Notes under the pieces: model-generated
Told to the model about the DNA's origin: nothing
The model's input: the letters and a program-made list of their open reading frames with translations, nothing else
Databases searched by the model: none
Shown here: positions 1-64,000 of the stretch, in pieces
Layout: each line of letters starts with the position of its first letter
Numbering within the stretch: the first letter of the stretch is position 1
Position numbers and translations under genes: made by a program
Assembly (NCBI RefSeq): GCF_001684955.1
Contig: NZ_MAYF01000356.1
Coordinates: 1-64,000, forward strand
DNA length: 64,000 nucleotides
Origin: Chryseobacterium contaminans
Lineage (GTDB): Bacteria; Bacteroidota; Bacteroidia; Flavobacteriales; Weeksellaceae
Direction of reading: 5' to 3'

Positions 1-4
1 GTAA

Positions 5-1360
5 GCCATTCCTATGATTAAGGAGAAAGATAACTCCTTAAAAATAGTAATGGTAACCAAAAGTGAAGAAGAGCACATCATGGAGGAAGCCATTGGTTCC
101 CAAATTGCGGATTACATCCTAAAACCAGTAAATCCTAATCAGATATTACTTTCTTTAAAAAAGAACCTTCAGCAAGATAATCTGGTAGAACAAAAAACTA
201 TTTTACAATATCAACAGGAATTCAGAAACCTCTCTATGGAACTTTCCTACCTGAGAACTTATCAGGATTGGGCCGAATACTATAAAAAAATCCTAAGCTG
301 GGAAATTAAGTTCGATAAGGTGGCAGATAATGAGTTTGCAGATCTTCTACAATCCCAGAAAGAGGAAGCTAATATCCAGTTTGCCAAATTTATTGAAAAA
401 AATTATGTAGACTGGCTTACCGATTCTGACAAACCTCTGATGAGTCATACCCTTTTCAAGGAAAAAGTAAAGCCTGAGGTAGAAAAAGAGAAAGTACTTT
501 TATTAATGGTTGATAACCTTCGTTACGACCAATGGAAAGTGATTGAGCCTTTATTTACGAAATATTACAATAAAATTTCAGAAGATTATTATTACAGTAT
601 CCTTCCAACGGCTACACAATATGCAAGAAACTCTTTCTTTGCAGGTTTAATGCCTTCAGAAATTGAAAAACGTTTCCCTGATAAATGGTTTAACGATAAT
701 GAAGAAGGAAATAAAAACGAGTTTGAACGTGACTTCCTGGAAGATCAGATGAAAAGAATTGGCCTTGGGTCCAAATCCATGAAATATCTAAAAGTGTTAA
801 ACGCGGATTTTGAAAGAAAAATCTACGATGATTTCAACCAGCATAAAAATAATGACCTGTTGGTAATCGTTTATAACTTCATTGATATTCTTTCTCATGC
901 TAAAACTGATAATCATATAGTAGATCAGCTGATCCGTGATGATAAAACTTTCCGCTCATTAACTTTGAACTGGTTTGAAAATTCTTCACTGATGAAGATC
1001 ATTAAAACAGCGGCGGAAAACGGATATAAATTAGTTATCACCACAGATCATGGTACGGTTTATGTTAAAAAACCAAGCAAAGTGGTAGGTGACAGAGAAA
1101 CTTCTACCAATATCCGATATAAAACAGGGAAAAGCTTAACATATGACGATAGTGATGTTTGGGCTATTACTAATCCGGAAAAACTTTTCCTTCCGAAAGG
1201 AAACTTAAGCTCGAAGTATATTTTTGCAAAAAACAATATCTTCCTGGCTTATCCTAAGAATTACAATCATTTTGTAAATTACTATAAAGAAACCTACCAA
1301 CATGGTGGAATTTCATTGGAGGAATGTATTATTCCTATCAGTATTTTAGAACCCAAGTAG
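5..1360 (+). CDS. porX: PorX-type response regulator with PglZ domain (5' truncated)
   Basis: This is the C-terminal part of PorX, the response regulator of the type IX secretion system; PorX proteins are known zinc-dependent phosphodiesterases acting on oligonucleotides. The visible protein starts late in the receiver domain: the TKSEEEHIMEEAIG stretch and the LKPVNP switch-lysine motif lie near residues 15-41 counted from the ATG at 14. A helical linker follows, then the alkaline-phosphatase-like PglZ domain, with the metal-site motif MVDNLRYD near 165, a TATQYAR segment near 199 that probably holds the nucleophilic threonine, and TTDHGTVYVKK near the C-terminus. Full-length family members are roughly 510-520 residues, so the phospho-acceptor aspartate lies outside the window. 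Codons 5-13 (Ala-Ile-Pro) read as receiver sequence, but an in-frame TAA occupies 2-4. The ATG at 14 is internal to the domain and is not a credible natural start. Confidence 0.9.
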   Translation, partial: AIPMIKEKDNSLKIVMVTKSEEEHIMEEAIGSQIADYILKPVNPNQILLSLKKNLQQDNLVEQKTILQYQQEFRNLSMELSYLRTYQDWAEYYKKILSWEIKFDKVADNEFADLLQSQKEEANIQFAKFIEKNYVDWLTDSDKPLMSHTLFKEKVKPEVEKEKVLLLMVDNLRYDQWKVIEPLFTKYYNKISEDYYYSILPTATQYARNSFFAGLMPSEIEKRFPDKWFNDNEEGNKNEFERDFLEDQMKRIGLGSKSMKYLKVLNADFERKIYDDFNQHKNNDLLVIVYNFIDILSHAKTDNHIVDQLIRDDKTFRSLTLNWFENSSLMKIIKTAAENGYKLVITTDHGTVYVKKPSKVVGDRETSTNIRYKTGKSLTYDDSDVWAITNPEKLFLPKGNLSSKYIFAKNNIFLAYPKNYNHFVNYYKETYQHGGISLEECIIPISILEPK

Positions 1361-1394
1361 TTTTTTTCATAGTTTATTTAATTTTGGGTTAAAG

Positions 1395-1431
1395 GCGGGA
1401 AAAATCACTTGATTTTTCCCGCTTCTTTTTT
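1395..1431 (+). terminator. Rho-independent terminator after porX
   Basis: A GC-containing stem (GCGGGAAAAAT pairing with ATTTTTCCCGC, six-base loop) is followed by TTCTTTTTT. It lies 35 bases after the porX stop codon. Confidence 0.9.
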
Positions 1432-1607
1432 AATATTATCTGAATTAGCGAATAATAAAATCAACAATTATTCTATTATCAAAACAATTCAATTTATATT
1501 TTAAACTCAATAATAAAAATACCAATAAAAAAAATTCAATCAAGCTATAGATATGGCCTGACTTACTAACTATTGATAAATTTATACAGTAAAAAAAAAT
1601 ATAAATT

Positions 1608-1991
1608 ATGAAAAAGAACATTTTTGCAATTGCATTACTTTCTGTATTCTTATTAACTTCTTGCAAACAGGAAAAAACAAACTTTGAAAAAAAATCAGAA
1701 ACTGCTGCCGCTACAGACTCTATTACATCCACAATAGCCAAAGATTCTATAGCCAGTACTGATTTAGTAAAAAGTACTCTAAAAGATAGCTCCGGAAAAA
1801 CATTGGAAGTAGTCTTTGATAACACCAAAGATGTTGCTACATTAGTCTTTAATGGTGAAAACTTAGAATTAAAAGGTCAAAAACCTGCATCAGGAATTTG
1901 GTATAAGAATGACCATTATGAACTTAGAGGAAAAGGAGATGACGTTCAACTCTCTAAAGATGGTAAGGTTGTCTTTGAAAATGCTAAATAA
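1608..1991 (+). CDS. MliC-like lipoprotein (lysozyme-inhibitor fold)
   Basis: This is a small secreted lipoprotein. The N-terminus MKKNIFAIALLSVFLLTSC is a type II signal peptide with the lipidated cysteine at residue 19. A low-complexity Ser/Thr/Ala/Lys linker follows to about residue 60. The C-terminal domain has the pattern of MliC/C-type lysozyme inhibitors: a tVvFDN strand, an ATLVFNGE strand, the PASGIWYKNDHYELRGKG core and a final VQLSKDGK strand. Proteins of this family bind and block host lysozyme from the outer membrane or periplasm; that role here is inferred. It is monocistronic, with its own terminator downstream. The family call rests on the pattern only, so a different lipoprotein beta-barrel is possible. 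Confidence 0.75.
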   Translation: MKKNIFAIALLSVFLLTSCKQEKTNFEKKSETAAATDSITSTIAKDSIASTDLVKSTLKDSSGKTLEVVFDNTKDVATLVFNGENLELKGQKPASGIWYKNDHYELRGKGDDVQLSKDGKVVFENAK

Positions 1992-2017
1992 GATAAATTT
2001 AATTTTCTTAATAACAT

Positions 2018-2047
2018 CGGTTTTACACTTTGTAAAACCGTTTTTTT
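2018..2047 (+). terminator. Rho-independent terminator after the MliC-like gene
   Basis: A perfect 9-bp stem, CGGTTTTAC with GTAAAACCG around an ACTTT loop, is followed by seven T residues. Confidence 0.9.
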
Positions 2048-2134
2048 ATCTCTTGAAATTGAAATTTATTAGATATTTCCCTGTTTCTTTTTTATAGTCT
2101 GTAAGAGTTCCTATCTTCGTAAAAAATAAAAATT

Positions 2135-2425
2135 ATGTTCATTGTTTCCCTTACATATAAGGTCTCCATTGAAAATGTAGAGTGCCATATTCCGGAACAC
2201 AATATCTTTCTTCAAAAATATTATGATTCAGGACTTTTTATTGCTTCGGGAAGAAAAGAGCCCAGAACCGGAGGAATTATAGTCTGTAACGCTTCCTCTA
2301 AAAATGAAATTGAACATATCATCACAGAAGATCCGTTTCATATCCATCAGGTAGCAGATTATGATATCACGGAATTTATCCCAACAAAATGCAACGAAAA
2401 TTTTAAAATATTTATAAAAGACTAA
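2135..2425 (+). CDS. YciI-family protein
   Basis: This 96-residue protein has the YCII/ABM-like ferredoxin fold pattern: a first strand MFIVSLTYKV, then HIPEHNIFLQKYYDSGLFIASGRK, a GGIIVCNA strand, and the typical EDPFHIHQVADYDITEF segment. YciI-like proteins are small dimeric alpha/beta-barrel proteins; most have no assigned reaction, although some are dehydrochlorinase-like. The Asp and His of the DPFH motif are the usual putative active-site residues. Its stop codon overlaps the start of the exonuclease III gene by one base (TAATG), so the two are probably translated from one message. A TATCTTCG element at about 2116, one mismatch from the flavobacterial -7 box, may be its promoter. Confidence 0.85.
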   Translation: MFIVSLTYKVSIENVECHIPEHNIFLQKYYDSGLFIASGRKEPRTGGIIVCNASSKNEIEHIITEDPFHIHQVADYDITEFIPTKCNENFKIFIKD

Positions 2426-3189
2426 TGAGATTAATTACATACAATGTTAATGGAATCAGAGCGGCTTTCACAAAAGATTTTCTAGGTTGGCTGAAGACTG
2501 CTGATCCGGATATCATCTGTATCCAGGAGAGCAAGGCAGGAAATGATCAGATAGATATCGAAAGTCTTGAAAAATTAGGTTACCACAGCTATTGGCATTC
2601 AGCAATAAGAAAAGGCTATAGTGGGGTTGGAATTGCCTCAAAAATAAAACCTAATCACGTAGAGTATGGTTGCGGTATAGAAAGTTATGATAATGAAGGA
2701 AGAATCATTCGTGCTGATTTTGATGGATTCTCTGCTATTTCAGTCTACGTGCCTTCCGCATCTAATATTGAAAGGCTGGATTTCAAGATGCAGTTCTGCC
2801 ACGATTTTCTTGCCTATATCAAAAACCTTAAAAAAGAAATTCCTAATCTGATTATATCAGGTGATTTTAATATTTGCCACGAAGCTATTGATATTCACAA
2901 TCCTGTTGGATTAAAGAACGTTTCAGGATTTCTTCCTATGGAAAGAGAATGGATGACGGATTTCATCAATGAATGTGAACTTATTGACAGTTTCAGGTTC
3001 TTTAACAATGAGCCCGATAATTATACGTGGTGGAGCTACAGGCAAAATTCAAGAGAGAGAAATAAAGGCTGGAGGCTGGATTATAACTTCGCCTCATATA
3101 GTTTGAAAGATAAGCTTACCCGTGCTGTTATTTTAAAAGAAGCGGTTCATTCTGATCATTGCCCTGCTCTGTTGGAATTAGATCTATAA
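2425..3189 (+). CDS. xth: Exodeoxyribonuclease III
   Basis: This is an exonuclease III/AP endonuclease of the EEP superfamily (254 residues, normal length), which cleaves at abasic sites in base-excision repair. Visible motifs, in order, are ITYNVNGIRA at the N-terminus (Asn7), CIQESKA with the metal-binding Glu35, the SGDFNICH motif in the middle (catalytic Asp and Asn), the TWWSYR segment and the closing SDHCPALLEL with the catalytic Asp-His pair. It is coupled to the YciI-like gene by a one-base overlap. It ends before a strong palindromic terminator shared with the convergent RlpA-like gene. Confidence 0.95.
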   Translation: MRLITYNVNGIRAAFTKDFLGWLKTADPDIICIQESKAGNDQIDIESLEKLGYHSYWHSAIRKGYSGVGIASKIKPNHVEYGCGIESYDNEGRIIRADFDGFSAISVYVPSASNIERLDFKMQFCHDFLAYIKNLKKEIPNLIISGDFNICHEAIDIHNPVGLKNVSGFLPMEREWMTDFINECELIDSFRFFNNEPDNYTWWSYRQNSRERNKGWRLDYNFASYSLKDKLTRAVILKEAVHSDHCPALLELDL

Positions 3190-3204
3190 ATCCTTATACA
3201 ATAC

Positions 3205-3235
3205 AAAAGCCAGCTGAAATCAGCTGGCTTTTTTT
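3205..3235. terminator. Bidirectional terminator between xth and the RlpA-like gene
   Basis: A perfect stem AAGCCAGCTG/CAGCTGGCTT, flanked by A residues on the left and T residues on the right, lies between two convergent genes. It can therefore work for both strands. Confidence 0.9.
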
Positions 3236-3251
3236 AATTTAAATCATAAAA

Positions 3252-3623
3252 TTAATCGACAATTTCATATTCGACCGGAATAGTACCACGATTGATATCT
3301 CCGATCTCATCGAACGCTGCTTTAGACATATCTAAAGATCTCGATGAATGGTAAGGCCCTCTGTCATTAATTCTCACTATTACTTCTTTACCATTTCTAA
3401 GGTTTGTTACCTTAACGTTTGTTCCAAATGGAAGCGTTCTGTTTGCTGCAGTAAACTTTGAGTTATCAAAGATTTCTCCGCTAGCAGTTTTTCTACCGTT
3501 AAATTTATCGTGGTAGTACGATGCATAACTTGTTTTTTTCGCATCTAAGGCATTACTTGTAAACGAGTAAACACCTAGGGTTGAAATCATCATTATGATT
3601 ACGAGAATGAATCTTTTCATCAT
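3252..3623 (-). CDS. rlpA: Septal ring lytic transglycosylase RlpA-family protein
   Basis: This is a short secreted double-psi beta-barrel protein of 123 residues. It has an N-terminal hydrophobic signal segment (residues 4-22) and then one RlpA domain: YASYYHDKFNGRKTASGE at about 33-50, NRTLPFGTNVKVTNL at 61-75, and VRINDRGPY at 83-91. RlpA family members cleave or bind denuded peptidoglycan glycan strands at the septum. There is no SPOR domain, unlike the longer proteobacterial proteins. Glu50 and Asp87 match active-site positions, but the residue before RTLPFG is Asn61 where catalytically studied members have His. A TACTTTTG element at 3658-3651 on the minus strand is a likely -7 box. Two adjacent ATGs are possible starts. 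Confidence 0.85.
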   Translation of the reverse strand: MMKRFILVIIMMISTLGVYSFTSNALDAKKTSYASYYHDKFNGRKTASGEIFDNSKFTAANRTLPFGTNVKVTNLRNGKEVIVRINDRGPYHSSRSLDMSKAAFDEIGDINRGTIPVEYEIVD

Positions 3624-3650
3624 TTTGAACTTTTATTGGTTTTGACAGGG

Positions 3651-3658
3651 CAAAAGTA
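3651..3658 (-). promoter_or_regulatory. -7 promoter element (TACTTTTG) of the RlpA-like gene
   Basis: This matches the Bacteroidetes TAnnTTTG consensus and lies 28 bases upstream of the start codon. No TTG lies at the usual 17-23 bp spacing; the nearest is 26 bp away. Confidence 0.45.
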
Positions 3659-4357
3659 TCAGGAATCTAATTAAGTCCCTATTTCAATTGTTAAAAAATG
3701 TTAACAAAACCTAAATTATATGTTAACTACCTTTGTAACCTCCTATGAATAGGGATTTCAAAGACCATTGTTAAAAAGTGTTAAAAAAAATACTAAAATG
3801 TTAATTTAATTAACTAATTTATGCATAATTTCAAAATTGATAAAATATAAATAACTGACTATCAATAATTTGTAATAATTAAAAATATTGATTACATTCA
3901 TAAATCTAAGTTTTGAAAACTAAAAGTGTTAAGAATTAAAATAGAGTAAACCCGTTGATAGAATACCCTATACATCATAACACTTAAACTTCTAAGGTTA
4001 TTTTAACAACAAAATTAACCTCGAAATTTAAACTTAATGAATTATTTATTCAATCTTATTGTATATTTCATTCATTATGTATGTAAAAGAACAACTTCTC
4101 TTTGTAATCACTTTCAAAAGTAGACGGTAAAGAACGGATATTTAAATAATAGCTATAATGAAAAATTAAATATACCAATTATTATAGGCTAAAACAAATA
4201 AAAACCCAATAATACCCTATTAACCGGAGATTGAACTTTTATATTTAACTTCTTCATAATGAAATCAATTACGGTCTATTTAAACGTAATTAATAGCTAG
4301 CTAAATAAAGAATACCACAAAGCTATAATGGTACATTTCTTATATAGGAAGCTAAAG

Positions 4358-4386
4358 AAAAAACCAACGATTTAATCGTTGGTTTT
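4358..4386 (-). terminator. Terminator after the secreted-protein pair
   Basis: Read on the minus strand, the stem AAAACCAACGATT/AATCGTTGGTTTT is followed by TTCTTT. It lies 26 bases after the stop of the gene ending at 4412. Confidence 0.85.
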
Positions 4387-4411
4387 AATATGTAATTAAA
4401 TAAAATTCTTT

Positions 4412-5158
4412 TTATTTTAAATATTCTAATACATAATCGTATGTTCCGTTAGGATACACTACAGACATGTTAGGAGAACCTGTAATAGCATTACCTGAAG
4501 TCGTATCATATGAGTATAAACTTCTATCATATACTGTATTTGTTCCAGCTTTATAAATTGTAATGCCATACATTGCAGTAATACCAGCAGGAGCAGGGAT
4601 ACTTACAGCTGTAGATGTACCACTAGCAGTGAAAGTACCTTTAATAGCATAAAGCTGCTTATCACCAGTTGGAGTATTGATAAGTGTATTTGTAGTTGTT
4701 TCAGTTGTTCCGATAGTTACTTTTGGAGAAGCTCCAATGGCAACCCATCTCCCTGTTGCTGCAGAAAAGTTACCTGAAGCAGGTCCCGCAGTTGGATTAG
4801 AGAAATAATAGAATCCTGGAGTAACAGCCTGAGCTCCTATTCCTGATCCTGTAGCCGGAGTATTTCCAGTTCCTGTATTATAAACAATCATCCCATCATA
4901 AGCAGTAGGGAAGTTATCTTCATCTCCTGTTGTTGATGCAAATGTAAAATTAGTTAAGTTAGTTCTAGGGAAAACTAATCCTTTCCCATCTTTAGTATTA
5001 GCATCATCACTGAAACCATTAGTGGCTCCTGATGCATCCATAAATGCTGATTGTCCCTGAATATTACCACTAGCAAATCCATTAGTTCTTAATTGAGCTT
5101 TAGAATATTGAGACATTGCTAATGCAGAGGCAACGATTAGTAAAAATTTTTTATTCAT
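4412..5158 (-). CDS. Secreted protein of unknown function
   Basis: This 248-residue protein starts with a clear type I signal peptide (MNKKFLLIVASALAMSQYSKA, cleavage probably at AQ, residues 21-22). The mature part is rich in Gly, Thr, Ser, Asn and Ala. It contains GLVFPRTNLTNF near residue 60, DGMIVYNT near 88 and a PGFYYFSNP segment near 113; related LVPRLTR and PGFYYY segments occur in the next protein upstream. The C-terminal half is beta-rich. I do not recognise a named family; the composition resembles flavobacterial surface proteins and tail-fibre-like repeats. It lies 25 bases downstream of the gene at 5184-5837 in the same direction and is followed by a terminator, so the pair is probably an operon. 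Confidence 0.75.
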   Translation of the reverse strand: MNKKFLLIVASALAMSQYSKAQLRTNGFASGNIQGQSAFMDASGATNGFSDDANTKDGKGLVFPRTNLTNFTFASTTGDEDNFPTAYDGMIVYNTGTGNTPATGSGIGAQAVTPGFYYFSNPTAGPASGNFSAATGRWVAIGASPKVTIGTTETTTNTLINTPTGDKQLYAIKGTFTASGTSTAVSIPAPAGITAMYGITIYKAGTNTVYDRSLYSYDTTSGNAITGSPNMSVVYPNGTYDYVLEYLK

Positions 5159-5183
5159 GACTTAAATGTGTAAAAAGTTAATA

Positions 5184-5837
5184 TTATTGAGCTGAGAACG
5201 ATTGCCAACTAGTACCATCAGAGACAAACGCGATACCTCTACCTGCAACCTGAATAGAATTTACAGAAGTAGAACTAATCCCATTAATTGTAATATTTTG
5301 CGTTCCGGTTCTAACAACAGTTATAGTTTTACCTTTATTACCTGCATTCGCTGGAAAAGCTGTAAAATCTGCTGTATTTCCTGTAAGGAATACATACCCA
5401 TTAAGATCTGCAGCAGTAAAATCATTTCCTGTAGTAGATGTTCTCACACTAACTGGTGCACTTACTGTACCACCACCACCTAATGCTTTCCACACATTGT
5501 TACCAGCTGTACCGTCATAGTAATAGAATCCTGGAGCTGTAACATTTACTGTTTTACCTGTACCATTACCTCCTAATCCGGTTACAAACACTAGAGCACC
5601 ATTTTGAGCACTTGGAGTAGTAGTAGCATCAGCATAAGCTGTGTTTTTAGTTTCTAATTCTGCTCTTGTTAAACGAGGGACCAATAGGGCATCAGGTCTA
5701 GAAGTATCTGCAGCGTTAGCTACTACATCTAGAGTTGCGGCAGGTGTGGACGTGTTAATCCCCACTCTCCCTTGCTGAGCCTTAGAAAGAGCCGTAAAGG
5801 CAACGAGCATAGTTGCTGTTAATAAAAATTTTTTCAT
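5184..5837 (-). CDS. Secreted protein with a VGINT..P..TLDV fibre-like motif
   Basis: This 217-residue protein has a signal peptide (MKKFLLTATMLVAFTALSKAQ) followed at once by RVGINTSTPAATLDVV. That short motif is common in bacteroidete surface proteins and phage tail-fibre-like proteins. LLVPRLTRAELETKNT near residue 51, a GALVFVTG strand near 79 and a PGFYYYDG segment near 101 follow. The C-terminal part (about 130-217) is a Thr/Gly-rich predicted beta structure ending in GIAFVSDGTSWQSFSAQ. The function is unknown; an extracellular structural or adhesive role is only a guess. It is the first gene of a two-gene unit with the shorter-spaced paralogue downstream. Confidence 0.75.
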   Translation of the reverse strand: MKKFLLTATMLVAFTALSKAQQGRVGINTSTPAATLDVVANAADTSRPDALLVPRLTRAELETKNTAYADATTTPSAQNGALVFVTGLGGNGTGKTVNVTAPGFYYYDGTAGNNVWKALGGGGTVSAPVSVRTSTTGNDFTAADLNGYVFLTGNTADFTAFPANAGNKGKTITVVRTGTQNITINGISSTSVNSIQVAGRGIAFVSDGTSWQSFSAQ

Positions 5838-6221
5838 AAGTTTTTAAAGATTTTAATTACATTATTTTTCATCAAAATTTCCAAAGGAAAATGTATCTCA
5901 ACTTGCGATTATTATCTTAAGGCTAATATAAATAAAAAAAAGTATTTTTTTGAATTTTCAGCCTAATTTTAATAAATAACTTGTTGATAGCATATGATTT
6001 AAAAACATTGCTTATGGCGCAAATTTAAGACATAATTTTTTAATTTACATACTTTATAATAGAAAATTAAAAAATCTTAATACTTAAAAAACACAATTAA
6101 TTGAAAATCAACTAATTGGTAAATTTAACATAAAATTATTTATATTAATTTGCATTAATATTTGATTTTTTCTTAATCAGGAAGCAAAACTTTTCTTCCT
6201 GATTAAGAATGTTTTATCTTT
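5838..6221. other. 384-bp AT-rich intergenic stretch
   Basis: It holds the upstream region of the secreted-protein pair, including a TAAATTTG match to the -7 consensus at 6027-6020 on the minus strand, and the inverted repeat at 6171-6209 next to rimO. No gene or RNA was recognised. Confidence 0.5.
6171..6209. repeat. Perfect inverted repeat downstream of rimO
   Basis: TTCTTAATCAGGAAG-type arms (TCTTAATCAGGAAG and its complement) flank a ten-base A/T spacer just after the rimO stop. Neither strand has a T-tract after the stem, so it is not a textbook intrinsic terminator, although a terminating or mRNA-stabilising role is likely. Confidence 0.7.
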
Positions 6222-7523
6222 CTATAATAATTCTCCATATAAGTCGAATTCTTCTGCTGAAGTAATCTTCACATCTGCAAATTCTCCGATAGAAATATAG
6301 GTATTTTCAGCAGATACCAGAACCGTATTGTCTACATCCGGAGAGTCATATTCTGTTCTCCCGATAAAGTAGTTTCCTTCTTTACGATCGAAGATGCATC
6401 TAAACACTTTCCCTACTTTTTCCTGGTTCTTTTCCCAAGAAATCTGAGATTGTACTTCCATAATTTCTTCTACTCTGGCTTCTTTTACTTCCTGCGGAAT
6501 ATCATCTTCCAACACATAAGCTCCGGTATTTTCTTCATGAGAATAAGTAAAGCATCCTAATCTGTCGAATTTCTGCTCTTTCACCCATTCTTTAAGTTCC
6601 TGGAATCTTTCTTCTGTTTCTCCCGGATACCCTACAATAAGAGTTGTTCTGATCGCCATATCTGGAACTTTCTCTCTGAATTTTCCTAAAAGGGCATTTG
6701 TTTTCTCGTGGGTAGTTCCTCTTTTCATTGATTTCAACAGATCAGAATTGATATGCTGAAGTGGGATATCTATATAATTACAAACTTTAGGTTCTTCACG
6801 GATAATATCCAGAACATCTTCAGGGAAACCGCTTGGGAAAGCATAATGAAGACGGATCCACTCTACTCCTTCTACTTTTACCAATTCTTTTAGTAAATCT
6901 CCTAATGCACGTTTTTTATAAATATCTAATCCGTAATAAGTAAGGTCCTGAGCGATAAGGATTAATTCTTTAGTTCCTTTTTTTGCCAATTTCTGAGCTT
7001 CAGAAACTAATTTCTCAATAGGAGTGGAAACGTGGCCACCTCTCATCAAAGGAATAGCGCAGAAAGAGCATGGTCTGTCACATCCTTCTGAAATTTTAAG
7101 ATATGCATAATGTTTCGGAGTAGTTGTTAATCTTTCTCCTACCAATTCATGTTTATAATCTGCACCAAGATGCTTTAACAGTACAGGAAGATCTCTTGTA
7201 CCAAAGTATTGGTCTACATCTGGAATTTCTTTAACCAAATCCGGCTTATATCTTTCAGAAAGACAACCTGTAACGAATACTTTTTCTACTTCACCTCTGT
7301 TTTTAGCCTCTACATAATCTAAAATGGTATTGATAGATTCTTCTTTAGCATTATCAATAAATCCGCAGGTATTAATAACAACAATATCTCCGCGATCTTC
7401 ATGAACCACTTCTTTTCCGTTGGCTTTCAGCTGGCTCATTAATACTTCAGAGTCATATACATTTTTGGAACATCCAAGTGTAACTACATTGATTTTTTTC
7501 TTCCCTACCGATTTTGTACGCAT
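6222..7523 (-). CDS. rimO: Ribosomal protein uS12 methylthiotransferase RimO
   Basis: RimO is the radical-SAM enzyme that adds a methylthio group to the conserved aspartate of ribosomal protein S12. The N-terminal UPF0004 domain shows VTLGCSKNVYDSE, VINTCGFI and VTGCLSERY, whose three cysteines bind the auxiliary cluster. The radical-SAM motif is CDRPCSFCAIP (CxxxCxxC). A C-terminal TRAM domain follows (DRKEGNYFIGRTEYDSPDVDN onward), giving about 433 residues, normal for the family. I start it at the ATG at 7523: a longer frame would need a TTG at 7553, and that stretch contains the TATCTTTG promoter box at 7550-7543. Confidence 0.95.
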   Translation of the reverse strand: MRTKSVGKKKINVVTLGCSKNVYDSEVLMSQLKANGKEVVHEDRGDIVVINTCGFIDNAKEESINTILDYVEAKNRGEVEKVFVTGCLSERYKPDLVKEIPDVDQYFGTRDLPVLLKHLGADYKHELVGERLTTTPKHYAYLKISEGCDRPCSFCAIPLMRGGHVSTPIEKLVSEAQKLAKKGTKELILIAQDLTYYGLDIYKKRALGDLLKELVKVEGVEWIRLHYAFPSGFPEDVLDIIREEPKVCNYIDIPLQHINSDLLKSMKRGTTHEKTNALLGKFREKVPDMAIRTTLIVGYPGETEERFQELKEWVKEQKFDRLGCFTYSHEENTGAYVLEDDIPQEVKEARVEEIMEVQSQISWEKNQEKVGKVFRCIFDRKEGNYFIGRTEYDSPDVDNTVLVSAENTYISIGEFADVKITSAEEFDLYGELL

Positions 7524-7542
7524 CTTTTTGATTTTGAGTCTG

Positions 7543-7550
7543 CAAAGATA
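7543..7550 (-). promoter_or_regulatory. -7 promoter element (TATCTTTG) of rimO
   Basis: A perfect TAnnTTTG match lies 19 bases upstream of the ATG at 7523. It places the transcription start inside the longer reading frame and so supports the shorter RimO. A TTG lies 25 bp further upstream, slightly beyond the usual spacing. Confidence 0.65.
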
Positions 7551-7583
7551 CAAAATATTAAAAGAGTAAGAGTTACAAAAATA

Positions 7584-7608
7584 AAAACCACTTTAAAAAA
7601 GTGGTTTT
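7584..7608 (-). terminator. Terminator at the end of the polysaccharide locus
   Basis: On the minus strand the stem AAAACCACTTT/AAAGTGGTTTT is followed by TATTTTTG. It lies 12 bases after the rfbC stop and closes the 27-kb run of minus-strand genes. Confidence 0.85.
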
Positions 7609-7620
7609 CAGTATGATACT

Positions 7621-8166
7621 TTAAAAATTTTTTTCTTTAAATCCAGGAGCATTCTGGTCTTTTTCTGAAAGAACAGCATCTTTTTCATCAATCTTCCAGT
7701 CTATATTCAAATCTGGATCATTAAATTTTACACTTCCTTCTGATTCTTTATTATAAAAGTTATCACATTTATAAGAGAACACAGCATGAGTGCTTAGCAC
7801 TGAAAAACCATGGCCAAAACCTCTTGGTACATAAAGCTGTAATTTATTCACTGCAGTAAGTTCTATTCCGAACCATTGCCCGAATGTAGGAGAATCTTCT
7901 CTAAGATCAACTGCCACATCCCAAACGCTTCCTTCAAGACATGATACCAGTTTGGCTTGAGCATGCTCTCCTTTTTGAAGATGTAATCCTCTCAATACAC
8001 CATAAGAAGATTTGGAAACATTATCCTGAACAAAATGTCCGTTCATTCCTGTAAGTTCTTCAAATCTTTTTTCGTTGAACTTTTCAAAAAAGTAGCCTCT
8101 ATCATCTTCAAATACAGTAGGCTCTATAATATAACAGTCTTTAAGCGGGGTTTCTTTAATTTTCAT
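7621..8166 (-). CDS. rfbC: dTDP-4-dehydrorhamnose 3,5-epimerase-like protein
   Basis: This 181-residue cupin-fold protein looks like RmlC/RfbC, which epimerises C3 and C5 of dTDP-4-keto-6-deoxyglucose in dTDP-L-rhamnose synthesis. Visible family features are IIEPTVFEDDRGYFFE near residue 14, FVQDNVSKSSYGVLRGLHLQ (catalytic His in RGLHLQ), GSVWDVAVDLR, and YVPRGFGHGFSVLS. It is the last gene of the polysaccharide locus, three bases after the WbpL-like gene. No RmlA, RmlB or RmlD homologue is present in the window. Either those genes lie elsewhere or the enzyme acts on another nucleotide sugar. Confidence 0.9.
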   Translation of the reverse strand: MKIKETPLKDCYIIEPTVFEDDRGYFFEKFNEKRFEELTGMNGHFVQDNVSKSSYGVLRGLHLQKGEHAQAKLVSCLEGSVWDVAVDLREDSPTFGQWFGIELTAVNKLQLYVPRGFGHGFSVLSTHAVFSYKCDNFYNKESEGSVKFNDPDLNIDWKIDEKDAVLSEKDQNAPGFKEKNF

Positions 8167-8168
8167 GT

Positions 8169-9131
8169 TTATAGGTTATATTTTTTTTTCAAGCTCCATT
8201 TTAATCCCAAATATACTACACCTGCCGGAATAAATATAATTAAAAAGACAACCCAAATTGGAAGTTGCGAATGAATTAAAAATATATTAATAATTAATTG
8301 ACATAATGCATACACAAAGCTTATTATTAAATGGGAGACTTTCTTCTCATTCGCAAAAAGCTGATATAAATGTCTTCTATGAGCTTCAAAAATATTCTCT
8401 TTTAATAATAAGCGTTCCATAATGGTAAGTACCACTTCCATCCCATAAATAGATAACAGCAAAATATATTTATATTCTCCTGTCCTCATGATTAAAAGGG
8501 TAATAAGACCTATGACCCAGAAACCTATCCCCATACTACCAACATCTCCTGCAAAACACCTTGCTTTTTTTCTAAAATTAAAAAAAAGAAATACTGCACA
8601 TGCTAATACCGGATAATATATAAAACTATGATCAGTAAACTGGATAACTTCTCTATTGATATAAGCTAATGAACCTAAAGTAACCAAACTATAGAGCCCG
8701 GTCATCCCATTAATACCATCCATGAAATTATAAGCATTCAATGTACCAATAATTACAATGAATAGTATGGGCCAAACCCAAACAGGCATTAAAGTAAATG
8801 CCCCGGTAAAATACAACAACAATACTACTGAAATCAAATGAACTGATAATCTGATCTTATTAGACAGAGTCCTAACATCATCTATAAAACTAATTGTACA
8901 GATAGCCAGTAAACCCAAGCCAAAAGACCAATAGTTTTGTATAACTTCATCAAAATTGAAGAAACAAAAGATAATAAAAGCAATAGGAAAAATAATTCCA
9001 CCCCCTCTTAAGGTAATCTGCGTGTGTGCACTTCGATGGTTGGGTTTATCAATGATATTGTATTTATCTGCTATTTTGAAATAAATAAGTATTGAGACAA
9101 ATAACAGTAGTGTTACAAAAATATATTCCAT
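8169..9131 (-). CDS. WbpL/WecA-family undecaprenyl-phosphate sugar-1-phosphate transferase
   Basis: This polytopic membrane protein (320 residues, about ten membrane segments) belongs to the MraY/WecA glycosyltransferase family 4. It would start each repeat unit by moving an N-acetylhexosamine-1-phosphate from a UDP-sugar to undecaprenyl phosphate on the inner membrane. It shows RSAHTQITLRGGG at 33-45 (characteristic of the WbpL branch), the Mg-binding Asp pair in FIDDVRT (84-85), NAYNFMDGINGM at 132-143, FAGDVGSM with Asp196, and the cytoplasmic HRRHLYQ motif at 251-257. WbpL-type enzymes use UDP-D-FucNAc or UDP-D-QuiNAc, and a WbpV-like reductase gene sits directly upstream with a one-base start/stop overlap. 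Confidence 0.88.
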   Translation of the reverse strand: MEYIFVTLLLFVSILIYFKIADKYNIIDKPNHRSAHTQITLRGGGIIFPIAFIIFCFFNFDEVIQNYWSFGLGLLAICTISFIDDVRTLSNKIRLSVHLISVVLLLYFTGAFTLMPVWVWPILFIVIIGTLNAYNFMDGINGMTGLYSLVTLGSLAYINREVIQFTDHSFIYYPVLACAVFLFFNFRKKARCFAGDVGSMGIGFWVIGLITLLIMRTGEYKYILLLSIYGMEVVLTIMERLLLKENIFEAHRRHLYQLFANEKKVSHLIISFVYALCQLIINIFLIHSQLPIWVVFLIIFIPAGVVYLGLKWSLKKKYNL

Positions 9132-10027
9132 TATTTTGTTTGAAAACTTTTTATAGTTTTTGTTAATCCTTCTTCAGCTGAGACTGGCAGCTTTGAAAGT
9201 TGTAAAGCTTTTTTAATTTTAATATTAGAAACGGCATAACTTTCCGTAAGCTTTTTTAGTCTCTCAGAGTTCAGTGGCAATTTAATTTTATCACCTAATT
9301 TTGCGATAGAAATAATCAACTTTTTGGAAATTTTCAATAATTTTAATTTTTTACCTGATGTTTTACTTATAATTTGTATAAGTTTATTGGTGGAAATAAA
9401 ATCATCATCAGCAAAATTATAAATTCCCGAGTTAATATTCTTATTTTTAAGAATTTGTAATATTAAAAAGTTCAAATTATCTATGCTTAAAAAGGATCTT
9501 TGATTTTCAAAAGCAGCAAGTGGCCATGGAATTCCTTTTTCTACCACTTTATATAATAAATTTAAATTTCCTTTATTTCCAGGGCCATGAATCATACATG
9601 GTCGAATAATAAAAAGTCTCTTTCCAGCCGGTAGCACTTTTGACAATAAATATTCTTCCGCTAAAAGCTTAGACTTCCCATAAGGTGTTTTAGGATCTGA
9701 ATGATGGTCTTCATTTAAAATATCATCTACTGTATCTGCTGTAGCTTTTACACTACTGAAATACAAAAAGTCTTTAATATCCGAGTTTATAAATTCATCA
9801 AAAAGCTCTTTTGTCAGCTCTGTATTGATCTTAAAATATTCCTCATCAGCAGCAGTATTAGCTGTATCGTGAGCTTTTCCCGCAAGATGTATCAAAGCAT
9901 CATAATTTCCAGAAAGTCTCCAATCATTTCTAAGGGATAATCCTACAGGATTACACTGGTTCTCTTCAAGATATTTAAATAGGTTCTGCCCTACAAACCC
10001 CGATACTCCTGTAATAACAACATTCAT
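9131..10027 (-). CDS. NAD-dependent epimerase/reductase, WbpV-like (UDP-QuiNAc synthesis)
   Basis: This is an extended short-chain dehydrogenase of 298 residues. It has the NAD-binding motif TGVSGFVGQN at 7-16, DALIHLAGKAHD near 44, catalytic Ser in YFSSVKA, and the YGKSK pair near 134. The IRPCMIHGPGNKGNL segment is typical of the group that reduces UDP-4-keto-6-deoxy-GlcNAc to UDP-D-QuiNAc (WbpV/WreQ). The substrate is inferred from that resemblance and from its neighbours: a WbpL-type initiating transferase downstream and a WbpM/PglF-type dehydratase at the head of the locus. It overlaps wbuB by four bases and the WbpL-like gene by one. Confidence 0.82.
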   Translation of the reverse strand: MNVVITGVSGFVGQNLFKYLEENQCNPVGLSLRNDWRLSGNYDALIHLAGKAHDTANTAADEEYFKINTELTKELFDEFINSDIKDFLYFSSVKATADTVDDILNEDHHSDPKTPYGKSKLLAEEYLLSKVLPAGKRLFIIRPCMIHGPGNKGNLNLLYKVVEKGIPWPLAAFENQRSFLSIDNLNFLILQILKNKNINSGIYNFADDDFISTNKLIQIISKTSGKKLKLLKISKKLIISIAKLGDKIKLPLNSERLKKLTESYAVSNIKIKKALQLSKLPVSAEEGLTKTIKSFQTK

Positions 10028-11232
10028 TTTTTTGAAATTATTTTTTCAAGATTTGAAATACATTCCTCCATTTTATAATTTTTCTCATAAAAGAATTTTC
10101 CGTTAAGCCCCATTACATTTAATTCTTCTTTGTCCTTCTGAGATGCTAATTCTATAGTTTTTGCCAATTTTTCACCATCTCCTGCTGGAACAGTAAATCC
10201 ACATCTGGCTTCTTTTATATTTTCAGCTCCTTCTCCGTTTAACATTGCCATAATGGGTTTTCCTGAACTCATATATGCCTGGACTTTAGCTGGCACAGTG
10301 AGATTAAAGATAGGATCATCTTTAAGACTTACCAATAATATATTTGCAGCATTAAAGAAAGAAGCCATTGCCTCAACAGGAAATCTGCCCATTGTATATA
10401 CTGTATCTTGTAACTCATGTTCTTTAATAAAGTCTTGCACAAAAGGCATCTTGCGCCCATCTCCTACTAGTATAATTTTAATATACTTAATGTTTTTAAG
10501 CTTAAGGGCTGCCTCCATTATGCTTTCCATATCCTGAGCCTCACCAATATTTCCAGCAAACATTACCTTAAAGCCATCTGGAAGGTCAGGAATAGGATAA
10601 TCAAGGTTTCCTGAGGAAATAGTATCTTCAGCCCAATTGGGGAAATATTCAATTTTACTTTTGTAATTTCCTTTTTCTAATATTGACTCTTTAAAACCTT
10701 TAGAAGTAATTAGTATTTTCTCAGATTCATTATAAAACTTCTGAACCATCTTAGTGAAAAAGTTCAGAACAAATTTATTTTTTATTCCTCCTGCTATTTC
10801 AAGACTTTCAGGCCAAAGATCCATCACCCAGAAATAAACAGGAGTTTTCTGTAATTTTTTTATAACCAGAGCTGGATAAAACTGAGTAATCGGAGAGGGT
10901 TCATGAACAATAACAGCATCATACTTTTCCTGAGATGACAATTTTCTGGCTTTTAAAGAAGCAAAAAATGCCCAGCTAAAATAATTAAGAAAAAGCCTAA
11001 TTCCCCCTCCTTTTCCTCGGGGTAATAACAAAGCTCTAATAATTTTAACTCCATCAATCATCTGTTCTCTGTTTTCAGAAAAGCTATATCCATCATAAAT
11101 TTTCCCTTCAGGATAATTAGGAATACCAGTCAAAACAGTAACATTATGGCCTCTTTTTTGAAGTTCAAAGGCCATATCATTACTCTTAAAGTTTTCAGGA
11201 TAAAAGTATTGGGTTACAATTAATATATTCAT
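10024..11232 (-). CDS. wbuB: WbuB-like glycosyltransferase (GT4), putative L-fucosaminyl transferase
   Basis: This is a GT-B-fold glycosyltransferase of 402 residues. The N-terminus MNILIVTQYFYPENFKSND, the HNVTVLTGIPNYPEGKIYDGY stretch near 29-49 and the VHEPSPITQFYPA segment are characteristic of WbuB, the putative L-fucosamine transferase found beside fnlABC in E. coli O-antigen clusters. The C-terminal nucleotide-binding half carries VMFAGNIGEAQDMES and the acceptor/donor motif TVPAKVQAYMSSGKPIMAMLNGE. It is translationally coupled to fnlC (one-base overlap) and to the WbpV-like gene (four-base overlap). Its position directly after the UDP-L-FucNAc synthesis genes supports that donor. Confidence 0.87.
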   Translation of the reverse strand: MNILIVTQYFYPENFKSNDMAFELQKRGHNVTVLTGIPNYPEGKIYDGYSFSENREQMIDGVKIIRALLLPRGKGGGIRLFLNYFSWAFFASLKARKLSSQEKYDAVIVHEPSPITQFYPALVIKKLQKTPVYFWVMDLWPESLEIAGGIKNKFVLNFFTKMVQKFYNESEKILITSKGFKESILEKGNYKSKIEYFPNWAEDTISSGNLDYPIPDLPDGFKVMFAGNIGEAQDMESIMEAALKLKNIKYIKIILVGDGRKMPFVQDFIKEHELQDTVYTMGRFPVEAMASFFNAANILLVSLKDDPIFNLTVPAKVQAYMSSGKPIMAMLNGEGAENIKEARCGFTVPAGDGEKLAKTIELASQKDKEELNVMGLNGKFFYEKNYKMEECISNLEKIISKK

Positions 11233-12368
11233 TATTTTTTGCTCCAGACCACTCTGTTAATATAATCAGTATAACTAAGGATAATTCTGACCATTTTCTC
11301 AGAAACATTTGGCATAGAATAATCCGATACTTGTCTATAGTTTCTTTCTTTTCCAACTTTCTGTTGTTGTAGTTGAACCAAACCTTGCAAAATTCTATCA
11401 GGTGAAAGCCCTACCATCATCACTGATGCTTCTTCCATTGCCTCAGGTCTTTCGTGAGCTTCTCTTATATTCAACGCTCTGAAATTCAGTATCGAAGATT
11501 CTTCAGAGATGGTTCCTGAGTCTGAAAGCACAGCAAATGAACGCATTTGTAAAGCGTTATAATCGTGGAATCCTAGAGGTTTTAGGAACTGGATTTCCGG
11601 ACGCATTTCAATCTGCATTTTATCAATCATATTTTTTGTACGTGGGTGCGTAGATACAATGATTGGGTATTGATACTTTTCAGCAATCGCGTTTAAAGAC
11701 TCCATTAGTCCTCTGAAATTTTTCTCAGAGTTGATGTTTTCTTCTCTATGTGATGAAATCACAAAATATTTACCTTCTTCTAAGCTTAATCTTGACAAAA
11801 CATCTGAACTTTCTATTTGAGGTAAATAATGATTTAATACTTCAAACATCGGAGAACCTGTTTTGATAATTCTATCAGCAGGAAGACCTTCTCTTAAAAG
11901 GTATTCACGTGCAATATCAGAATAAGTTAGATTAATATCAGCAGTATGATCTACAATTTTACGATTTGTTTCTTCAGGCACACGTTGATCAAAACATCTA
12001 TTACCAGCTTCCATGTGAAAAATTGGTATTTGTCTCTTTTTAGCAGGAATAGCACAAAGGCAAGAATTAGTATCTCCTAAAACTAAGAAAGCCTCTGGTT
12101 GTAGGGTTTCTAAAAGAGGATCAATTTTAATCAAAATATTTCCTACAGTTTCTGTTGCTGTTTTTCCAGCAGCTTCAAGGAAATAGTCTGGCTTGCGAAG
12201 ACCTAAATCTTCAAAAAAGATTTGATTAAGTTCATAATCATAATTCTGTCCTGTATGGACAATGATATGTTCTACTGCTTCGGAAGCATCCAAAGCTGAT
12301 AATACTCTCGATAATCTAATAATTTCTGGTCGAGTTCCTACAACCGTCACTACTTTTAATTTTTTCAT
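11232..12368 (-). CDS. fnlC: UDP-N-acetylglucosamine 2-epimerase, FnlC/CapG type
   Basis: This non-hydrolysing 2-epimerase belongs to the WecB fold (378 residues). Motifs: VVGTRPEIIRLS at 9-20, HTGQNYDYELNQIFFEDL from 38, LGDTNSCLCA near 98, HMEAGNRCFDQRVPEETNR near 118-136, SSHREENI, and DSGTISEESS. The HMEAGNRCFDQRVPEE form is typical of FnlC/CapG, which makes UDP-L-FucNAc from UDP-N-acetyl-L-pneumosamine, rather than of the plain WecB that makes ManNAc. FnlA- and FnlB-like genes directly upstream support that step. I start it at the ATG at 12368; the frame can extend one codon to a TTG. Confidence 0.9.
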   Translation of the reverse strand: MKKLKVVTVVGTRPEIIRLSRVLSALDASEAVEHIIVHTGQNYDYELNQIFFEDLGLRKPDYFLEAAGKTATETVGNILIKIDPLLETLQPEAFLVLGDTNSCLCAIPAKKRQIPIFHMEAGNRCFDQRVPEETNRKIVDHTADINLTYSDIAREYLLREGLPADRIIKTGSPMFEVLNHYLPQIESSDVLSRLSLEEGKYFVISSHREENINSEKNFRGLMESLNAIAEKYQYPIIVSTHPRTKNMIDKMQIEMRPEIQFLKPLGFHDYNALQMRSFAVLSDSGTISEESSILNFRALNIREAHERPEAMEEASVMMVGLSPDRILQGLVQLQQQKVGKERNYRQVSDYSMPNVSEKMVRIILSYTDYINRVVWSKK

Positions 12369-12390
12369 CAAACCAATCTTACTTTATAAT

Positions 12391-13509
12391 TTATACTTCT
12401 AAGAAATAAGTGTCTGCATCTTCAGGGTTGAAAGGCTCATCAATCCAAAAAATAGTATATAACTCCTCTTCTCCTATATTTTTAATATTGTGGGTATACC
12501 AAATTGGCATATCTACATAGGCAGGCTCTGCACCATCTAAATAGAAGTCCATTACTTCATCAGTATCAATTTTTCTCAACTGAATTAAAGCTTTTCCTTT
12601 TATTACAGCAAAACGCTCTATTTTTCGTGTATGATAATGATTACCTCTTGTAATTCCTGGTACTGTAGTTGAAAATGAACACTGACCTCCTATTCCCAAT
12701 CTGATTACTTCAACAAAAGCTCCTCTTGGATCTCTATGCTGTGTAAATTTCACAGGATAGTGTTCTATATGATTAATATAAGAACGATAAGTATTAAATA
12801 AATTATGCTCAAATTTATCTTTTAAAACAGGAATTTCTCCCCCATCCAGATATTTGATTTTAAAATCATTAAGCAGGGTTAATACTTCAGATACTTTTTT
12901 AATTGCAGTTTCTTCAACCCATAATTCCGGTTGACTTTTCTCGGAGCGAATTTCTGTAATAATTTTCATTACAAGTTCCTGAACGTAGATCAACTTTACA
13001 TCACCATCATTATCAATTTTTGGAGTCTCACCAGATGTTAATTGATGACAAAAAGTAGCTATAAATGAATTATAAAATGGCTTTCCAAAAGCACCAAATA
13101 CATTAGGAATAATTAACCCTGTCACTTTACCCCCATTTTCATTAGCCCAATTTACAATGCTTTCTCTTCCTTCGCGTTTTGATTTTCCATAAAGATTGTC
13201 ACGCTCTTCCTGAGTGGATGATGAAATTAGAACATGAGCCTTAGAGTTTGTCCTTTTTAATGAATCAACTAATGTCTTAGCTAAAGTAACATTCGCTTCA
13301 TAAATTACTTCCTGGCTTTCGTGACGATTCATTGCTGCTAAATGTACAATAACATCACATTTTGTTACAAAAGCATCCAACTCTGATTGATTTTCAAAAT
13401 ATTCCTTCTGGAAATCAACACGTTCAAATTCTTCAGGAAACAACCCTAAAGTATTATATAAATGACGGCCAACAAAACCATTTTGGCCGGTAATTCCTAT
13501 TTTTTTCAT
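12391..13509 (-). CDS. capF: CapF/FnlB-type 4-keto reductase with C-terminal cupin
   Basis: This 372-residue bifunctional-looking protein has an N-terminal SDR domain (GITGQNGFVGRHL from residue 4, DVIVHLAAMNRHES, YGKSKREGRE) and a C-terminal cupin (from about 250: QHRDPRGAFVEV, RGNHYHTRKIERFAVIKGKA, MPIWYTHNIKN). That two-domain layout is diagnostic of CapF/FnlB. CapF reduces the 4-keto sugar made by CapE to UDP-6-deoxy-L-talosamine in UDP-L-FucNAc synthesis. The cupin histidines of GNHYH and YTHN are the expected zinc ligands. The gene overlaps the upstream cupin gene by four bases. Confidence 0.92.
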   Translation of the reverse strand: MKKIGITGQNGFVGRHLYNTLGLFPEEFERVDFQKEYFENQSELDAFVTKCDVIVHLAAMNRHESQEVIYEANVTLAKTLVDSLKRTNSKAHVLISSSTQEERDNLYGKSKREGRESIVNWANENGGKVTGLIIPNVFGAFGKPFYNSFIATFCHQLTSGETPKIDNDGDVKLIYVQELVMKIITEIRSEKSQPELWVEETAIKKVSEVLTLLNDFKIKYLDGGEIPVLKDKFEHNLFNTYRSYINHIEHYPVKFTQHRDPRGAFVEVIRLGIGGQCSFSTTVPGITRGNHYHTRKIERFAVIKGKALIQLRKIDTDEVMDFYLDGAEPAYVDMPIWYTHNIKNIGEEELYTIFWIDEPFNPEDADTYFLEV

Positions 13510-13919
13510 AGCTTAATATTAAAATGATTCAGAGGAAAACGATATTCATCTTTGATTTCTCCTAATCCATAATTGGCAAGAACTAATAACTTACTTCCTT
13601 CTTCTGCCGCCTTGATCGCAGTAATACAACCAGCTTTTATATGAAGAAAATCCAATGTTTCGGGATTTAGATCATAATATTGAACTTCTAAATTTTGTGA
13701 AGGATTATCAAAATCATCTACTTCAATAACAGCGATTCTAAAGCTTCCCTTGATACAAGAGAACCAACGCTGTTCAATGGCATGGCCTTGCCATCCTCTC
13801 ACAAAATTGATATTTGCGTTTTCAATGATATAAATTCTTTTGACGGCCGAGGCATCAAAATCATTATTAAATCTGATTACCCCCCTTTCGTCTTCAAATT
13901 TATTTCCTTTAGTAAACAT
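13506..13919 (-). CDS. WxcM-like cupin, putative sugar epimerase/isomerase
   Basis: This 137-residue cupin resembles the WxcM/FdtA group of nucleotide-sugar 3,4-ketoisomerases. It shows DERGVIRFNNDFD near residue 10, the RIYIIENANINFVRGWQGHAIEQRWF region with the HxxxQ active-site-like arrangement at about 46-50, and FLHIKAGCITAIKA near 91. Such proteins often sit between FnlA and CapF homologues in Bacteroidetes polysaccharide clusters; a defined reaction in that position is not established to my knowledge. It overlaps capF by four bases and follows the FnlA gene by 44 bases. Its exact role is inferred to be an isomerase or scaffold step in L-FucNAc synthesis. Confidence 0.75.
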   Translation of the reverse strand: MFTKGNKFEDERGVIRFNNDFDASAVKRIYIIENANINFVRGWQGHAIEQRWFSCIKGSFRIAVIEVDDFDNPSQNLEVQYYDLNPETLDFLHIKAGCITAIKAAEEGSKLLVLANYGLGEIKDEYRFPLNHFNIKL

Positions 13920-13963
13920 ATATTTTTTCCTTTATCATTTTTAAAGAATAAAATTATCAAAAG

Positions 13964-14998
13964 TTAGTAGGGATATTGCATTATATCTTCTCCGAAAACT
14001 TCTTTACGTATTAATGGTAAAGAAGAAACTAATTTCTTAAGCCCTTCTACTCCTTGTTGTTCTGTATTATGAGAATGATAATCTTCTACTTTAGAAATAT
14101 CTTCTTCTCCTTCTGAAAAATATTTAGCATAATTAAGATCGCGATTATCTGCTGGAACTCTATAGAAATCACCCATATCCTCTGCTTTCAGCATTTCCTC
14201 TCGAGTACATAATGTTTCATAGAGTTTTTCACCATGACGAGTCCCAATTACTTTAATTGGAACTTCTTTCCCTGTAAGCTCAATTAACGCTTTAGCCAGA
14301 TCACCAATACTACCAGCTGGTGCCTTATTAACAAATAAGTCGCCAGGGTTACCATTTTCAAAAGCAAATAATACCAAATCAACCGCATCTTCCAAAGACA
14401 TAAAAAAACGTGACATATTAGGATCTGTAATAGTAATAGCTTCTCCTTTTTGAATCTGATTTAAAAATAAAGGAATAACAGATCCTCTTGAAGCCATTAC
14501 ATTTCCATAACGCGTAAGACATACCACAGTATCTGTAAGATTTCTAGCTTCTGCAACGGCTACTTTTTCCATCATTGCTTTAGAGATTCCCATTGCATTA
14601 ATAGGGTAAGCCGCTTTATCAGTTGAAAGACAAATTACTTTTTTCACTCCATTGGAAGCAGCAGCACGAATAACATTTTGAGTTCCTTCTACATTTGTTT
14701 TCACGGCTTGCATTGGGAAGAATTCACAAGATGGAACTTGCTTTAAAGCAGCAGCGTGGAAAATGTAATCTACACCACGCATTGCTTGTTCTACTGAGTT
14801 ATAATCACGAACATCTCCAATATAATATTTAATTTTTTCATTTTTATAAAGGTTTCGCATATCATCTTGTTTCTTTTCGTCACGAGAGAAAATACGAATC
14901 TCTTTAAAATGATCTGTCGCTAAAAAACGATTAAGCACAGCTGTTCCAAAAGAACCTGTGCCACCTGTAATCAAAAGTGTTTTATTTTGAATTTGCAT
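13964..14998 (-). CDS. fnlA: UDP-GlcNAc 4,6-dehydratase/5-epimerase, FnlA/CapE type
   Basis: This enzyme begins UDP-L-FucNAc synthesis: it converts UDP-GlcNAc into UDP-2-acetamido-2,6-dideoxy-beta-L-arabino-4-hexulose. The 344-residue SDR has TGGTGSFGTAVL at 11-22, DYIFHAAALKQVPSCEFFP near 77-95 and a catalytic region with Ser125, Met136 and Lys140. Met replaces the usual SDR tyrosine, as is known for CapE and related dehydratases. The MSRFFMSLEDAVDLV segment near 215 and the C-terminal EDYHSHNTEQQGVEGLKKL are typical of FnlA/CapE. It lies two bases after the HisF-like gene. Confidence 0.92.
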   Translation of the reverse strand: MQIQNKTLLITGGTGSFGTAVLNRFLATDHFKEIRIFSRDEKKQDDMRNLYKNEKIKYYIGDVRDYNSVEQAMRGVDYIFHAAALKQVPSCEFFPMQAVKTNVEGTQNVIRAAASNGVKKVICLSTDKAAYPINAMGISKAMMEKVAVAEARNLTDTVVCLTRYGNVMASRGSVIPLFLNQIQKGEAITITDPNMSRFFMSLEDAVDLVLFAFENGNPGDLFVNKAPAGSIGDLAKALIELTGKEVPIKVIGTRHGEKLYETLCTREEMLKAEDMGDFYRVPADNRDLNYAKYFSEGEEDISKVEDYHSHNTEQQGVEGLKKLVSSLPLIRKEVFGEDIMQYPY

Positions 14999-15000
14999 AA

Positions 15001-15765
15001 TTATTTTCTTAATAAATTTTCTTTTTCTTCTTTAATTGGATAGTTAATCAAAACGGCTTTATATTTCCCTTTAAACACGAATAAACTTCCGGCTGCGACT
15101 CCAATAATTTCATGTTTATCAATCACTTTTTTGATATCTTCTAAGCTTCCTGCACCACCTAATACTGTCATAGGAAGTGATGTTTTTTCTCTTGCCTTAT
15201 CAATTAAGGACATGTCATACCCTTTCATTACACCATCCTGATCTATAGAATTAATTACGATTTCACCAGCACCTAATTGCTGAGCTTCTTCAATAAATTT
15301 AAAAGGATTAATTCCTGTTGCTTTTTTGCCATTATGAGTATACACTTCATATCCCCCAAATAATTTTTTCTTAACATCCAACACTACGATCACACTTTGA
15401 GCGCCTACTCTATCGGCTATTTGTGTAATAAGCTTAGGATTATTAAGAACTGCAGAAGATAGAGCAATTTTTTCAATTCCTAATCCAAAAATTTTCTGAG
15501 CCTGTTCAACGGTTTTTACACCACCACCATAGCACAAAGGCATTCTGGATTGATTAGCGATTCTCTCAATAAGACTATAGTTAGGCTCCAACCCTTTTGT
15601 TGTAGCATCGATGTCAAAAATAGCGAGCTCGTCTACTTCTTTTTCATTAAAGATTTTAACAGCATTGATAGGATCCCCAACATATTTGGGATTTTTGAAA
15701 TTAACGGTCTTTACCAAACCATTATCTTGTATCAACAAACTTGGTATAATTCTCGGTCTAAGCAT
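15001..15765 (-). CDS. wbuZ: HisF-like protein WbuZ (acetamidino-sugar synthesis)
   Basis: This TIM-barrel HisF homologue (254 residues) is dedicated to sugar amidation. In the polysaccharide version the HisH/HisF pair supplies ammonia to an N-acetyl-sugar amidotransferase. The phosphate-binding loops are recognisable (CYGGGVKTVEQA, AAGSLFVFKG), and the second-half Asp in VIVVLDVKK is kept. However, where histidine-pathway HisF reads CLDVKDGR (catalytic Asp11), this protein reads SLLIQDNG, so the general acid for imidazole formation is Leu. That agrees with a channel role rather than histidine synthesis. No other his genes are nearby; wbuY and wbuX are immediately upstream. Confidence 0.9.
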   Translation of the reverse strand: MLRPRIIPSLLIQDNGLVKTVNFKNPKYVGDPINAVKIFNEKEVDELAIFDIDATTKGLEPNYSLIERIANQSRMPLCYGGGVKTVEQAQKIFGLGIEKIALSSAVLNNPKLITQIADRVGAQSVIVVLDVKKKLFGGYEVYTHNGKKATGINPFKFIEEAQQLGAGEIVINSIDQDGVMKGYDMSLIDKAREKTSLPMTVLGGAGSLEDIKKVIDKHEIIGVAAGSLFVFKGKYKAVLINYPIKEEKENLLRK

Positions 15766-15770
15766 CAGTA

Positions 15771-16385
15771 TTAGAGTTTAGCAAAATTGTGAAGTAATAT
15801 TTCTCCATAAGAATGGCTTTTCTCAGGATGGAACTGGATCCCATATTTATTTTCATGATGGGCAGCTGACGCAAATTCTCCACCATAATCAGTAATAGCC
15901 ATAATATCTTCTGAATTATTACATTCAAAATAATAAGTATGCAAAAAGTAGAAAATAGCATCTCTTTCCAGACCTTTAAAAAGATCAAGATCTTTAACTG
16001 GTTTCACGTCATTCCATCCCATATGAGGAAGACGTGTAACTTGTTTGATTTTGCTTTCATCAAACTTTTTAACAGTGGCGTTTATCCATTTTAAACCTTC
16101 CAAGGTTCCTTCATCGCTGTTATTAGCCATCATTTGCATTCCAACACATATTCCGATAACTGGGATTTTTTTCTCAAGAACCAATTCGTCTAATGTATCC
16201 CTCATTCCTGAATTATTAAGCTGTGACATAGCATGATCAAAATGTCCTACTCCAGGAAGGATAAGCTTTTGAGCATCCAGTAAGTCTTCTTTTGTTTTTG
16301 CAATTTTTACAGGGACATCTACCCTTTTATATACATTGACGAAGGCGTTGATATTTCCAACGCCATAATCTATAAGTGTTATCAT
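15771..16385 (-). CDS. wbuY: HisH-like glutaminase WbuY (acetamidino-sugar synthesis)
   Basis: This is a class I glutamine amidotransferase of the HisH type, 204 residues. It hydrolyses glutamine and passes ammonia to its HisF-like partner. The catalytic triad is complete: Cys80 in GICVGMQMM, His186 and Glu188 in FHPEKSH. The oxyanion PGVGHFDHAM segment lies near 44-53. It overlaps the amidotransferase gene by four bases and is five bases from the HisF-like gene, so the three form one translational block as in E. coli and Pseudomonas O-antigen clusters that make amidino sugars. A second copy for histidine synthesis would be expected elsewhere in the genome. Confidence 0.9.
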   Translation of the reverse strand: MITLIDYGVGNINAFVNVYKRVDVPVKIAKTKEDLLDAQKLILPGVGHFDHAMSQLNNSGMRDTLDELVLEKKIPVIGICVGMQMMANNSDEGTLEGLKWINATVKKFDESKIKQVTRLPHMGWNDVKPVKDLDLFKGLERDAIFYFLHTYYFECNNSEDIMAITDYGGEFASAAHHENKYGIQFHPEKSHSYGEILLHNFAKL

Positions 16386-17527
16386 CTGAATAATCTTTTT
16401 TCCAAACCGAGTTTTTGCATTGCTTGTGCTCCGAATTTGATGATTCCCATTTTATTTTTATAATTTTTGTAGGTTTTATTTTCACCTTCAAATATCTTTT
16501 GTAGTTCTTCTGTTGTCAAGTCTAATTTATGAGCTACATATTCAAATTCTTTTTGTAGAAACTCTTCTGATAATTCGGGTCTTGAAACTCTGTCTAAAGC
16601 TTCTTCTCTTGTCATTTGTCCCGTAAGGATAAGAGAAGAGAAATGAGCTTTTCTTTTTTGATATCCAAACTTTCTAGGTAACCAATAATCTTCATAAAAT
16701 CGTGTAAACCTAGATTCATGATGCTTATGCTGAAAAGATTCCCAACCGAATTTTGTTTCCAAAAGATTTTCTGCATCTTTTTTAATATACGGAATCAAAT
16801 TAAGAGGTTTAAAAACTTCCATTCCATATACATATTTGTAATAAATCTTATAAGAAAGAATATCTACTAATGGAAATGTTTTTAGAGGTCTTTTTCCAAA
16901 TTTAGAATGAATGTCTTTTACTAAAGTGGTATCAATTCCTGGGAAACCTCCCCATTCTTCTGGTTCACGACAACATTCTGTAGAAAAATTCCCGCCCGTA
17001 AGCACGTAATTAATCTTGTGTTTTCTTGCAAACTTATATAATGCTGAGAAAAAGGCATAATCCTGAGGAAGGTCCTGATCTGAAATCTGAGATTTAAGAA
17101 ATGCAACCTGAAGATCTTTCATTTCTTCCCAGTTTATCACTTCTGTATAAAGATCAAGATTGAGACCATTAATAAGTTTTTCAATATTTCCTACTGCTTT
17201 ATCTGTATTCCATCCTGCATCTACGTGAAAGATCAATGGACGGATTCCCATAATTTCTTTAGCTACATATGCAGCATACGAACTGTCTAATCCCCCACTA
17301 AGACCAATGATGCAATCAAAATCTTTATTCTTACTTGTTTTCTTGATTTTATCTGCAATTTTCATCAGCTCATCGTAGCCACGCTGATCAGTATGCCAAT
17401 TAGGCTCTATGTTTTCTTTAAAATTTGTATAATAATCACTTTCTCCTTTTTCGTTGAAAATGATATTAGGATCCGTAGTATCCATTATTGTTTTAGTACA
17501 AATTTGATATGGCCTGTTATTTACCAT
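16382..17527 (-). CDS. wbuX: N-acetyl-sugar amidotransferase WbuX/LfnA-like
   Basis: This PP-loop ATPase (381 residues) would convert the acetamido group of UDP-L-FucNAc into an acetamidino group (L-FucNAm) with ammonia from the HisH/HisF pair. It shows the family opening RPYQICTKTIMDTTDPNI, the ATP loop IIGLSGGLDSSYAAY near residue 77, and TGGNFSTECCREPEEWGG near 182. Relatives carry a CxxC...CxxC zinc knuckle at the N-terminus; here only Cys10 remains, with Thr13, Ser30 and Tyr33 in the other three positions. I start it at the ATG at 17527; the extra upstream codon at 17533 is TTG. Confidence 0.88.
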   Translation of the reverse strand: MVNNRPYQICTKTIMDTTDPNIIFNEKGESDYYTNFKENIEPNWHTDQRGYDELMKIADKIKKTSKNKDFDCIIGLSGGLDSSYAAYVAKEIMGIRPLIFHVDAGWNTDKAVGNIEKLINGLNLDLYTEVINWEEMKDLQVAFLKSQISDQDLPQDYAFFSALYKFARKHKINYVLTGGNFSTECCREPEEWGGFPGIDTTLVKDIHSKFGKRPLKTFPLVDILSYKIYYKYVYGMEVFKPLNLIPYIKKDAENLLETKFGWESFQHKHHESRFTRFYEDYWLPRKFGYQKRKAHFSSLILTGQMTREEALDRVSRPELSEEFLQKEFEYVAHKLDLTTEELQKIFEGENKTYKNYKNKMGIIKFGAQAMQKLGLEKRLFR

Positions 17528-17547
17528 TTTCAATATTATATTTGAGA

Positions 17548-18543
17548 TTAATATTTAACTTTTTCAATTTGTTCATCAGAGTTAAACCCTTTTATTATCC
17601 ATACCATTGTAATATATCTGTACACAATATCTGTATAAAACTTTTTGTTTCCATCGGTTGCAAAAACAAATTTTTCAATTGGCACTCTAAAAATAGTTGA
17701 ACTAAATAATTTAATCATGAATTTAGAAAAAATAGCTTTAATACTATCTTTCTTTCTATCTATAGGCATTAATAGATTATATAAGGAATTATTAACTAAT
17801 TCAGGTTCTTTCTCTTTCAATGTTTTTAGACTGTATCTACCTAATTCAATATATTTAATCCTCCAATAATGAGGTAGAATATTACTATCAAAGTGAATTA
17901 ATTTTGCTGCAGGACAAAAGACAATTTTAATACCAGCTTTTTTTAATCTATATCCGAAAACTTCATCTTCAGAGCCATATTTCTTTAGACCTTCTTCAAA
18001 AAGTCCAATTTTAAATGCATCTTCTCTTTTACAAGAGGATCCTCCTCCTGCAAAAAAGTTACTAGGTAAATCTGCTAAATCAATTCCCTGCATGTATTTT
18101 TCGGCTCTGTAACCAATTGCTCTACTCTGGATAAAACGGCCAAAATTTGTTTTATCAAGGTCTTTTGGCTGATAAGTCACATCACTAACGATTGCTATAT
18201 TTTTATTATTATTTGCTTTATATAGGTCTATATGGGCTTCTAAAAATGTATTAGAGATTAACAAATCATTATCTAGAAACATTAATATATCACCTTTGGA
18301 AGCTCTAATACCTACATTTCTAGTTGTTGCTAGTCCTAAATTGGTCTGATTACGAATATATTTCACATTTTTAGATTTTGACACATAATCCTCAATGAAT
18401 TTTGGTGTCTCATCTCTTGAACAATCATCCACAACAATAACTTCATAATTATCTATTCCAATACTTTGATCTTCTAAATGTTGAAGACACTTATGAAGTG
18501 TATCTACTCGGTTATAGGTTGGAACGATGACGGATATGAACAT
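17548..18543 (-). CDS. Glycosyltransferase family 2
   Basis: This GT-A-fold transferase of 331 residues begins with SVIVPTYNRVDTLHKCLQHLEDQ and has VIVVDDCSRDETP near 35 and the metal-binding LMFLDNDLLIS (a DxD-like Asp-Asn-Asp) near 90. A second acceptor-side motif, FAGGGSSCKREDAFKIGLFEEGLKKYGSEDEVFGYRL, lies near 165-200. It sits directly upstream of wbuX. The sugar it adds cannot be read from sequence; by position it is one of four transferases that build the repeat unit. Confidence 0.85.
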   Translation of the reverse strand: MFISVIVPTYNRVDTLHKCLQHLEDQSIGIDNYEVIVVDDCSRDETPKFIEDYVSKSKNVKYIRNQTNLGLATTRNVGIRASKGDILMFLDNDLLISNTFLEAHIDLYKANNNKNIAIVSDVTYQPKDLDKTNFGRFIQSRAIGYRAEKYMQGIDLADLPSNFFAGGGSSCKREDAFKIGLFEEGLKKYGSEDEVFGYRLKKAGIKIVFCPAAKLIHFDSNILPHYWRIKYIELGRYSLKTLKEKEPELVNNSLYNLLMPIDRKKDSIKAIFSKFMIKLFSSTIFRVPIEKFVFATDGNKKFYTDIVYRYITMVWIIKGFNSDEQIEKVKY

Positions 18544-18607
18544 AATTCTATATAATTTTTATTCTTATTTAATGTTTTTAATTCTCTTCTCTTTAAATTA
18601 AAGTGGG

Positions 18608-19747
18608 CTATTTTAAGATTTGTTCTTCCCCATTTTTAATTTTCTGTACAAAAGTATCTAAATTATTAGTATTAATCTTTTTATTATTGATATTTATATT
18701 TTGAAAACCTATTTGTATATTTGATTTTGTGCTATAACTATTTCTTATCGGAAATTTATTATTAAATAACTGAATATTTCTAATACTAATTGCTCCTTTT
18801 AAAGGCTCTAAAAATTTGTTATATCCTCTATCTACATAAAAATCAATACCTTTATTCGAGTAGTAATCTTTAAAGCGATTAATATCTATTTTTACACGAT
18901 CCAACTTATTTCCTTGTAAGTTATCTAACGCAAAAATAAGTCCGCTGTCCGCGTTATTATATGTAATAATATTCTCTAAAAATATATTTTTGATAAAATC
19001 ATCTGGTTTATTAGGTTCAATATCAATACCTGATTGAGGAATAGTCCCATTAGTGTTAGCAATAAGACTATTTTTTACAAATATGTTTTCTCCTGCTACA
19101 ATTGATATGCCGTTTCTCCTATTATTATCAATTACTGCAAAATTAATTTCAATTTTTTCTGAAGGGTTGTTTAGATTCCCAATATAGATGCCATCTCCCC
19201 ACATTTTGGAAATAATAGGATTATATATTTTTATATTTTTACTATTACGAATAAAAAAACCCATTCCCCACTCTCCTTTATCTCCTTGGTGCCTATCTCT
19301 ATCTCCTACTAAATTTGCAAAATATACCTTAACATTTTCCACACCTTCCATATAGATCATTCCATATAATTCTTCACTATTTGGCTGTAATAATAGTTTA
19401 GAATTCTCCTGGAATAATACTTCAGAGTTAGACGATAATCTTAACCCACCGAAATCAATCATCACCGGAAAATCAGGAAGAATAATTTTTTTATTATTAT
19501 CAATTCCTTTTTGTAAATATTTAGTATAGTTTACATCTCCTTTTTTAGAAAAATTCTTTGGCAAATAATCTGTAAGATCCTTAGCTTTTATAAATAATGA
19601 GGATCTTACCTTTCTAATTTCAGCCTTCTTATCAATTGCTGGAAGAAGCCACTCATCAATTTTCTTATACAGAAACTGAGCAAAAATATTAAATGGCAAT
19701 ACGATGAAAAGAAAAAAAATAATTTTGTAATTGATGCTACTTTTCAT
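18608..19747 (-). CDS. Secreted right-handed beta-helix protein of the polysaccharide locus
   Basis: This 379-residue protein has a type I signal peptide (MKSSINYKIIFFLFIVLPFNIFAQ). From about residue 90 to 340 it shows repeated short strands with Asn/Ile ladders, such as VENVKVYFANLVGD, SKNIKIYNPIISKMWGDGIYIGN, EKIEINFAVIDNNRRNGISIVAGENIFVKNSLIANT and IKNIFLENIITYNNADSG. That pattern is characteristic of a parallel beta-helix of the pectate-lyase/GH28-like superfamily. The GDRDRHQGDKGEWGMG segment is a possible active-site loop. In a polysaccharide locus such a periplasmic or exported protein could be a lyase, epimerase or hydrolase acting on the polymer; this is inference. Confidence 0.75.
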   Translation of the reverse strand: MKSSINYKIIFFLFIVLPFNIFAQFLYKKIDEWLLPAIDKKAEIRKVRSSLFIKAKDLTDYLPKNFSKKGDVNYTKYLQKGIDNNKKIILPDFPVMIDFGGLRLSSNSEVLFQENSKLLLQPNSEELYGMIYMEGVENVKVYFANLVGDRDRHQGDKGEWGMGFFIRNSKNIKIYNPIISKMWGDGIYIGNLNNPSEKIEINFAVIDNNRRNGISIVAGENIFVKNSLIANTNGTIPQSGIDIEPNKPDDFIKNIFLENIITYNNADSGLIFALDNLQGNKLDRVKIDINRFKDYYSNKGIDFYVDRGYNKFLEPLKGAISIRNIQLFNNKFPIRNSYSTKSNIQIGFQNININNKKINTNNLDTFVQKIKNGEEQILK

Positions 19748-19748
19748 A

Positions 19749-20864
19749 TTATTTTTTGTGAAGGTTATTTAAATATCTATGTACATCCATTGCATGTGAA
19801 TACTTTCTTGTTTCTAGCAAATTACTTACCGTTTTGGTAGCTTCTTTTGCAAGCAGGCTAAATTGATCATAATTATCAAAAATCCTTTTTAAAGATGAAA
19901 CAATAGATTCTGAAGATTTCGGCTCGATTTTTAAACAGTTTTCTCCATCTTTCATTAAGGATGGTATCCCACCTACAAATGTTGTAATGATAGGTGTTCC
20001 ATATATCATTGCTTCATATAAGGTTCTTGGAAAGCCTTCATGATAAGAAGGTAATATATAGATGTCTGAATTTAAAAAGTAGTCTTTAATCTCTTGTGCA
20101 TCGAAGGTGGCACCTTTAAAAGATACCATATCATTGATGTTTAAATCATCTGCTAATTTTTTCAATTCTTCAAAATATTCACCATCTCCAACCAAGTCTA
20201 TATGAAGTTTATCTTGTAAATATTTTAATTCTGATACAGCATTAAGTAACTCTATAATTCCTTTATCATTAGTCATACGTCCCAAATAAAGAACTTTATA
20301 AAAATCTTTTTTTGTGTATAATCTATTCTCTATGATATCTTTTTCTGTAAGCGTAATCATAGGTCTCATAGTGTAAGCTATTTTTTTTTCAACAATGGTA
20401 TTGATATTATCTGTGAAATAATCAGCTACACAAAATGCAACAGCAGCCTTTTTATATATTAATGATGGGATTTTCCCTTGCATATCATCCACCCCCCTTA
20501 CATATAAGCCATATTTCCGCCCCAATATATTGCAAATAAAAGCTATGTATTTAAAAGCTGTAGGGTAGAAAATATACACAAAATCTGATTTCATGATCTC
20601 TGGAATAACTCTCAGATAAAGAAGTATATAATTCAGAATCTTATTAGACCTTCTGTATAATCCTTTAACCTTCAAACCATTTCCATTGAGTTTATAGATA
20701 TGAATATTATTTGGTTCATCCATGATTTGCCCATAGACTGTAATATCGGAACCTAGATTTTGTAATTCTTTTGCAAATTCACCTGTATTCTTTTCTACAG
20801 TAAAATCATCATTTACTTTAGTAATTTCTGCGTTTGGGATAATTAATACCTTATGCTTTTTCAT
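19749..20864 (-). CDS. Glycosyltransferase family 4
   Basis: This is a GT-B transferase of 371 residues. The C-terminal Rossmann half is clear: VLYLGRMTNDKGIIELLNAV near 190, VGDGEYFEEL near 225, and LPSYHEGFPRTLYEAMIYGTPIITT near 275-299 with the family's retaining E(x7)E arrangement. The N-terminal half contains YGLYVRGVDD near 118. It overlaps the next transferase upstream by four bases and lies one base from the beta-helix gene. Donor and acceptor are unknown. Confidence 0.85.
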   Translation of the reverse strand: MKKHKVLIIPNAEITKVNDDFTVEKNTGEFAKELQNLGSDITVYGQIMDEPNNIHIYKLNGNGLKVKGLYRRSNKILNYILLYLRVIPEIMKSDFVYIFYPTAFKYIAFICNILGRKYGLYVRGVDDMQGKIPSLIYKKAAVAFCVADYFTDNINTIVEKKIAYTMRPMITLTEKDIIENRLYTKKDFYKVLYLGRMTNDKGIIELLNAVSELKYLQDKLHIDLVGDGEYFEELKKLADDLNINDMVSFKGATFDAQEIKDYFLNSDIYILPSYHEGFPRTLYEAMIYGTPIITTFVGGIPSLMKDGENCLKIEPKSSESIVSSLKRIFDNYDQFSLLAKEATKTVSNLLETRKYSHAMDVHRYLNNLHKK

Positions 20865-22015
20865 TTCTTAATTGAATTTAAAAATTCCAACAAACCATTA
20901 ACATAGGTATCAGCATTAAACTTAACTTGAGCCGTTTCTATCGCATTTTTTCCTACAAGTATAGCATCTACGGGATTATCTTCAATAAAGATAATTTGGT
21001 CTGCCATTCCATCTAAGTCTCCGACTTCACATAAAAATATATCATGTTTATCAGTAACATAATCTGAAATTTCTCCAGCATTAGTTGCCACTACCGGAAC
21101 TCCAGAAAGCATATATTCACCTAATTTTGTAGGAAAACCTCCTGAAACATATTTTGTAGGCGTTGTTATTAAACATTCGGCTCCTGCAAGAATCGCAGGA
21201 ACTTCTTGAATTGGTTTGCGCCCTAAAAAAAAGATATCATTCTCCAACTTATTTTCCTGGATATATTTTTCAATATTTAGGCATTCAGGAAAGTTTTGAC
21301 ACAATGTTTTATAATCTCCAATCAGATAAAGTTTAAAAGATTTTTTTTGTGATTTATTTAAATATTTGTGAAATGTAATAACACTGTCTAATAATCCATC
21401 TCGATTATGGGCTCCAAATGTAAGACTTACATATTTATCATGCCCTTTTCTAATTTCAACATGTTCAAATCTATTGGGATCAATTGTCATTGGAAGAAGA
21501 AATACATTTTTTGAAATTTTGGAATAAAAATCTTTTAATGTATTCGAAATAACTATAAAACCATCGAACAAGGATAAATTTATTCTCTCCATTAACTGTC
21601 TGAATTGTGACATTTGGAAATACCCGTATGGATATTCAGTCTTATCAATTACGAATGGTATTGATGCTAACAGTGTAAATATTTTTACAAAGAAATTCGT
21701 AAGTATATTATCATGATATGACAATACAACTTCCGCTTTTTTATTAAAAATAAATTTTTTAATATTATTTAGTCCAGAGAATCTAAAATATAGTTTATCT
21801 AAAATATTACCATAATAATATTTTTTTTCGGAAAGAAAAGAATAATGTACCCCTTCAAAAATACCATTCTCGGGACATTCTGTATGAGCAGGATATACCA
21901 TTAAAACATGAATGTCTATACCCCTTTTTGCCAAAGCTTTACAGTAGCTATGAATTCTTAAAGACGAAACATCCTGTATTGGAAAATAATATGAAGCAAT
22001 CAATATAATTTTCAT
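20861..22015 (-). CDS. Glycosyltransferase family 4
   Basis: This is a GT-B transferase of 384 residues. It starts with the N-terminal signature IILIASYYFPIQDVSSLRIHSYCKALAKRGIDIHVL. The C-terminal half has FFLGRKPIQEVPAILAGAECLIT and GGFPTKLGEYMLSGVPVVATNAGEISDY near 310-335, the usual nucleotide-sugar binding region. It is linked by four-base overlaps to the EpsG-like polymerase gene upstream and to another GT4 gene downstream, so it belongs to the core of the operon. Its sugar specificity cannot be told. Confidence 0.85.
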   Translation of the reverse strand: MKIILIASYYFPIQDVSSLRIHSYCKALAKRGIDIHVLMVYPAHTECPENGIFEGVHYSFLSEKKYYYGNILDKLYFRFSGLNNIKKFIFNKKAEVVLSYHDNILTNFFVKIFTLLASIPFVIDKTEYPYGYFQMSQFRQLMERINLSLFDGFIVISNTLKDFYSKISKNVFLLPMTIDPNRFEHVEIRKGHDKYVSLTFGAHNRDGLLDSVITFHKYLNKSQKKSFKLYLIGDYKTLCQNFPECLNIEKYIQENKLENDIFFLGRKPIQEVPAILAGAECLITTPTKYVSGGFPTKLGEYMLSGVPVVATNAGEISDYVTDKHDIFLCEVGDLDGMADQIIFIEDNPVDAILVGKNAIETAQVKFNADTYVNGLLEFLNSIKK

Positions 22016-23067
22016 GGTGAACTATAAATAAGATTAGATTCAATTAACGGATAATAAGTTAATTTTAGAGTACTGAAAGCAAATTGGTACACTATAATAG
22101 AATACATACCAATTAAAATCAATCCAAGAATAACACGTAAATTTACTTTCTTATAATTATAGAATAAATACAATATAAGGAATAATTCTAAGGGAAATAA
22201 TACCCGGAAGAATCTTCCGAAATCGGGAATAAAGAAATATAAGGGTATGTATATAAGGGTTATTATATTTATTTTCTGAAATAAAGTTATTATCCGGTTA
22301 TTTTCAAGGGACAACTGGGTTTGTTGCTTTTGGGTAAAATGAATAAATAATAACAATGCAAATACAATGATTACATGACTTACAGCGGGGCCAATAGGAC
22401 TATCACCAGTTGCATAATACTTTATCTTACCTGCCAGGAGTTCACTATCAATCAATGATATGAACAATGTCATTGATGTAGCTAACACTAAAACAATTCC
22501 CAGTATAATAAAAAAAAGAGTCTTAACACTCAGTTTTTTTCTTAAAACAAGTAAAAATGCAAAATAAAACACTCCTGTATTATGGAATGTAAGTGCTAAT
22601 AACAATAAAGTTAAAGATTTTATTATTAAGTATTTAGGGTTTTTATATAAAACTGCTAAGAATACAAAAAATAGTACATTAGCCATATAGTTACGCATAA
22701 AAACGTAATCCATGATAAAAATAACAAAATATAAAATAGCAAATAATGCTGGATAAGGAGACATACTTGTAAAGTACATAACTAGTCCCAAGATTACAAA
22801 AGAATACAAAATCATAAAATCTTGAAAGTCAAATCCCAAACTATAAATCCAATTATTAAATATTTTGTATCCTATCTCAACATTGACTGTATCAAGTCCA
22901 AATTTCCCTATAGAATTATATATATATTCATATTGAAAATAATCTCCATTCCAGCTATTCCAGCCCCAAAGCTGCCACATAAACAGGAAAACACACCCCG
23001 CAACTATTCTAGATTTAGGGAAAATAATGCATAATAATAAAAGGAAAATAAAAACTGCAAAAATCAT
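22012..23067 (-). CDS. EpsG-family polysaccharide polymerase (Wzy-like)
   Basis: This integral membrane protein (351 residues) has about ten hydrophobic segments. The N-terminal region has WNSWNGDYFQYEYIYNSIG near residue 36-54, matching the conserved W..D...Y...Y motif of the EpsG family, and the YMANVLFFVFLAVLYKN loop near 126. EpsG/Wzy proteins join lipid-linked repeat units at the outer face of the inner membrane. The flippase gene overlaps its start by four bases. It is the only polymerase candidate in the locus. Confidence 0.82.
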   Translation of the reverse strand: MIFAVFIFLLLLCIIFPKSRIVAGCVFLFMWQLWGWNSWNGDYFQYEYIYNSIGKFGLDTVNVEIGYKIFNNWIYSLGFDFQDFMILYSFVILGLVMYFTSMSPYPALFAILYFVIFIMDYVFMRNYMANVLFFVFLAVLYKNPKYLIIKSLTLLLLALTFHNTGVFYFAFLLVLRKKLSVKTLFFIILGIVLVLATSMTLFISLIDSELLAGKIKYYATGDSPIGPAVSHVIIVFALLLFIHFTQKQQTQLSLENNRIITLFQKINIITLIYIPLYFFIPDFGRFFRVLFPLELFLILYLFYNYKKVNLRVILGLILIGMYSIIVYQFAFSTLKLTYYPLIESNLIYSSP

Positions 23068-24320
23068 AATCCTTTAATTTCTTTTTTATAATAATATAAA
23101 ATTACCAATGCATACATTAAGCCCGATAAAATACGTGCAAATGCGGCTCCTTCACCTCCATATAAATAAATAAATAAAATATTTGCAATAAGTAAAGTAA
23201 GCCCAACAAGAAATGATGCATTTCGTAATTCTTTCCCCTTTCCCTTTGCTAAAAGAAATCTATTAAAGAAATCTCCTATACCATAAAATACAAATCCTAA
23301 GGATAAATATTGTAGCATAATAACTAAATCAAGATACTCTTTCCCAAAAAAAATAGAGACTATTGGTTTGGCTGCAAATATAATAAATAACAAAAGAAAT
23401 GTACTTAATCCAAAGGTAAGCAGTATCAATTTAGGTTGAATAATTGCACTTTGGGCAAAACTTTTAAATTGCGTTGTCGCAATGATATTGGGAATCATTG
23501 ATAAAGGTGAAGCTAACAATGTAGCTAATGTATAGTATCCCACTTCAACATTATTGACCCCAAAATGACTGATTAATATTCCGGACAAACTACTACTTCC
23601 TGAAGCGATTAAAGCCCCAAAATAAATATCAAAACCAAACTGTTTATTTCCAACTAATACTTCGGAGAGCCTTCTTCTAAACTGTGTGAATGTAGGTTTA
23701 ACCTTTATAAAAACATATATATAGGCAATAATAAAAGTAAGATAGTTAAGTAAGATGATACTGATAAGATCTATCTTTTTTAAATAAAAGAAAATGGCGG
23801 CTAATATAGCTGTTAAAAAAATTTTGGGAAGTAATCTTGACCACGATAAAAGACTAATTTTATTATCTCCGGGAAGATAGTTTTCATTTAATGTGGTCAA
23901 TAAATACACCCATGAAAATGGAATGGAAATTAATAATACTTTAAATAAACTTCCTTTATCCATGTTTTCAGAAAAGAAAGCATATCCAATTACTGATATT
24001 GCCATTACAACAAAAAGTATTGCAACAAAGAAACTTCCTACCAGATAATATCCTCTCGCTTTATTAGTATCATTAGTAATAGCTACCAAACGAGAAATAG
24101 TATAAAATATACCAAAATTGAAAATGATTTGGCAAAAGCTATAAATATTAAATAATAAGGCATAATCACCATATAACTCTTTCCCCAAAATTCGTGTCAA
24201 AAGAGAATTTGTGACAAACCCTAAAACAAGCCCTACTACAGTAGATACCAATAACCAAAAGGCTTGAATAATATTTTCATTTTTATACCCTTCACGAAGG
24301 AAGTAAATTAATTTCATCAT
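23064..24320 (-). CDS. wzx: Wzx-type oligosaccharide flippase
   Basis: This is a polytopic MATE/MVF-superfamily protein of 418 residues with about twelve membrane segments. The N-terminal motif VVGLVLGFVTNSLLTRILGKELYGDYALLFN is typical of polysaccharide biosynthesis flippases (PST family). Wzx moves undecaprenyl-diphosphate-linked repeat units across the inner membrane. It sits between the UDP-sugar dehydrogenase and the Wzy-like polymerase and overlaps the latter by four bases. Two consecutive ATGs (24320 and 24317) can serve as start. Confidence 0.87.
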   Translation of the reverse strand: MMKLIYFLREGYKNENIIQAFWLLVSTVVGLVLGFVTNSLLTRILGKELYGDYALLFNIYSFCQIIFNFGIFYTISRLVAITNDTNKARGYYLVGSFFVAILFVVMAISVIGYAFFSENMDKGSLFKVLLISIPFSWVYLLTTLNENYLPGDNKISLLSWSRLLPKIFLTAILAAIFFYLKKIDLISIILLNYLTFIIAYIYVFIKVKPTFTQFRRRLSEVLVGNKQFGFDIYFGALIASGSSSLSGILISHFGVNNVEVGYYTLATLLASPLSMIPNIIATTQFKSFAQSAIIQPKLILLTFGLSTFLLLFIIFAAKPIVSIFFGKEYLDLVIMLQYLSLGFVFYGIGDFFNRFLLAKGKGKELRNASFLVGLTLLIANILFIYLYGGEGAAFARILSGLMYALVILYYYKKEIKGL

Positions 24321-24348
24321 TATAAACGGTCTACATTTTCAGAGATTT

Positions 24349-25638
24349 TTATAATCTGATTACATCGTCTTGATTCACAAAACCTTTTATATCATAAATG
24401 ACTCCACCATCAGCCAGGTATTTATCAAAATCAAAATCAGCAAATTCTTTATGAGCAACAGTTAGAACAATAGCATCAAATTTTTCTTCAGGGACTTCAT
24501 TATGTATAGACAAGCCATATTCATGTTCAACCTCAGAAGGATTTGCCCAAGGGTCATATGTGGTTACAGCTAATGAATAATCGGAAAGTCCTTTTATTAC
24601 GTCTACGGCTTTTGTATTACGAACATCCGGACAGTTTTCTTTAAAAGTAATTCCAAGATTTAAAACCTTACTTCCATTAACTTTAATATTTTTTTTGATC
24701 ATTGCTTTAACGATCTGTGAAGCCACATATTCTCCCATTGAATCGTTAAGTCTTCTTCCAGCTAAAATTATTTCCGGATGGTAACCATGTTCCTGAGCTT
24801 TCTGTGCTAAATAATAAGGGTCTACCCCAATGCAATGCCCTCCAACCAGTCCTGGTTTGAAAGGTAAAAAGTTCCACTTTGTAGACGCTGCAGCTAAAAC
24901 CGCATGAGTATCAATTTTTAGGATATTAAAAATCTTTGCTAATTCATTTACAAATGCAATGTTAATATCTCTTTGAGAATTTTCAATCACTTTAGCCGCT
25001 TCTGCTACTTTAATAGTAGGAGCTAAGTGTGTACCAGCAGTAATAACAGATTTGTAGAGATTATCCACAACTTGTCCTATTTCAGGGGTAGATCCTGAAG
25101 TTACTTTCAGAATTTTTTCTACTGTATGCTCTTTGTCTCCCGGATTGATTCTTTCTGGAGAATACCCAACATAAAAATCTTCATTAAAAACTAATCCAGA
25201 TATTTTTTCCAAAACAGGAACACATTCTTCCTCTGTAACACCAGGATATACTGTAGACTCATAGATCACAATATCTCCTGATGAAAGTACTTTCCCTACC
25301 GTTTCAGAAGATTTATAAAGTGGAGTTAAGTCTGGTCTATTATTCTTATCAACCGGAGTAGGCACAGTAACTATATAGATGTTTGCCTGTTTAATATCTT
25401 CAATATTATTAGAACAGAATAAACCGTTTGTGGCTGTGTCAAAAGGGCTTTTATCAATCAATACAGACTGTAAAACTTCATCTGGAACTTCTAATGTACT
25501 ATCCTTACCTTCATTTAACTCCCTAATTCGTTGTTCATTGATATCAAAACCAACAACAGGAAATTTAGTCGCAAATAAACGCGCTAAAGGTAGTCCCACA
25601 TATCCTAATCCAATAATGGCAATTTTAAAACTTTTCAT
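24349..25638 (-). CDS. tviB: UDP-N-acetyl-D-hexosamine 6-dehydrogenase (TviB/WbpO-like)
   Basis: This nucleotide-sugar dehydrogenase (429 residues) oxidises C6 of a UDP-N-acetylhexosamine to the uronic acid with two NAD. It shows the Rossmann motif IIGLGYVGLPLARLFA near residue 7, VTVPTPVDKNNRPDLTPL near 90, YSPERINPGDKEH near 160, and GGHCIGVDPYYL with the catalytic Cys269. The RPDLTPLYKSSETVGK and ERINPGD forms are typical of the TviB/WbpO group, which makes UDP-GalNAcA. A TviC/WbpP-like 4-epimerase gene two positions upstream supports UDP-GalNAcA as the product. It lies two bases after the acyltransferase gene. Confidence 0.9.
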   Translation of the reverse strand: MKSFKIAIIGLGYVGLPLARLFATKFPVVGFDINEQRIRELNEGKDSTLEVPDEVLQSVLIDKSPFDTATNGLFCSNNIEDIKQANIYIVTVPTPVDKNNRPDLTPLYKSSETVGKVLSSGDIVIYESTVYPGVTEEECVPVLEKISGLVFNEDFYVGYSPERINPGDKEHTVEKILKVTSGSTPEIGQVVDNLYKSVITAGTHLAPTIKVAEAAKVIENSQRDINIAFVNELAKIFNILKIDTHAVLAAASTKWNFLPFKPGLVGGHCIGVDPYYLAQKAQEHGYHPEIILAGRRLNDSMGEYVASQIVKAMIKKNIKVNGSKVLNLGITFKENCPDVRNTKAVDVIKGLSDYSLAVTTYDPWANPSEVEHEYGLSIHNEVPEEKFDAIVLTVAHKEFADFDFDKYLADGGVIYDIKGFVNQDDVIRL

Positions 25639-25640
25639 TA

Positions 25641-27479
25641 TTAATGTCTTTGTAAAATTTTGTTAATACTATTCATAAATTCTTCATCAAATTCTTTTGA
25701 AACTACTTCAGTCCCATATAAATTCAAATGACCTTTATCATAGTACATTAATGTATCTTTATTAAATGGTATATCTTTCAATTTTTCTTTAAAATCTATA
25801 CTTACTATATGTACATTCTTATATTGTTCTAAAACTTTCTGAATTCTTGCAGGCAGTTTTTTATATTCAACAGTATATTTATATTCAGAATTATCTTTCT
25901 TTATAAAATCTCTGTTCATCCGTATTGGATTCTTATCTGGAGTAGGATAATCTGGTAAGATAACAACAGTCTGTGAAGCATCAAGACTTTTTAAAAACTG
26001 ATTTAAAGCATTGGGTAAGGAGGATTGGTCATCAAACCAAACTGAGCAAATAAAAATAATTTTGGCTTTCTTAATTTCATCATTCGTTTTTGTCACAATA
26101 TTGGAATACTGAATAAATAGATCCTTGTTAGAAAAGTCTTTCTGATTTATTCCTGGAATATTCGGATATCTATCATTTGTTATTGTTCTAAAATTAAATG
26201 AATTAATAAGTCCTAAATTGTGTAAAATATTTTTGTAAACTAATGCATGGCTATCACCTATTAACAAAATTGAATCTGACTTTTTTGATAAATCCCCAAA
26301 ACTTTCCACCTTTTCAAATGAATTTGAGTGAGATTTAAGACCAAAAGTAGGTCGAGAATATTTATCTGGTATTGTATAAAAATAAGTATTCAATTTAGGT
26401 AATAATGTTGCAACCATTCCAAGAATGATAACCAATACACTAAGTAGAGTAAAAAATTTCTTATTATTCGTTCGTCTAAAATAACTTTCTATTGTAAAAT
26501 ATGTCAGTAGAGATAAAAGGTAAGTCAAAATTATAATTAAAATAATTTCAAGTCCACTAAACTCATAAGCAACATTATAATAACGCCACAATGCCATTAC
26601 TGCCCAATGCCATAAATAAATGGAATATGATAATTCTCCAATATGTACAGCAACTCTATTACTGAAAATTTTGCGATTAATAAAACTACTTTTATTGATC
26701 AGTAAAAAGCTGGTAGCCAAACAAGGAATAATCACCAAATATCCAGGATAGTCAGATTTTTCAGAAAACAAACAAGCACAAATAAGAATTACAACAAAGC
26801 TAATAGTTGATAAATAATTAAGAGCAGATGCACCAACTTTCTTAATAGTATCCTGCTTTACAGCAAACAAAGCACCTATACAAAATTCAGGAATTCTTGC
26901 CGCCAAAGAAAAATACATTTTACTTTTAAGATCTAAAAAATAAGTTCCCCAGACTGAATATCCTAAAAAACCAATAATAATAATTGTTAGTACTATCGGC
27001 AGCCATTTTTTATTGATAAAATACAGTAATAATGGTAATAAAAAATAAAACTGCATTTCAATAGAAAGAGTCCAAGTATGAAGAAAAGGATTCTCTATGC
27101 TTGACGCCCCAAAATAAGTATCCAGCGTAGAAAAATATATATTAGATGCAAAAATTGCAGACCAAAATGCATTCATCCTAAGCTGCAAAATGTCAGAAGG
27201 GAGATAAATGAGTACAGCTGCAGTTAAAATTACAGTTAAAACGATATAATATACAGGTACAATACGTTTAAGACGGCCAATATAAAAATCTATAAATCGG
27301 AAGCTTTTTTTTTCAACTTTTTTTAAAATAATTCCGGAAATTAAATAGCCTGAAATCACAAAGAAAATATCTACTCCCAGAAAACCTCCAGGTAGTACCG
27401 AAGAAGAAATATGGAAAATAAATACAAGAAAAACAGCTAAAGCCCTTAGCCCTTGAATGTCTGCTCTAAAATCATTCAT
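25641..27479 (-). CDS. OafA/YrhL-type acyltransferase with C-terminal SGNH domain
   Basis: This is a 612-residue membrane acyltransferase. The N-terminal Acyltransferase-3 domain has ten or so membrane segments, RADIQGLRALAVFLVFIFH at 4-22 and GGFLGVDIFFVISGYLISG near 31-49. The C-terminal SGNH-like domain begins near residue 400 with SILLIGDSHALVY (nucleophile Ser in GDSH) and ends with the catalytic Asp/His of DKGHLNLYG near 585. OafA-type proteins O-acetylate surface polysaccharides in the periplasm. Its position inside the locus points to decoration of this polymer. Confidence 0.9.
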   Translation of the reverse strand: MNDFRADIQGLRALAVFLVFIFHISSSVLPGGFLGVDIFFVISGYLISGIILKKVEKKSFRFIDFYIGRLKRIVPVYYIVLTVILTAAVLIYLPSDILQLRMNAFWSAIFASNIYFSTLDTYFGASSIENPFLHTWTLSIEMQFYFLLPLLLYFINKKWLPIVLTIIIIGFLGYSVWGTYFLDLKSKMYFSLAARIPEFCIGALFAVKQDTIKKVGASALNYLSTISFVVILICACLFSEKSDYPGYLVIIPCLATSFLLINKSSFINRKIFSNRVAVHIGELSYSIYLWHWAVMALWRYYNVAYEFSGLEIILIIILTYLLSLLTYFTIESYFRRTNNKKFFTLLSVLVIILGMVATLLPKLNTYFYTIPDKYSRPTFGLKSHSNSFEKVESFGDLSKKSDSILLIGDSHALVYKNILHNLGLINSFNFRTITNDRYPNIPGINQKDFSNKDLFIQYSNIVTKTNDEIKKAKIIFICSVWFDDQSSLPNALNQFLKSLDASQTVVILPDYPTPDKNPIRMNRDFIKKDNSEYKYTVEYKKLPARIQKVLEQYKNVHIVSIDFKEKLKDIPFNKDTLMYYDKGHLNLYGTEVVSKEFDEEFMNSINKILQRH

Positions 27480-27488
27480 ATAAATTTA

Positions 27489-28454
27489 TTACAAATTCTC
27501 CCAATACCACTTTACGGCTTCCTCTAATCCTTTTTCAAGAGTATGGCTTGGAGAATAACCTAGTAATGTTTTAGCTTTTTCTATTGAAGCCAATGAATGA
27601 GGAATATCACCTAATCTGTTTGGTCCATATTCTATTTCAATATCAGCTATTTTTGCATCGTAGTTACTTAACAGTCTTTTCAAGCACAATACCAAATCAT
27701 TTAAGGTAGTACGCTCTCCAACAGCTGTATTATAAACTGTATTGACCGCGTGTGGATTGTCCGTTAACATTGCTAATTCATTCATTTGAATAACATTATC
27801 AATATACGTGAAGTCTCTCGAATAATCTCCTGTTCCGTTAATTCGTGGTGAATCACCATTCATAAATTGTTTAACAAATAACGGGATTACTGCTGCATAT
27901 ACTCCATGAGGGTCTTGTCTTCTTCCAAAAACATTAAAATAACGAAGACCAATACATTCTATCCCATATGTTTTACTAAAAACATCAGCATATAATTCAT
28001 TTACATATTTTGTTATAGCATAAGGAGATAAAGGACGACCAATTACCTCTTCTACTTTTGGTAAAGCTTTCGAATCTCCGTAAGTAGAAGATGAAGCAGC
28101 ATATATAAATCTTTTAACTTTTGCATCCCTTGCAGCTACTAGCATATTTAAAAAACCTGAAATATTAACTTCGTTAGAAGTTTGAGGGTCTTTAATAGAT
28201 CTGGGTACTGATCCTAAAGCAGCTTCATGAAGTACATAATCCACTCCTTGTACAGCTTGTATACAAGTTTCAAAATTACGAATATCTCCTTCAATTAATG
28301 TATAATTTGGATTACCTAAAAAGGGCTCTACATTATGTCTATGTCCAGTTGCAAAGTTATCAAGGCAGATAACCTTATATCCTTTTCCTAAGAAATATTC
28401 TGTAAGATTAGAACCTATAAATCCAGCACCTCCTGTAATTAGAATCTTTTTCAT
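27489..28454 (-). CDS. tviC: UDP-N-acetylglucosamine 4-epimerase (TviC/WbpP-like)
   Basis: This extended SDR (321 residues) has TGGAGFIGSNL at 7-17, LDNFATGHRHN near 31, EAALGSVPRSIKDP near 77-90, Ser121-123, Tyr145 and Lys149 in SPYAITKY, and LRYFNVFGRRQDPHGVYAAVIPLF. The EAALGSVPRSI motif and the overall match point to WbpP/TviC, which interconverts UDP-GlcNAc and UDP-GalNAc, or their uronic acids. It works with the TviB-like dehydrogenase downstream to supply UDP-GalNAcA. It directly follows the wzc stop. Confidence 0.9.
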   Translation of the reverse strand: MKKILITGGAGFIGSNLTEYFLGKGYKVICLDNFATGHRHNVEPFLGNPNYTLIEGDIRNFETCIQAVQGVDYVLHEAALGSVPRSIKDPQTSNEVNISGFLNMLVAARDAKVKRFIYAASSSTYGDSKALPKVEEVIGRPLSPYAITKYVNELYADVFSKTYGIECIGLRYFNVFGRRQDPHGVYAAVIPLFVKQFMNGDSPRINGTGDYSRDFTYIDNVIQMNELAMLTDNPHAVNTVYNTAVGERTTLNDLVLCLKRLLSNYDAKIADIEIEYGPNRLGDIPHSLASIEKAKTLLGYSPSHTLEKGLEEAVKWYWENL

Positions 28455-30836
28455 TTAAAATCTATCTTTTAGTTTTTGGAACCAGGTTTTCTTTTCAAAA
28501 GTATAACCATAGCCATATTTATTACTGTAACCCAAATTTTCATGGCTTACATCATTTAATACAAATCCAACGTTCTTAATTTTTTTCTGATCTACGTTGT
28601 TATTAGCAAATTCAATTAATGCTTTTTCTGTATAATTAGATCTTGCCACATAAATTGTTACATCTGCCATATCTGCAATTAAGAAGGTATCAGTAACAAG
28701 AAGCAACGGTGCTGTATCTAGAATTACGTAATCATATTTCTCCTTAAGCTGATCAACCAATGATTCATATCTACCATTGGAAAGTAGTTCTGTAGGATTA
28801 GGAGGAATCATCCCTGAATAAATAACATCTAAGTGTGGGTTAAAAGATGAAACATGAATAATATCCTCAAGTTGAGTTTGATCTGAGTAAAGATATTCAG
28901 TAAGTCCTGCAAGCCCCTTTCTTGTTGGGTTATATCTTTGCAATTGTGGATTTCTAATGTCTGAGCCAATAATAATTGCTTTCTTTTTAGGATTAGCTAA
29001 AGTAAGAGCCAGATTGACGGATGTAAATGTTTTCCCTTCTCCTTTAACTGTTGAGGTAACAAATACTACTTTTCCCTTACTCTTATTTTTGGGAAGCATA
29101 AAATTCATATTGGTTATTAGAATTCTAAATGCTTCAGCCATTGGAGTGATATCATTCATTTGAACAATATCTGGATCTCCTTTTTCTAAGCTCGGTAGTT
29201 CTGCAATTACTGGAGCATGAGTCAAGTTTTCAAGATCATGCTTAGATACAACTTTATTATTTAGAAGCTCAAGTAAATAGATAATGATAAAAGGGATTAG
29301 TAGACCTACAACTAGAGCTCCCCCAAGAATAATGATTTTCTTAGGTGAAACTGGAACACTTGAAGCATAAGCTGTATCAATTACCCTTGCTTTTGGAGCT
29401 GTAATAGATAAACCTATAGCTGTTTCTTCTCTTTTTTGAAGAAGAAGAAGATATAAATTCTCTTTAATCTGCTGTTGCCTTTCTATTCCTCTGAATAATC
29501 TTTCAATAGAAGGTAATTTAGATATTTTACCTGAAACTTTATTTTGTTCACCCAAGTATTCATTTCTTGCTAATTCCAATCCATCTTTATTCCTCTGCAG
29601 GCTTTGCATTATGGTTGTACGCATTGAACTTATCTGCTTGGTGATATCAATTACAGCTGGGTTTTCGGAAGTTGCAGATTCTAATAATCTATTACGCTGC
29701 ATCACCAACTGGTTATAGGTTGTAATACCTGAACTTGCTTCTTGATTATTTAAACCTACATTAGATGGAAGAACTTGAAATTGCCCTTGTTTAGAAACAA
29801 ATCCAATTAAAGAATTTGTTAATTCTAACTGGGCATCAACCTCTAATTGTTTAGCTCTTGCAGCAGCTGAACTTTCCAAATTTATTCGAGCTTCCGTTTC
29901 AAGATCAGTAAGATTATTTTTTGATTTGAAGCTTTCTTTTTGACTTTCAACATCTCCCAACTCAGTAGATAGTTTCTTTATTCTATCCTCAATAAAATCT
30001 AAAGTTTTCTTAGATTCGAGATTTTTATCAGTAATTGCATCATTATTATAAGCAACAACCAATGCATTCAGAATATCAATAGCCTTTTCACGTTGTGGAT
30101 AAGTCATAGATAAACCTAAAACGGTAGCATCTTTACTCACAGTACCAATTTTAGAAATCCCCTGAAAATAAGATACTTTAACTTCCATAGGTACTATACT
30201 AAGTTGCAATTCATCTGTATTTATGCCTTTAGCTAGTAATGGATTAAATTCCCTATTTTTAATAATAATGATTGTAGCATAAGGTAGATTAATGGTCTTA
30301 CCAAAACTGGAAACAATTTCTTTACTAAGTTCTTCTGAACTAAGATACAATTGATCTCCTTTTATTTTTAAATTGATTGGTACTTTCGGAAACTCTGCCA
30401 ACGGCTTTTCTGAAACTACTTTAACAAGTACTGGAGAAGATTTCTTGTATAATTCAACACTTCCTATCTTTTTTTTAGCAATGATATCAGCCTGTAAATC
30501 TAAAGATTTTACGACATCTCTCATTAGCTTTTTAGATTTGAGGACTTCTATCTCATTATCAATACTGTTTGTTTTCATTCCTCCAAATCCGGATAAATCC
30601 TGGAGTATTCCAATTTCACTTCCTGCTGCAGGGGTGTTTTTAGAGTCCTTTATCAGAACTGTAGTTTCTATACTATAGACAGGTGTAATAAATTTCAAAG
30701 CAAAATAGGTTGCAATAACACATAAAAGCATTGAAATAATGAACCATTTCCATTTTCTTAAATAAGGTTTAATGATTTCATTAATATTATTTGAATTTTC
30801 TCCTTCTGAGGAATGCAAAGTTTTTTGGTTGTCCAT
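28455..30836 (-). CDS. wzc: Wzc-type polysaccharide co-polymerase with tyrosine kinase domain
   Basis: This is an inner-membrane protein of 793 residues. It contains an N-terminal membrane segment (about 31-51), a periplasmic Wzz domain with long coiled-coil stretches (about 265-475), a second membrane segment near 505-525, and a cytoplasmic bacterial tyrosine kinase domain. The kinase has Walker A' [11 protein letters not shown] near 592-602, a second Walker motif [10 protein letters not shown] near 702, and a C-terminal tyrosine cluster ([16 protein letters not shown] near 768-784) for autophosphorylation. Wzc controls chain length and export together with Wza. The wza gene is nine bases upstream. 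Confidence 0.92.
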
Positions 30837-30844
30837 TAATTTTT

Positions 30845-31663
30845 TTACTTCTTGATTAAACTTACAACAACTGCAGCAGCTGTGATAGCAATTGAAGCAG
30901 CTGTTAAATATAATCCTGTATTGGGGTTTTGTTTAGAGGCTAAATCTTTTGTATTGTTTGAAGCTACAATAATTGCATCTCCTTGTTTAAGATGGTAATA
31001 AGGTGAATTAATAAGATTGGCATCTTGAAGATTTATTTTACCATGTGTTATCTGACCATTTTCATTCCTTATAATCAATATATTATCTCTTTTACCATAT
31101 TGGGTTAAATCACCCGCCATCCCAAGAGCATTAAGAATAGTAGCTTGCCCATTAGAAACGACATAATCACCCTGTCTCGTTACCTCTCCTAAAATAGTAA
31201 TTTTAAAATTGGCCAACCTAACATTTACTGTTGGATTGATAACATATCGGGTCATTTCCAATCTCAACATATCTTTGAATTCAGATAGTGTCTTTCCCAC
31301 TGTATTAAGCTTTCCTAGAATGGGAAAATCTATATTACCATTAGAGTCTACAATATAAGTAGGACCAGTTATATTTGTTAAACCTTGATTAGGAGTATTA
31401 CCTCCTGCAAAAGCATTAGTCTGAATAAGTTCAGAAGATGAATAATTTTGATTAAAAGCTTTTACAACATCCATATCTTTAGCTGTAATGAGAATAACCA
31501 ATTGATCACCTGACTGTATTGTAGAATTTGAATTTTTTGTAGATGATTCTATAGCAACATTTTCAATATTTTGCATATAGTTTAAATCATTTTTTGCCTT
31601 CTCATTGACTTTACAAGAAACCAATAAGAAAGCACAAAATATCCCTATTATTTTACTTTTCAT
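30845..31663 (-). CDS. wza: Wza-type outer-membrane polysaccharide export lipoprotein
   Basis: This 272-residue lipoprotein has a type II signal peptide with the lipidated Cys17 (AFLLVSC). It carries a Poly_export domain ([22 protein letters not shown] near 52 onward, [22 protein letters not shown] near 118) and a SLBB domain ([43 protein letters not shown]). A C-terminal membrane helix ([20 protein letters not shown]) is typical of Bacteroidetes Wza proteins. It forms the export channel through periplasm and outer membrane with Wzc. A TATATTTG match to the -7 consensus at 31685-31678 on the minus strand could give it a promoter of its own. Confidence 0.9.
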
Positions 31664-31700
31664 ATTTTAAAATTGTACAAATATACATTTATATTTCTTT

Positions 31701-33629
31701 CTATCTATCTAAAACCTCATAGATAGAATTATTACTCCTAAACTCAGGCACTATAAGCTTTAAAATCTTTACAACCTCCACTTTTTCCTTCATCACAGAT
31801 GCTTCAGTGATTAAATTCACAAGGTCATCAATTTCCGAAAATGATATAATAGGATCCTTAGAAATCATGATTTTATCATGGTGAGTAGGAAGAGTTTTTG
31901 CATTATCACTTAATAGCTCTTCATATAATTTTTCACCTGGTCTTAACCCGGTATAAATAATTTTAATATCAATATTAGGTTCAAATCCTGATAACTTAAT
32001 CATTCTATTAGCCAAATCTAAAATTTTCACAGGCTCTCCCATATCAAAAACAAAAATTTCACCCCCATGTCCCATTGTTCCCGCCTGAAGAACAAGCTCA
32101 CATGCTTCAGGAATGGTCATGAAATATCTCACAATATCTGGATGAGTAATTGTAACAGGTCCTCCTGCTTCGATTTGTTTTTTAAAGTGAGGGATTACAG
32201 ATCCATTTGATCCTAAAACATTCCCAAATCTTGTTGTAATAAATTTTGTAGTATTTCCTTCTTTATGCTGTAAAGACTGTACAAATAATTCAGCAGCTCT
32301 TTTTGAGGCTCCCATTACGTTTGTAGGATTTACTGCTTTATCGGTAGATATCATTACAAATCTATTAACATTATATCTACTTGATAAAAGCGCGATATTT
32401 TTTGACCCCAATACATTAACCCGAATTGCTTCATTAGGGTTATCTTCAACTAAAGGCACATGTTTATAGGCTGCAGCATGATACACCATTGAAAAATTAT
32501 AAGTTTGAAATAATGTTTCTACTCTATGCATATTAGAAACATCAGCAAGAACAAACTTAAATCTGATATGAGGAAACTTTTCCTTCATTTCAAGTTCAAT
32601 ATCATACAAAGGTGTTTCGGCCTGATCTAAAACAACAATTAAAGAAGGGGTAAACTGAGCTACCTGTCTAACAATTTCGCTTCCGATAGAACCAGCTCCT
32701 CCTGTTACAAGAACATTCTTTCCATAATGTCTACTTTTAACTTCTTCATTTTCGATCTTGATCGGTTTTCTGTTCAGCAGATCCTCAATCTGAAGATTTC
32801 TGATGGATCCGCCGAGGTCACTGTCTCTGAGCTTTTGGACCGAAGGTGCTTTAAAAACATTTAAGTCTTTTTCAAGAAAAAGATTCACCCAGGAATTCAT
32901 TTCATCTTTAGCCATCATTTCTTTTACAATAATGACTCCATCAATCACCAAATCATCCTTCGTACTGTTTTCAATTTTTTCTTTAGCATAGATTGGCTTA
33001 CCAAGTAGAGATGCCCTTTTTGAATCAGTTCGTTGTGTTAAAAAGCCAACTACCTGATATGGAAGGTTAGGATTATCTAAAATGGCCCTTGCTATAGCAA
33101 TAGACTGCTCATCAATCCCTAATACTAGAATCCTTTTTTTCAATGAACTTCTTCTGTATTCTCTTACGATATGAAAAAATTCCTTGACATAAAGTCTAAA
33201 CAGGAATAATCCCATAAAAGAAATTACAAAATATAAAACCAGATAAGGAGTTAAAATAAATTTACCACCTGTGACCCAAAAATACACCACATTAATTGTA
33301 GCAACGACAAACATTGTACAAAAGCACGAAACCAAAAGCTTAAATAAATCTATAAAGGTAGAATGCCTGATAATCCCGGCATAAGTTTTAAAGATATACA
33401 TAAAACTTGTGTTTACCAGTATGATAAAAGCAAAAACAATACTCTTATCGTTATGATAAATAAATTCTTTTTGAGTAATTTTTTCTATAATGTACGTTGA
33501 AAGAAATAAAGATACAACCAGAATAATAATATCTATTATGAGTATTATCCATCTGGGAAGATATCTTACATCTGAGAGATTGACAACATTATCCCCTCCA
33601 AATATTTTTTTCCTGAAAGAATTATACAT
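31701..33629 (-). CDS. Membrane-bound UDP-GlcNAc 4,6-dehydratase (WbpM/PglF/CapD-like)
   Basis: This 642-residue protein has four N-terminal membrane segments (residues about 30-150), a CoA-binding-like domain (KKRILVLGIDEQSIAIARAIL near 165) and a C-terminal SDR. Its motifs are VTGGAGSIGSEIVRQVA near 310, MVYHAAAYKHVPLVEDNP near 385 and STDKAVNPTNVMGASKRAAEL near 425-445, where Met replaces the SDR tyrosine. TTRFGNVLGSNGSVIPHF follows. This is the WbpM/PglF class that removes water from UDP-GlcNAc to give the 4-keto-6-deoxy sugar, the precursor of D-QuiNAc (via WbpV) or of 4-amino sugars (via a DegT aminotransferase). Genes for both follow-up enzymes are in this locus. Confidence 0.92.
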   Translation of the reverse strand: MYNSFRKKIFGGDNVVNLSDVRYLPRWIILIIDIIILVVSLFLSTYIIEKITQKEFIYHNDKSIVFAFIILVNTSFMYIFKTYAGIIRHSTFIDLFKLLVSCFCTMFVVATINVVYFWVTGGKFILTPYLVLYFVISFMGLFLFRLYVKEFFHIVREYRRSSLKKRILVLGIDEQSIAIARAILDNPNLPYQVVGFLTQRTDSKRASLLGKPIYAKEKIENSTKDDLVIDGVIIVKEMMAKDEMNSWVNLFLEKDLNVFKAPSVQKLRDSDLGGSIRNLQIEDLLNRKPIKIENEEVKSRHYGKNVLVTGGAGSIGSEIVRQVAQFTPSLIVVLDQAETPLYDIELEMKEKFPHIRFKFVLADVSNMHRVETLFQTYNFSMVYHAAAYKHVPLVEDNPNEAIRVNVLGSKNIALLSSRYNVNRFVMISTDKAVNPTNVMGASKRAAELFVQSLQHKEGNTTKFITTRFGNVLGSNGSVIPHFKKQIEAGGPVTITHPDIVRYFMTIPEACELVLQAGTMGHGGEIFVFDMGEPVKILDLANRMIKLSGFEPNIDIKIIYTGLRPGEKLYEELLSDNAKTLPTHHDKIMISKDPIISFSEIDDLVNLITEASVMKEKVEVVKILKLIVPEFRSNNSIYEVLDR

Positions 33630-33687
33630 TGTCCTTATTTGTGTTCATATTATTATTCGGCAAAAAAGCCATTCATTAAATTAATAT

Positions 33688-33713
33688 CGATCTGTAAAGA
33701 TCGTGCAAAATTA
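33688..33713 (-). promoter_or_regulatory. Putative promoter of the polysaccharide locus with start-site palindrome
   Basis: TAATTTTG at 33713-33706 fits the -7 consensus. A perfect palindrome, CGATCT-GTAA-AGATCG, follows at 33688-33703, where transcription would begin. The only TTG upstream is 14 bp away, shorter than usual. The gap between degT and the dehydratase gene is 125 bp, enough for a promoter. Confidence 0.45.
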
Positions 33714-33754
33714 AAATAAAATATCATCAATTCCTTAAATCTTAAAAAATAAAT

Positions 33755-34891
33755 CTAATATCTGAGATTAATCAGAATCTCTTTAATTCTATCTTTGTCT
33801 CCTTCAGTTAGATTAGTACCTGAAGGCAAGCATAAACCTTTCTCAAAAACTGTACCACAAACATTCCGACCAAAGAATTTGCATTCACTAAATAGGGGTT
33901 GCAGATGCATGGGTTTCCACAAGTATCTGGTTTCTATATTATTCTCAGAAAATATTTGTTTTAGCTTTTCTTTTGTAAACCTAGAATCTTTCTTTTCAAT
34001 TGTTACTGTATTTAACCAATAGTTTGAAAAGAAATTATCATCAGGCTCTTCGAAGAGGTTAATTTCATCATATTTTTCAAAAATATACTGATAGAATTGA
34101 TGATTTTCTCTTCTTTTCACAATTCTTTCTTCCAGTACTTCTAACTGTCCTCTTCCAATACCCGCCGAAATATTATTGATTCTATAATTATATCCAACCT
34201 CAGAATGGTTATAATAGTCTTTATTTTCTTTTGCCTGTGTAGCAAAGTATAATGCTTTATCTTTAGATTTTTGATTTCTTGATATAAGAACTCCCCCGCC
34301 AGAAGTTGTAATAATTTTATTTCCATTAAAACTTATGATTGATAAATCTCCGAAACTTCCACAAGGTTTATTTTTATATTTACTTCCTAAAGCTTCTGCA
34401 CTATCCTCGATAATCGGAATTTCATATTTCCGGGAAATTTCTAAGATTTCATCTACCATAAAAGGCATACCATATAATGAAACAGGAATGATTGCTTTAG
34501 GTTTTTTACCTTGTTTTAAACAATATTTAATAGCATCTTCCAGTGCATTAGGGCACATATTCCACGTAGTAGGTTCACTATCTACAAAAACAGGAATAGC
34601 TTTCTGATAAAGAACAGGGTTAGCTGATGCTACAAAAGTAAATGATTGACATAAAACAAAATCTCCTTCCTCAATATTCAATAGCCTTAACGCAAGATGT
34701 ATTGCTGCTGTTCCTGAAGATAAAGCTGTTACAAATGAGTTATTCTCAAGATAATTTTCAAGTGTTTTCTCAAACTCATCTATATTTGAGCCATATTGGG
34801 AAATCCAATTGGTATCAAAAGCATGCTGTATATAGTTCAATTCTTTTCCTCCTAAGTGTGGTGGTGACAGCCAAATCTTATTTTCTTCCAA
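33755..34891 (-). CDS. DegT/DnrJ/EryC1/StrS aminotransferase (PglE-like)
   Basis: This PLP-dependent sugar aminotransferase (378 residues) opens with KIWLSPPHLGGKELNYIQHAFDTNWISQYGSN, a form typical of PglE-like UDP-4-keto-6-deoxy-GlcNAc transaminases. The pocket motif ALSSGTAAIHLAL lies at 56-68, IEDSAEALGS near 161, and the PLP lysine is Lys192 in SFNGNKIITTSGGG. It would act on the product of the adjacent WbpM/PglF-like dehydratase to give UDP-QuiNAc4N. The start codon is TTG at 34891; no in-frame ATG lies upstream before the recX stop. It lies 20 bases downstream of recX and may share its message. Confidence 0.88.
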   Translation of the reverse strand: MEENKIWLSPPHLGGKELNYIQHAFDTNWISQYGSNIDEFEKTLENYLENNSFVTALSSGTAAIHLALRLLNIEEGDFVLCQSFTFVASANPVLYQKAIPVFVDSEPTTWNMCPNALEDAIKYCLKQGKKPKAIIPVSLYGMPFMVDEILEISRKYEIPIIEDSAEALGSKYKNKPCGSFGDLSIISFNGNKIITTSGGGVLISRNQKSKDKALYFATQAKENKDYYNHSEVGYNYRINNISAGIGRGQLEVLEERIVKRRENHQFYQYIFEKYDEINLFEEPDDNFFSNYWLNTVTIEKKDSRFTKEKLKQIFSENNIETRYLWKPMHLQPLFSECKFFGRNVCGTVFEKGLCLPSGTNLTEGDKDRIKEILINLRY

Positions 34892-34911
34892 ACTTTCTGT
34901 GTTTTGGTTTT

Positions 34912-35370
34912 TCAGTCAAAAATATCATTTATTTTTTCATATTCAAAGCCTCTGCTCATCAAATATTTTATGGTCTTTGTTTTTCTCTGGTATTCCTGAA
35001 GTCCTTTTTGTTTAGAGGAATAATCTTCATAAATCCTTTTGATGGTTTTTATATAATCATCTTCATATATTTCATCAAAACACATGCTAATCATTTTTTC
35101 AGAAATTTGCTTCTGTTTAAGATTCATTCTGATTTTATTTTTCCCCCAGTGTTTGATGTAAAATTTTCCTCTGATATAGCTTCTTGTAAATCTCTCTTCA
35201 TTAAGATAATTTTCCTTCATCAGGTAAAGGATAATTTCTTCCTTAGCCTCATCAATCAGCAAAAATTCTCTCATTTTCTGTTCTACTTCGGCATGGCAAC
35301 GATCCTGGTATACGCAATAGCTCACCAGTTTTTGTTTGATCTCATCAAAAGTGAAAGATTTCTTTTCCAT
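34912..35370 (-). CDS. recX: Regulatory protein RecX
   Basis: RecX binds RecA filaments and modulates recombinase activity. This small helical, Lys/Glu-rich protein (152 residues) has the repeated three-helix pattern of the family: FTFDEIKQKLVSYCVYQDRCHAEVEQKM, LMKENYLNEERFTRSYIRGKF near 70, KHWGKNKIRMNLKQKQIS near 92 and KTIKYLMSRGFEYEKIND at the C-terminus. I start it at the ATG at 35370. The frame reaches an ATG at 35400, but that codon lies inside the glyA terminator hairpin. No recA gene is in the window; it sits between glyA and a polysaccharide aminotransferase gene. Confidence 0.88.
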   Translation of the reverse strand: MEKKSFTFDEIKQKLVSYCVYQDRCHAEVEQKMREFLLIDEAKEEIILYLMKENYLNEERFTRSYIRGKFYIKHWGKNKIRMNLKQKQISEKMISMCFDEIYEDDYIKTIKRIYEDYSSKQKGLQEYQRKTKTIKYLMSRGFEYEKINDIFD

Positions 35371-35375
35371 ATGAA

Positions 35376-35404
35376 TAAAAAAGAATGAGCTCTCGCTCAT
35401 TCTT
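35376..35404 (-). terminator. Terminator of glyA
   Basis: On the minus strand, AAGAATGAGC-GAGA-GCTCATTCTT is followed by TTTTATTC. It lies 24 bases after the glyA stop and overlaps the longest possible recX frame, which argues for the shorter RecX. Confidence 0.9.
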
Positions 35405-35428
35405 CATACTATATTATAAGTTTTTTTA

Positions 35429-36694
35429 TTAGTAGTTGAATAATGCTTTACCTTCCATTAATTCATTCACTTTCTTTCTTACAGATATAAGAACTTCTTC
35501 GTTTTTGATATTGTCTACTACTTCAGAGATTAATTCTGCAATTGTTTCCATATCATTTTCTTTAAGCCCTCTTGTTGTGATAGCAGCTGTTCCTAATCTG
35601 ATACCAGATGTTGTAAATGGAGACTTATCATCGAAAGGAACCATATTTTTATTACATGTAATATCGGCAAGTACTAATGCTTTTTCTGTTTCTTTACCAT
35701 TTACTCCTTTATTTCTAAGGTCTACCAGCATTAAGTGGTTGTCTGTACCTCCACTTACGATATCAAATCCTCTGTTGATCATCGCTTTTGATAATGCCTG
35801 AGCATTAGCTTTAACCTGTTTTGCATAAGTTTCAAACTGTCCGTCCAAAGCTTCACCAAAGGCAACTGCCTTACCTGCAATAACATGTTCTAGCGGACCA
35901 CCCTGAATTCCTGGGAACACAGCACCATCCAATACCTGGCTCATCATTTTAGTTTCTCCTTTTGGAGTTTTGTGGCCGTATGTATTTTCAAAGTCTTTCC
36001 CCATCATAATCATTCCTCCCCTTGGACCTCTTAAAGTCTTATGAGTTGTAGTGGTTACAACATGGCAGTGTTCAAATGGTGAATTTAATAATCCTTTAGC
36101 TACAAGACCTGCAGGGTGAGCAATATCCGCCCAAAGAGTGGCTCCAATCTCATCTGCAATTTCTCTGAATTTAGCATAATCAAGATCTCTTGAATACGCA
36201 GAGAATCCGGCAATCATCATTTTTGGTCTTTCTCTTAAAGCGACTTCTCTCATTTGATTATAATCGATAAGACCTGTTTCTCTTTCTACTCCGTAAGAAA
36301 CTACTTCATATTGAATTCCTGAGAAGTTTACAGCAGAACCGTGAGTAAGGTGTCCTCCCATTGAAAGGTCCATTCCCATGATCTTATCTCCCGGCTTCAA
36401 AACAGCAAGATAAATGGCAGCATTCGCCTGAGATCCGGAATGTGGCTGTACGTTTACATAGTCTACTCCGAAAAGTTCCTTCGCTCTGTTGATCGCTAAT
36501 GTTTCAACCTCATCTACTACTTCACATCCGCCGTAATATCTTTTTCCGGGATACCCTTCAGCATATTTATTTGTCAGTACACTTCCCATTGCTTTCATCA
36601 CATTTTCAGAAACAAAGTTTTCTGATGCGATAAGTTCTAATCCATGGGCCTGTCTTTGTCTTTCCTTTTCAATCAGGTCGAAAATAATATCCAT
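35429..36694 (-). CDS. glyA: Serine hydroxymethyltransferase
   Basis: GlyA interconverts serine and glycine with transfer of a one-carbon unit to tetrahydrofolate. The 421-residue protein is highly conserved: [23 protein letters not shown] near the N-terminus, [17 protein letters not shown] near 42-58, [16 protein letters not shown] near 81, [14 protein letters not shown] near 190, and the PLP lysine Lys219 in [13 protein letters not shown]. It is monocistronic: a TACATTTG -7 element lies upstream at 36732-36725 and a strong terminator downstream. Confidence 0.97.
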
Positions 36695-36724
36695 TTTACT
36701 TTTAGTTTTTGAAATTTTTCACCC

Positions 36725-36732
36725 CAAATGTA
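36725..36732 (-). promoter_or_regulatory. -7 promoter element (TACATTTG) of glyA
   Basis: This TAnnTTTG match lies 30 bases upstream of the glyA ATG. A TTG lies 26 bp further upstream, slightly outside the usual spacing. Confidence 0.5.
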
Positions 36733-36889
36733 CGGAATTTTCGTTGAGATTTTGGCATCAAAAAATATGATTTTAGACCTGATATTTTATAAAAGCTTTA
36801 AAGTATTGACTATTTATAAATTTTGTTCTTTACATTATTGACATGAGATTTTAACATTGCACTACATCCCTATCAGCAGTTCATCCACC

Positions 36890-37792
36890 TCAAAATTCCT
36901 CGTCTGAAAGCTCTTTATTAACCATAGCTCCGGTTAAATTTCCCTGTGCTACAGCATTCGCTACAGATCGCATCATGGTTACATTATCACCACAGGCAAA
37001 AATTCCGGGAACCGATGTTTTCTGCATAAAATCAACTTTAATAAATCCCTGATCCGTCAATTCACCTCCTAAATCTGAAACATCTATATTCTGTTCAAAC
37101 GGAATTTTAGCATACAAAGCTTTTAAAGCAACAGTATTTCCATTTTTAAAGATTATTCTTTGAATCCTTCCATTTTCATGTTCAATGCTTTTTATTTCAT
37201 CTTCATTTAGGCTGATATCATGAGTCTTCAAATTTTCAACCTGTTCTTTAGTAAGGGTGCATTTTCCATTGGTAAACAGAGTCAATTTTTTGGTCATATT
37301 AAAAATAAGTTTTGAAAACTCAAAAGCCATATCACCGTTAGCTAAAATACCTGTCACTTCATTTTTTATTTCATATCCATGACAATACGGACAATGTAAT
37401 ACAGAAATTCCCCAGCACTCAGCAAAACCAGGAATATCCGGCATGATATCTTTTATTCCGGAAGCTAGAATAATTTTCTTCGCATGGAATCTTTCTCCTG
37501 AAGATAATTTAACTTCAAAACCATCTGCACTCTTTATTAGTTTTGTAACGCTGCCATTATAAAACTCTACAGTTTTATATTGTTCAACGTCGGCTTTTGC
37601 AAGCGATGCTATTTCTTTTGGTACTTTACCGTCATGGGTAATGAAATTATGTGAATAAGGTGTCTGGCTGTTACAAGGCTTTCCTTCGTTAACAATTAAA
37701 ACATTCCTTAAAGATCTTCCTAAGGACATTCCTGCAGATAATCCAGCATAACTTCCTCCGATAATGATCACTTCAAAGTTTTTATTTTGCAT
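36890..37792 (-). CDS. NAD(P)/FAD-dependent oxidoreductase, thioredoxin-reductase-like
   Basis: This flavoprotein disulfide reductase of 300 residues has FAD-binding GGSYAGLSAGMSLGRS at 11-26, an ILASGIKDIMPDIPGF segment near 107, the redox-type motif CPYCHGYE with Cys133 and Cys136, and a C-terminal FAD motif GIFACGDN near 264. Its layout matches thioredoxin reductase, but the CPYC form is that of the small 'thioredoxin reductase-like' group found in many Bacteroidetes, for which a thioredoxin partner is not established. It has a complete promoter (37820-37848) and stands alone. Confidence 0.88.
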   Translation of the reverse strand: MQNKNFEVIIIGGSYAGLSAGMSLGRSLRNVLIVNEGKPCNSQTPYSHNFITHDGKVPKEIASLAKADVEQYKTVEFYNGSVTKLIKSADGFEVKLSSGERFHAKKIILASGIKDIMPDIPGFAECWGISVLHCPYCHGYEIKNEVTGILANGDMAFEFSKLIFNMTKKLTLFTNGKCTLTKEQVENLKTHDISLNEDEIKSIEHENGRIQRIIFKNGNTVALKALYAKIPFEQNIDVSDLGGELTDQGFIKVDFMQKTSVPGIFACGDNVTMMRSVANAVAQGNLTGAMVNKELSDEEF

Positions 37793-37819
37793 GATTCATG
37801 AAATTAATAATTGATATTA

Positions 37820-37848
37820 CAAAGGTAAAATAAAAAACACTAATGCAA
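37820..37848 (-). promoter_or_regulatory. Complete flavobacterial promoter (TTG-N18-TACCTTTG)
   Basis: TTG at 37848-37846 and TACCTTTG at 37827-37820 are separated by 18 bp, within the 17-23 bp consensus. The ATG of the flavoprotein gene is 27 bases downstream. The -33 part lies within the terminator hairpin of the preceding gene. Confidence 0.7.
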
Positions 37849-37870
37849 CATTATTGCAATAGTGTTTTTT
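37832..37870 (-). terminator. Terminator of the GT39-like gene
   Basis: A long near-perfect hairpin (AAAAAACACTA...TAGTGTTTTTT with an inner TGCAA/TTGCA stem) ends in a T-run on either strand. It lies about 57 bases after the stop of the gene ending at 37928. Confidence 0.85.
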
Positions 37871-37927
37871 TATGTTCTTATTCGATTTTATTTATTAATC
37901 TCTACCTCTGATTTCAGCAATAAAATA

Positions 37928-39445
37928 TTAGTTTCTTCCTTTAACTTCAACAATTTCTTCCTGAAGTCTTTTCCGTATGTCTATTTTGGCGCCTTCAAAA
38001 CTGAAAATCGTAGTGCCTTTTTCCCTGGCATACGGATTGGTAACAGAATCAGCTATTATAGCATGTTCAAAAAAAACACCTGTCTCTTTAAGTTCATCTT
38101 CAGGGCGGTTTTTAATTCTGATCAGGTTCTTATATTTCTTACTTAAATCAAACCAATTGATATAATCTGCATTGAATGAAACGGCTTTTATTCCTTTTTT
38201 TGAATAATAATTAATAGCCCCGGCTTGTCCATAGTTATCACAAAGCACCAAAGTATTTCCGGATTTTGATAACCTGGAATATTCTTTATCAACTTTATGT
38301 GCAAGCTCTTTCCAGCCCAACATATCTGCGAAATCCTGAGGTAAGGGATGATCTTTACCGTCTTCCCAACGCAGAAGCCCGAATTTCTTATAAGCTTCAG
38401 TATTTTTTATTATAGATTCCGGACTTTTATTAGGAAAGGCTAGATTATATACAGGTACAAACAGAAGTAAAGGGAGTAAGATACAGACAGGCTTAAGAAA
38501 CCTTTCCCATCCGCGTTCTAAAATATTCTCAAGATAAACAGATCCGAAGCCTATATAAATAGGATAAATACTTATAGCATAATAATCCTTGGCTCTAAAA
38601 AATAAAAATAATGATATGGTGATAACATACCCAAAAAAGAAAAAACGGAGCTTTTCAAAAGGATTGTAAAACAATAAGGCATAAAAACCAAAAGCAATAA
38701 CAAAGGTTACTCCCATGAAGAATAAAAACTGGGATTTTAAAAAATCAAATCTATTAACATTTACCAGTTGCGTTTCGGAAAGTTCTTTCATGTGATGAAT
38801 TACAGGCAAGCCATGCTGATATTGCCAGATGAGATTGGGAAGAATAATCAGTAAAGCTAAAATTGCAGATCCATACACATGAGGGTTTGTAAAAATCCTT
38901 CTTTGCTTGGTTATTAAAAGCGCTGGAATAAATCCTGATGCAAGAAAAGCAATATTATATTTATTCAGAATACCAATTCCGAAGATAATTCCGCCCCAAT
39001 ACAACCATTTTGCTTTTTCGGTGTTTACATATTGTATCAGGATATAGAAGAAGGAAGTCCATAAAAGAACATCCAGTGAATTGGGCTGATAAAGCATATT
39101 CAGCCGAAGTAATGAAGAAAACAATAATCCTAACGAAGCAAGAACAGAGGCAAAAAGACCACCTTTTAATTCTTCAATGGCTTTCCAGACAACAACTATT
39201 GTTAACGCACCAAATAACGCAGGAAAAAACCTTATCCAAAATACCGAATCCCCGAGTATCTTTATCAACCATGATATCCATGAACTAACAGGAGGAACGG
39301 AAAGATAGCCCCAGGCAAGATGACTTCCCTGATCCAAATGCAAGTACTCATCCCGCTGCAGATCATATTCAGGACTTACCAAAATATATTGCAGAACAAA
39401 TTTCACAATGATAAAAAGGATCAGGATCAGATAGCTTTTTTTCAT
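37928..39445 (-). CDS. GT39-like membrane glycosyltransferase
   Basis: This 505-residue protein has about ten hydrophobic segments and the first periplasmic-loop motif of GT39/ArnT-like enzymes: SPEYDLQRDEYLHLDQGSHLAWGYLSVPPVSSW near residues 24-56, with the acidic Asp/Glu residues expected of the active site. Such enzymes use polyprenyl-phosphate sugars on the outer face of the membrane to modify proteins or lipids. I start it at the ATG at 39445, which gives a normal N-terminal membrane helix (MKKSYLILILFIIVKFVLQY). The longer frame would begin at a TTG. Its target is unknown; it is separated from the polysaccharide locus by several unrelated genes. Confidence 0.85.
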   Translation of the reverse strand: MKKSYLILILFIIVKFVLQYILVSPEYDLQRDEYLHLDQGSHLAWGYLSVPPVSSWISWLIKILGDSVFWIRFFPALFGALTIVVVWKAIEELKGGLFASVLASLGLLFSSLLRLNMLYQPNSLDVLLWTSFFYILIQYVNTEKAKWLYWGGIIFGIGILNKYNIAFLASGFIPALLITKQRRIFTNPHVYGSAILALLIILPNLIWQYQHGLPVIHHMKELSETQLVNVNRFDFLKSQFLFFMGVTFVIAFGFYALLFYNPFEKLRFFFFGYVITISLFLFFRAKDYYAISIYPIYIGFGSVYLENILERGWERFLKPVCILLPLLLFVPVYNLAFPNKSPESIIKNTEAYKKFGLLRWEDGKDHPLPQDFADMLGWKELAHKVDKEYSRLSKSGNTLVLCDNYGQAGAINYYSKKGIKAVSFNADYINWFDLSKKYKNLIRIKNRPEDELKETGVFFEHAIIADSVTNPYAREKGTTIFSFEGAKIDIRKRLQEEIVEVKGRN

Positions 39446-39542
39446 GATTATAATTTTATAATTGAAAGATAAATATAGGAAGATGAAAGTTATTTTTATC
39501 CATATTACTGAAAACCATACTAATATAATCTTCAAATAAAAT

Positions 39543-39571
39543 AAAAAATCCCGGAGAAGCTTTCTCCGGGA
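39543..39571 (-). terminator. Terminator of the MacAB-like operon
   Basis: On the minus strand, TCCCGGAGAA-AGC-TTCTCCGGGA is followed by TTTTTTATTTT. It lies 34 bases after the stop of the adaptor gene. Confidence 0.95.
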
Positions 39572-39604
39572 CCTAACAGTTTAAAAATTTATAGTGTCAG
39601 TTTA

Positions 39605-40816
39605 TTATTTTGCCTTTGCTTTTTCTTTTAATTCTTCTTTATCTTTATCAGAAGGATTCCACACTTTCACTTCAGAGTCTTTTGTAATGTTGGATCCTGG
39701 AAGAATCTGAACATTGATTCCGTCGCTGGCTCCAAGTTTTACATATACTTTCTTAAATTTCCCGTCTGGCTGCTTCACTTCTACAAAAGGAACATCTTTT
39801 CCCTGTTTCTTTTCATACTGAACTAAAGATTCATCCAGTAATAAGGCATTTTTCTGAGAGCTTAGTACAATTTCTCCGTTAGCAGAGAATCCGGCTCTGA
39901 TATATTCATTATTAGGATTTTCCACATTTCCTTCTACCGGAAATTTGATGGTTCCTGCATTATCTTTCCCTTTAGGAGCAATCATAGTCAGCTTTCCAGG
40001 AAAAGTTTTATTCTGTAGGGCACCGATAACAATATTCATATCCATCCCTTGTTTCAGTTTTCCTGCCTGCGCTTCATCAATTTCTCCCTTGAAGATCAGG
40101 GAATTTAAATCCGCTACTGAACAGATTGTTGTTCCCGCATTAAAGTTATTCGCTTCAATTACCTGGCTTCCTAATTTTACAGGAACTTCAAGCACTGTTC
40201 CTGATGCTTTGGAACGAATTTGTGTGGTAGCCAAACCTTGCCCCTGAAGCTCAGGAGTAGCTCCGGTTTTCGCGATCTGTAATCTTTTTTGCGCGGTATT
40301 CAATTGCTGCTGAGCATTTTTTAGAGTTTGCTGCTGAGAGAATAACTGCTGCTGAGCATTAAGAAATTCCTGTTTGGAAGCCACTCCCTGCTTATACAGC
40401 TTATCCTGCATATCAAACTGCTTCTGCATATTTCCAACATTCATTTGTGCATTACTGATCTGAATTTGCGCATTCTGAACTTCCTGCTGGGCGGCATTCA
40501 CCTCAGAGATACTTGGTACAATTTTCACGGTAGCAATAAGCTGCCCTACTTCTACCCGGTCTCCTTCCTTCACTAAAATTTTATCGATAATCCCTGTAAT
40601 GTTAGGTTTGATTTCAATTTCTTCCTTTGGAACAATTTTTCCGGTGGCCATTACCTTATCATCCATATTCTGAATGCTAGGTTTACGGGTAAGGAATGCC
40701 TCGCTTTCTTTGGAGTTCGATTTTATAAGATAACCAATCCCTGAGAACAATGCCACTGCAAATAAAAGCCCCAACACTATATAAATGGCTTTTTTCCAAG
40801 TGAATTTCTTTTTCAT
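39605..40816 (-). CDS. macA: Efflux periplasmic adaptor subunit (MacA-like)
   Basis: This membrane-fusion protein (403 residues) has a single N-terminal membrane anchor (about 11-30). A lipoyl half (MATGKIVPKEEIEIKPNITGIIDKILVKEGDRVEVGQLIATV, about 56-97) leads into a long Gln/Asn-rich coiled-coil hairpin (about 103-175), a second lipoyl half (RSKASGTVLEVPVKLGSQV near 197) and beta-barrel/membrane-proximal domains. It bridges an inner-membrane MacB-type ABC transporter to an outer-membrane channel. It is the last gene of an operon with two FtsX-type permease genes and an ABC ATPase. No TolC-like gene is in the window. The substrate is unknown. Confidence 0.9.
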   Translation of the reverse strand: MKKKFTWKKAIYIVLGLLFAVALFSGIGYLIKSNSKESEAFLTRKPSIQNMDDKVMATGKIVPKEEIEIKPNITGIIDKILVKEGDRVEVGQLIATVKIVPSISEVNAAQQEVQNAQIQISNAQMNVGNMQKQFDMQDKLYKQGVASKQEFLNAQQQLFSQQQTLKNAQQQLNTAQKRLQIAKTGATPELQGQGLATTQIRSKASGTVLEVPVKLGSQVIEANNFNAGTTICSVADLNSLIFKGEIDEAQAGKLKQGMDMNIVIGALQNKTFPGKLTMIAPKGKDNAGTIKFPVEGNVENPNNEYIRAGFSANGEIVLSSQKNALLLDESLVQYEKKQGKDVPFVEVKQPDGKFKKVYVKLGASDGINVQILPGSNITKDSEVKVWNPSDKDKEELKEKAKAK

Positions 40817-40938
40817 ATGTATAGTTTATTTTTTTAATTAAAGGATTGAAAGATTTAAAAATTTAAAAAAGATGAATACCATATAGCTACTGATCATTTT
40901 TTATTTTCAAATTTTCAAATTATATCATTTTCAAATTA

Positions 40939-42210
40939 TTATTCTGTTCTTAATGCTTCAATTGGCTTAATTTTCACAGCTCTCTGCGCAGGAATCATTC
41001 CTATAATCAATCCTAAAACAACCATTACTGCCATGGCTGCAAATACGTTTCCGTAATTCACTGTAGGGTTATAGAAAGGAAACGAGTCCTGCCCCTGGGT
41101 GGCTATATTTAAAATCATCAGCACAAAAATCCCAAACATAAACCCTAAAAGTCCTGATGAGAGTGTAATCACTACACTTTCCAGCAAGATCTGATTTCTT
41201 ACTTCTGCCGGTTTTGCGCCCAATGCTCTTCTGATTCCTATTTCCTTGGTTCTTTCTTTTACCGTAATCAAGAGAATGTTGGAAATGGCAATAACCCCAG
41301 CAAGAATAGTTAATGTACCTACAATGATGGTTAAAAGCTGCATTCCGGTGAGGAAACCAGTCAGTTTTTTAAACTCTTTCCCCAGGTTGAAACTTCCAAA
41401 GGCATTGGTATCTTCGGGAGAAATTTTATTTTTTGCTTTTAATACCTGTTTTACTTCTTCTTCCACTCCGTTAACGTTAGCATTGGGCTTGCTTACAATA
41501 GCAAACAGATCAATCTGCTCTCCTGCATTATACATTTTAGTATAGGTAGATAGTGGAATAAAGGCTGTTTGGTCATTCTCAAAACCTCCACCTTTCTTTA
41601 CTCTGAAAACACCAATTACATTGAAGAATATGCCTTTTATATTGATAGACTGCCCTATCGGATTCTCTTTTTTCTTGGAATCAAAAAGATTTTTGTAGAT
41701 TTCTTCTCCTATAACTACTACATTTTTATTTCCGGAAACGTCGGCATCATTGATGTAACGCCCGAAAATAAGTTTCTTTTCTGAAATTTTATTTCCTACT
41801 GCATAATCTCCTGTCAAAGAATAAGTAGCACTTTTCCCGTTTCTTGATATGGATTCTCCCGGTGTTCCTGTAAAGCTCCCTCTTGCATTCTGGGGTGATA
41901 TATAATCTACATCCACCACTTTTCTTTTGAGCATTTCCATATCTGATAAGTTCAAATGAACTTCTCTTCCTTTAGGAAATCCCTCATAAGGAATAGATGT
42001 CTTTTGTGCCCACAGGAAAATAGAGTTGGTAGCAAATCCGGAAAACAATTTATCAAACCCATTCTCCATACCTTTTGCAGCGCCAAGAAGGCTTACATAC
42101 AAAAACATCCCCCATCCTACTCCAATCATGGTAAGGAATGTGCGGAGTTTATTATTCCTCAATGAATAATAAATTTCCTGCCAAGTATCTTTTTTAAATA
42201 TGATATTCAC
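40939..42210 (-). CDS. MacB-type ABC transporter permease
   Basis: This 423-residue membrane protein begins with a membrane segment (KLRTFLTMIGVGWGMFLYVSLLGAAKG near 20-46). A large periplasmic MacB_PCD domain (about 50-270) and three C-terminal FtsX segments follow. The coupling-helix motif ERTKEIGIRRALGAKPAEVRNQILLESV lies near 315-345, and IPAQRAVKIKPIEALRTE closes the protein. It lacks the ATPase domain that E. coli MacB carries; the ATPase is a separate gene here. The start codon is GTG. It resembles the permease directly upstream and probably pairs with it as a heterodimer. Confidence 0.9.
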   Translation of the reverse strand: MNIIFKKDTWQEIYYSLRNNKLRTFLTMIGVGWGMFLYVSLLGAAKGMENGFDKLFSGFATNSIFLWAQKTSIPYEGFPKGREVHLNLSDMEMLKRKVVDVDYISPQNARGSFTGTPGESISRNGKSATYSLTGDYAVGNKISEKKLIFGRYINDADVSGNKNVVVIGEEIYKNLFDSKKKENPIGQSINIKGIFFNVIGVFRVKKGGGFENDQTAFIPLSTYTKMYNAGEQIDLFAIVSKPNANVNGVEEEVKQVLKAKNKISPEDTNAFGSFNLGKEFKKLTGFLTGMQLLTIIVGTLTILAGVIAISNILLITVKERTKEIGIRRALGAKPAEVRNQILLESVVITLSSGLLGFMFGIFVLMILNIATQGQDSFPFYNPTVNYGNVFAAMAVMVVLGLIIGMIPAQRAVKIKPIEALRTE

Positions 42211-42260
42211 CTTTCTGAATTATGAGTTATTAGATTATTTTTTAATTTATATTTTTCTGC

Positions 42261-43493
42261 TTACTCCGTTCTCAATGCCTCAATCGGTTTAATTTTTGAA
42301 GCTCTGTACGCCGGGACAAATCCTGCAATCAGCCCGGAACAAACTAATGCAATAAATGCCATAAAGATAGATCCCCAGCCTACGCTTGGATCTTTGATGA
42401 AAAACTCTTCAAGGCTGTCACCAATCAGGCTTAACGTTAAAACTCCGATTCCTATTCCTACAAATCCTGAGACCACTGTAATTACAACACTTTCCTGAAC
42501 AATCAGAGCAACAATTCCTGCCGGTTTGGCTCCAATAGCTTTTCGTACTCCAATTTCTTTGGTTCTTTCTTTCACAATATACACCATGATATTACTGATC
42601 CCAATAATCCCTGCCAGTAATGTTCCTAATCCAATAAACCCTACAATGGCTGTTAATACTGCCATAAAAGTGAAGGTATCATTCATATTTTTGGCATTAT
42701 TCCATACACGAACTCCGTTTTCGTCATCAGGAGAGACATTTTTTCTTGCTTTTAGCTTATCTTTTAGTTCGTCTCCATATTTGATAGCATCCTGAGGATT
42801 AAGGAGCTTATCATTATAGGCTATATAAATCGTGTTTACAGTATCCGATCCTTTTTTCATCTGCTGAAGAGTGGTAATTGGTACTGTAATATGTCTTTCA
42901 TCCCTGTCCCCACCATCATCTGAAAACACTCCTACCACTTTAAACATGGTTCCATTAATATCCAGCTCTTTACCTATGGAACCTCCGTTTTTAATAAGGT
43001 CTCTCTGAACCATTCTTCCGATAACGGCTACATTCTGCTTCTTGGTGAGATCAAAGGAGTTGATGTAACGTCCTTCAACAAGTTTTCTGTTCTCAATAAC
43101 CTGTTCTCCCGGCTCTGCACCATGAACCTGGTACAACCCACTTTCTTTTCCGTATTTCACCATTAAATTGGTGGCATATCGTGGGCTGGCTGCTCCTACT
43201 TTTTCTTTATCTGTATTGACAAGAAAATCGTAGTCATCATTATTCATACTTACACTTCTGTCAGACTGCAATCCTTTATAGGCTAAGGTTGTTTTTCCTG
43301 TATAAATGGTAATAAGGTTTTTAGCATCTCCTGCAAACCCTTCTGAGAAAGCATTCTGTAACCCTTTCCCAATTCCAAAAAGTACGATGAATATAAACAG
43401 TCCTAAGGCTACCGTAAATCCTGAAAGTACCGTCCGAAGCACATTACTCCGGATAGAACTGAATATTTCCTGCCAACGATCTAGGTCAAACAT
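42261..43493 (-). CDS. MacB-type ABC transporter permease
   Basis: This 410-residue protein has the same layout as the next gene: an N-terminal membrane helix (NVLRTVLSGFTVALGLFIFIVLFGIGKG), a MacB_PCD periplasmic domain, three FtsX helices, the motif ERTKEIGVRKAIGAKPAGIVALIVQESV and the ending VPAYRASKIKPIEALRTE. Two such half-permeases, one ATPase and an adaptor are the usual Bacteroidetes arrangement for MacAB-like efflux or lipoprotein export. The genes are 50 bases apart. Substrate is unknown. Confidence 0.9.
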   Translation of the reverse strand: MFDLDRWQEIFSSIRSNVLRTVLSGFTVALGLFIFIVLFGIGKGLQNAFSEGFAGDAKNLITIYTGKTTLAYKGLQSDRSVSMNNDDYDFLVNTDKEKVGAASPRYATNLMVKYGKESGLYQVHGAEPGEQVIENRKLVEGRYINSFDLTKKQNVAVIGRMVQRDLIKNGGSIGKELDINGTMFKVVGVFSDDGGDRDERHITVPITTLQQMKKGSDTVNTIYIAYNDKLLNPQDAIKYGDELKDKLKARKNVSPDDENGVRVWNNAKNMNDTFTFMAVLTAIVGFIGLGTLLAGIIGISNIMVYIVKERTKEIGVRKAIGAKPAGIVALIVQESVVITVVSGFVGIGIGVLTLSLIGDSLEEFFIKDPSVGWGSIFMAFIALVCSGLIAGFVPAYRASKIKPIEALRTE

Positions 43494-43620
43494 AGTTTTT
43501 ATTTTTTACGATGTAAAAAGTCAATGAGCTGCGCTGTCAATTTTCTTCGAAGTCAATTAATATATTGTCAATTTCTTCTAGGTTAATTTCAAATACAGAA
43601 CGTTATTACTTTTCACGTAT

Positions 43621-43976
43621 CTAATCTTTTTCCAACATTTTGCTTAATAAGATAAATGTGGTCTTAATTAAGTTTTCAATTTTTATTAATTCTTCTCTTC
43701 TGATATAATCACTTTCTATCACTATATCAAAACAAGCATCAAGTTCAATAACGGAACCTCGTGCAATTTCAAAATATCTTTTTCTTTCTAACTCGGATTT
43801 CCTTGAACAACCTTCAGTAATATTCAATATCACAGAAGTGGAAGCTCTCCGTATTTGATCTATTATATTAAACCGTTCACAATCCGAATTCTGGGTAGAA
43901 TTTTATAACATTCAATTCTTAATTCTCTCGCTGATTTATAAACATCAAGTTTATAATGGTTCAGATTTAAAAACAT
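43621..43976 (-). pseudogene. Four-helix-bundle protein gene broken by a frameshift
   Basis: The 70-codon frame ending at 43621 (SVILNITEGCSRKSELERKRYFEIARGSVIELD...) is the C-terminal part of the four-helix-bundle family (also called 23S rRNA intervening-sequence proteins; about 118 residues). The missing N-terminus is present upstream in another frame: from the ATG at 43976 it reads MFLNLNHYKLDVYKSARELR then IECYKILPR. After that the sequence resumes one frame over as NSDCERFNIIDQIRRASTS. The interval is 356 bases, one short of 119 codons, so a single base has been lost near 43887-43894. It lies between the ABC ATPase gene and the first permease gene. A sequencing error would look the same. 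Confidence 0.8.
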
Positions 43977-44056
43977 CTTTTATTTTTTCAAATTCATTTG
44001 TGTTGTTGTCTGTCAAATTCACTTACGAAGCAAAATTGACGATTCACGATTGACTT

Positions 44057-44746
44057 TTACAGTACAATCTGCTTTATAAACTCATCACTTTCAATGATAC
44101 CATCTTTCAGTACTACATTTCTTTTGGTTTGTGCAGCTACGTCCGGTTCGTGGGTTACCACAATGATTGTTTTTCCTTCATTGTTGATATCCTGAAGAAG
44201 CTTCATAATATCATGGGTAGTCTTTGAATCCAATGCTCCGGTAGGCTCATCCGCCAAAACTACTTTAGGATTTGTAATAAGAGCTCTTGCAATGGCTACT
44301 CTTTGCTTCTGTCCCCCTGAAAGTTCATTCGGAAGGTGGTTTGCCCATTGCGCAAGCCCTACTTTTTCAAGGTATTCCAAAGCTTTCTGATTACGTTCCT
44401 TTCTGGGTACATTCTGGTAATATAATGGAAGGGCTACATTTTCAAGCGCTGTTTTATAACTGATAAGGTTAAAAGACTGGAAAATAAATCCTAAAAACTT
44501 ACTTCTGTATTCTGCCGCTTTTACTTCTGATAAATGTTCAATAGGAACACCATCCAGTTCATAGGTTCCTGAATCTTTTTCATCCAGAATACCAATAATG
44601 TTAAGAAGGGTAGATTTTCCGGAACCGGAGCTTCCCATGATGGAAACAAACTCTCCTTCTGAAATATTCAGATTGATTCCCTTCAAAACATGAAGTTTGC
44701 TTTTTCCTGTATCGTATGACTTATGTAAATCCTGAATTACTAACAT
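44057..44746 (-). CDS. ABC transporter ATP-binding protein (MacB/LolD-like)
   Basis: This is a 229-residue ATPase with Walker A SIMGSSGSGKSTLLNIIG near 35-52, Q-loop FIFQSFNLISYKTALENV, signature LSGGQKQRVAIARAL near 141, Walker B KVVLADEPTGALDS and the H-loop VVTHEPDVA. The LSGGQKQR and ADEPTGALDSKT forms place it in the MacB/LolD/FtsE group. It powers the two separate permeases encoded downstream. It is the first gene of the set; the broken four-helix-bundle gene lies between it and the permeases, so one long message is possible but uncertain. Confidence 0.92.
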   Translation of the reverse strand: MLVIQDLHKSYDTGKSKLHVLKGINLNISEGEFVSIMGSSGSGKSTLLNIIGILDEKDSGTYELDGVPIEHLSEVKAAEYRSKFLGFIFQSFNLISYKTALENVALPLYYQNVPRKERNQKALEYLEKVGLAQWANHLPNELSGGQKQRVAIARALITNPKVVLADEPTGALDSKTTHDIMKLLQDINNEGKTIIVVTHEPDVAAQTKRNVVLKDGIIESDEFIKQIVL

Positions 44747-45066
44747 TAAGTGATGTATGTTTTATACCCAATAAGTAGATGATATTTTGAAATTGTTACA
44801 AGAATGAAAATTTATTCAAATATTTTTTTGTTTAACTGTTTAATCCTTTATTTAAAGTAATTTATTGAATTTTGTTTAACTGTAACTTGAGTTTTCCATG
44901 GATTTATCCCCTGTATCCCCTTCCAGCCTATTATTCGAGCCTGTTTCATGTAAATGTGGAAAACTTTTACAGCTAAAAGTCAGCCTATTAGTATTTACCT
45001 CTTTCAAAATCAGTTCTTTTTTTCGAACTTTGTCATTAGATTCTGGTCAGAAAAGAAAACTTATAA

Positions 45067-45075
45067 TGTGAATAA
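45067..45075 (-). promoter_or_regulatory. DnaA box upstream of nrdB
   Basis: TTATTCACA on the minus strand is a perfect match to the DnaA consensus TTATnCACA, about 100 bases before the nrdB start. Confidence 0.45.
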
Positions 45076-45125
45076 CTCAAATTCACAACCACCACAAAAA
45101 CAAAAAGTTACATACCTTCTGAACA

Positions 45126-45134
45126 TTATCCACA
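45126..45134 (+). promoter_or_regulatory. DnaA box upstream of nrdB
   Basis: TTATCCACA on the plus strand is a perfect match to the strong DnaA box, 36 bases before the nrdB start. Confidence 0.5.
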
Positions 45135-45169
45135 GAGATCTGAATTATTTAATTATAAAGATATTTAAT

Positions 45170-46144
45170 ATGGGAATTTTTGATAAGAGAGTAAGCTATA
45201 AGCCATTTGAATACCCGGAGGTTCTTCAATTTGTAGAAGCCATCAACAAATCGTTCTGGGTACATTCGGAAGTGGACTTTACTGCAGATGTACAAGATTT
45301 TCATTCGCAGTTGGAACCGCATGAAAAGAATGCTGTGAAAAATGCGCTTTTAGCCATTGCACAGATTGAGGTGTCTGTAAAGACATTCTGGGGGAATTTA
45401 TACAACCACCTTCCGAAACCGGAATTCAATGGACTAGGATCTACTTTCGCAGAATGTGAGTTTCGTCATTCTGAAGCATATTCCCGTTTATTAGAGGTTT
45501 TAGGATATAACGATGAATTCCTTAATGTCATTGAAATTCCAGCAGTAAAAGGTAGAATTGAGTTCCTTGGTAATGCTTTAAAACATGCCAATTCTGCTAC
45601 TCCTAAAGAATATGTTTCTGCATTATTGCTATTCAGTATCTTGGTAGAAAACGTTTCTCTTTTCTCTCAGTTTGCCATCATCCTTTCTTTCACAAGATTC
45701 AAAGGATTCATGAAAAATGTTTCCAATATCATTGCATGGACTTCTGTAGATGAGCAAATTCACGCTAATGCCGGAATCTACCTTATCAACAAAATCCGTG
45801 AAGAACAACCAGACTTGTTAACAGACAGCGATATTGAAGATATTTACACCCTTGTTGACGAATCTATCGCAAGAGAAGGAGATATCCTTAGCTGGATCTT
45901 TGAACTGGGTGAAATTGATAACGTATCTAAAGAAGATTTACTGAACTTCATGAAGTACCGTGTAGATGACAGTTTGAAGAAAATCAACATGAAAACAAGA
46001 TATAACATCACTCCGGAACAATACAGACCAATGGTATGGTTCGAAGAGGAAGTTTTCGCGAATTCATTAGATGATTTCTTTGCAAAAAGACCTGTAGATT
46101 ACACGAAGCACGATAAGAGTATTACAGCAAACGATTTGTTCTAA
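45170..46144 (+). CDS. nrdB: Class Ia ribonucleotide reductase small (radical) subunit
   Basis: NrdB houses the diiron-tyrosyl radical needed by NrdA to make deoxynucleotides. The 324-residue protein starts at MGIFDKRVSYKPFEYPE. It shows the carboxylate/His ligands and radical tyrosine in order: Glu67, Glu97, His100 and Tyr104 (ECEFRHSEAY), a Glu in LVENVSLFSQF, and Glu/His in SVDEQIHANAG. Tyr104 at His+4 identifies a tyrosyl-radical (class Ia) enzyme. The ATG at 45170 is chosen over an in-frame ATG at 44954 because the extra 72 codons are not conserved-looking. It is followed by a small ORF and nrdA on the same strand. There is no ATP-cone. Confidence 0.93.
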   Translation: MGIFDKRVSYKPFEYPEVLQFVEAINKSFWVHSEVDFTADVQDFHSQLEPHEKNAVKNALLAIAQIEVSVKTFWGNLYNHLPKPEFNGLGSTFAECEFRHSEAYSRLLEVLGYNDEFLNVIEIPAVKGRIEFLGNALKHANSATPKEYVSALLLFSILVENVSLFSQFAIILSFTRFKGFMKNVSNIIAWTSVDEQIHANAGIYLINKIREEQPDLLTDSDIEDIYTLVDESIAREGDILSWIFELGEIDNVSKEDLLNFMKYRVDDSLKKINMKTRYNITPEQYRPMVWFEEEVFANSLDDFFAKRPVDYTKHDKSITANDLF

Positions 46145-46251
46145 TGCAAAAACGCGAGCGAAGCGAGCGTCAAAGCACAAAGTATTAGAATCATACGATT
46201 TTCTATGCTTCAAAAACAGAACAAACGTTGACTTAATAAACACAAATAAAT

Positions 46252-46542
46252 ATGATTAATGTAATCGTAAGCTATACCGTAAAACCTGAATTTGTTTCTG
46301 CAAATAAAGCCAATGTTGAAAAGTTTCTGAATGATTTCAAAAATCTGGATCAGTCAACATTTGAATATAAGGTTTTTGTAAAGGAGGATGGCGTTACTTT
46401 TCTGCATTATTCAAACTACATTAATGAGGAAGTTCAGCATGAAATTTTGAATATTCCATCTTTCAAGGAATTTCAGAGATTGAGAGACGAAAGTGGACTG
46501 AACAACTCACACAAAGTAGAACTTTTACAGTCAATAATATAA
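46252..46542 (+). CDS. Small protein with a possible ABM-like fold, between nrdB and nrdA
   Basis: This is a 96-residue protein of unknown function. The alternating strand/helix pattern (MINVIVSYTVKPEF, ANKANVEKFLNDFKNL, TFEYKVFVKEDGVTFLHYSNY, SFKEFQRLRDESGL) fits a dimeric alpha/beta-barrel like the antibiotic-biosynthesis-monooxygenase family. No catalytic residues can be assigned. It sits between the two ribonucleotide reductase genes, 108 bases after nrdB and 55 before nrdA, and is probably co-transcribed with them. A functional link to dNTP synthesis is only suggested by position. Confidence 0.75.
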   Translation: MINVIVSYTVKPEFVSANKANVEKFLNDFKNLDQSTFEYKVFVKEDGVTFLHYSNYINEEVQHEILNIPSFKEFQRLRDESGLNNSHKVELLQSII

Positions 46543-46550
46543 AAAAACAA

Positions 46551-46581
46551 AATTCCGGAGTGGGAATCTCATTCCGGAATT
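46551..46581 (+). promoter_or_regulatory. Strong hairpin in the leader of nrdA
   Basis: AATTCCGGAGTGGG-AAT-CTCATTCCGGAATT forms a 14-bp stem (with G-U pairs) ending 16 bases before the nrdA ATG. There is no T-run after it on the plus strand, so it is more likely an mRNA-processing, stability or attenuation element than a terminator. Confidence 0.55.
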
Positions 46582-46597
46582 CGAAAATATAACATCT

Positions 46598-48256
46598 ATG
46601 GAAGAGCAAAATTCAAATATATGGTGGCTCAATGAAGAGTCTGAGCAAATGCTAAACAGAGGATATCTGTTGAAAGGTGAAACGGTAGATGGAGCTATCG
46701 ACAGAATTACCACTGCTGCTGCAAAAAGGTTATATAAGCCGGAACTTCAGCCAGCTTTCAAAGAAATGATCACAAAAGGATGGATCAGTTTCTCTTCTCC
46801 TGTATGGGCTAATATGGGAACACAGAGAGGTCTTCCGATCTCTTGTTTCAACGCTCACATTCCAGACAGCATTGAAGGCATTACTCATAAAATGGGTGAG
46901 GTGATCATGCAGACAAAAATTGGTGGAGGAACATCAGGTTATTTCGGAGAACTTAGAAACAGAGGTACAGCTGTAACAGATAACGGAAAATCTTCCGGAG
47001 CAGTTTCATTCATGAAGCTTTTTGATACCGCTATGGATGTTGTTTCCCAAGGAGGAGTAAGAAGAGGAGCATTTGCTGCTTATCTTGACATTGACCACGG
47101 AGATATTGAAGAATTTTTATCCATTAAAGATATCGGTAGCCCTATTCAAAACCTGTTCACCGGAGTTTGTGTTCCGGATTACTGGATGCAGGATATGATT
47201 GATGGCGATATGGACAAACGTAAAGTCTGGGCAAGAGTATTGGAAAGCCGTCAGCAAAAAGGACTTCCTTATATTTTCTTCACAGATAATGTAAACAGAA
47301 ACAAACCACAGGTATACAAAGACCTTGGAATGACAATTAACGCAAGTAACCTTTGCTCAGAGATCATGCTGCCTTCTACCATGGAAGAATCATTCATCTG
47401 CTGCCTGTCTTCCATGAACCTTGAACTATATGACGAGTGGAAAGATACAGATGCTGTTAAATTAGCAGTATACTTCCTGGATGCCGTATTATCTGAATTT
47501 ATTGATAAAACTGAAGGTAACTACTATTTACAGGGAGCAAGAAACTTCGCAATGCGTCACAGAGCTCTTGGATTAGGAGTTTTAGGATACCATTCTTACC
47601 TACAGAAAAATATGATTCCGTTTGAAAGCTTTGAAGCAACCCAGTTCAACGCAAGAGCATTCAGGCATATTAAAGAACAGGCTGAGCAGGCTTCAAGAGA
47701 ACTTGCCAACATTTACGGAGAACCAGAAGTATTAAAAGGATACGGATTAAGAAATACCACTACCATGGCTATTGCTCCTACCACTTCAAGTTCTGCCATC
47801 TTAGGACAAACTTCTCCTGGAATTGAACCTTTCTCATCAAACTACTATAAGGCAGGTTTAGCTAAAGGAAACTTCATGCGTAAGAACAAATACCTGGCTA
47901 AATTATTAGAAGAAAAAGGATTGGATAATGAGGAAACATGGAGAACCATCATGCTGAACCACGGATCTGTACAGCACCTGAATGAGCTTACTCCTGAAGA
48001 AAAAGCAGTATTCAAAACATTCAAAGAGATCTCTCCAATGGAGATTATTTCCCAGGCTGCACAAAGACAGCAATATATTGACCAGGCACAGTCTCTGAAC
48101 CTTCAGATTCCATCTACAATGCCTGTAAAAGACGTAAACTATCTGTATATCGAAGCTTGGAAAAAAGGAGTAAAAACGCTTTACTACCAAAGAAGTTCTT
48201 CCGTTTCAAAAGAAATGATGGTGAACTTTGTATCATGCTCAAGCTGCGAGGCATAA
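46598..48256 (+). CDS. nrdA: Class Ia ribonucleotide reductase large (catalytic) subunit
   Basis: NrdA reduces ribonucleoside diphosphates to deoxy forms. This is a short form (552 residues; E. coli NrdA is 761) that begins directly with the catalytic barrel and has no N-terminal ATP-cone. Active-site residues are all visible: Cys83 (PISCFNAH), Asn251, Cys253 and Glu255 (SNLCSEI), a redox partner in SFICCLSS (Cys268/269), the radical-transfer pair Tyr529-Tyr530 (TLYYQRS), and the C-terminal shuttle cysteines Cys547/Cys550 (CSSC). The substrate-specificity loop lies in SGAVSFMKLFDTAMDVVSQGG. It is the last gene of the nrdB-orf-nrdA unit and is followed by a strong terminator. Confidence 0.95.
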   Translation: MEEQNSNIWWLNEESEQMLNRGYLLKGETVDGAIDRITTAAAKRLYKPELQPAFKEMITKGWISFSSPVWANMGTQRGLPISCFNAHIPDSIEGITHKMGEVIMQTKIGGGTSGYFGELRNRGTAVTDNGKSSGAVSFMKLFDTAMDVVSQGGVRRGAFAAYLDIDHGDIEEFLSIKDIGSPIQNLFTGVCVPDYWMQDMIDGDMDKRKVWARVLESRQQKGLPYIFFTDNVNRNKPQVYKDLGMTINASNLCSEIMLPSTMEESFICCLSSMNLELYDEWKDTDAVKLAVYFLDAVLSEFIDKTEGNYYLQGARNFAMRHRALGLGVLGYHSYLQKNMIPFESFEATQFNARAFRHIKEQAEQASRELANIYGEPEVLKGYGLRNTTTMAIAPTTSSSAILGQTSPGIEPFSSNYYKAGLAKGNFMRKNKYLAKLLEEKGLDNEETWRTIMLNHGSVQHLNELTPEEKAVFKTFKEISPMEIISQAAQRQQYIDQAQSLNLQIPSTMPVKDVNYLYIEAWKKGVKTLYYQRSSSVSKEMMVNFVSCSSCEA

Positions 48257-48284
48257 GATCAAATAATAAACGCACTATAAGTGG

Positions 48285-48311
48285 AGCACACCTTTTGGGT
48301 GTGCTTTTTTT
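48285..48311 (+). terminator. Terminator of the nrd unit
   Basis: AGCACACC-TTTT-GGGTGTGCT followed by a run of T residues, 30 bases after the nrdA stop. Confidence 0.95.
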
Positions 48312-48333
48312 GTTTAGGGATAATGAAATAAAT

Positions 48334-48399
48334 TTTGGCTAAAGTCATCAGAAATATCATTTAAATACAAAACAAACTAAAACCCATTTCTATTGAATT
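48334..48399 (+). repeat. Decayed copy of a short interspersed element
   Basis: This stretch shares an ordered set of blocks with 60845-60906: TTGGCTAAAG..., ...CATTTAAAT..., CCCAT..CTATTGAATT. The other copy reads TTGGCTGAAG..., ...CACTTAAAT..., CCCACCCCTATTGAATT and keeps a palindrome that is lost here. Confidence 0.5.
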
Positions 48400-48455
48400 G
48401 AACAAATGGAACAATTATATTTTCAAACAAAAATATCTCCCACCACTCATTACTC

Positions 48456-48489
48456 ATAAAAAAGGCCCGGAAAGAAAATCCGAACCTTT
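48456..48489 (-). terminator. Terminator of the TonB-dependent receptor gene
   Basis: On the minus strand the 11-bp stem AAAGGTTCGGA/TCCGGGCCTTT (two G-U pairs) is followed by TTTATG. It lies 27 bases after the receptor stop. The G-U pairs form only in the minus-strand RNA, which fits the direction. Confidence 0.85.
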
Positions 48490-48515
48490 GAAAGAAGTAT
48501 TTGTAAAAAGAAGTA

Positions 48516-51500
48516 TTAAAAATTATATCTCACTCCCAGCTGTGCCTGGAATCTTGATGCAAACTGATCAATGGTGTAAGCCGATCCTGGAGTTTTGAAG
48601 TTATAAGTAGGATCTCCTGCTGATGGTTGTCCTGCCGCCACGTTTCCAACTTTTGTAAGCCCCACACTTGCTGTAGAGTTGAATGTATTAGGTACAAAAT
48701 ACACTTTACCCCAATCTTTATTCAGTAAGTTCGTGAAATTAATGATACTCAAAGAAATCTGGATATTGTTCTTAGATTTTTCACTCAGCCTGATCTCATC
48801 CATAATTCTGATATCAGCCTGAACATTCCATGGAGTGTTATCTCCATTTCTTTCAGTAAATTTTCCTCTTCTGGATTTCAGATAATCATTGTTGTTAACA
48901 AAGTTTTCATAATCTGCAACCTGTTGCTGGGTACTTACCAATACATTGCCAGATCCGTCTTTTATAGGAACAATATATTTTGCAGCTTCCACAGCATCTT
49001 TAAAGATATAAGCAAGACCAGCTGCCTGTCCTGTATTGGCAATGGTACTGTTTACAAATCCCCATGAGAAAGGATTTCCTGACTGTGCATTAAAATACAC
49101 ATTGGTATACAACCTGTTAGATTTTGAAATATTAAACGCATATCCAAGGTTGGCAACAACTCTGTGTTTTATTGCAAAATTGGAAGTCGTTAACTGAGGA
49201 TCATTCGGAGTCAGCGACTGGTTCATCTGCCAGTTACTTTCCATGGAATTTCTGATACCATTCGTAATATCTTTAGCATCGCCATAAGTATAAGCTGCAA
49301 AGAAATTAAATCCAAAATTATAGGATTTTGAAATCTGAGCCGTCAGATTATAACGGTATCCCTCTTTTGTATTGGATAGTAAATAAGCATTAGAGAAGCT
49401 GCTATTGATATTCGTTGTATAGATCGGCATTTCATGATTCACATCATAGCTGTAGTATGTTACATTATCAGTTTTATTCACCTGCTGGAATTTCAGATCA
49501 TACAATACTTTCGTGTAAATTCCTTCCAGTGTCAGTTTATATCCGGCAAGCGTATAATCTAATGCCAGTGAACTTCTCCAGACTCTTGGCATTTTAAAAT
49601 TATTATCAATAAGGTCAACCTGTACTTTTGATGAATTCTGCCATTTCGAGAAATTAGCTCCCACCAGAGGATCTCCGTTAGCTGCAATCTGAGCTGCTGT
49701 TGGAGCATTATAATCATAGCTTCCAAAGCCAACACCATCATTATAATACGCATATCCTAACCATGCAAACGGAATTCTTCCTACGAAAATACCGGAACCT
49801 CCTCTTAGCACTACAGATCTGTCTTCCGTAACATCAATCGTAAATCCTAATCTTGGAGATAGTGTCGGTTTATTAAGATAGCTATTGGTTAACTGACTTA
49901 ATGGAGTATAGCTGTAAGTATTACCGAAGTAAGGATCCTGAGGAGATTTGTTAACCTGTGGGCTTAACTGTGGTTTATTAGGCAAATCGGTATAATCTAC
50001 TCTTATTCCCGGAGAAAGCCTAACTCTCCCCCAATTGATCTCATCCTGCAGATATAATGAAAGAAGGTTTACTTTATATTGTGCATAAGGATTATCAAAA
50101 AGAGTCTGTCTGCTGTCTCCGTTGAAAGGATAAGTACCTCTTATTCTGGCAGGATTTCCATTATAGAAATCATTTAAGGATTTATAAGATATTCTTCCGT
50201 TTAAGGCATTTACAAAACCATAATTGATATCATATAATTCATTGTGAGTTCCTAATAAGAAAGTATGGTTTCCTGTTTTATAGGTTAGATTATCTGTAAT
50301 TTCAAATGTCTTCTGTTTCATATTGAAAACAGTGGCTTCCCTGTCATTCCCGAACAGAATAGTTCCGCCGTTATGGGAAATCTCAACCTGTGGAAACATC
50401 GCATTACCGGAAGTAGGATCTCTGTAATCATGAATAGAAGAATACCCCACTACTAAATTATTATTCCATTTATCATTAAAGCGACTTTTCAGTTCAAGGG
50501 TAGTAGTGGATGCCGTATTTTTCTGAACAAAATCCATACTGCCAAATCTGAAGTTGGCTCCATCCCTCTCAAGATTGGAAGCTCTGGAAAATACTGTATT
50601 ATTTTTGATAGATAAAGTATGTTTATCATTAATCTTCCAATCTAATTTATTGAACAGTTTAGCACTTTCAGAAAAGTTATTGTACCCATTAAAACCTCCT
50701 ACGTTGAATCCATATTTCTTTTGCACAAAGTCTGAAATTTTCTGTGCCACCGATTCATCTATCAATGCATTAGGATCGTTTGCATTATAAAATACAGGGT
50801 CTACTCTTTTGGTATATTCAAGATTGGTAAATAAAAACACTTTATCTCTCACTACAGGCAATCCCACTCTTCCACCATAGATAAAATCAGAGAAATCACC
50901 TGGCATTTTAGAGTTATCCCCTACTCTGTTTCTTCCAGTTATAGCAGCATTTCTACCATACACATACATGGAACCTGTAACATCGTTACTTCCACTTCTA
51001 GTGACAGCATTGATACTTCCACCAAGAAAATTCCCAAGTTTTACATCATAAGGAGCAATATAAACCTGTACATCCTGAATTGCATCCAAACTTATCGAGT
51101 TGGAACGCGTACTGCTTCCGGGCATTCCTGAAGTTCCCGTCTGCCCACCCAATGAAGGGCTGAAACCAATAGCATCATTATTGATAGAACCGTCAATAGT
51201 TACATTATTGTAACGAAAGTTCGTTCCGTTGAAAGAGTTATTGGCACTTTGAGGTATTAGTTTGGTTACATCCTGAATTCCACGGTTAATATTGGGTAAT
51301 CCGGAAATCTGAGCCTGGCTGATTCCCACTCCATATTTTACACTGGTTTTTTTAGAAGTGATCTTTACCTCATCAATGGTCTTTTCCTTATTACCAACTT
51401 CCACTACTGGCAAGTCATTATTTCCTAAAGAAAGCTGCAGATTGGGATTCTCATAAATAACCTGTGAGCCGTCCGATATCTCAATCTTATAAGGCCCGCC

Positions 51501-51701
51501 GGGTTGAAGATTATCTAAGCTAAACTGTCCTTTGCTGTTACTTTTTGTTTCAAAAGTACTGTTGGTAGGAATATGCACTACTTTCACAGTAACTTCGGAC
51601 GATATTCCTCTTAATCTTCCGAAAATTTTAGAGCTGGTTTCCTGTGAAAATGCAAATCCGAAAGATAACAAAGCAAAAGCACAGATCAATTTTTTCTTCA
51701 T
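48516..51701 (-). CDS. Oar-like TonB-dependent outer-membrane receptor
   Basis: This is a 1061-residue outer-membrane beta-barrel transporter. It has a signal peptide (MKKKLICAFALLSFGFAFSQ) and an N-terminal carboxypeptidase-regulatory-like domain (SSKIFGRLRGISSEVTVKVVHIPTNSTFETKSNSKGQFSLDNLQPG, about 23-70). The plug domain (GVGISQAQISGLPNINRGIQDVTKLIPQ near 125, ending with LGNFLGGSINAVTRSGSNDVTGSMYVYG near 223-250) is the form seen in the Oar family. A large C-terminal barrel ends in LGVRYNF, with the terminal aromatic expected for outer-membrane insertion. No SusD-type partner is adjacent, so it is not a SusCD pair. The ligand is unknown. Three phased TAACAT repeats lie upstream. Confidence 0.92.
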   Translation of the reverse strand: MKKKLICAFALLSFGFAFSQETSSKIFGRLRGISSEVTVKVVHIPTNSTFETKSNSKGQFSLDNLQPGGPYKIEISDGSQVIYENPNLQLSLGNNDLPVVEVGNKEKTIDEVKITSKKTSVKYGVGISQAQISGLPNINRGIQDVTKLIPQSANNSFNGTNFRYNNVTIDGSINNDAIGFSPSLGGQTGTSGMPGSSTRSNSISLDAIQDVQVYIAPYDVKLGNFLGGSINAVTRSGSNDVTGSMYVYGRNAAITGRNRVGDNSKMPGDFSDFIYGGRVGLPVVRDKVFLFTNLEYTKRVDPVFYNANDPNALIDESVAQKISDFVQKKYGFNVGGFNGYNNFSESAKLFNKLDWKINDKHTLSIKNNTVFSRASNLERDGANFRFGSMDFVQKNTASTTTLELKSRFNDKWNNNLVVGYSSIHDYRDPTSGNAMFPQVEISHNGGTILFGNDREATVFNMKQKTFEITDNLTYKTGNHTFLLGTHNELYDINYGFVNALNGRISYKSLNDFYNGNPARIRGTYPFNGDSRQTLFDNPYAQYKVNLLSLYLQDEINWGRVRLSPGIRVDYTDLPNKPQLSPQVNKSPQDPYFGNTYSYTPLSQLTNSYLNKPTLSPRLGFTIDVTEDRSVVLRGGSGIFVGRIPFAWLGYAYYNDGVGFGSYDYNAPTAAQIAANGDPLVGANFSKWQNSSKVQVDLIDNNFKMPRVWRSSLALDYTLAGYKLTLEGIYTKVLYDLKFQQVNKTDNVTYYSYDVNHEMPIYTTNINSSFSNAYLLSNTKEGYRYNLTAQISKSYNFGFNFFAAYTYGDAKDITNGIRNSMESNWQMNQSLTPNDPQLTTSNFAIKHRVVANLGYAFNISKSNRLYTNVYFNAQSGNPFSWGFVNSTIANTGQAAGLAYIFKDAVEAAKYIVPIKDGSGNVLVSTQQQVADYENFVNNNDYLKSRRGKFTERNGDNTPWNVQADIRIMDEIRLSEKSKNNIQISLSIINFTNLLNKDWGKVYFVPNTFNSTASVGLTKVGNVAAGQPSAGDPTYNFKTPGSAYTIDQFASRFQAQLGVRYNF

Positions 51702-51757
51702 ATTTTTATTGCTACAAAACTTGCTGTAAAATTAGACCGACTCAATATGAAGTGTGG

Positions 51758-51784
51758 TAACATAGAGTTAACATTGCGTAACAT
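51758..51784 (-). promoter_or_regulatory. Three phased TAACAT repeats upstream of the TonB receptor gene
   Basis: TAACAT occurs at 51758-51763, 51769-51774 and 51779-51784, that is, every 10-11 bp (one helical turn). The array is 57-83 bases upstream of the receptor ATG, where an activator or repressor would bind. It is also 124 bases upstream of the divergent DUF72 gene. Confidence 0.45.
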
Positions 51785-51907
51785 AAAGTTTAATATTTCC
51801 TTAAAAAAAACTTAACCTTTATTGCAAATTTCTACCTTGATTTGATGTCTATTCTATGAAAATTACAGCAAAAAAATGATTAATTTTAAACATTAAAACC
51901 GCTTAAT

Positions 51908-52798
51908 ATGAAATTCGGACAAGTAGAAGACCCATCAAAAATAGACTTCACCCTTCCCAAAGATCACTCCAGAACCAAAGAAATTTTAAGCCTTAATAAA
52001 AAAGGGCTGGAAAATATTTCTATTGGATGTGCCAAATGGAACAAAACAGACCTTAAAGGATTCTATCCTAAAGGAACCAAGGATGAGCTAACCTATTATG
52101 CCACTCAATTTAATTCCATTGAATTAAATGCTACCTTTTATGGAATGCCTACTCCGGATCAGGTAAAAACATGGAAGGAAAAAACTCCGGAAAATTTCAA
52201 GTTTTTCCCTAAAATTACCAATACCGTATCTCACTTCAGAAGGCTGATTGATGTTACAGATCCCGTTACCCATTTTGCATCAGCAGTTATTAATTTTGAT
52301 GAAAAACTAGGGATGGCTTTTCTTCAGCTTCATGATAATTTTAAACCCAAAGATTACGACAGGCTGGAGAAATTCGTAAAAGAATGGCCTAAAGAAGTCC
52401 CTCTGGCCATAGAGCTAAGAAACACGGAATGGTTTACTGATGAGGAAATTCTGAATACAACCTGTGAGCTTTTTGAAGCCTACAATATCACCAACATTAT
52501 TGTAGATACTGCCGGAAGAAGAGATATGCTTCATATGCGTCTTACCACTCCCAACGCGTTTATCCGTTATGTAGGAGCTAATGCTGAAAGTGATTATGAA
52601 AGGCTGGATGACTGGTTAAAACACCTTACTCAGTGGAAAAAAGAAGGTCTCCAGAATCTGTATTTCTTCGTTCATCAGAATATTGAAAAGGCATCTCCAC
52701 TTCTTTCTGCCTATTTCATTAAAAAAATGAATGAAGAATGGAAAACCGACCTTCATATCCCTAAAATGGCCACTGAAAGTACGGGTACATTGTTTTAG
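51908..52798 (+). CDS. DUF72 family protein
   Basis: This 296-residue TIM-barrel protein belongs to the DUF72 family (YecE-like), whose biochemical function is not known. Family features: ISIGCAKWNKTDLKGFYPKGTKDELTYYATQFNSIELNATFYGMPTPDQVKTWKEKTPENFKFFPKI near 36-100, GMAFLQLHDNFKP near 137, LAIELRNTEWF near 171, and MRLTTPNAFIRYVGAN near 215. It is divergent from the TonB receptor gene and monocistronic. Confidence 0.9.
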   Translation: MKFGQVEDPSKIDFTLPKDHSRTKEILSLNKKGLENISIGCAKWNKTDLKGFYPKGTKDELTYYATQFNSIELNATFYGMPTPDQVKTWKEKTPENFKFFPKITNTVSHFRRLIDVTDPVTHFASAVINFDEKLGMAFLQLHDNFKPKDYDRLEKFVKEWPKEVPLAIELRNTEWFTDEEILNTTCELFEAYNITNIIVDTAGRRDMLHMRLTTPNAFIRYVGANAESDYERLDDWLKHLTQWKKEGLQNLYFFVHQNIEKASPLLSAYFIKKMNEEWKTDLHIPKMATESTGTLF

Positions 52799-52930
52799 TT
52801 AAAATTTTAAATAGACTAATTTTAATTTATATCCTGAATTACAATAAAAGCCTTTTCATAACAGAAAATTTTATACATTAGAGTAATACCTATTCAGTCT
52901 GAAAAAGGTATTCTTAAAAAAATAAATGTC

Positions 52931-53161
52931 ATGAAAAAGGAAATTTGTACAATCAGTGTATCCAGCAACTGGCTGGGAGATGAATATACTTTCTATGAAG
53001 ACCATACCATAAAAAGAGTATATGACAATCATAGCCTGAACTCTAATAAAACAGAATGGCTGGAACCTCATCAAATCAGTAAACAAAATAAGGATAAGTT
53101 AATAAGAGAATGTCCTGAAGAAGTTAAAGAGCAGGTTATGCATATTCTGGATTACCCTTAA
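52931..53161 (+). CDS. Small hypothetical protein
   Basis: This 76-residue acidic soluble protein (MKKEICTISVSSNWLGDEYTF..., ending KEQVMHILDYP) has a short beta-rich N-terminus, including a YEDHTIKRVYD strand, and a helical C-terminus. I recognise no family. It is a free-standing ORF with a sensible start; the strand-turn-strand pattern resembles small DUF proteins of Chryseobacterium, but no function can be given. The antisense 71-codon frame over it is poorer. Confidence 0.65.
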   Translation: MKKEICTISVSSNWLGDEYTFYEDHTIKRVYDNHSLNSNKTEWLEPHQISKQNKDKLIRECPEEVKEQVMHILDYP

Positions 53162-53168
53162 TAAAAAG

Positions 53169-53241
53169 CTCTCGCAGATTTTAAAAATACAGCAGCCTGA
53201 TAAAACATAATCATCTGCCGGATCAATAAAATCTGCGAGAG
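53169..53241. repeat. 15-bp perfect inverted repeat with structured spacer
   Basis: CTCTCGCAGATTTTA (53169-53183) and its exact complement (53227-53241) flank a 43-bp spacer that can itself fold (GCAG..TGAT with ATCA.CTGC). It fills the gap between two convergent genes. No T-run follows on either strand. Confidence 0.75.
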
Positions 53242-53249
53242 AATATAAT

Positions 53250-53849
53250 TTAATTTTTATTATTTTTCTTCAGAAGTAAAACCAGATTCAGGAATAAAAG
53301 CAAAAAGTCCAGCGTTATCCAGATCCCCAGCTTTGTATTTTCATAATTGTAAGCATCAACCTGTTTTTTAGCAGCGTCAGAGAGCTTCATACTTTGGTTG
53401 ATATAATTCTGCACTTCCACAATCTGATCTATATTCTTATTAGGAACAGAATGCTGCGAAAAATACACCAGATTCTTCTTTCCAAGATATCCTACAATCC
53501 AGTACTCATCAGACTTATCCATTTTCAGATATTCTATTCTGTAATATTCCGGACGTATCTTACCGATATGTTTAGGCTCAAGCTTTGTGGCACTATCAAT
53601 TTTATTAACATTGATAAGATAAAAATCCAACGCTTGCGGAAGCTTATTGATGACTTGTAATCCTACAGAATTATCAACAAATGCCACAGCGCTTTTCTTT
53701 ATAAACCAATAGGTAAAAACTGAGATGGAAGAAACCACTGTTACAATACGGAACAGTCTTGCCCATTTTGCCATTCTTCCCGATTTTACTTTATATAAAA
53801 CCAGGGAAAATATACACGCCCAAAAGATAACAAGAATGAAAAATACCAT
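53250..53849 (-). CDS. Hypothetical membrane protein
   Basis: This 199-residue protein has two N-terminal membrane segments (residues 2-20 and 34-51), a soluble middle part (55-170, with KHIGKIRPEYYRIEYLKMDKSDEYWIVGYLGKKNLVYFSQHSVPN) and a C-terminal membrane segment (173-193) followed by KKNNKN. No family was recognised. A perfect TATCTTTG -7 box ends only four bases before the ATG at 53849. Either the mRNA is leaderless or translation starts at a later Met (Met26). Confidence 0.7.
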   Translation of the reverse strand: MVFFILVIFWACIFSLVLYKVKSGRMAKWARLFRIVTVVSSISVFTYWFIKKSAVAFVDNSVGLQVINKLPQALDFYLINVNKIDSATKLEPKHIGKIRPEYYRIEYLKMDKSDEYWIVGYLGKKNLVYFSQHSVPNKNIDQIVEVQNYINQSMKLSDAAKKQVDAYNYENTKLGIWITLDFLLLFLNLVLLLKKNNKN

Positions 53850-53853
53850 ACTG

Positions 53854-53861
53854 CAAAGATA
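53854..53861 (-). promoter_or_regulatory. -7 promoter element (TATCTTTG) abutting a start codon
   Basis: A perfect TAnnTTTG match lies four bases from the ATG at 53849, which would put the transcription start at or within the start codon. No TTG at -33 was found. Confidence 0.5.
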
Positions 53862-53887
53862 CTGATTTCAGATTTTTTCAGAGCATG

Positions 53888-54535
53888 TTAATCTACATTC
53901 CACTCTTTATAAAACTGATCCAGGAAATTCAGCATATAATCGTGTCTTTCCTGAGCCATTTTTTTTCCGTGTTCAGTATTCATCAAATCCTTCAGCAGCA
54001 ATAATTTTTCATAGAAATGATTGATGGTTGTTCCGTTAGACTTTTTGTACTGTTCTTTAGACATATTCAGATTGGGCTGAACATTAGGATCATACATCGG
54101 ATTATTTTTAAATCCTCCAAAATTGAATGTTCTGGCAATTCCTATTGCTCCGATAGCATCAATACGGTCAGCATCCTGCACAATTTTAAGTTCAATAGGC
54201 GGATTAGCTGGAGCCTGGCTTCTATTTTTAAATGAAATATTTTCGATCACAAATAAAACTTTTTCAATTGTTTCATTGGGAACATTCTGGCTTTCTAAAA
54301 ATTCTCTGGATATTCTTGGAGCAATGGTTTCGTCTCCGTTATGAAATTTAGGATCTGCTATATCATGCAGTAATGCTGAGAGTTCTACTACATCCGGATC
54401 ACAATTTTTTTCTGTTTCCGCTATTTTTCTGGCCAGCTTCCACACCCTTTCAATATGAAACCAATCGTGTCCTGCTTCTGCTCCATTCAATTTTTCCTTT
54501 ACAAATTCTACGGTGTTGTTAATCGTACTTTTCAT
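53888..54535 (-). CDS. HD-domain phosphohydrolase
   Basis: This 215-residue metal-dependent hydrolase has the HD signature: His27 in HDWFHIERVWKLA, His57-Asp58 in ELSALLHDIADPKFH, and a downstream Asp in VQDADRIDAIGAIGIARTF. These are the four metal ligands of the family. Related proteins (YpgQ/YedJ type) act on nucleotides or other phosphate esters; the substrate here is not known. The gene overlaps the alpha/beta hydrolase gene by one base (TAATG), so the two are translationally coupled. Confidence 0.88.
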   Translation of the reverse strand: MKSTINNTVEFVKEKLNGAEAGHDWFHIERVWKLARKIAETEKNCDPDVVELSALLHDIADPKFHNGDETIAPRISREFLESQNVPNETIEKVLFVIENISFKNRSQAPANPPIELKIVQDADRIDAIGAIGIARTFNFGGFKNNPMYDPNVQPNLNMSKEQYKKSNGTTINHFYEKLLLLKDLMNTEHGKKMAQERHDYMLNFLDQFYKEWNVD

Positions 54536-55377
54536 TAATCTATCAGTTCATTTAAAATAATATTCCAGAGCTTGTGATTATAGCTTCTAAAAAAATTAAC
54601 ATGCCCGATTTCTTTTTTCTCAGACTCTGCAGTCCTTATCAGCCTGTAAGTAGGGTTAAGATTAGGATAGGTATTGTTTAAAAGACTCAGAACCCCTTTT
54701 TCTGTTAACCAGACATCATCTTCTGCACGAACCACAAATACGTTCTGCTTTAAATTTTTAGAATAATCATCAATTTTCTCCAACAGCCTGTTGGTAGATT
54801 TTTTGTTTAAAATTAAGGTTCTCCAGTCATATGCACAATTTTTTGGAAGACTTTCTCCAAGTCCAAACCAATTGGCAGGAAAGTATCCTAGCAATGAAGT
54901 AGTTAATGGCTGTACAATTCCAAATCCCAGATAAGCTTCAATTTTCGTCCTGAGTCTGAGGTTTCCTACAAAAGCATTCTGAGTTCCTACAAATATCAGC
55001 TCTTCAAACATTTCGGAGTCTTTATTCATTCCTAAAATCAAAGCACCTACGGAATGTCCCAGGCAGAATTTTCTATACTCGGGAAAGTGATTTTTAATAT
55101 ATGTTGTTATGGCTTTATAATCCTTTGAACCCCAAATTCTCATAGATCCATGAAAACCTTTCATATTATCAGGTTTAGACAGCCCTATACCTCTGTAATC
55201 ATAGGTAATCACAGTAAATCCATGCTCAGAAAAATATTGGGCAAAGGAAAAATAAACCTGCTGTTTTACACCCGTTGCAGAGTTAATAAGCAATAATTTT
55301 CCATTACTTTTTTCAGGCTGAAAAAGATGGGCAGTTAATGAGGCATGGTCTTCTGTGGTAAGTATTAGTTTTTCCAT
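54535..55377 (-). CDS. Alpha/beta-fold hydrolase
   Basis: This 280-residue serine hydrolase has the nucleophile elbow GHSVG at 107-111 (Ser109), DYRGIGLSKP near 60-69 (oxyanion-side loop), an acid residue region VVRAEDDVWLTEKG near 228, and a C-terminal His in IGHVNFFR near 255. A cap segment lies around 130-190. It is of the YheT/YbfF-like 'alpha/beta hydrolase' type with an unknown substrate. It is co-translated with the HD hydrolase gene downstream. Confidence 0.85.
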   Translation of the reverse strand: MEKLILTTEDHASLTAHLFQPEKSNGKLLLINSATGVKQQVYFSFAQYFSEHGFTVITYDYRGIGLSKPDNMKGFHGSMRIWGSKDYKAITTYIKNHFPEYRKFCLGHSVGALILGMNKDSEMFEELIFVGTQNAFVGNLRLRTKIEAYLGFGIVQPLTTSLLGYFPANWFGLGESLPKNCAYDWRTLILNKKSTNRLLEKIDDYSKNLKQNVFVVRAEDDVWLTEKGVLSLLNNTYPNLNPTYRLIRTAESEKKEIGHVNFFRSYNHKLWNIILNELID

Positions 55378-55384
55378 AGGATAA

Positions 55385-55411
55385 AAAGAAAAAATCCACT
55401 ATAAAAGTGGA
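55385..55411 (-). terminator. Terminator of the ribokinase-like gene
   Basis: On the minus strand, TCCACT-TTTAT-AGTGGA is followed by TTTTTTCTTTTT, 57 bases after the stop. Confidence 0.85.
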
Positions 55412-55467
55412 CATTTTCAGTATATTATTATGTTTAGTTTTGAACTTTCGATATGCCGTAAATAGCT

Positions 55468-56358
55468 TTAAGAAACAAAATCAGACATTCTTGGAAGTCC
55501 GGTTTGTGAACCTTTACCTCCTGAAACACGGGATGACACCTCATTTCCAAATTTCACACAGTCTTCAATAGAGTTCCCATGGCAAAGTGCGATTGCAAAT
55601 CCGGAAGTAAATGCATCTCCCATTCCCATCTTATAAACGGTCTTCTCTTTATTCTTTCTGTAATATTTCATTTCTGTACCGTCAAAATAAACGGTAGAAT
55701 TGGTATCATCCCGTACAAACACTTTATTAAAGTATTTTTTAAGAACCTCTTCTCTTTTTTCTTCTCCAAAAATGATAAACAATTCATTACTTTTGGCTAC
55801 AATAAAATCTACTTCTTCAAGGATGGCATCATCAACCCTCATGGCAGGAGAGGCATACAATCCTACTTTTTTACCATATTTTTTAGCCTTTTTTACAGTA
55901 TATTCTACCACCTCCATTGAAACCTCAAGCTGTACAAGAACAAGGTCTGAAGTATGGAAATAGCGGTCTGCTTCGTCAATATGTGAGGTATTCAGATATT
56001 TATTGGCCGCAGGAACTACCACAATAGCAGCATTCCCTTCAGAAGTGGTTACATAAGCTGTTCCTGTAGACTCTTTATCTGTTTCATGTACAAAGCCTAC
56101 ATTTACGCTTTCGCTCACCAGATTTCTCATAATTTGTTGTCCCAGGGGATCCATTCCAACACAACCTATGAAATAAACACTGGCGCCCAATCTTGCAGTT
56201 CCTACTGCCTGGTTAGCACCTTTCCCACCAAAATAGCTCTCTGAATTGACAGCCAGAACGGTTTCGTTAGGTGAAGGAAGTTTATCGGTTTCCAAAACAA
56301 GATCAATTGAGGAGCTGCCTACAACGATAATTTTTGGTTGTTCTGATGAGAAATTCAT
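55468..56358 (-). CDS. rbsK: PfkB-family sugar kinase, ribokinase-like
   Basis: This 296-residue kinase matches ribokinase: VVGSSSIDLVLETDKLPSPNETVLAV near 12-37, SYFGGKGANQAVGTARLGASVYFIGCVGMDPLGQ near 41-74 (PfkB signature 1), and GMGDAFTSGFAIAL near 248 with the catalytic base Asp (signature 2, usually GAGDTF). It would phosphorylate ribose or a similar sugar; no ribose transporter or rbsD gene is adjacent, so the substrate is uncertain. It has a complete promoter within the end of the upstream gene and its own terminator. Confidence 0.87.
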   Translation of the reverse strand: MNFSSEQPKIIVVGSSSIDLVLETDKLPSPNETVLAVNSESYFGGKGANQAVGTARLGASVYFIGCVGMDPLGQQIMRNLVSESVNVGFVHETDKESTGTAYVTTSEGNAAIVVVPAANKYLNTSHIDEADRYFHTSDLVLVQLEVSMEVVEYTVKKAKKYGKKVGLYASPAMRVDDAILEEVDFIVAKSNELFIIFGEEKREEVLKKYFNKVFVRDDTNSTVYFDGTEMKYYRKNKEKTVYKMGMGDAFTSGFAIALCHGNSIEDCVKFGNEVSSRVSGGKGSQTGLPRMSDFVS

Positions 56359-56404
56359 TGTGTTTGATATTAGTTTAAAAATTATAACAGACTAAATTCC
56401 GTGC

Positions 56405-56437
56405 CAAAAATAACTAATTTTACCTAACTTATTTCAA
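56405..56437 (-). promoter_or_regulatory. Complete flavobacterial promoter (TTG-N22-TATTTTTG) of the ribokinase-like gene
   Basis: TTG at 56437-56435 and TATTTTTG at 56412-56405 are separated by 22 bp, within consensus. The ATG is 46 bases downstream. The -33 part lies inside the 3' end of the DUF4241 gene, so the kinase has its own promoter. Confidence 0.65.
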
Positions 56438-57059
56438 TAAATTCTGTAATAATCTTCACCGGTGATTGATTTTTATCGTAAGCAATATAGCTGGCATAAA
56501 AACCTTCTCCGTATCCTGTCTCAAAAGCAAATATAGTCCCGGGATGAGTTTCTGAAGGTTTTAGAAATGCATATTGATCTATTGCCCCCTTTTCATCGAA
56601 GAAATATTCATGGAAAAACTCTTCATAGATTCCCATAAAGTCTCCACCTTTTTTATGATAAAGTTTCTGTTCCAATTCATTAAGACTGTTTTGAGTATCC
56701 ACATCCATGAAGCAGCCCATTCCACTTTCTACCGGATATCCAAAAACTTCTCCTTCCACCAGTTCCTTAATATTCTGCCCAGCCGTAGTTGCCAGCTTCC
56801 AGTCTTTAATTTCTGCAGTATTGAAAATAATTTCTGCATAAGCTACACAATTACTATCTCTTTCTTTATGTAACATTACAGAAAATTCTCCTTTTGGAAA
56901 ATCTGCAGAAAAAGGAAGCATATCATTGGTGATTAAGGGATCACAAGCAACCAGCTTTCCACTGGAAAGATAGATTTTCCCTACTTCAAAACTTTCTAAC
57001 AAGGGACTTTCTACAAAATCCTTCGAAAATAGCTTTTTTATGTTTTCTATATGTGTCAT
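56424..57059 (-). CDS. DUF4241 family protein
   Basis: This 211-residue protein resembles DUF4241 proteins, which have no known biochemical role but are often found near toxin-immunity genes. Features: VGKIYLSSGKLVACDPLI near 26-43, FPKGEFSVMLHKE near 54, VAYAEIIFNTAEIKDWKLA near 72, GYPVESGMGCFMDVDTQ near 107, and FAFETGYGEGFYASYIAYDKN near 173. No signal peptide. It lies nine bases downstream of the GIY-YIG gene on the same strand. Confidence 0.8.
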   Translation of the reverse strand: MTHIENIKKLFSKDFVESPLLESFEVGKIYLSSGKLVACDPLITNDMLPFSADFPKGEFSVMLHKERDSNCVAYAEIIFNTAEIKDWKLATTAGQNIKELVEGEVFGYPVESGMGCFMDVDTQNSLNELEQKLYHKKGGDFMGIYEEFFHEYFFDEKGAIDQYAFLKPSETHPGTIFAFETGYGEGFYASYIAYDKNQSPVKIITEFIEIS

Positions 57060-57068
57060 TTTATTGTA

Positions 57069-57431
57069 TTACTTATTCTCAGTGTCAGGCTGAGCGGAGT
57101 CGAAGCCTTTTTGATTTTTGCTGTCAACATTATCAGAGTGACTTTTGTTTTGACAAACAGACAACTCTTTTAATTGATCCCAATTATCATTAATTATAGC
57201 TTCTTTTTTCTTTCTACTCCAACCTTTCACTTGCTTTTCAAACACTATCGCTTGAATAATGTCATTAAATACATAAAAGAAGACTAGTTCAACCGGTCTT
57301 CTTTTATAAGTATAACTTTCAGGAAATTTACCTGATTGATGTTGAGCTAATCTTACTTCAATATCATTGGTAACTCCTGTATAATAGGAGTTGTCGGAAC
57401 ATCTTAAAATATATACGAAATATTGTTTCAT
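57069..57431 (-). CDS. Single-domain GIY-YIG endonuclease
   Basis: This 120-residue protein is a stand-alone GIY-YIG nuclease (UvrC N-terminal-like fold). It begins MKQYFVYILRCSDNSYYTGVT, where YVYIL...YYTGVT is the family's GIY-YIG motif. The catalytic Arg lies in DIEVRLAQHQSG near 27, and the catalytic Glu in AIVFEKQVKGWSRKKK near 65. The last 12 or so residues (KGFDSAQPDTENK) are encoded by one copy of a 30-bp repeat; the other copy lies inverted just upstream of the ATG. Such genes are frequent in Flavobacteriia and are probably mobile or homing-like, though no target is known. Confidence 0.88.
   Translation of the reverse strand: MKQYFVYILRCSDNSYYTGVTNDIEVRLAQHQSGKFPESYTYKRRPVELVFFYVFNDIIQAIVFEKQVKGWSRKKKEAIINDNWDQLKELSVCQNKSHSDNVDSKNQKGFDSAQPDTENK
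57083..57112 (+). repeat. Left 30-bp inverted repeat of the GIY-YIG gene
   Basis: This is a GC-rich sequence (TGTCAGGCTGAGCGG...GAAGCCTTTTT) inside the 3' end of the GIY-YIG gene. It is the exact reverse complement of 57442-57471. Each arm is itself partly palindromic (GGCT...AGCC), like REP elements. Confidence 0.9.
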
Positions 57432-57441
57432 TTTTATTCCA

Positions 57442-57471
57442 AAAAAGGCTTCGACTCCGCTCAGCCTGACA
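57442..57471 (-). repeat. Right 30-bp inverted repeat of the GIY-YIG gene
   Basis: This is an exact inverted copy of 57083-57112, ten bases upstream of the GIY-YIG ATG and 31 bases after the valS stop. The two arms bracket 329 bases that are almost entirely the nuclease gene. No target-site duplication was seen. Confidence 0.9.
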
Positions 57472-57502
57472 TTCCAACAACTTCTTTTATTATTGGGTTT
57501 AT

Positions 57503-60118
57503 TTACAAACTTTTCAGCTTCTCTTCCAAGATCGCAATCTTATCAAGAGCATCTTTCTGTTTCTTACGTTCTACCTCTACAATTTCAGGTTTAGCATTAG
57601 CCACAAACTTTTCGTTGGAAAGCTTTTTATCTACTGAAATCAAGAATCCTTTCAGATACTTTAATTCTTCTTCAGTTTTCGCTTTTTCTTCTCCTAAATC
57701 TAAGTTTTCACTTAAAGGAATAGAAACTTCTGTTGCACCAACAAGGAATGTAAAGCTTGGCTTATCTGTTTTCTGCCCGAAGTGAATTTCAGAAACATTG
57801 GCTAGTTTTCTTACTACCGCTTCATTCGCAAATTCAGTAGCATTGGTATATATTTCAGCGGCTTCTCTTGGGGAAATTCCTTTTGTCTGACGGTAATTTC
57901 TAACTCCAGAGATCAGTTCTGCCGCAGTTTCAAAGTTTTTAATGATCGTCTCATCAAATGCTCCCGCTTCTTTTTGCTGAGCAATTACTAAAGCATCTTC
58001 AATATTTCTTTCTGAAATCGTCTGCCATAATTCTTCTGTTAAGAAAGGCATGAACGGGTGAAGCAACTTCATCAGCTCTTCAAAGAAATATATTGTTTTG
58101 TTATAAACCTCTTTAGAAATACCTTCTCCATAGTTAGGCTTGATTGCTTCAAGATACCAACCACAAAAATCGTCCCAAATTAATTTATAGATCAAATGAA
58201 GGGCATCAGAAATTCTGAATTTCTCAAACTGATCGTTGATTTCAACAATGGTTTTATTTAATTTATTTTCAAACCAGTCAATAGTTTGAGTCTCTGTTGC
58301 ATTTGCTGCCTTATCTTCATGATTCCACATGTTAATTAAACGGAATGCATTCCAGATTTTCGTCATGAAATTTCTTCCCTGAAGCATTAAATCTTCATCA
58401 AAAAGAAGGTCATTTCCAGCTGCAGAACTCAATAGAATTCCTACACGAACGCCATCAGCTCCATATTTTTCCATCAGCTCAAGCGGATCCGGAGAGTTTC
58501 CTAAAGATTTTGACATCTTTCTTCTCTGCTTATCTCTTACAATTCCTGTAAAATAAACATTCTTAAACGGAACTTCTTTTCTGTATTCCAATCCCGCCAT
58601 AATCATTCTGGCTACCCAGAAGAAGATGATATCCGGAGCTGTAACCAGGTCAGAAGTTGGGTAATAATAATTGATATCTTTATTTTCTGGATCAAGTAAC
58701 CCATCAAATACAGACATTGGCCATAACCATGAAGAGAACCAGGTATCTAATGCATCATTATCCTGCCTAAGATCTTCTGTTGTTAATTCATGATTTCCTG
58801 TTTTTTGCTGAACCAGCTTTAAAGCTTCTTCTTTAGTTTCAGCTACTACAAAATCTTCATCCCCTGTACCATAATAGTAAGCAGGAATTTGTTGTCCCCA
58901 CCAAAGCTGACGGGAAATATTCCAGTCGCGGATGTTCTCCATCCAGTGTTTGTAAGTATTTTTAAACTTCTCTGGATAAAACTTTACCTCATCGCTCATT
59001 ACAACATCAAGTGCAGGCTGAGCAATTTCAGACATTTTAAGGAACCATTGTACCGAAACTTTAGGCTCAATAACAGCTCCTGTTCTTTCAGACGTTCCTA
59101 CTTTATTGACGTAATCCTCAGCTTTCAGTAAAAGACCTTTTTCTTCTAATTCTTTTGCGATCTGCTTTCTTACATCAAATCTGTTCTGTCCTGCATAGTG
59201 AAGACCATGTTCGTTAAGGTTTCCGTCATCATCTAATGCATCAATCATTTTCAACTGGTGCTTCTGCCCGATCTCGTAGTCATTCGTATCGTGTGCAGGA
59301 GTAATTTTTAAAGCTCCCGTTCCAAACTCAATGTCAACATATTCATCCTCAATAATAGGAATTACCCTGTCAACGATTGGTACGATTACATTTTTACCCT
59401 TTAAGTGTGCATATCTTTCATCATTAGGATTGATACATACAGCGGTATCCCCGAAAATAGTTTCAGGACGTGTAGTCGCAACTGAAAGGAACTCTTCTGA
59501 ACCTTCAATCTTATATTTAAGGAAATATAATTTTCCATTCTGTTCTTTAAAGATTACCTCTTCATCTGAAATATTGGTCTTCGCTTCCGGATCCCAGTTT
59601 ACCATTCTGTAGCCTCTGTAAATTAATCCTTTATTATAAAGATCTACAAAGCTTTTGATAACCTGCTGTGAAAGCTTGTCTTCCATTGTGAAACGGGTTC
59701 TGTCCCAATCGCATGAACATCCTAATTTTTTAAGCTGTTCAAGGATTGTCCCTCCGTATTTATTTGTCCATTCCCAAGCGTGTTCAAGGAATTGTTCACG
59801 GGTAATATCAGACTTATTGACTCCTTCAGACTTCAGTTTAGCAACAACTTTAGCTTCGGTAGCAATGGAAGCGTGATCTGTTCCCGGAATCCAACAAGCG
59901 TTAAACCCGCGCATTCTTGCACGGCGGACCAGAACATCCTGAATGGTATTGTTCAACATATGTCCCATGTGTAATATCCCCGTTACGTTTGGCGGCGGAA
60001 TGACCACGGTATATGGTGGTTTGTCATTAGGCTCTGAGTGGAAATATTTGTTTTCCAACCAGTAATTGTACCATTTCTGTTCTGTTTCCTGTGGATTGTA
60101 CTTTTCTGAAATCTGCAT
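57503..60118 (-). CDS. valS: Valine--tRNA ligase
   Basis: ValS is the class I aminoacyl-tRNA synthetase that charges tRNA-Val and edits threonine. The 871-residue protein has the HIGH-type motif HMGH at 50-53 within PPPNVTGILHMGHMLN, a CP1 editing domain (about 190-390, with VATTRPETIFGDTAV), the KMSKS motif in RRKMSKSLGNSPDPL near 530, a tRNA-binding helical domain, and a C-terminal coiled coil (about 805-871). I start it at the ATG at 60118; the longer frame begins at a TTG at 60142. A TATTTTTG -7 box at 60154-60147 would put the transcription start inside that extension. Confidence 0.97.
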   Translation of the reverse strand: MQISEKYNPQETEQKWYNYWLENKYFHSEPNDKPPYTVVIPPPNVTGILHMGHMLNNTIQDVLVRRARMRGFNACWIPGTDHASIATEAKVVAKLKSEGVNKSDITREQFLEHAWEWTNKYGGTILEQLKKLGCSCDWDRTRFTMEDKLSQQVIKSFVDLYNKGLIYRGYRMVNWDPEAKTNISDEEVIFKEQNGKLYFLKYKIEGSEEFLSVATTRPETIFGDTAVCINPNDERYAHLKGKNVIVPIVDRVIPIIEDEYVDIEFGTGALKITPAHDTNDYEIGQKHQLKMIDALDDDGNLNEHGLHYAGQNRFDVRKQIAKELEEKGLLLKAEDYVNKVGTSERTGAVIEPKVSVQWFLKMSEIAQPALDVVMSDEVKFYPEKFKNTYKHWMENIRDWNISRQLWWGQQIPAYYYGTGDEDFVVAETKEEALKLVQQKTGNHELTTEDLRQDNDALDTWFSSWLWPMSVFDGLLDPENKDINYYYPTSDLVTAPDIIFFWVARMIMAGLEYRKEVPFKNVYFTGIVRDKQRRKMSKSLGNSPDPLELMEKYGADGVRVGILLSSAAGNDLLFDEDLMLQGRNFMTKIWNAFRLINMWNHEDKAANATETQTIDWFENKLNKTIVEINDQFEKFRISDALHLIYKLIWDDFCGWYLEAIKPNYGEGISKEVYNKTIYFFEELMKLLHPFMPFLTEELWQTISERNIEDALVIAQQKEAGAFDETIIKNFETAAELISGVRNYRQTKGISPREAAEIYTNATEFANEAVVRKLANVSEIHFGQKTDKPSFTFLVGATEVSIPLSENLDLGEEKAKTEEELKYLKGFLISVDKKLSNEKFVANAKPEIVEVERKKQKDALDKIAILEEKLKSL

Positions 60119-60146
60119 AAATTCTATTTCTTTGGCTTGCAATTTG

Positions 60147-60154
60147 CAAAAATA
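60147..60154 (-). promoter_or_regulatory. -7 promoter element (TATTTTTG) of valS
   Basis: This TAnnTTTG match lies 28 bases upstream of the valS ATG at 60118. It supports that start over the TTG at 60142. Confidence 0.5.
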
Positions 60155-60196
60155 GTCTAAAGAAAAAAATTTTTAAGCATGAATTAAAATAATTTT

Positions 60197-60204
60197 TAAC
60201 TTTG
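60197..60204 (+). promoter_or_regulatory. -7 promoter element (TAACTTTG) of the DUF1573 gene
   Basis: This TAnnTTTG match lies 42 bases before the ATG at 60247. It overlaps the TTG that a longer frame would need as its start. Confidence 0.5.
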
Positions 60205-60246
60205 TTTCACAAAATTTATCTAACAAACATATTAACATTCAAGAAT

Positions 60247-60711
60247 ATGAAGAAATTAATCGCAGGAATTGCATTATTCGGAACATTTGCTCTTGCATCT
60301 GCACAAACTATTACGTTTGATAAAACTACTTTCGACTATGGTAACATTAAGCCTAGTTCTGATGGTACAAGATTCTTTACTGTAACAAACACTGGTGATA
60401 AGCCTTTGATCATTTCAAATGTAAAACCATCTTGTGGATGTACAACACCAGAATTCAGCCAGGATCCGATCATGCCAGGAAAATCTGCTAAGATCAAAGT
60501 TGGATATAACACAGCTCTTACAGGAGGATTCAACAAAATGATTGAGGTTTTCTCTAATGACCCTGCTAACAGCAGAAGTGTAATCTACATCAAAGGAAAC
60601 GTAGATGCTAACGCTCCTGAGCCAAAAGTATTAACACCTGCTGAACAGAAAGAAGCTGCTAAAGCTGAGAAAAAAGCTGCAAAAATTGCTAAAAAAGCTG
60701 CAGCGAAATAA
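60247..60711 (+). CDS. Secreted DUF1573 protein
   Basis: This 154-residue protein has a type I signal peptide (MKKLIAGIALFGTFALASAQ) and one DUF1573 Ig-like domain of the ASPM-SPD-2-Hydin class: TFDYGNIKPSSDGTRFFTVTNTGDKPLIISNVKPSCGCTTPEF, IMPGKSAKIKVGYNT and FNKMIEVFSNDP. It ends in a Lys/Ala-rich tail (about 130-154: repeated AEKKAAK-like units). DUF1573 proteins are abundant in Bacteroidetes and are thought to be periplasmic or surface proteins of unknown role. I start it at the ATG at 60247 because the -7 promoter box lies in the longer frame. Confidence 0.9.
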   Translation: MKKLIAGIALFGTFALASAQTITFDKTTFDYGNIKPSSDGTRFFTVTNTGDKPLIISNVKPSCGCTTPEFSQDPIMPGKSAKIKVGYNTALTGGFNKMIEVFSNDPANSRSVIYIKGNVDANAPEPKVLTPAEQKEAAKAEKKAAKIAKKAAAK

Positions 60712-60730
60712 TTCTCTACTCAAAATAAAG

Positions 60731-60758
60731 AAACCGTCTCTATTGAGGCGGTTTTTTT
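60731..60758 (+). terminator. Terminator of the DUF1573 gene
   Basis: AAACCGTCTC-TATT-GAGGCGGTTT (one G-U pair) is followed by TTTTG, 19 bases after the stop. Confidence 0.9.
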
Positions 60759-60844
60759 GTTATATTTATATTGGATTAGGTTGCAGATGATAGGTAATGG
60801 CCAGCAGTAAATATATTGACATTGATCAAATATATTATTTAGGT

Positions 60845-60906
60845 CTTGGCTGAAGCCTTGGGATTTACACTTAAATGACTGGGCTAAAGCCCACCCCTAT
60901 TGAATT
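60845..60906 (+). repeat. Short interspersed palindromic element
   Basis: Two small palindromes (TTGGCT-GA-AGCC and GGGCT-AA-AGCCC) are joined by GGGATTTACACTTAAATGACT and followed by ACCCCTATTGAATT. A decayed relative lies at 48334-48399. Confidence 0.55.
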
Positions 60907-60916
60907 TTAATAACAA

Positions 60917-61002
60917 AATCTTTTAATCTTTTAATCTTTTAATCTTTTAATCTTTTAATCTTTTAATCTTTTAATCTTTTAATCTTTTAATCTTTTAATC
61001 TT
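60917..61002 (+). repeat. Ten-copy 8-bp tandem repeat before ppk2
   Basis: Ten perfect copies of TTTTAATC occupy 60921-61000, with partial copies on both sides (AATC before, TT after). The array ends six bases before the ATG of the PPK2 gene, so it forms the whole promoter-proximal leader of that gene. Confidence 0.97.
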
Positions 61003-61008
61003 AAATAT

Positions 61009-61878
61009 ATGGACACCAATCTCTCAGATGACTTCAGGGTAAATGGAAAATTTTCTATTAAAAAAGCCTCTACCTCCTATAAAGGAAAACTTACCAAAGA
61101 AGAAGGAACTCAATTACTAATTCAGGAGAAAGAAAAACTACGTGAGCTTCAGGAAAAGCTTTATGCTGATGGAAGCCAGTCTCTTCTGGTGGTACTTCAG
61201 GCCATGGATGCCGCTGGAAAAGACAGCATGATAGAACATGTTTTTGGCGGTGTAAACCCTCAAGGCTGTAATGTAACCAGCTTTAAAACACCAAGTTCAA
61301 AAGAATACTCCCATGATTTCCTATGGAGACATTATCTGGCTCTGCCTCAGAAGGGAATGATCGGAATTTTTAACCGTTCCCACTATGAAAGTGTATTGGT
61401 GTGCAAAGTACATCCTGAATATAATTTAAGTGAAAAAACATGGTCTTCTGTAGAGGATTTTGACAATAAATTCTGGGAAAACCGTTATGAAAGCATTCGT
61501 AATTTTGAAAAGCATCTTGCGCAAAACGGAACTACTGTCATCAAAATTTTTCTGAATGTCTCCAAAGATGAACAAAAGAAAAGATTATTAGACAGAATTA
61601 ACGAACAGGAAAAAAACTGGAAGTTTTCTGCAGGAGATCTTCCGGAAAGAGCCTTATTCGATCAGTATATGGAAGCTTATGAAACCGCAATCAATGAGAC
61701 ATCAAAGGATCATGCGCCATGGTATGTACTTCCTGCAGACAATAAATGGTTTGCAAGAACGGCAGCTATTCAGATTATTATAGATACTCTGGAGAAGATG
61801 AACCTGAAGTATCCCCAGCTTTCAGAAAAAGATAGACAGGAATTACAGGAAGCAAAAAAACAATTGGAAAGTGAATAA
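61009..61878 (+). CDS. ppk2: PPK2-family polyphosphate:nucleotide phosphotransferase
   Basis: PPK2 enzymes transfer phosphate between polyphosphate and nucleotides. The 289-residue protein has a P-loop kinase core: Walker A LQAMDAAGKDSM at 63-74, the lid-proximal FKTPSSKEYSHDFLWRHYLALPQKG near 100-124, Walker B GIFNRSHYESVLV near 127, and the lid KKRLLDRINEQEKNWKFSAGDLPER near 190-212. The FGGVNPQGC and FLWRHYLALP forms suit the AMP/ADP-using PPK2 group common in Bacteroidetes; the exact nucleotide is not certain. It is monocistronic, directly behind a ten-copy 8-bp tandem repeat. Confidence 0.9.
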   Translation: MDTNLSDDFRVNGKFSIKKASTSYKGKLTKEEGTQLLIQEKEKLRELQEKLYADGSQSLLVVLQAMDAAGKDSMIEHVFGGVNPQGCNVTSFKTPSSKEYSHDFLWRHYLALPQKGMIGIFNRSHYESVLVCKVHPEYNLSEKTWSSVEDFDNKFWENRYESIRNFEKHLAQNGTTVIKIFLNVSKDEQKKRLLDRINEQEKNWKFSAGDLPERALFDQYMEAYETAINETSKDHAPWYVLPADNKWFARTAAIQIIIDTLEKMNLKYPQLSEKDRQELQEAKKQLESE

Positions 61879-61880
61879 AA

Positions 61881-61914
61881 AAAATCCTCAGATCATTTTG
61901 AACCTGAGGATTTT
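61881..61914. terminator. Bidirectional terminator between ppk2 and rnpB
   Basis: AAAATCCTCAG and CTGAGGATTTT (perfect 11-bp arms, 12-base loop) lie two bases after the ppk2 stop and downstream of the convergent rnpB. Confidence 0.85.
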
Positions 61915-61955
61915 ATATGGATAGTTTATCACTTAACTTATATTCTTCAAAAAAA

Positions 61956-62279
61956 CACGAGAAAATCTATAAGCCGGATTCTGTACTTCCGAAGAAGTGC
62001 CTGTTATTTATCTACGTGGTACATTGCTGCAACACTTGAGCTGATTACCCCTCGGTTTTCAGGACGAGCCGCCCCTATTTCCATTGCTGAAAAGAACCGA
62101 TATACTTACCATTGCACCGCAAAGAGTTTACCTGGTTTCACTACAGCCGAACTGTACTTGCTTTCTGTTGCACTTGTCCTACCCTCACGGGTGACGGATG
62201 TTATCCGCTTTGCTGCTCTATGGTGTCCGGACTTTCCTACCTCCCGTAAACGGGAAATCAACAGGCCGATTTTCTCGCG
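61956..62279 (-). ncRNA. rnpB: RNase P RNA (class A)
   Basis: This is the catalytic RNA of ribonuclease P, which matures tRNA 5' ends. On the minus strand the 5' end CGAGAAAATC (from 62277) pairs with GATTTTCTCG at the 3' end (61967-61958) to form helix P1. Conserved parts in order are GGAGGTAGGAAAGTCCGGACACC (P4 region; ends near 62220), GGGTAGGACAAGTGCAACAGAAAG, AAACCAGGTAAACTC, and the closing ACAGAATCCGGCTTATAG. The length, about 320 nt, is normal. A TATCTTTG -7 box lies seven bases upstream, and a T-run (A-run on the plus strand at 61949-61955) follows. A 90-codon open frame on the same strand is not a gene. Confidence 0.95.
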
Positions 62280-62283
62280 GATG

Positions 62284-62291
62284 CAAAGATA
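62284..62291 (-). promoter_or_regulatory. -7 promoter element (TATCTTTG) of rnpB
   Basis: This perfect TAnnTTTG match lies seven bases before the predicted RNA 5' end near 62277-62279, the expected distance. Confidence 0.65.
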
Positions 62292-62559
62292 CATAAATTT
62301 TACGGTAAAAATGTAAGAAGGACCGCCGGAAGCGGGAGGATGGAAGTTATTGAAGTACCAAGCCTGGACTAGCAGCATTTTATATTAATTTTTTCAAAAC
62401 TGCTGATAAACTTTTCAGGTTACTGTTAAAATAAGTCTCTGTAATAACTTCCTGCCTCCAGCTTCAAACTTCTTTACATGTCATAATTATCTCTGATTTC
62501 ATTATAATTATTTTTCCCCAATTACCACATTATTATTATCTTCGTGCCATTATACATCT

Positions 62560-63051
62560 ATGGATTCCAGAGAAAAAGAATTTGCGCAGCTCATCAAAGA
62601 TAATCAGGGCCTGATTATTAAAGTATCGCGCTTATATACCAATTCGCTGGAAGATGAAGAAGATCTTTTCCAGGAAATTGTCTTGCAGCTCTGGAGGAGT
62701 TATGATTCTTTCAAAGGAAATTCCAAGATTTCAACATGGATGTACCGTGTAGCGCTTAATACAGCCATTACCCTCTTTAGAAAAAAAAGCAAAAGCCTTC
62801 CTACGAATGAACTGGACATCAACCATAAGGATTTTGTGGAAGATGATGATGAAAAACAGCAACAGATTTCGCTTTTGTATACTGTAATCAAGACTCTTCC
62901 TAATATAGAAAGAGCCATTGTCATGATGTATCTTGACGATCTGCCTTACAAGGACATTGCAGAAAATCTCGGAATTACCGAAGTTAATGCACGTGTGAAA
63001 ATGAACAGATTAAAGAAAACCCTTAAAGAACAGATGGAAAAATATGCCTGA
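62560..63051 (+). CDS. ECF-type RNA polymerase sigma factor
   Basis: This 163-residue sigma-70 family protein of the extracytoplasmic-function group has region 2 (LEDEEDLFQEIVLQLWRSYDSFKGNSKISTWMYRVALNTAI, about 30-71, including the -10 recognition helix) and region 4 (LPNIERAIVMMYLDDLPYKDIAENLGITEVNARVKMNRLKKTLKEQ, about 111-158). A TATCTTCG element at 62537-62544 is a near match to the -7 consensus. Its stop overlaps the start of a membrane protein gene by eight bases, the layout typical of a sigma factor and its regulator, although the partner has no recognised anti-sigma domain. Confidence 0.92.
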   Translation: MDSREKEFAQLIKDNQGLIIKVSRLYTNSLEDEEDLFQEIVLQLWRSYDSFKGNSKISTWMYRVALNTAITLFRKKSKSLPTNELDINHKDFVEDDDEKQQQISLLYTVIKTLPNIERAIVMMYLDDLPYKDIAENLGITEVNARVKMNRLKKTLKEQMEKYA

Positions 63052-63718
63052 ATTTGATTTAGATAGTTTTAAAAAAACATGGCAACAACAGCCTGTAGAA
63101 CCGAAATATGATAACAGCGAGATCCGTCAAATGCTGAATAGAAAATCACGTAATTATGTAAAGTATATTTTCTGGATCAGTGTTTTTGAGTTTCTGTTCT
63201 TTTCTGTTTTAGGCTTATTCTACTTCTTCCAGGATGACGAGTCTGACGGGTTCCGTAAAATACTGGAAAAACTGGGTACTCATGAAGCACCCGAAGTGGA
63301 AAACAATTTCGGTCACTTTTATCTGGCCATTAAAATCCTGAGCGTATTAATTACCGCTTATTTTGTACTCAAGTTCTACCAAAATTACCGTAAAATAAAA
63401 ATTGAGGAAAACCTTAAAGGGCTTATTACGAGAATTATCAGTTTCAAAAAAACAGTCAATGCTTTCATTCTGATTAGTATTGTGCTACTTCTTATGTTTA
63501 CCTTTGTATTAGTTGCCTTTATATTTTACACTTTAAATTCTCAAAATATACAACCTTCCGGATCTGATCTTACGGTCATTATTGTAGCCATTACTATCAG
63601 CACCATATTGGCTATATCAATGATCTGGGTATATTACAGACTGGTGTATGGAAGTATCATCAAAAAACTTGACAAAAATCTAAAGCAGCTTAGAGAGATA
63701 GATTCTCAGGAAAATTAG
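63044..63718 (+). CDS. Membrane protein, candidate regulator of the adjacent sigma factor
   Basis: This 224-residue protein has a cytoplasmic N-terminus (MPEFDLDSFKKTWQQQPVEPKYDNSEIRQML, 1-33) and four membrane segments (about 40-62, 92-112, 137-161, 178-199). It ends in a basic, helical tail (SIIKKLDKNLKQLREIDSQEN). No catalytic or anti-sigma zinc motif is visible. The eight-base overlap with the sigma factor gene implies coupled translation and suggests it regulates that sigma factor; this is inferred from position only. Related proteins are often labelled hypothetical or, wrongly, beta-carotene monooxygenase. Confidence 0.75.
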   Translation: MPEFDLDSFKKTWQQQPVEPKYDNSEIRQMLNRKSRNYVKYIFWISVFEFLFFSVLGLFYFFQDDESDGFRKILEKLGTHEAPEVENNFGHFYLAIKILSVLITAYFVLKFYQNYRKIKIEENLKGLITRIISFKKTVNAFILISIVLLLMFTFVLVAFIFYTLNSQNIQPSGSDLTVIIVAITISTILAISMIWVYYRLVYGSIIKKLDKNLKQLREIDSQEN

Positions 63719-63779
63719 CATTCATAGGCTATAGTTCAAGATATTATTGTTAATTTTATTTCACCAAATCTTTTTTACT

Positions 63780-64000
63780 ATGCCTTTATCATATGTTTAT
63801 GGAGCATCTCAGGTTCCATTATTGGGACAGACTATTGGTGGAAACCTTAAAAGTACTGTCGAAAAGTTTCCCAACCAAGAAGCACTGGTTTGTGTTCATC
63901 AGGGGTACAGAGCTACCTACCAGGAATTTTACAATCAAACAACCGCAGTTTCCAAAGCCTTATTATTTTTAGGAGCAAAAGCAGGAGACAGAATAGGAAT
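63780..64000 (+). CDS. AMP-binding enzyme (5' part; runs off the window)
   Basis: The frame from the ATG at 63780 is open to the window end (73 codons). It reads MPLSYVYGASQVPLLGQTIG, then a KFPNQEALVCVHQGYRATYQEFYNQTT stretch and KALLFLGAKAGDRIG. The 'P.QEALV....YRATYQEF...A..LA..L...G...GDRIG' pattern is the standard N-terminus of acyl-CoA synthetases of the AMP-binding superfamily, so a fatty-acid or similar acyl-CoA ligase is expected. The catalytic P-loop and substrate region lie outside the window. Confidence 0.8.
   Translation, partial: MPLSYVYGASQVPLLGQTIGGNLKSTVEKFPNQEALVCVHQGYRATYQEFYNQTTAVSKALLFLGAKAGDRIG

Follow-up and report, generated by a model that had tools for sequence, protein, structure and literature searches.

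A probable REP-like repeat system with a single-domain GIY-YIG nuclease in Chryseobacterium contaminans

The closest described systems are the RAYT/REP systems, of which the REPINs are known relatives, and the GIY-YIG homing endonucleases (I-TevI and the Seg type), which have a GIY-YIG catalytic core and are patchily present at a fixed site. In RAYT/REP systems, the gene for a Y1 tyrosine transposase (PF01797) lies between two inverted repeats, each composed of a GT(A/G)G head and an imperfect palindrome, and this gene geometry, as set out in an excerpt of Nunvar et al. 2010 (PMC2817692), is matched by the nuclease and repeat reported here. The dRS3/NIME repeats of Neisseria form a third point of comparison; according to an excerpt of a review, they follow the pattern ATTCCC(N8)GGGAAT, a filamentous phage uses their commonest type as its integration target, and they are tied to a phage integrase, not to GIY-YIG (PMC3898611). 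Among the open-access matches listed in a literature search, titles and abstract starts contain no link between GIY-YIG and REP, RAYT, REPIN, dRS3 or repeats.

The window, the whole stretch of 64,000 nt analysed here, is from contig NZ_MAYF01000356.1 of Chryseobacterium contaminans. It contains a 120-aa ORF (57069..57431, minus strand) that the ORF list, a PF01541 match (E 6.9e-17 in a profile search), an AlphaFold model and residues conserved in relatives identify as a GIY-YIG nuclease, with the catalytic domain at 57204-57425. The gene is associated with two repeat arms of 30 nt each, one downstream (57083..57112, plus strand) and one upstream (57442..57471, minus strand), which are 100% complementary and spaced by 329 nt. 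Both arms start with a TGTCA head (57083-57087 and 57467-57471) that faces outward, giving the layout head-hairpin, nuclease gene, hairpin-head, with the nuclease as sole gene. The downstream arm doubles as coding sequence for residues 107-117 of the nuclease (QKGFDSAQPDT), while the upstream arm stops 10 nt short of the ATG; the perfect 30-bp inverted repeat, the arm-encoded C-terminal tail and the ten-base gap described in an earlier note on this DNA are thus all confirmed. The unit is flanked by a DUF4241 gene (PF14025; 56424..57059, minus strand) and by valS (57503..60142, minus strand; named from its own sequence), which serve as markers of the site on its two sides. Within the window, the 20-nt core of the repeat matches just the two arm sites, even with 3 mismatches, compared with a mean of 0.00 in shuffles (n = 100), and a chance origin of the arm pair is ruled out by the 100 window shuffles and 462 control intervals. 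An Rfam search of 56000-58600 matched nothing, and an NCBIfam search gave no useful match.

Residues Y7, Y17, G19, R27 and E65, which we take to be the catalytic residues of GIY-YIG nucleases, are kept in 132-133 of 133 relatives, so that a GIY-YIG domain with conserved active-site residues, as in homing endonucleases, is present. The median dN/dS is 0.09 across the 10 pairs whose DUF4241 dS is below 0.6 and 0.10 across the 108 whose GIY dS is below 1, showing, as judged from codon changes, that the nuclease is under purifying selection; leaving out L201, which had been read from a wrong start, does not alter the value of 0.09. The AlphaFold model has a pLDDT of 85. Its closest solved relatives are the UPF0213 structures 1zg2 and 1ywl (for 1zg2, sequence E 3.5e-14 and Foldseek E 1.2e-6), members of the same single-domain GIY-YIG family by both sequence and fold. 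The next fold neighbours are Slx1 branched-DNA nucleases (E 2e-3 or weaker), a likeness that, as an inference from the model, would suit a hairpin or cruciform substrate.

Relatives of the nuclease were taken from a genome contig scan as the best 80 of 337, chosen by similarity to the window protein, and are nearly all from Bacteroidota (Chryseobacterium, Epilithonimonas, Flavobacterium, Mucilaginibacter, Dyadobacter, Pedobacter and others). With each locus scored by the best inverted repeat between its two flanks, and with L064 dropped for its broken ORF (hence 79 and not 80 loci), a flanking inverted repeat of at least 16 is found at 49/79 GIY loci versus 0/462 same-size control intervals of the same loci, and one of at least 12 at 71/79 versus 9/462. 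A degenerate repeat pattern (TGTCANN[CG]TGAGN(3-5)TCGAA[GC], with at most one substitution) occurs within 300 bp of 79/80 GIY genes, on both sides in 65/80, often arrayed in alternating orientation, and at 19 times the density seen elsewhere in these loci (261 in 73.7 kb versus 77 in 418 kb). In a sample of the phylum, for which the 30 loci scoring best against Pfam were drawn from 118 genomes, 17/30 loci versus 0/55 controls have an inverted repeat of at least 12, a count that includes one locus (L349) read at the wrong place at a contig end. By our reading, 12 of these 17 repeats are headed, and five (L340, L346, L354, L356 and L359) are terminator-like or of low complexity. The other 13/30 loci score below 12, with a tRNA gene in 5 of the 12 such loci scanned; some GIY-YIG clades thus have no such repeats, and part of these lie next to tRNA genes. 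At the level of sequence, the general pairing of a GIY-YIG nuclease with its own repeat is firmly supported.

The genome of the window also holds a second GIY-YIG clade (98 aa) behind tRNA-Arg genes, at C224:649-1580 (L002, L003 and L005) and C322:85551 (L004), and in C224 a copy of the tRNA 3′ half closes each of three tandem 358-bp units. In other Bacteroidota, GIY-YIG genes lie near or beside tRNA-Leu, -Ser, -Met, -Val and -Lys (L340, L347, L352, L354, L356, L357, L358, L367, L372, L375 and L376), and some of these loci are tandem arrays with tRNA-derived repeats. A 3.0-Mb genome with 25 GIY-YIG matches (G199) contains a tandem GIY-YIG array with a period of ~360 bp (L377), and another Bacteroidota genome (G220) encodes two identical GIY-YIG proteins 6 kb apart (L369 and L370), within GTCATTCCCGCGNAAGCGGGAATCC-like repeat arrays.

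Other GIY-YIG clades of the genus are accompanied by other repeats, namely CTGAGCYTGTCGAAG, CTGAGGYTCTCGAAG, GGTGGCTGAG..CGAAGCCACC, TGTCATTCTGAACGAAG..GAAGAATCT, GTCATTGCGAGGA..CGAAGCAATC, GTCATTCCGTAGGAATC and GTCATCCYGTAGGGATCT (three loci without a match and one short ORF were omitted from this comparison). Across 133 labelled loci, each with an ORF of 80 aa or more, one of eight repeat types lies within 300 bp of 125, and 12 loci have more than one type; one genus clade (six loci at one site) has none of the eight. The heads are mostly GTCA, with the T4, Sinorhizobium and Novosphingobium repeats differing. When mapped on the protein tree, the repeat label changes 13 times, whereas 500 shuffles average 74.3 changes and never give fewer than 67. 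Because many loci represent the same genomic site in different species, the loci were grouped by flank similarity into 42 sites, 40 of them with a repeat; 20 draws of one locus per site gave 12-13 label changes, whereas shuffles average 23.8 and never give fewer than 18. The types were defined from the same flanks that were later labelled, and the test is therefore one of congruence, not of discovery. As read from these trees, the eight repeat types follow the nuclease phylogeny.

The repeat itself has the signature of a hairpin. The two bases preceding CTGAG pair with the two following CGAAG in 160 and 144 of 171 distinct repeats, compared with shuffle maxima of 75 and 84 for the two positions, and the summed pairing is 304/342 versus 118/342 or fewer when slid. 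In our reading, CTGAG and CGAAG are themselves able to pair around two G.A mismatches. This covariation shows the repeat to be a hairpin behind the TGTCA head. The single-strand folding energies of four repeats are unremarkable (z -1.32 to 0.44), and the hairpin assignment therefore rests on covariation. Some valS units have two further hairpins in place of the hairpin tip but keep the head and base, suggesting that the head and base are the parts that matter. This long variant is seen at valS junctions L161, L165, L184 and L246, on either or both arms of orthologous units.

In the genome of the window (365 contigs, 4.70 Mb), nine places match the 20-nt core with at most 3 mismatches, both arms included, and none matches the reversed pattern. 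The other copies stand singly or as inverted pairs, spaced by 60 and 74 bp, with the heads pointing inward in the pairs and outward around the nuclease gene. Across the genus, the 16-mer TGAGCGGAGTCGAAGC is found in 40/59 genomes and its reversed control never; its copy number is low, at most 21 per genome, and the repeat beyond the gene again takes the form of singles, doublets and alternating arrays. The dispersed copies that the earlier note had envisaged are thus present in both counts. With the unit's own copies subtracted by hand, T6 copies have a median of 2 in 21 genomes with T6 nuclease sequence (2/21 genes broken) versus 0 in 38 without (P 0.004), and T1 copies a median of 3 in 11 nuclease genomes (at least two with a broken gene) versus 1 in 48 without (P 0.006), these P values being rough because the genomes are related and not independent. 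Repeats also occur without the matching nuclease: two genomes without a T6 nuclease hold 23 and 11 T6 copies (G048 and G040), and the T1 16-mer is present in 29/48 genomes without the valS-type nuclease, in up to 21 copies, some matches possibly being T4 repeats, which can share that 16-mer. Nuclease-free genomes can be repeat-rich, which we count against the explanation preferred below.

PF01797 genes are present in 53/59 genus genomes. None of 32 RAYT loci of the genus carries the nuclease repeat, with one substitution allowed, and RAYT was rejected as owner of the repeat in the genus. An inverted repeat of at least 12, of other sequence, flanks 22 of the 30 RAYT loci with an ORF found (two of the 32 gave no ORF and were left out); RAYT loci with their own flanking repeats provide a positive control for the inverted-repeat method. 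The palindromes flanking Chryseobacterium RAYT loci (L017-L019 and others) include AGTCCCAACGGGACGATTTAACC and GGGCTAAAGCCCRTTYCTATTGA. The earlier note had proposed a REP-like dispersed repeat tied to the nuclease, and this is borne out by a pairing that is systematic, subtype-specific and distinct from the RAYT genes of the same genus. The likeness to RAYT/REP extends to the enzyme gene between two inverted head-plus-imperfect-palindrome repeats, to dispersed copies, inverted doublets and alternating clusters, and to repeat types congruent with enzyme phylogeny. The enzyme is PF01541 GIY-YIG here instead of a Y1 tyrosine transposase, and the head is TGTCA instead of GT(A/G)G, the palindrome part being matched by covariation. 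Because enzyme and head differ, the window unit is not a RAYT/REP member, yet to the extent that sequence can tell, it functions in the manner of one.

Similar units are found in Proteobacteria. A tblastn search of one nuclease against plasmid records gave 33 records, from which 15 loci were taken. An inverted repeat of at least 16 is present in 11/15 loci, all 11 among the 13 from Proteobacteria; a score of 16 is also reached by 4/30 shifted plasmid controls, including one at the Neisseria locus, as the regions around these loci are repeat-rich. The repeats are GTCATCCTCGGGCTTGACCCGAGGATCC and similar in Shinella and Neorhizobium, GTCATCCCAGGGCTTGACC in Rhizobium, CGTCACCCCGGGCTTGACCCGGGGTCCC in Sphingobium, GTCATCCCCGCGAAGGCGGGGATCC in Azospirillum and GTCATTCCCGCGCAGGCGGGAATC in Aeromonas and Neisseria. 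Hairpins with other heads occur at two Sinorhizobium loci and in Novosphingobium; L309 and L310 have weak inverted repeats, and L317 and L322 none. The inverted arms of the Neisseria GIY-YIG locus (L318) fit the dRS3 pattern, which is the point of likeness to dRS3/NIME. On an Azospirillum lipoferum plasmid (L321), the GIY-YIG unit lies between sufB and sufC of an Fe-S assembly gene cluster.

The history of the unit can be followed at the valS-DUF4241 site. DUF4241 is present in 148/148 genomes searched, and the unit occupies this site at 18 of 80 named loci and at 11 loci of the genus search, that of the window included. Among 110 valS junctions taken from these genomes, 29 contain GIY sequence, of which 17 were scored intact by script, and L267 and L268, which start with GTG, may be intact GIY genes too. 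A short CAGGCTGG..CCAGCCTG-like hairpin is present at 37/110, with one conserved sequence in 32 of them; the remaining junctions have other hairpins (13 and 6), another ORF (15) or other sequence (8), and two were left out (one without a valS end, one more skipped for the tree). A valS+DUF4241 tree shows these states in scattered positions; G032, for example, the sister of the window genome (support 0.997), differs from it in the presence of the unit at valS, and the flanking intergenic bases differ as well, which points to allele replacement, not precise insertion. A comparison of the junction in relatives, proposed in the earlier note, hence finds sister species that differ in the unit, but no precise empty site, as the intergenic segment differs between the window and G032. 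No target duplication is seen at valS. A solo doublet (C359), looked up in 13 relatives, likewise shows no precise empty site and no target duplication: five loci were aligned, three of them partly, and of the two full ones L327 (G025) has the doublet and L328 (G010) is without it, with no boundary readable because the intergenic sequence of L328 differs.

At L245, the sister of L246 (support 0.936), the left arm and the right arm are linked by a few bases, which are the reverse complement of the left arm; this is a fused-arm deletion scar. Among the 24 long units, both arms are short in 16, five are long/short, one is short/long, one is long/long, and one has an unclassified right arm; the mixed combinations therefore indicate that arms were replaced one by one. 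GIY synonymous divergence lies below that of both flanking genes in 124/153 pairs, which exclude L201 and are not independent, and between the window and G038 6/50 GIY synonymous sites differ versus 72.5/221 in the two flanking genes (P 0.003). The valS data fit repeated transfer of the allele between species, plus loss, and by the junction states the GIY gene is frequently lost there. A recent insertion or jump at valS was rejected, the unit being present at valS-DUF4241 in many species. For the same reason, the perfect arm identity is not supported as the sign of mobility that it had been taken for; it is instead largely old conservation plus some arm replacement.

Present and absent alleles are thus seen at one fixed site (valS), as for GIY-YIG homing endonucleases, with which the system shares the GIY-YIG core, the patchy fixed-site presence and an apparent exchange of flanks between species. 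It differs from them in that the nuclease is a bare catalytic domain with no intron seen, and in that multicopy hairpin repeats take the place of one unique site.

We consider it probable that the unit in the window belongs to a REP-like repeat system with a single-domain GIY-YIG nuclease that works by cutting and homing repair, and cut-and-repair is the most likely account of its mechanism. In repeats of its own type, the nuclease would recognise the base of the hairpin, in single-stranded or extruded form, and would nick or cut there. Repair from another copy would then replace or spread repeats, whereas repair from incoming DNA would re-introduce repeats and gene together; the gene would decay or be deleted unless renewed, as in the homing-endonuclease cycle. 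This reading builds on features visible in the sequences compared: systematic pairing, subtype specificity, the hairpin, purifying selection, the coming and going of the unit, arm replacement and one scar. Against it weigh the repeats in genomes without the matching nuclease, the failure to find a precise empty site or target duplication, the GIY-YIG clades that have no such repeats, the heads other than GTCA and the shifted plasmid controls that reach 16. A different and rather unlikely reading is that the GIY-YIG protein is a homing endonuclease for which the repeats are mere landing sites, the hairpins being spread by a transposase or phage integrase and each nuclease clade having adapted to one family. 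Patchy fixed-site presence, exchange of the whole intergenic segment, the lower GIY synonymous divergence (124/153 pairs) and the repeats in nuclease-free genomes would all agree with it, as would, from the review excerpt (PMC3898611), the commonest dRS3 type being a filamentous phage integration target in Neisseria. However, the close match between repeat type and nuclease clade would then require many separate adaptations, and RAYTs are excluded as the spreading agent in the genus sample.

The repeats might also be cis elements of the nuclease gene or the host (terminators, mRNA stabilisers or autoregulatory sites), with the nuclease in a host role such as hairpin trimming. The closeness of the arms to the gene on both sides, the palindrome, a possible terminator, kept at most GIY-less valS junctions and the Slx1 branched-DNA nucleases among the fold neighbours (E 2e-3 or weaker) speak for such a role; we regard it as improbable given the solo copies and doublets far from the gene, the alternating arrays at many GIY genes, the repeat type that switches with the nuclease clade and the frequent loss of the gene. 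Least credible, and in our view very improbable, is a conventional transposon, bounded by terminal inverted repeats and now without its transposase, with the GIY-YIG gene as cargo: the shape of the unit, a gene between inverted repeats, is that of a transposon, but the nuclease is the only gene of the window unit, the short unit recurs around relatives in several phyla, and no target duplication is seen at valS.

The cut-and-repair system proposed here may reach beyond the window. We hold it possible, with somewhat less than even confidence, that many common GTCA-headed bacterial repeats (TGTCAGGCTGAG..CGAAG, GTCATTGCGAGG..CGAAGCAATC, GTCATTCTGAA..GAAGAATC, GTCATTCCCGCG..GGGAATC including dRS3, and GTCATCCTCGGG..GAGGATCC) are bred by cognate single-domain GIY-YIG nucleases, and would form a second, independent REP-type world beside the RAYTs, with cut-and-repair instead of single-strand transposition, in Bacteroidota and Proteobacteria at the least. 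Bacterial genomes commonly contain short dispersed hairpin repeats, which are poorly explained; should every family of them have a cognate GIY-YIG nuclease, how they arose and spread could be tested with an enzyme of about 95 residues. In that case the partnership of repeat and enzyme would have arisen twice, from unrelated enzymes, and a function would be suggested for the many small proteins of the GIY-YIG nuclease family whose tails, such as GFDSAQPD, are encoded by a repeat.
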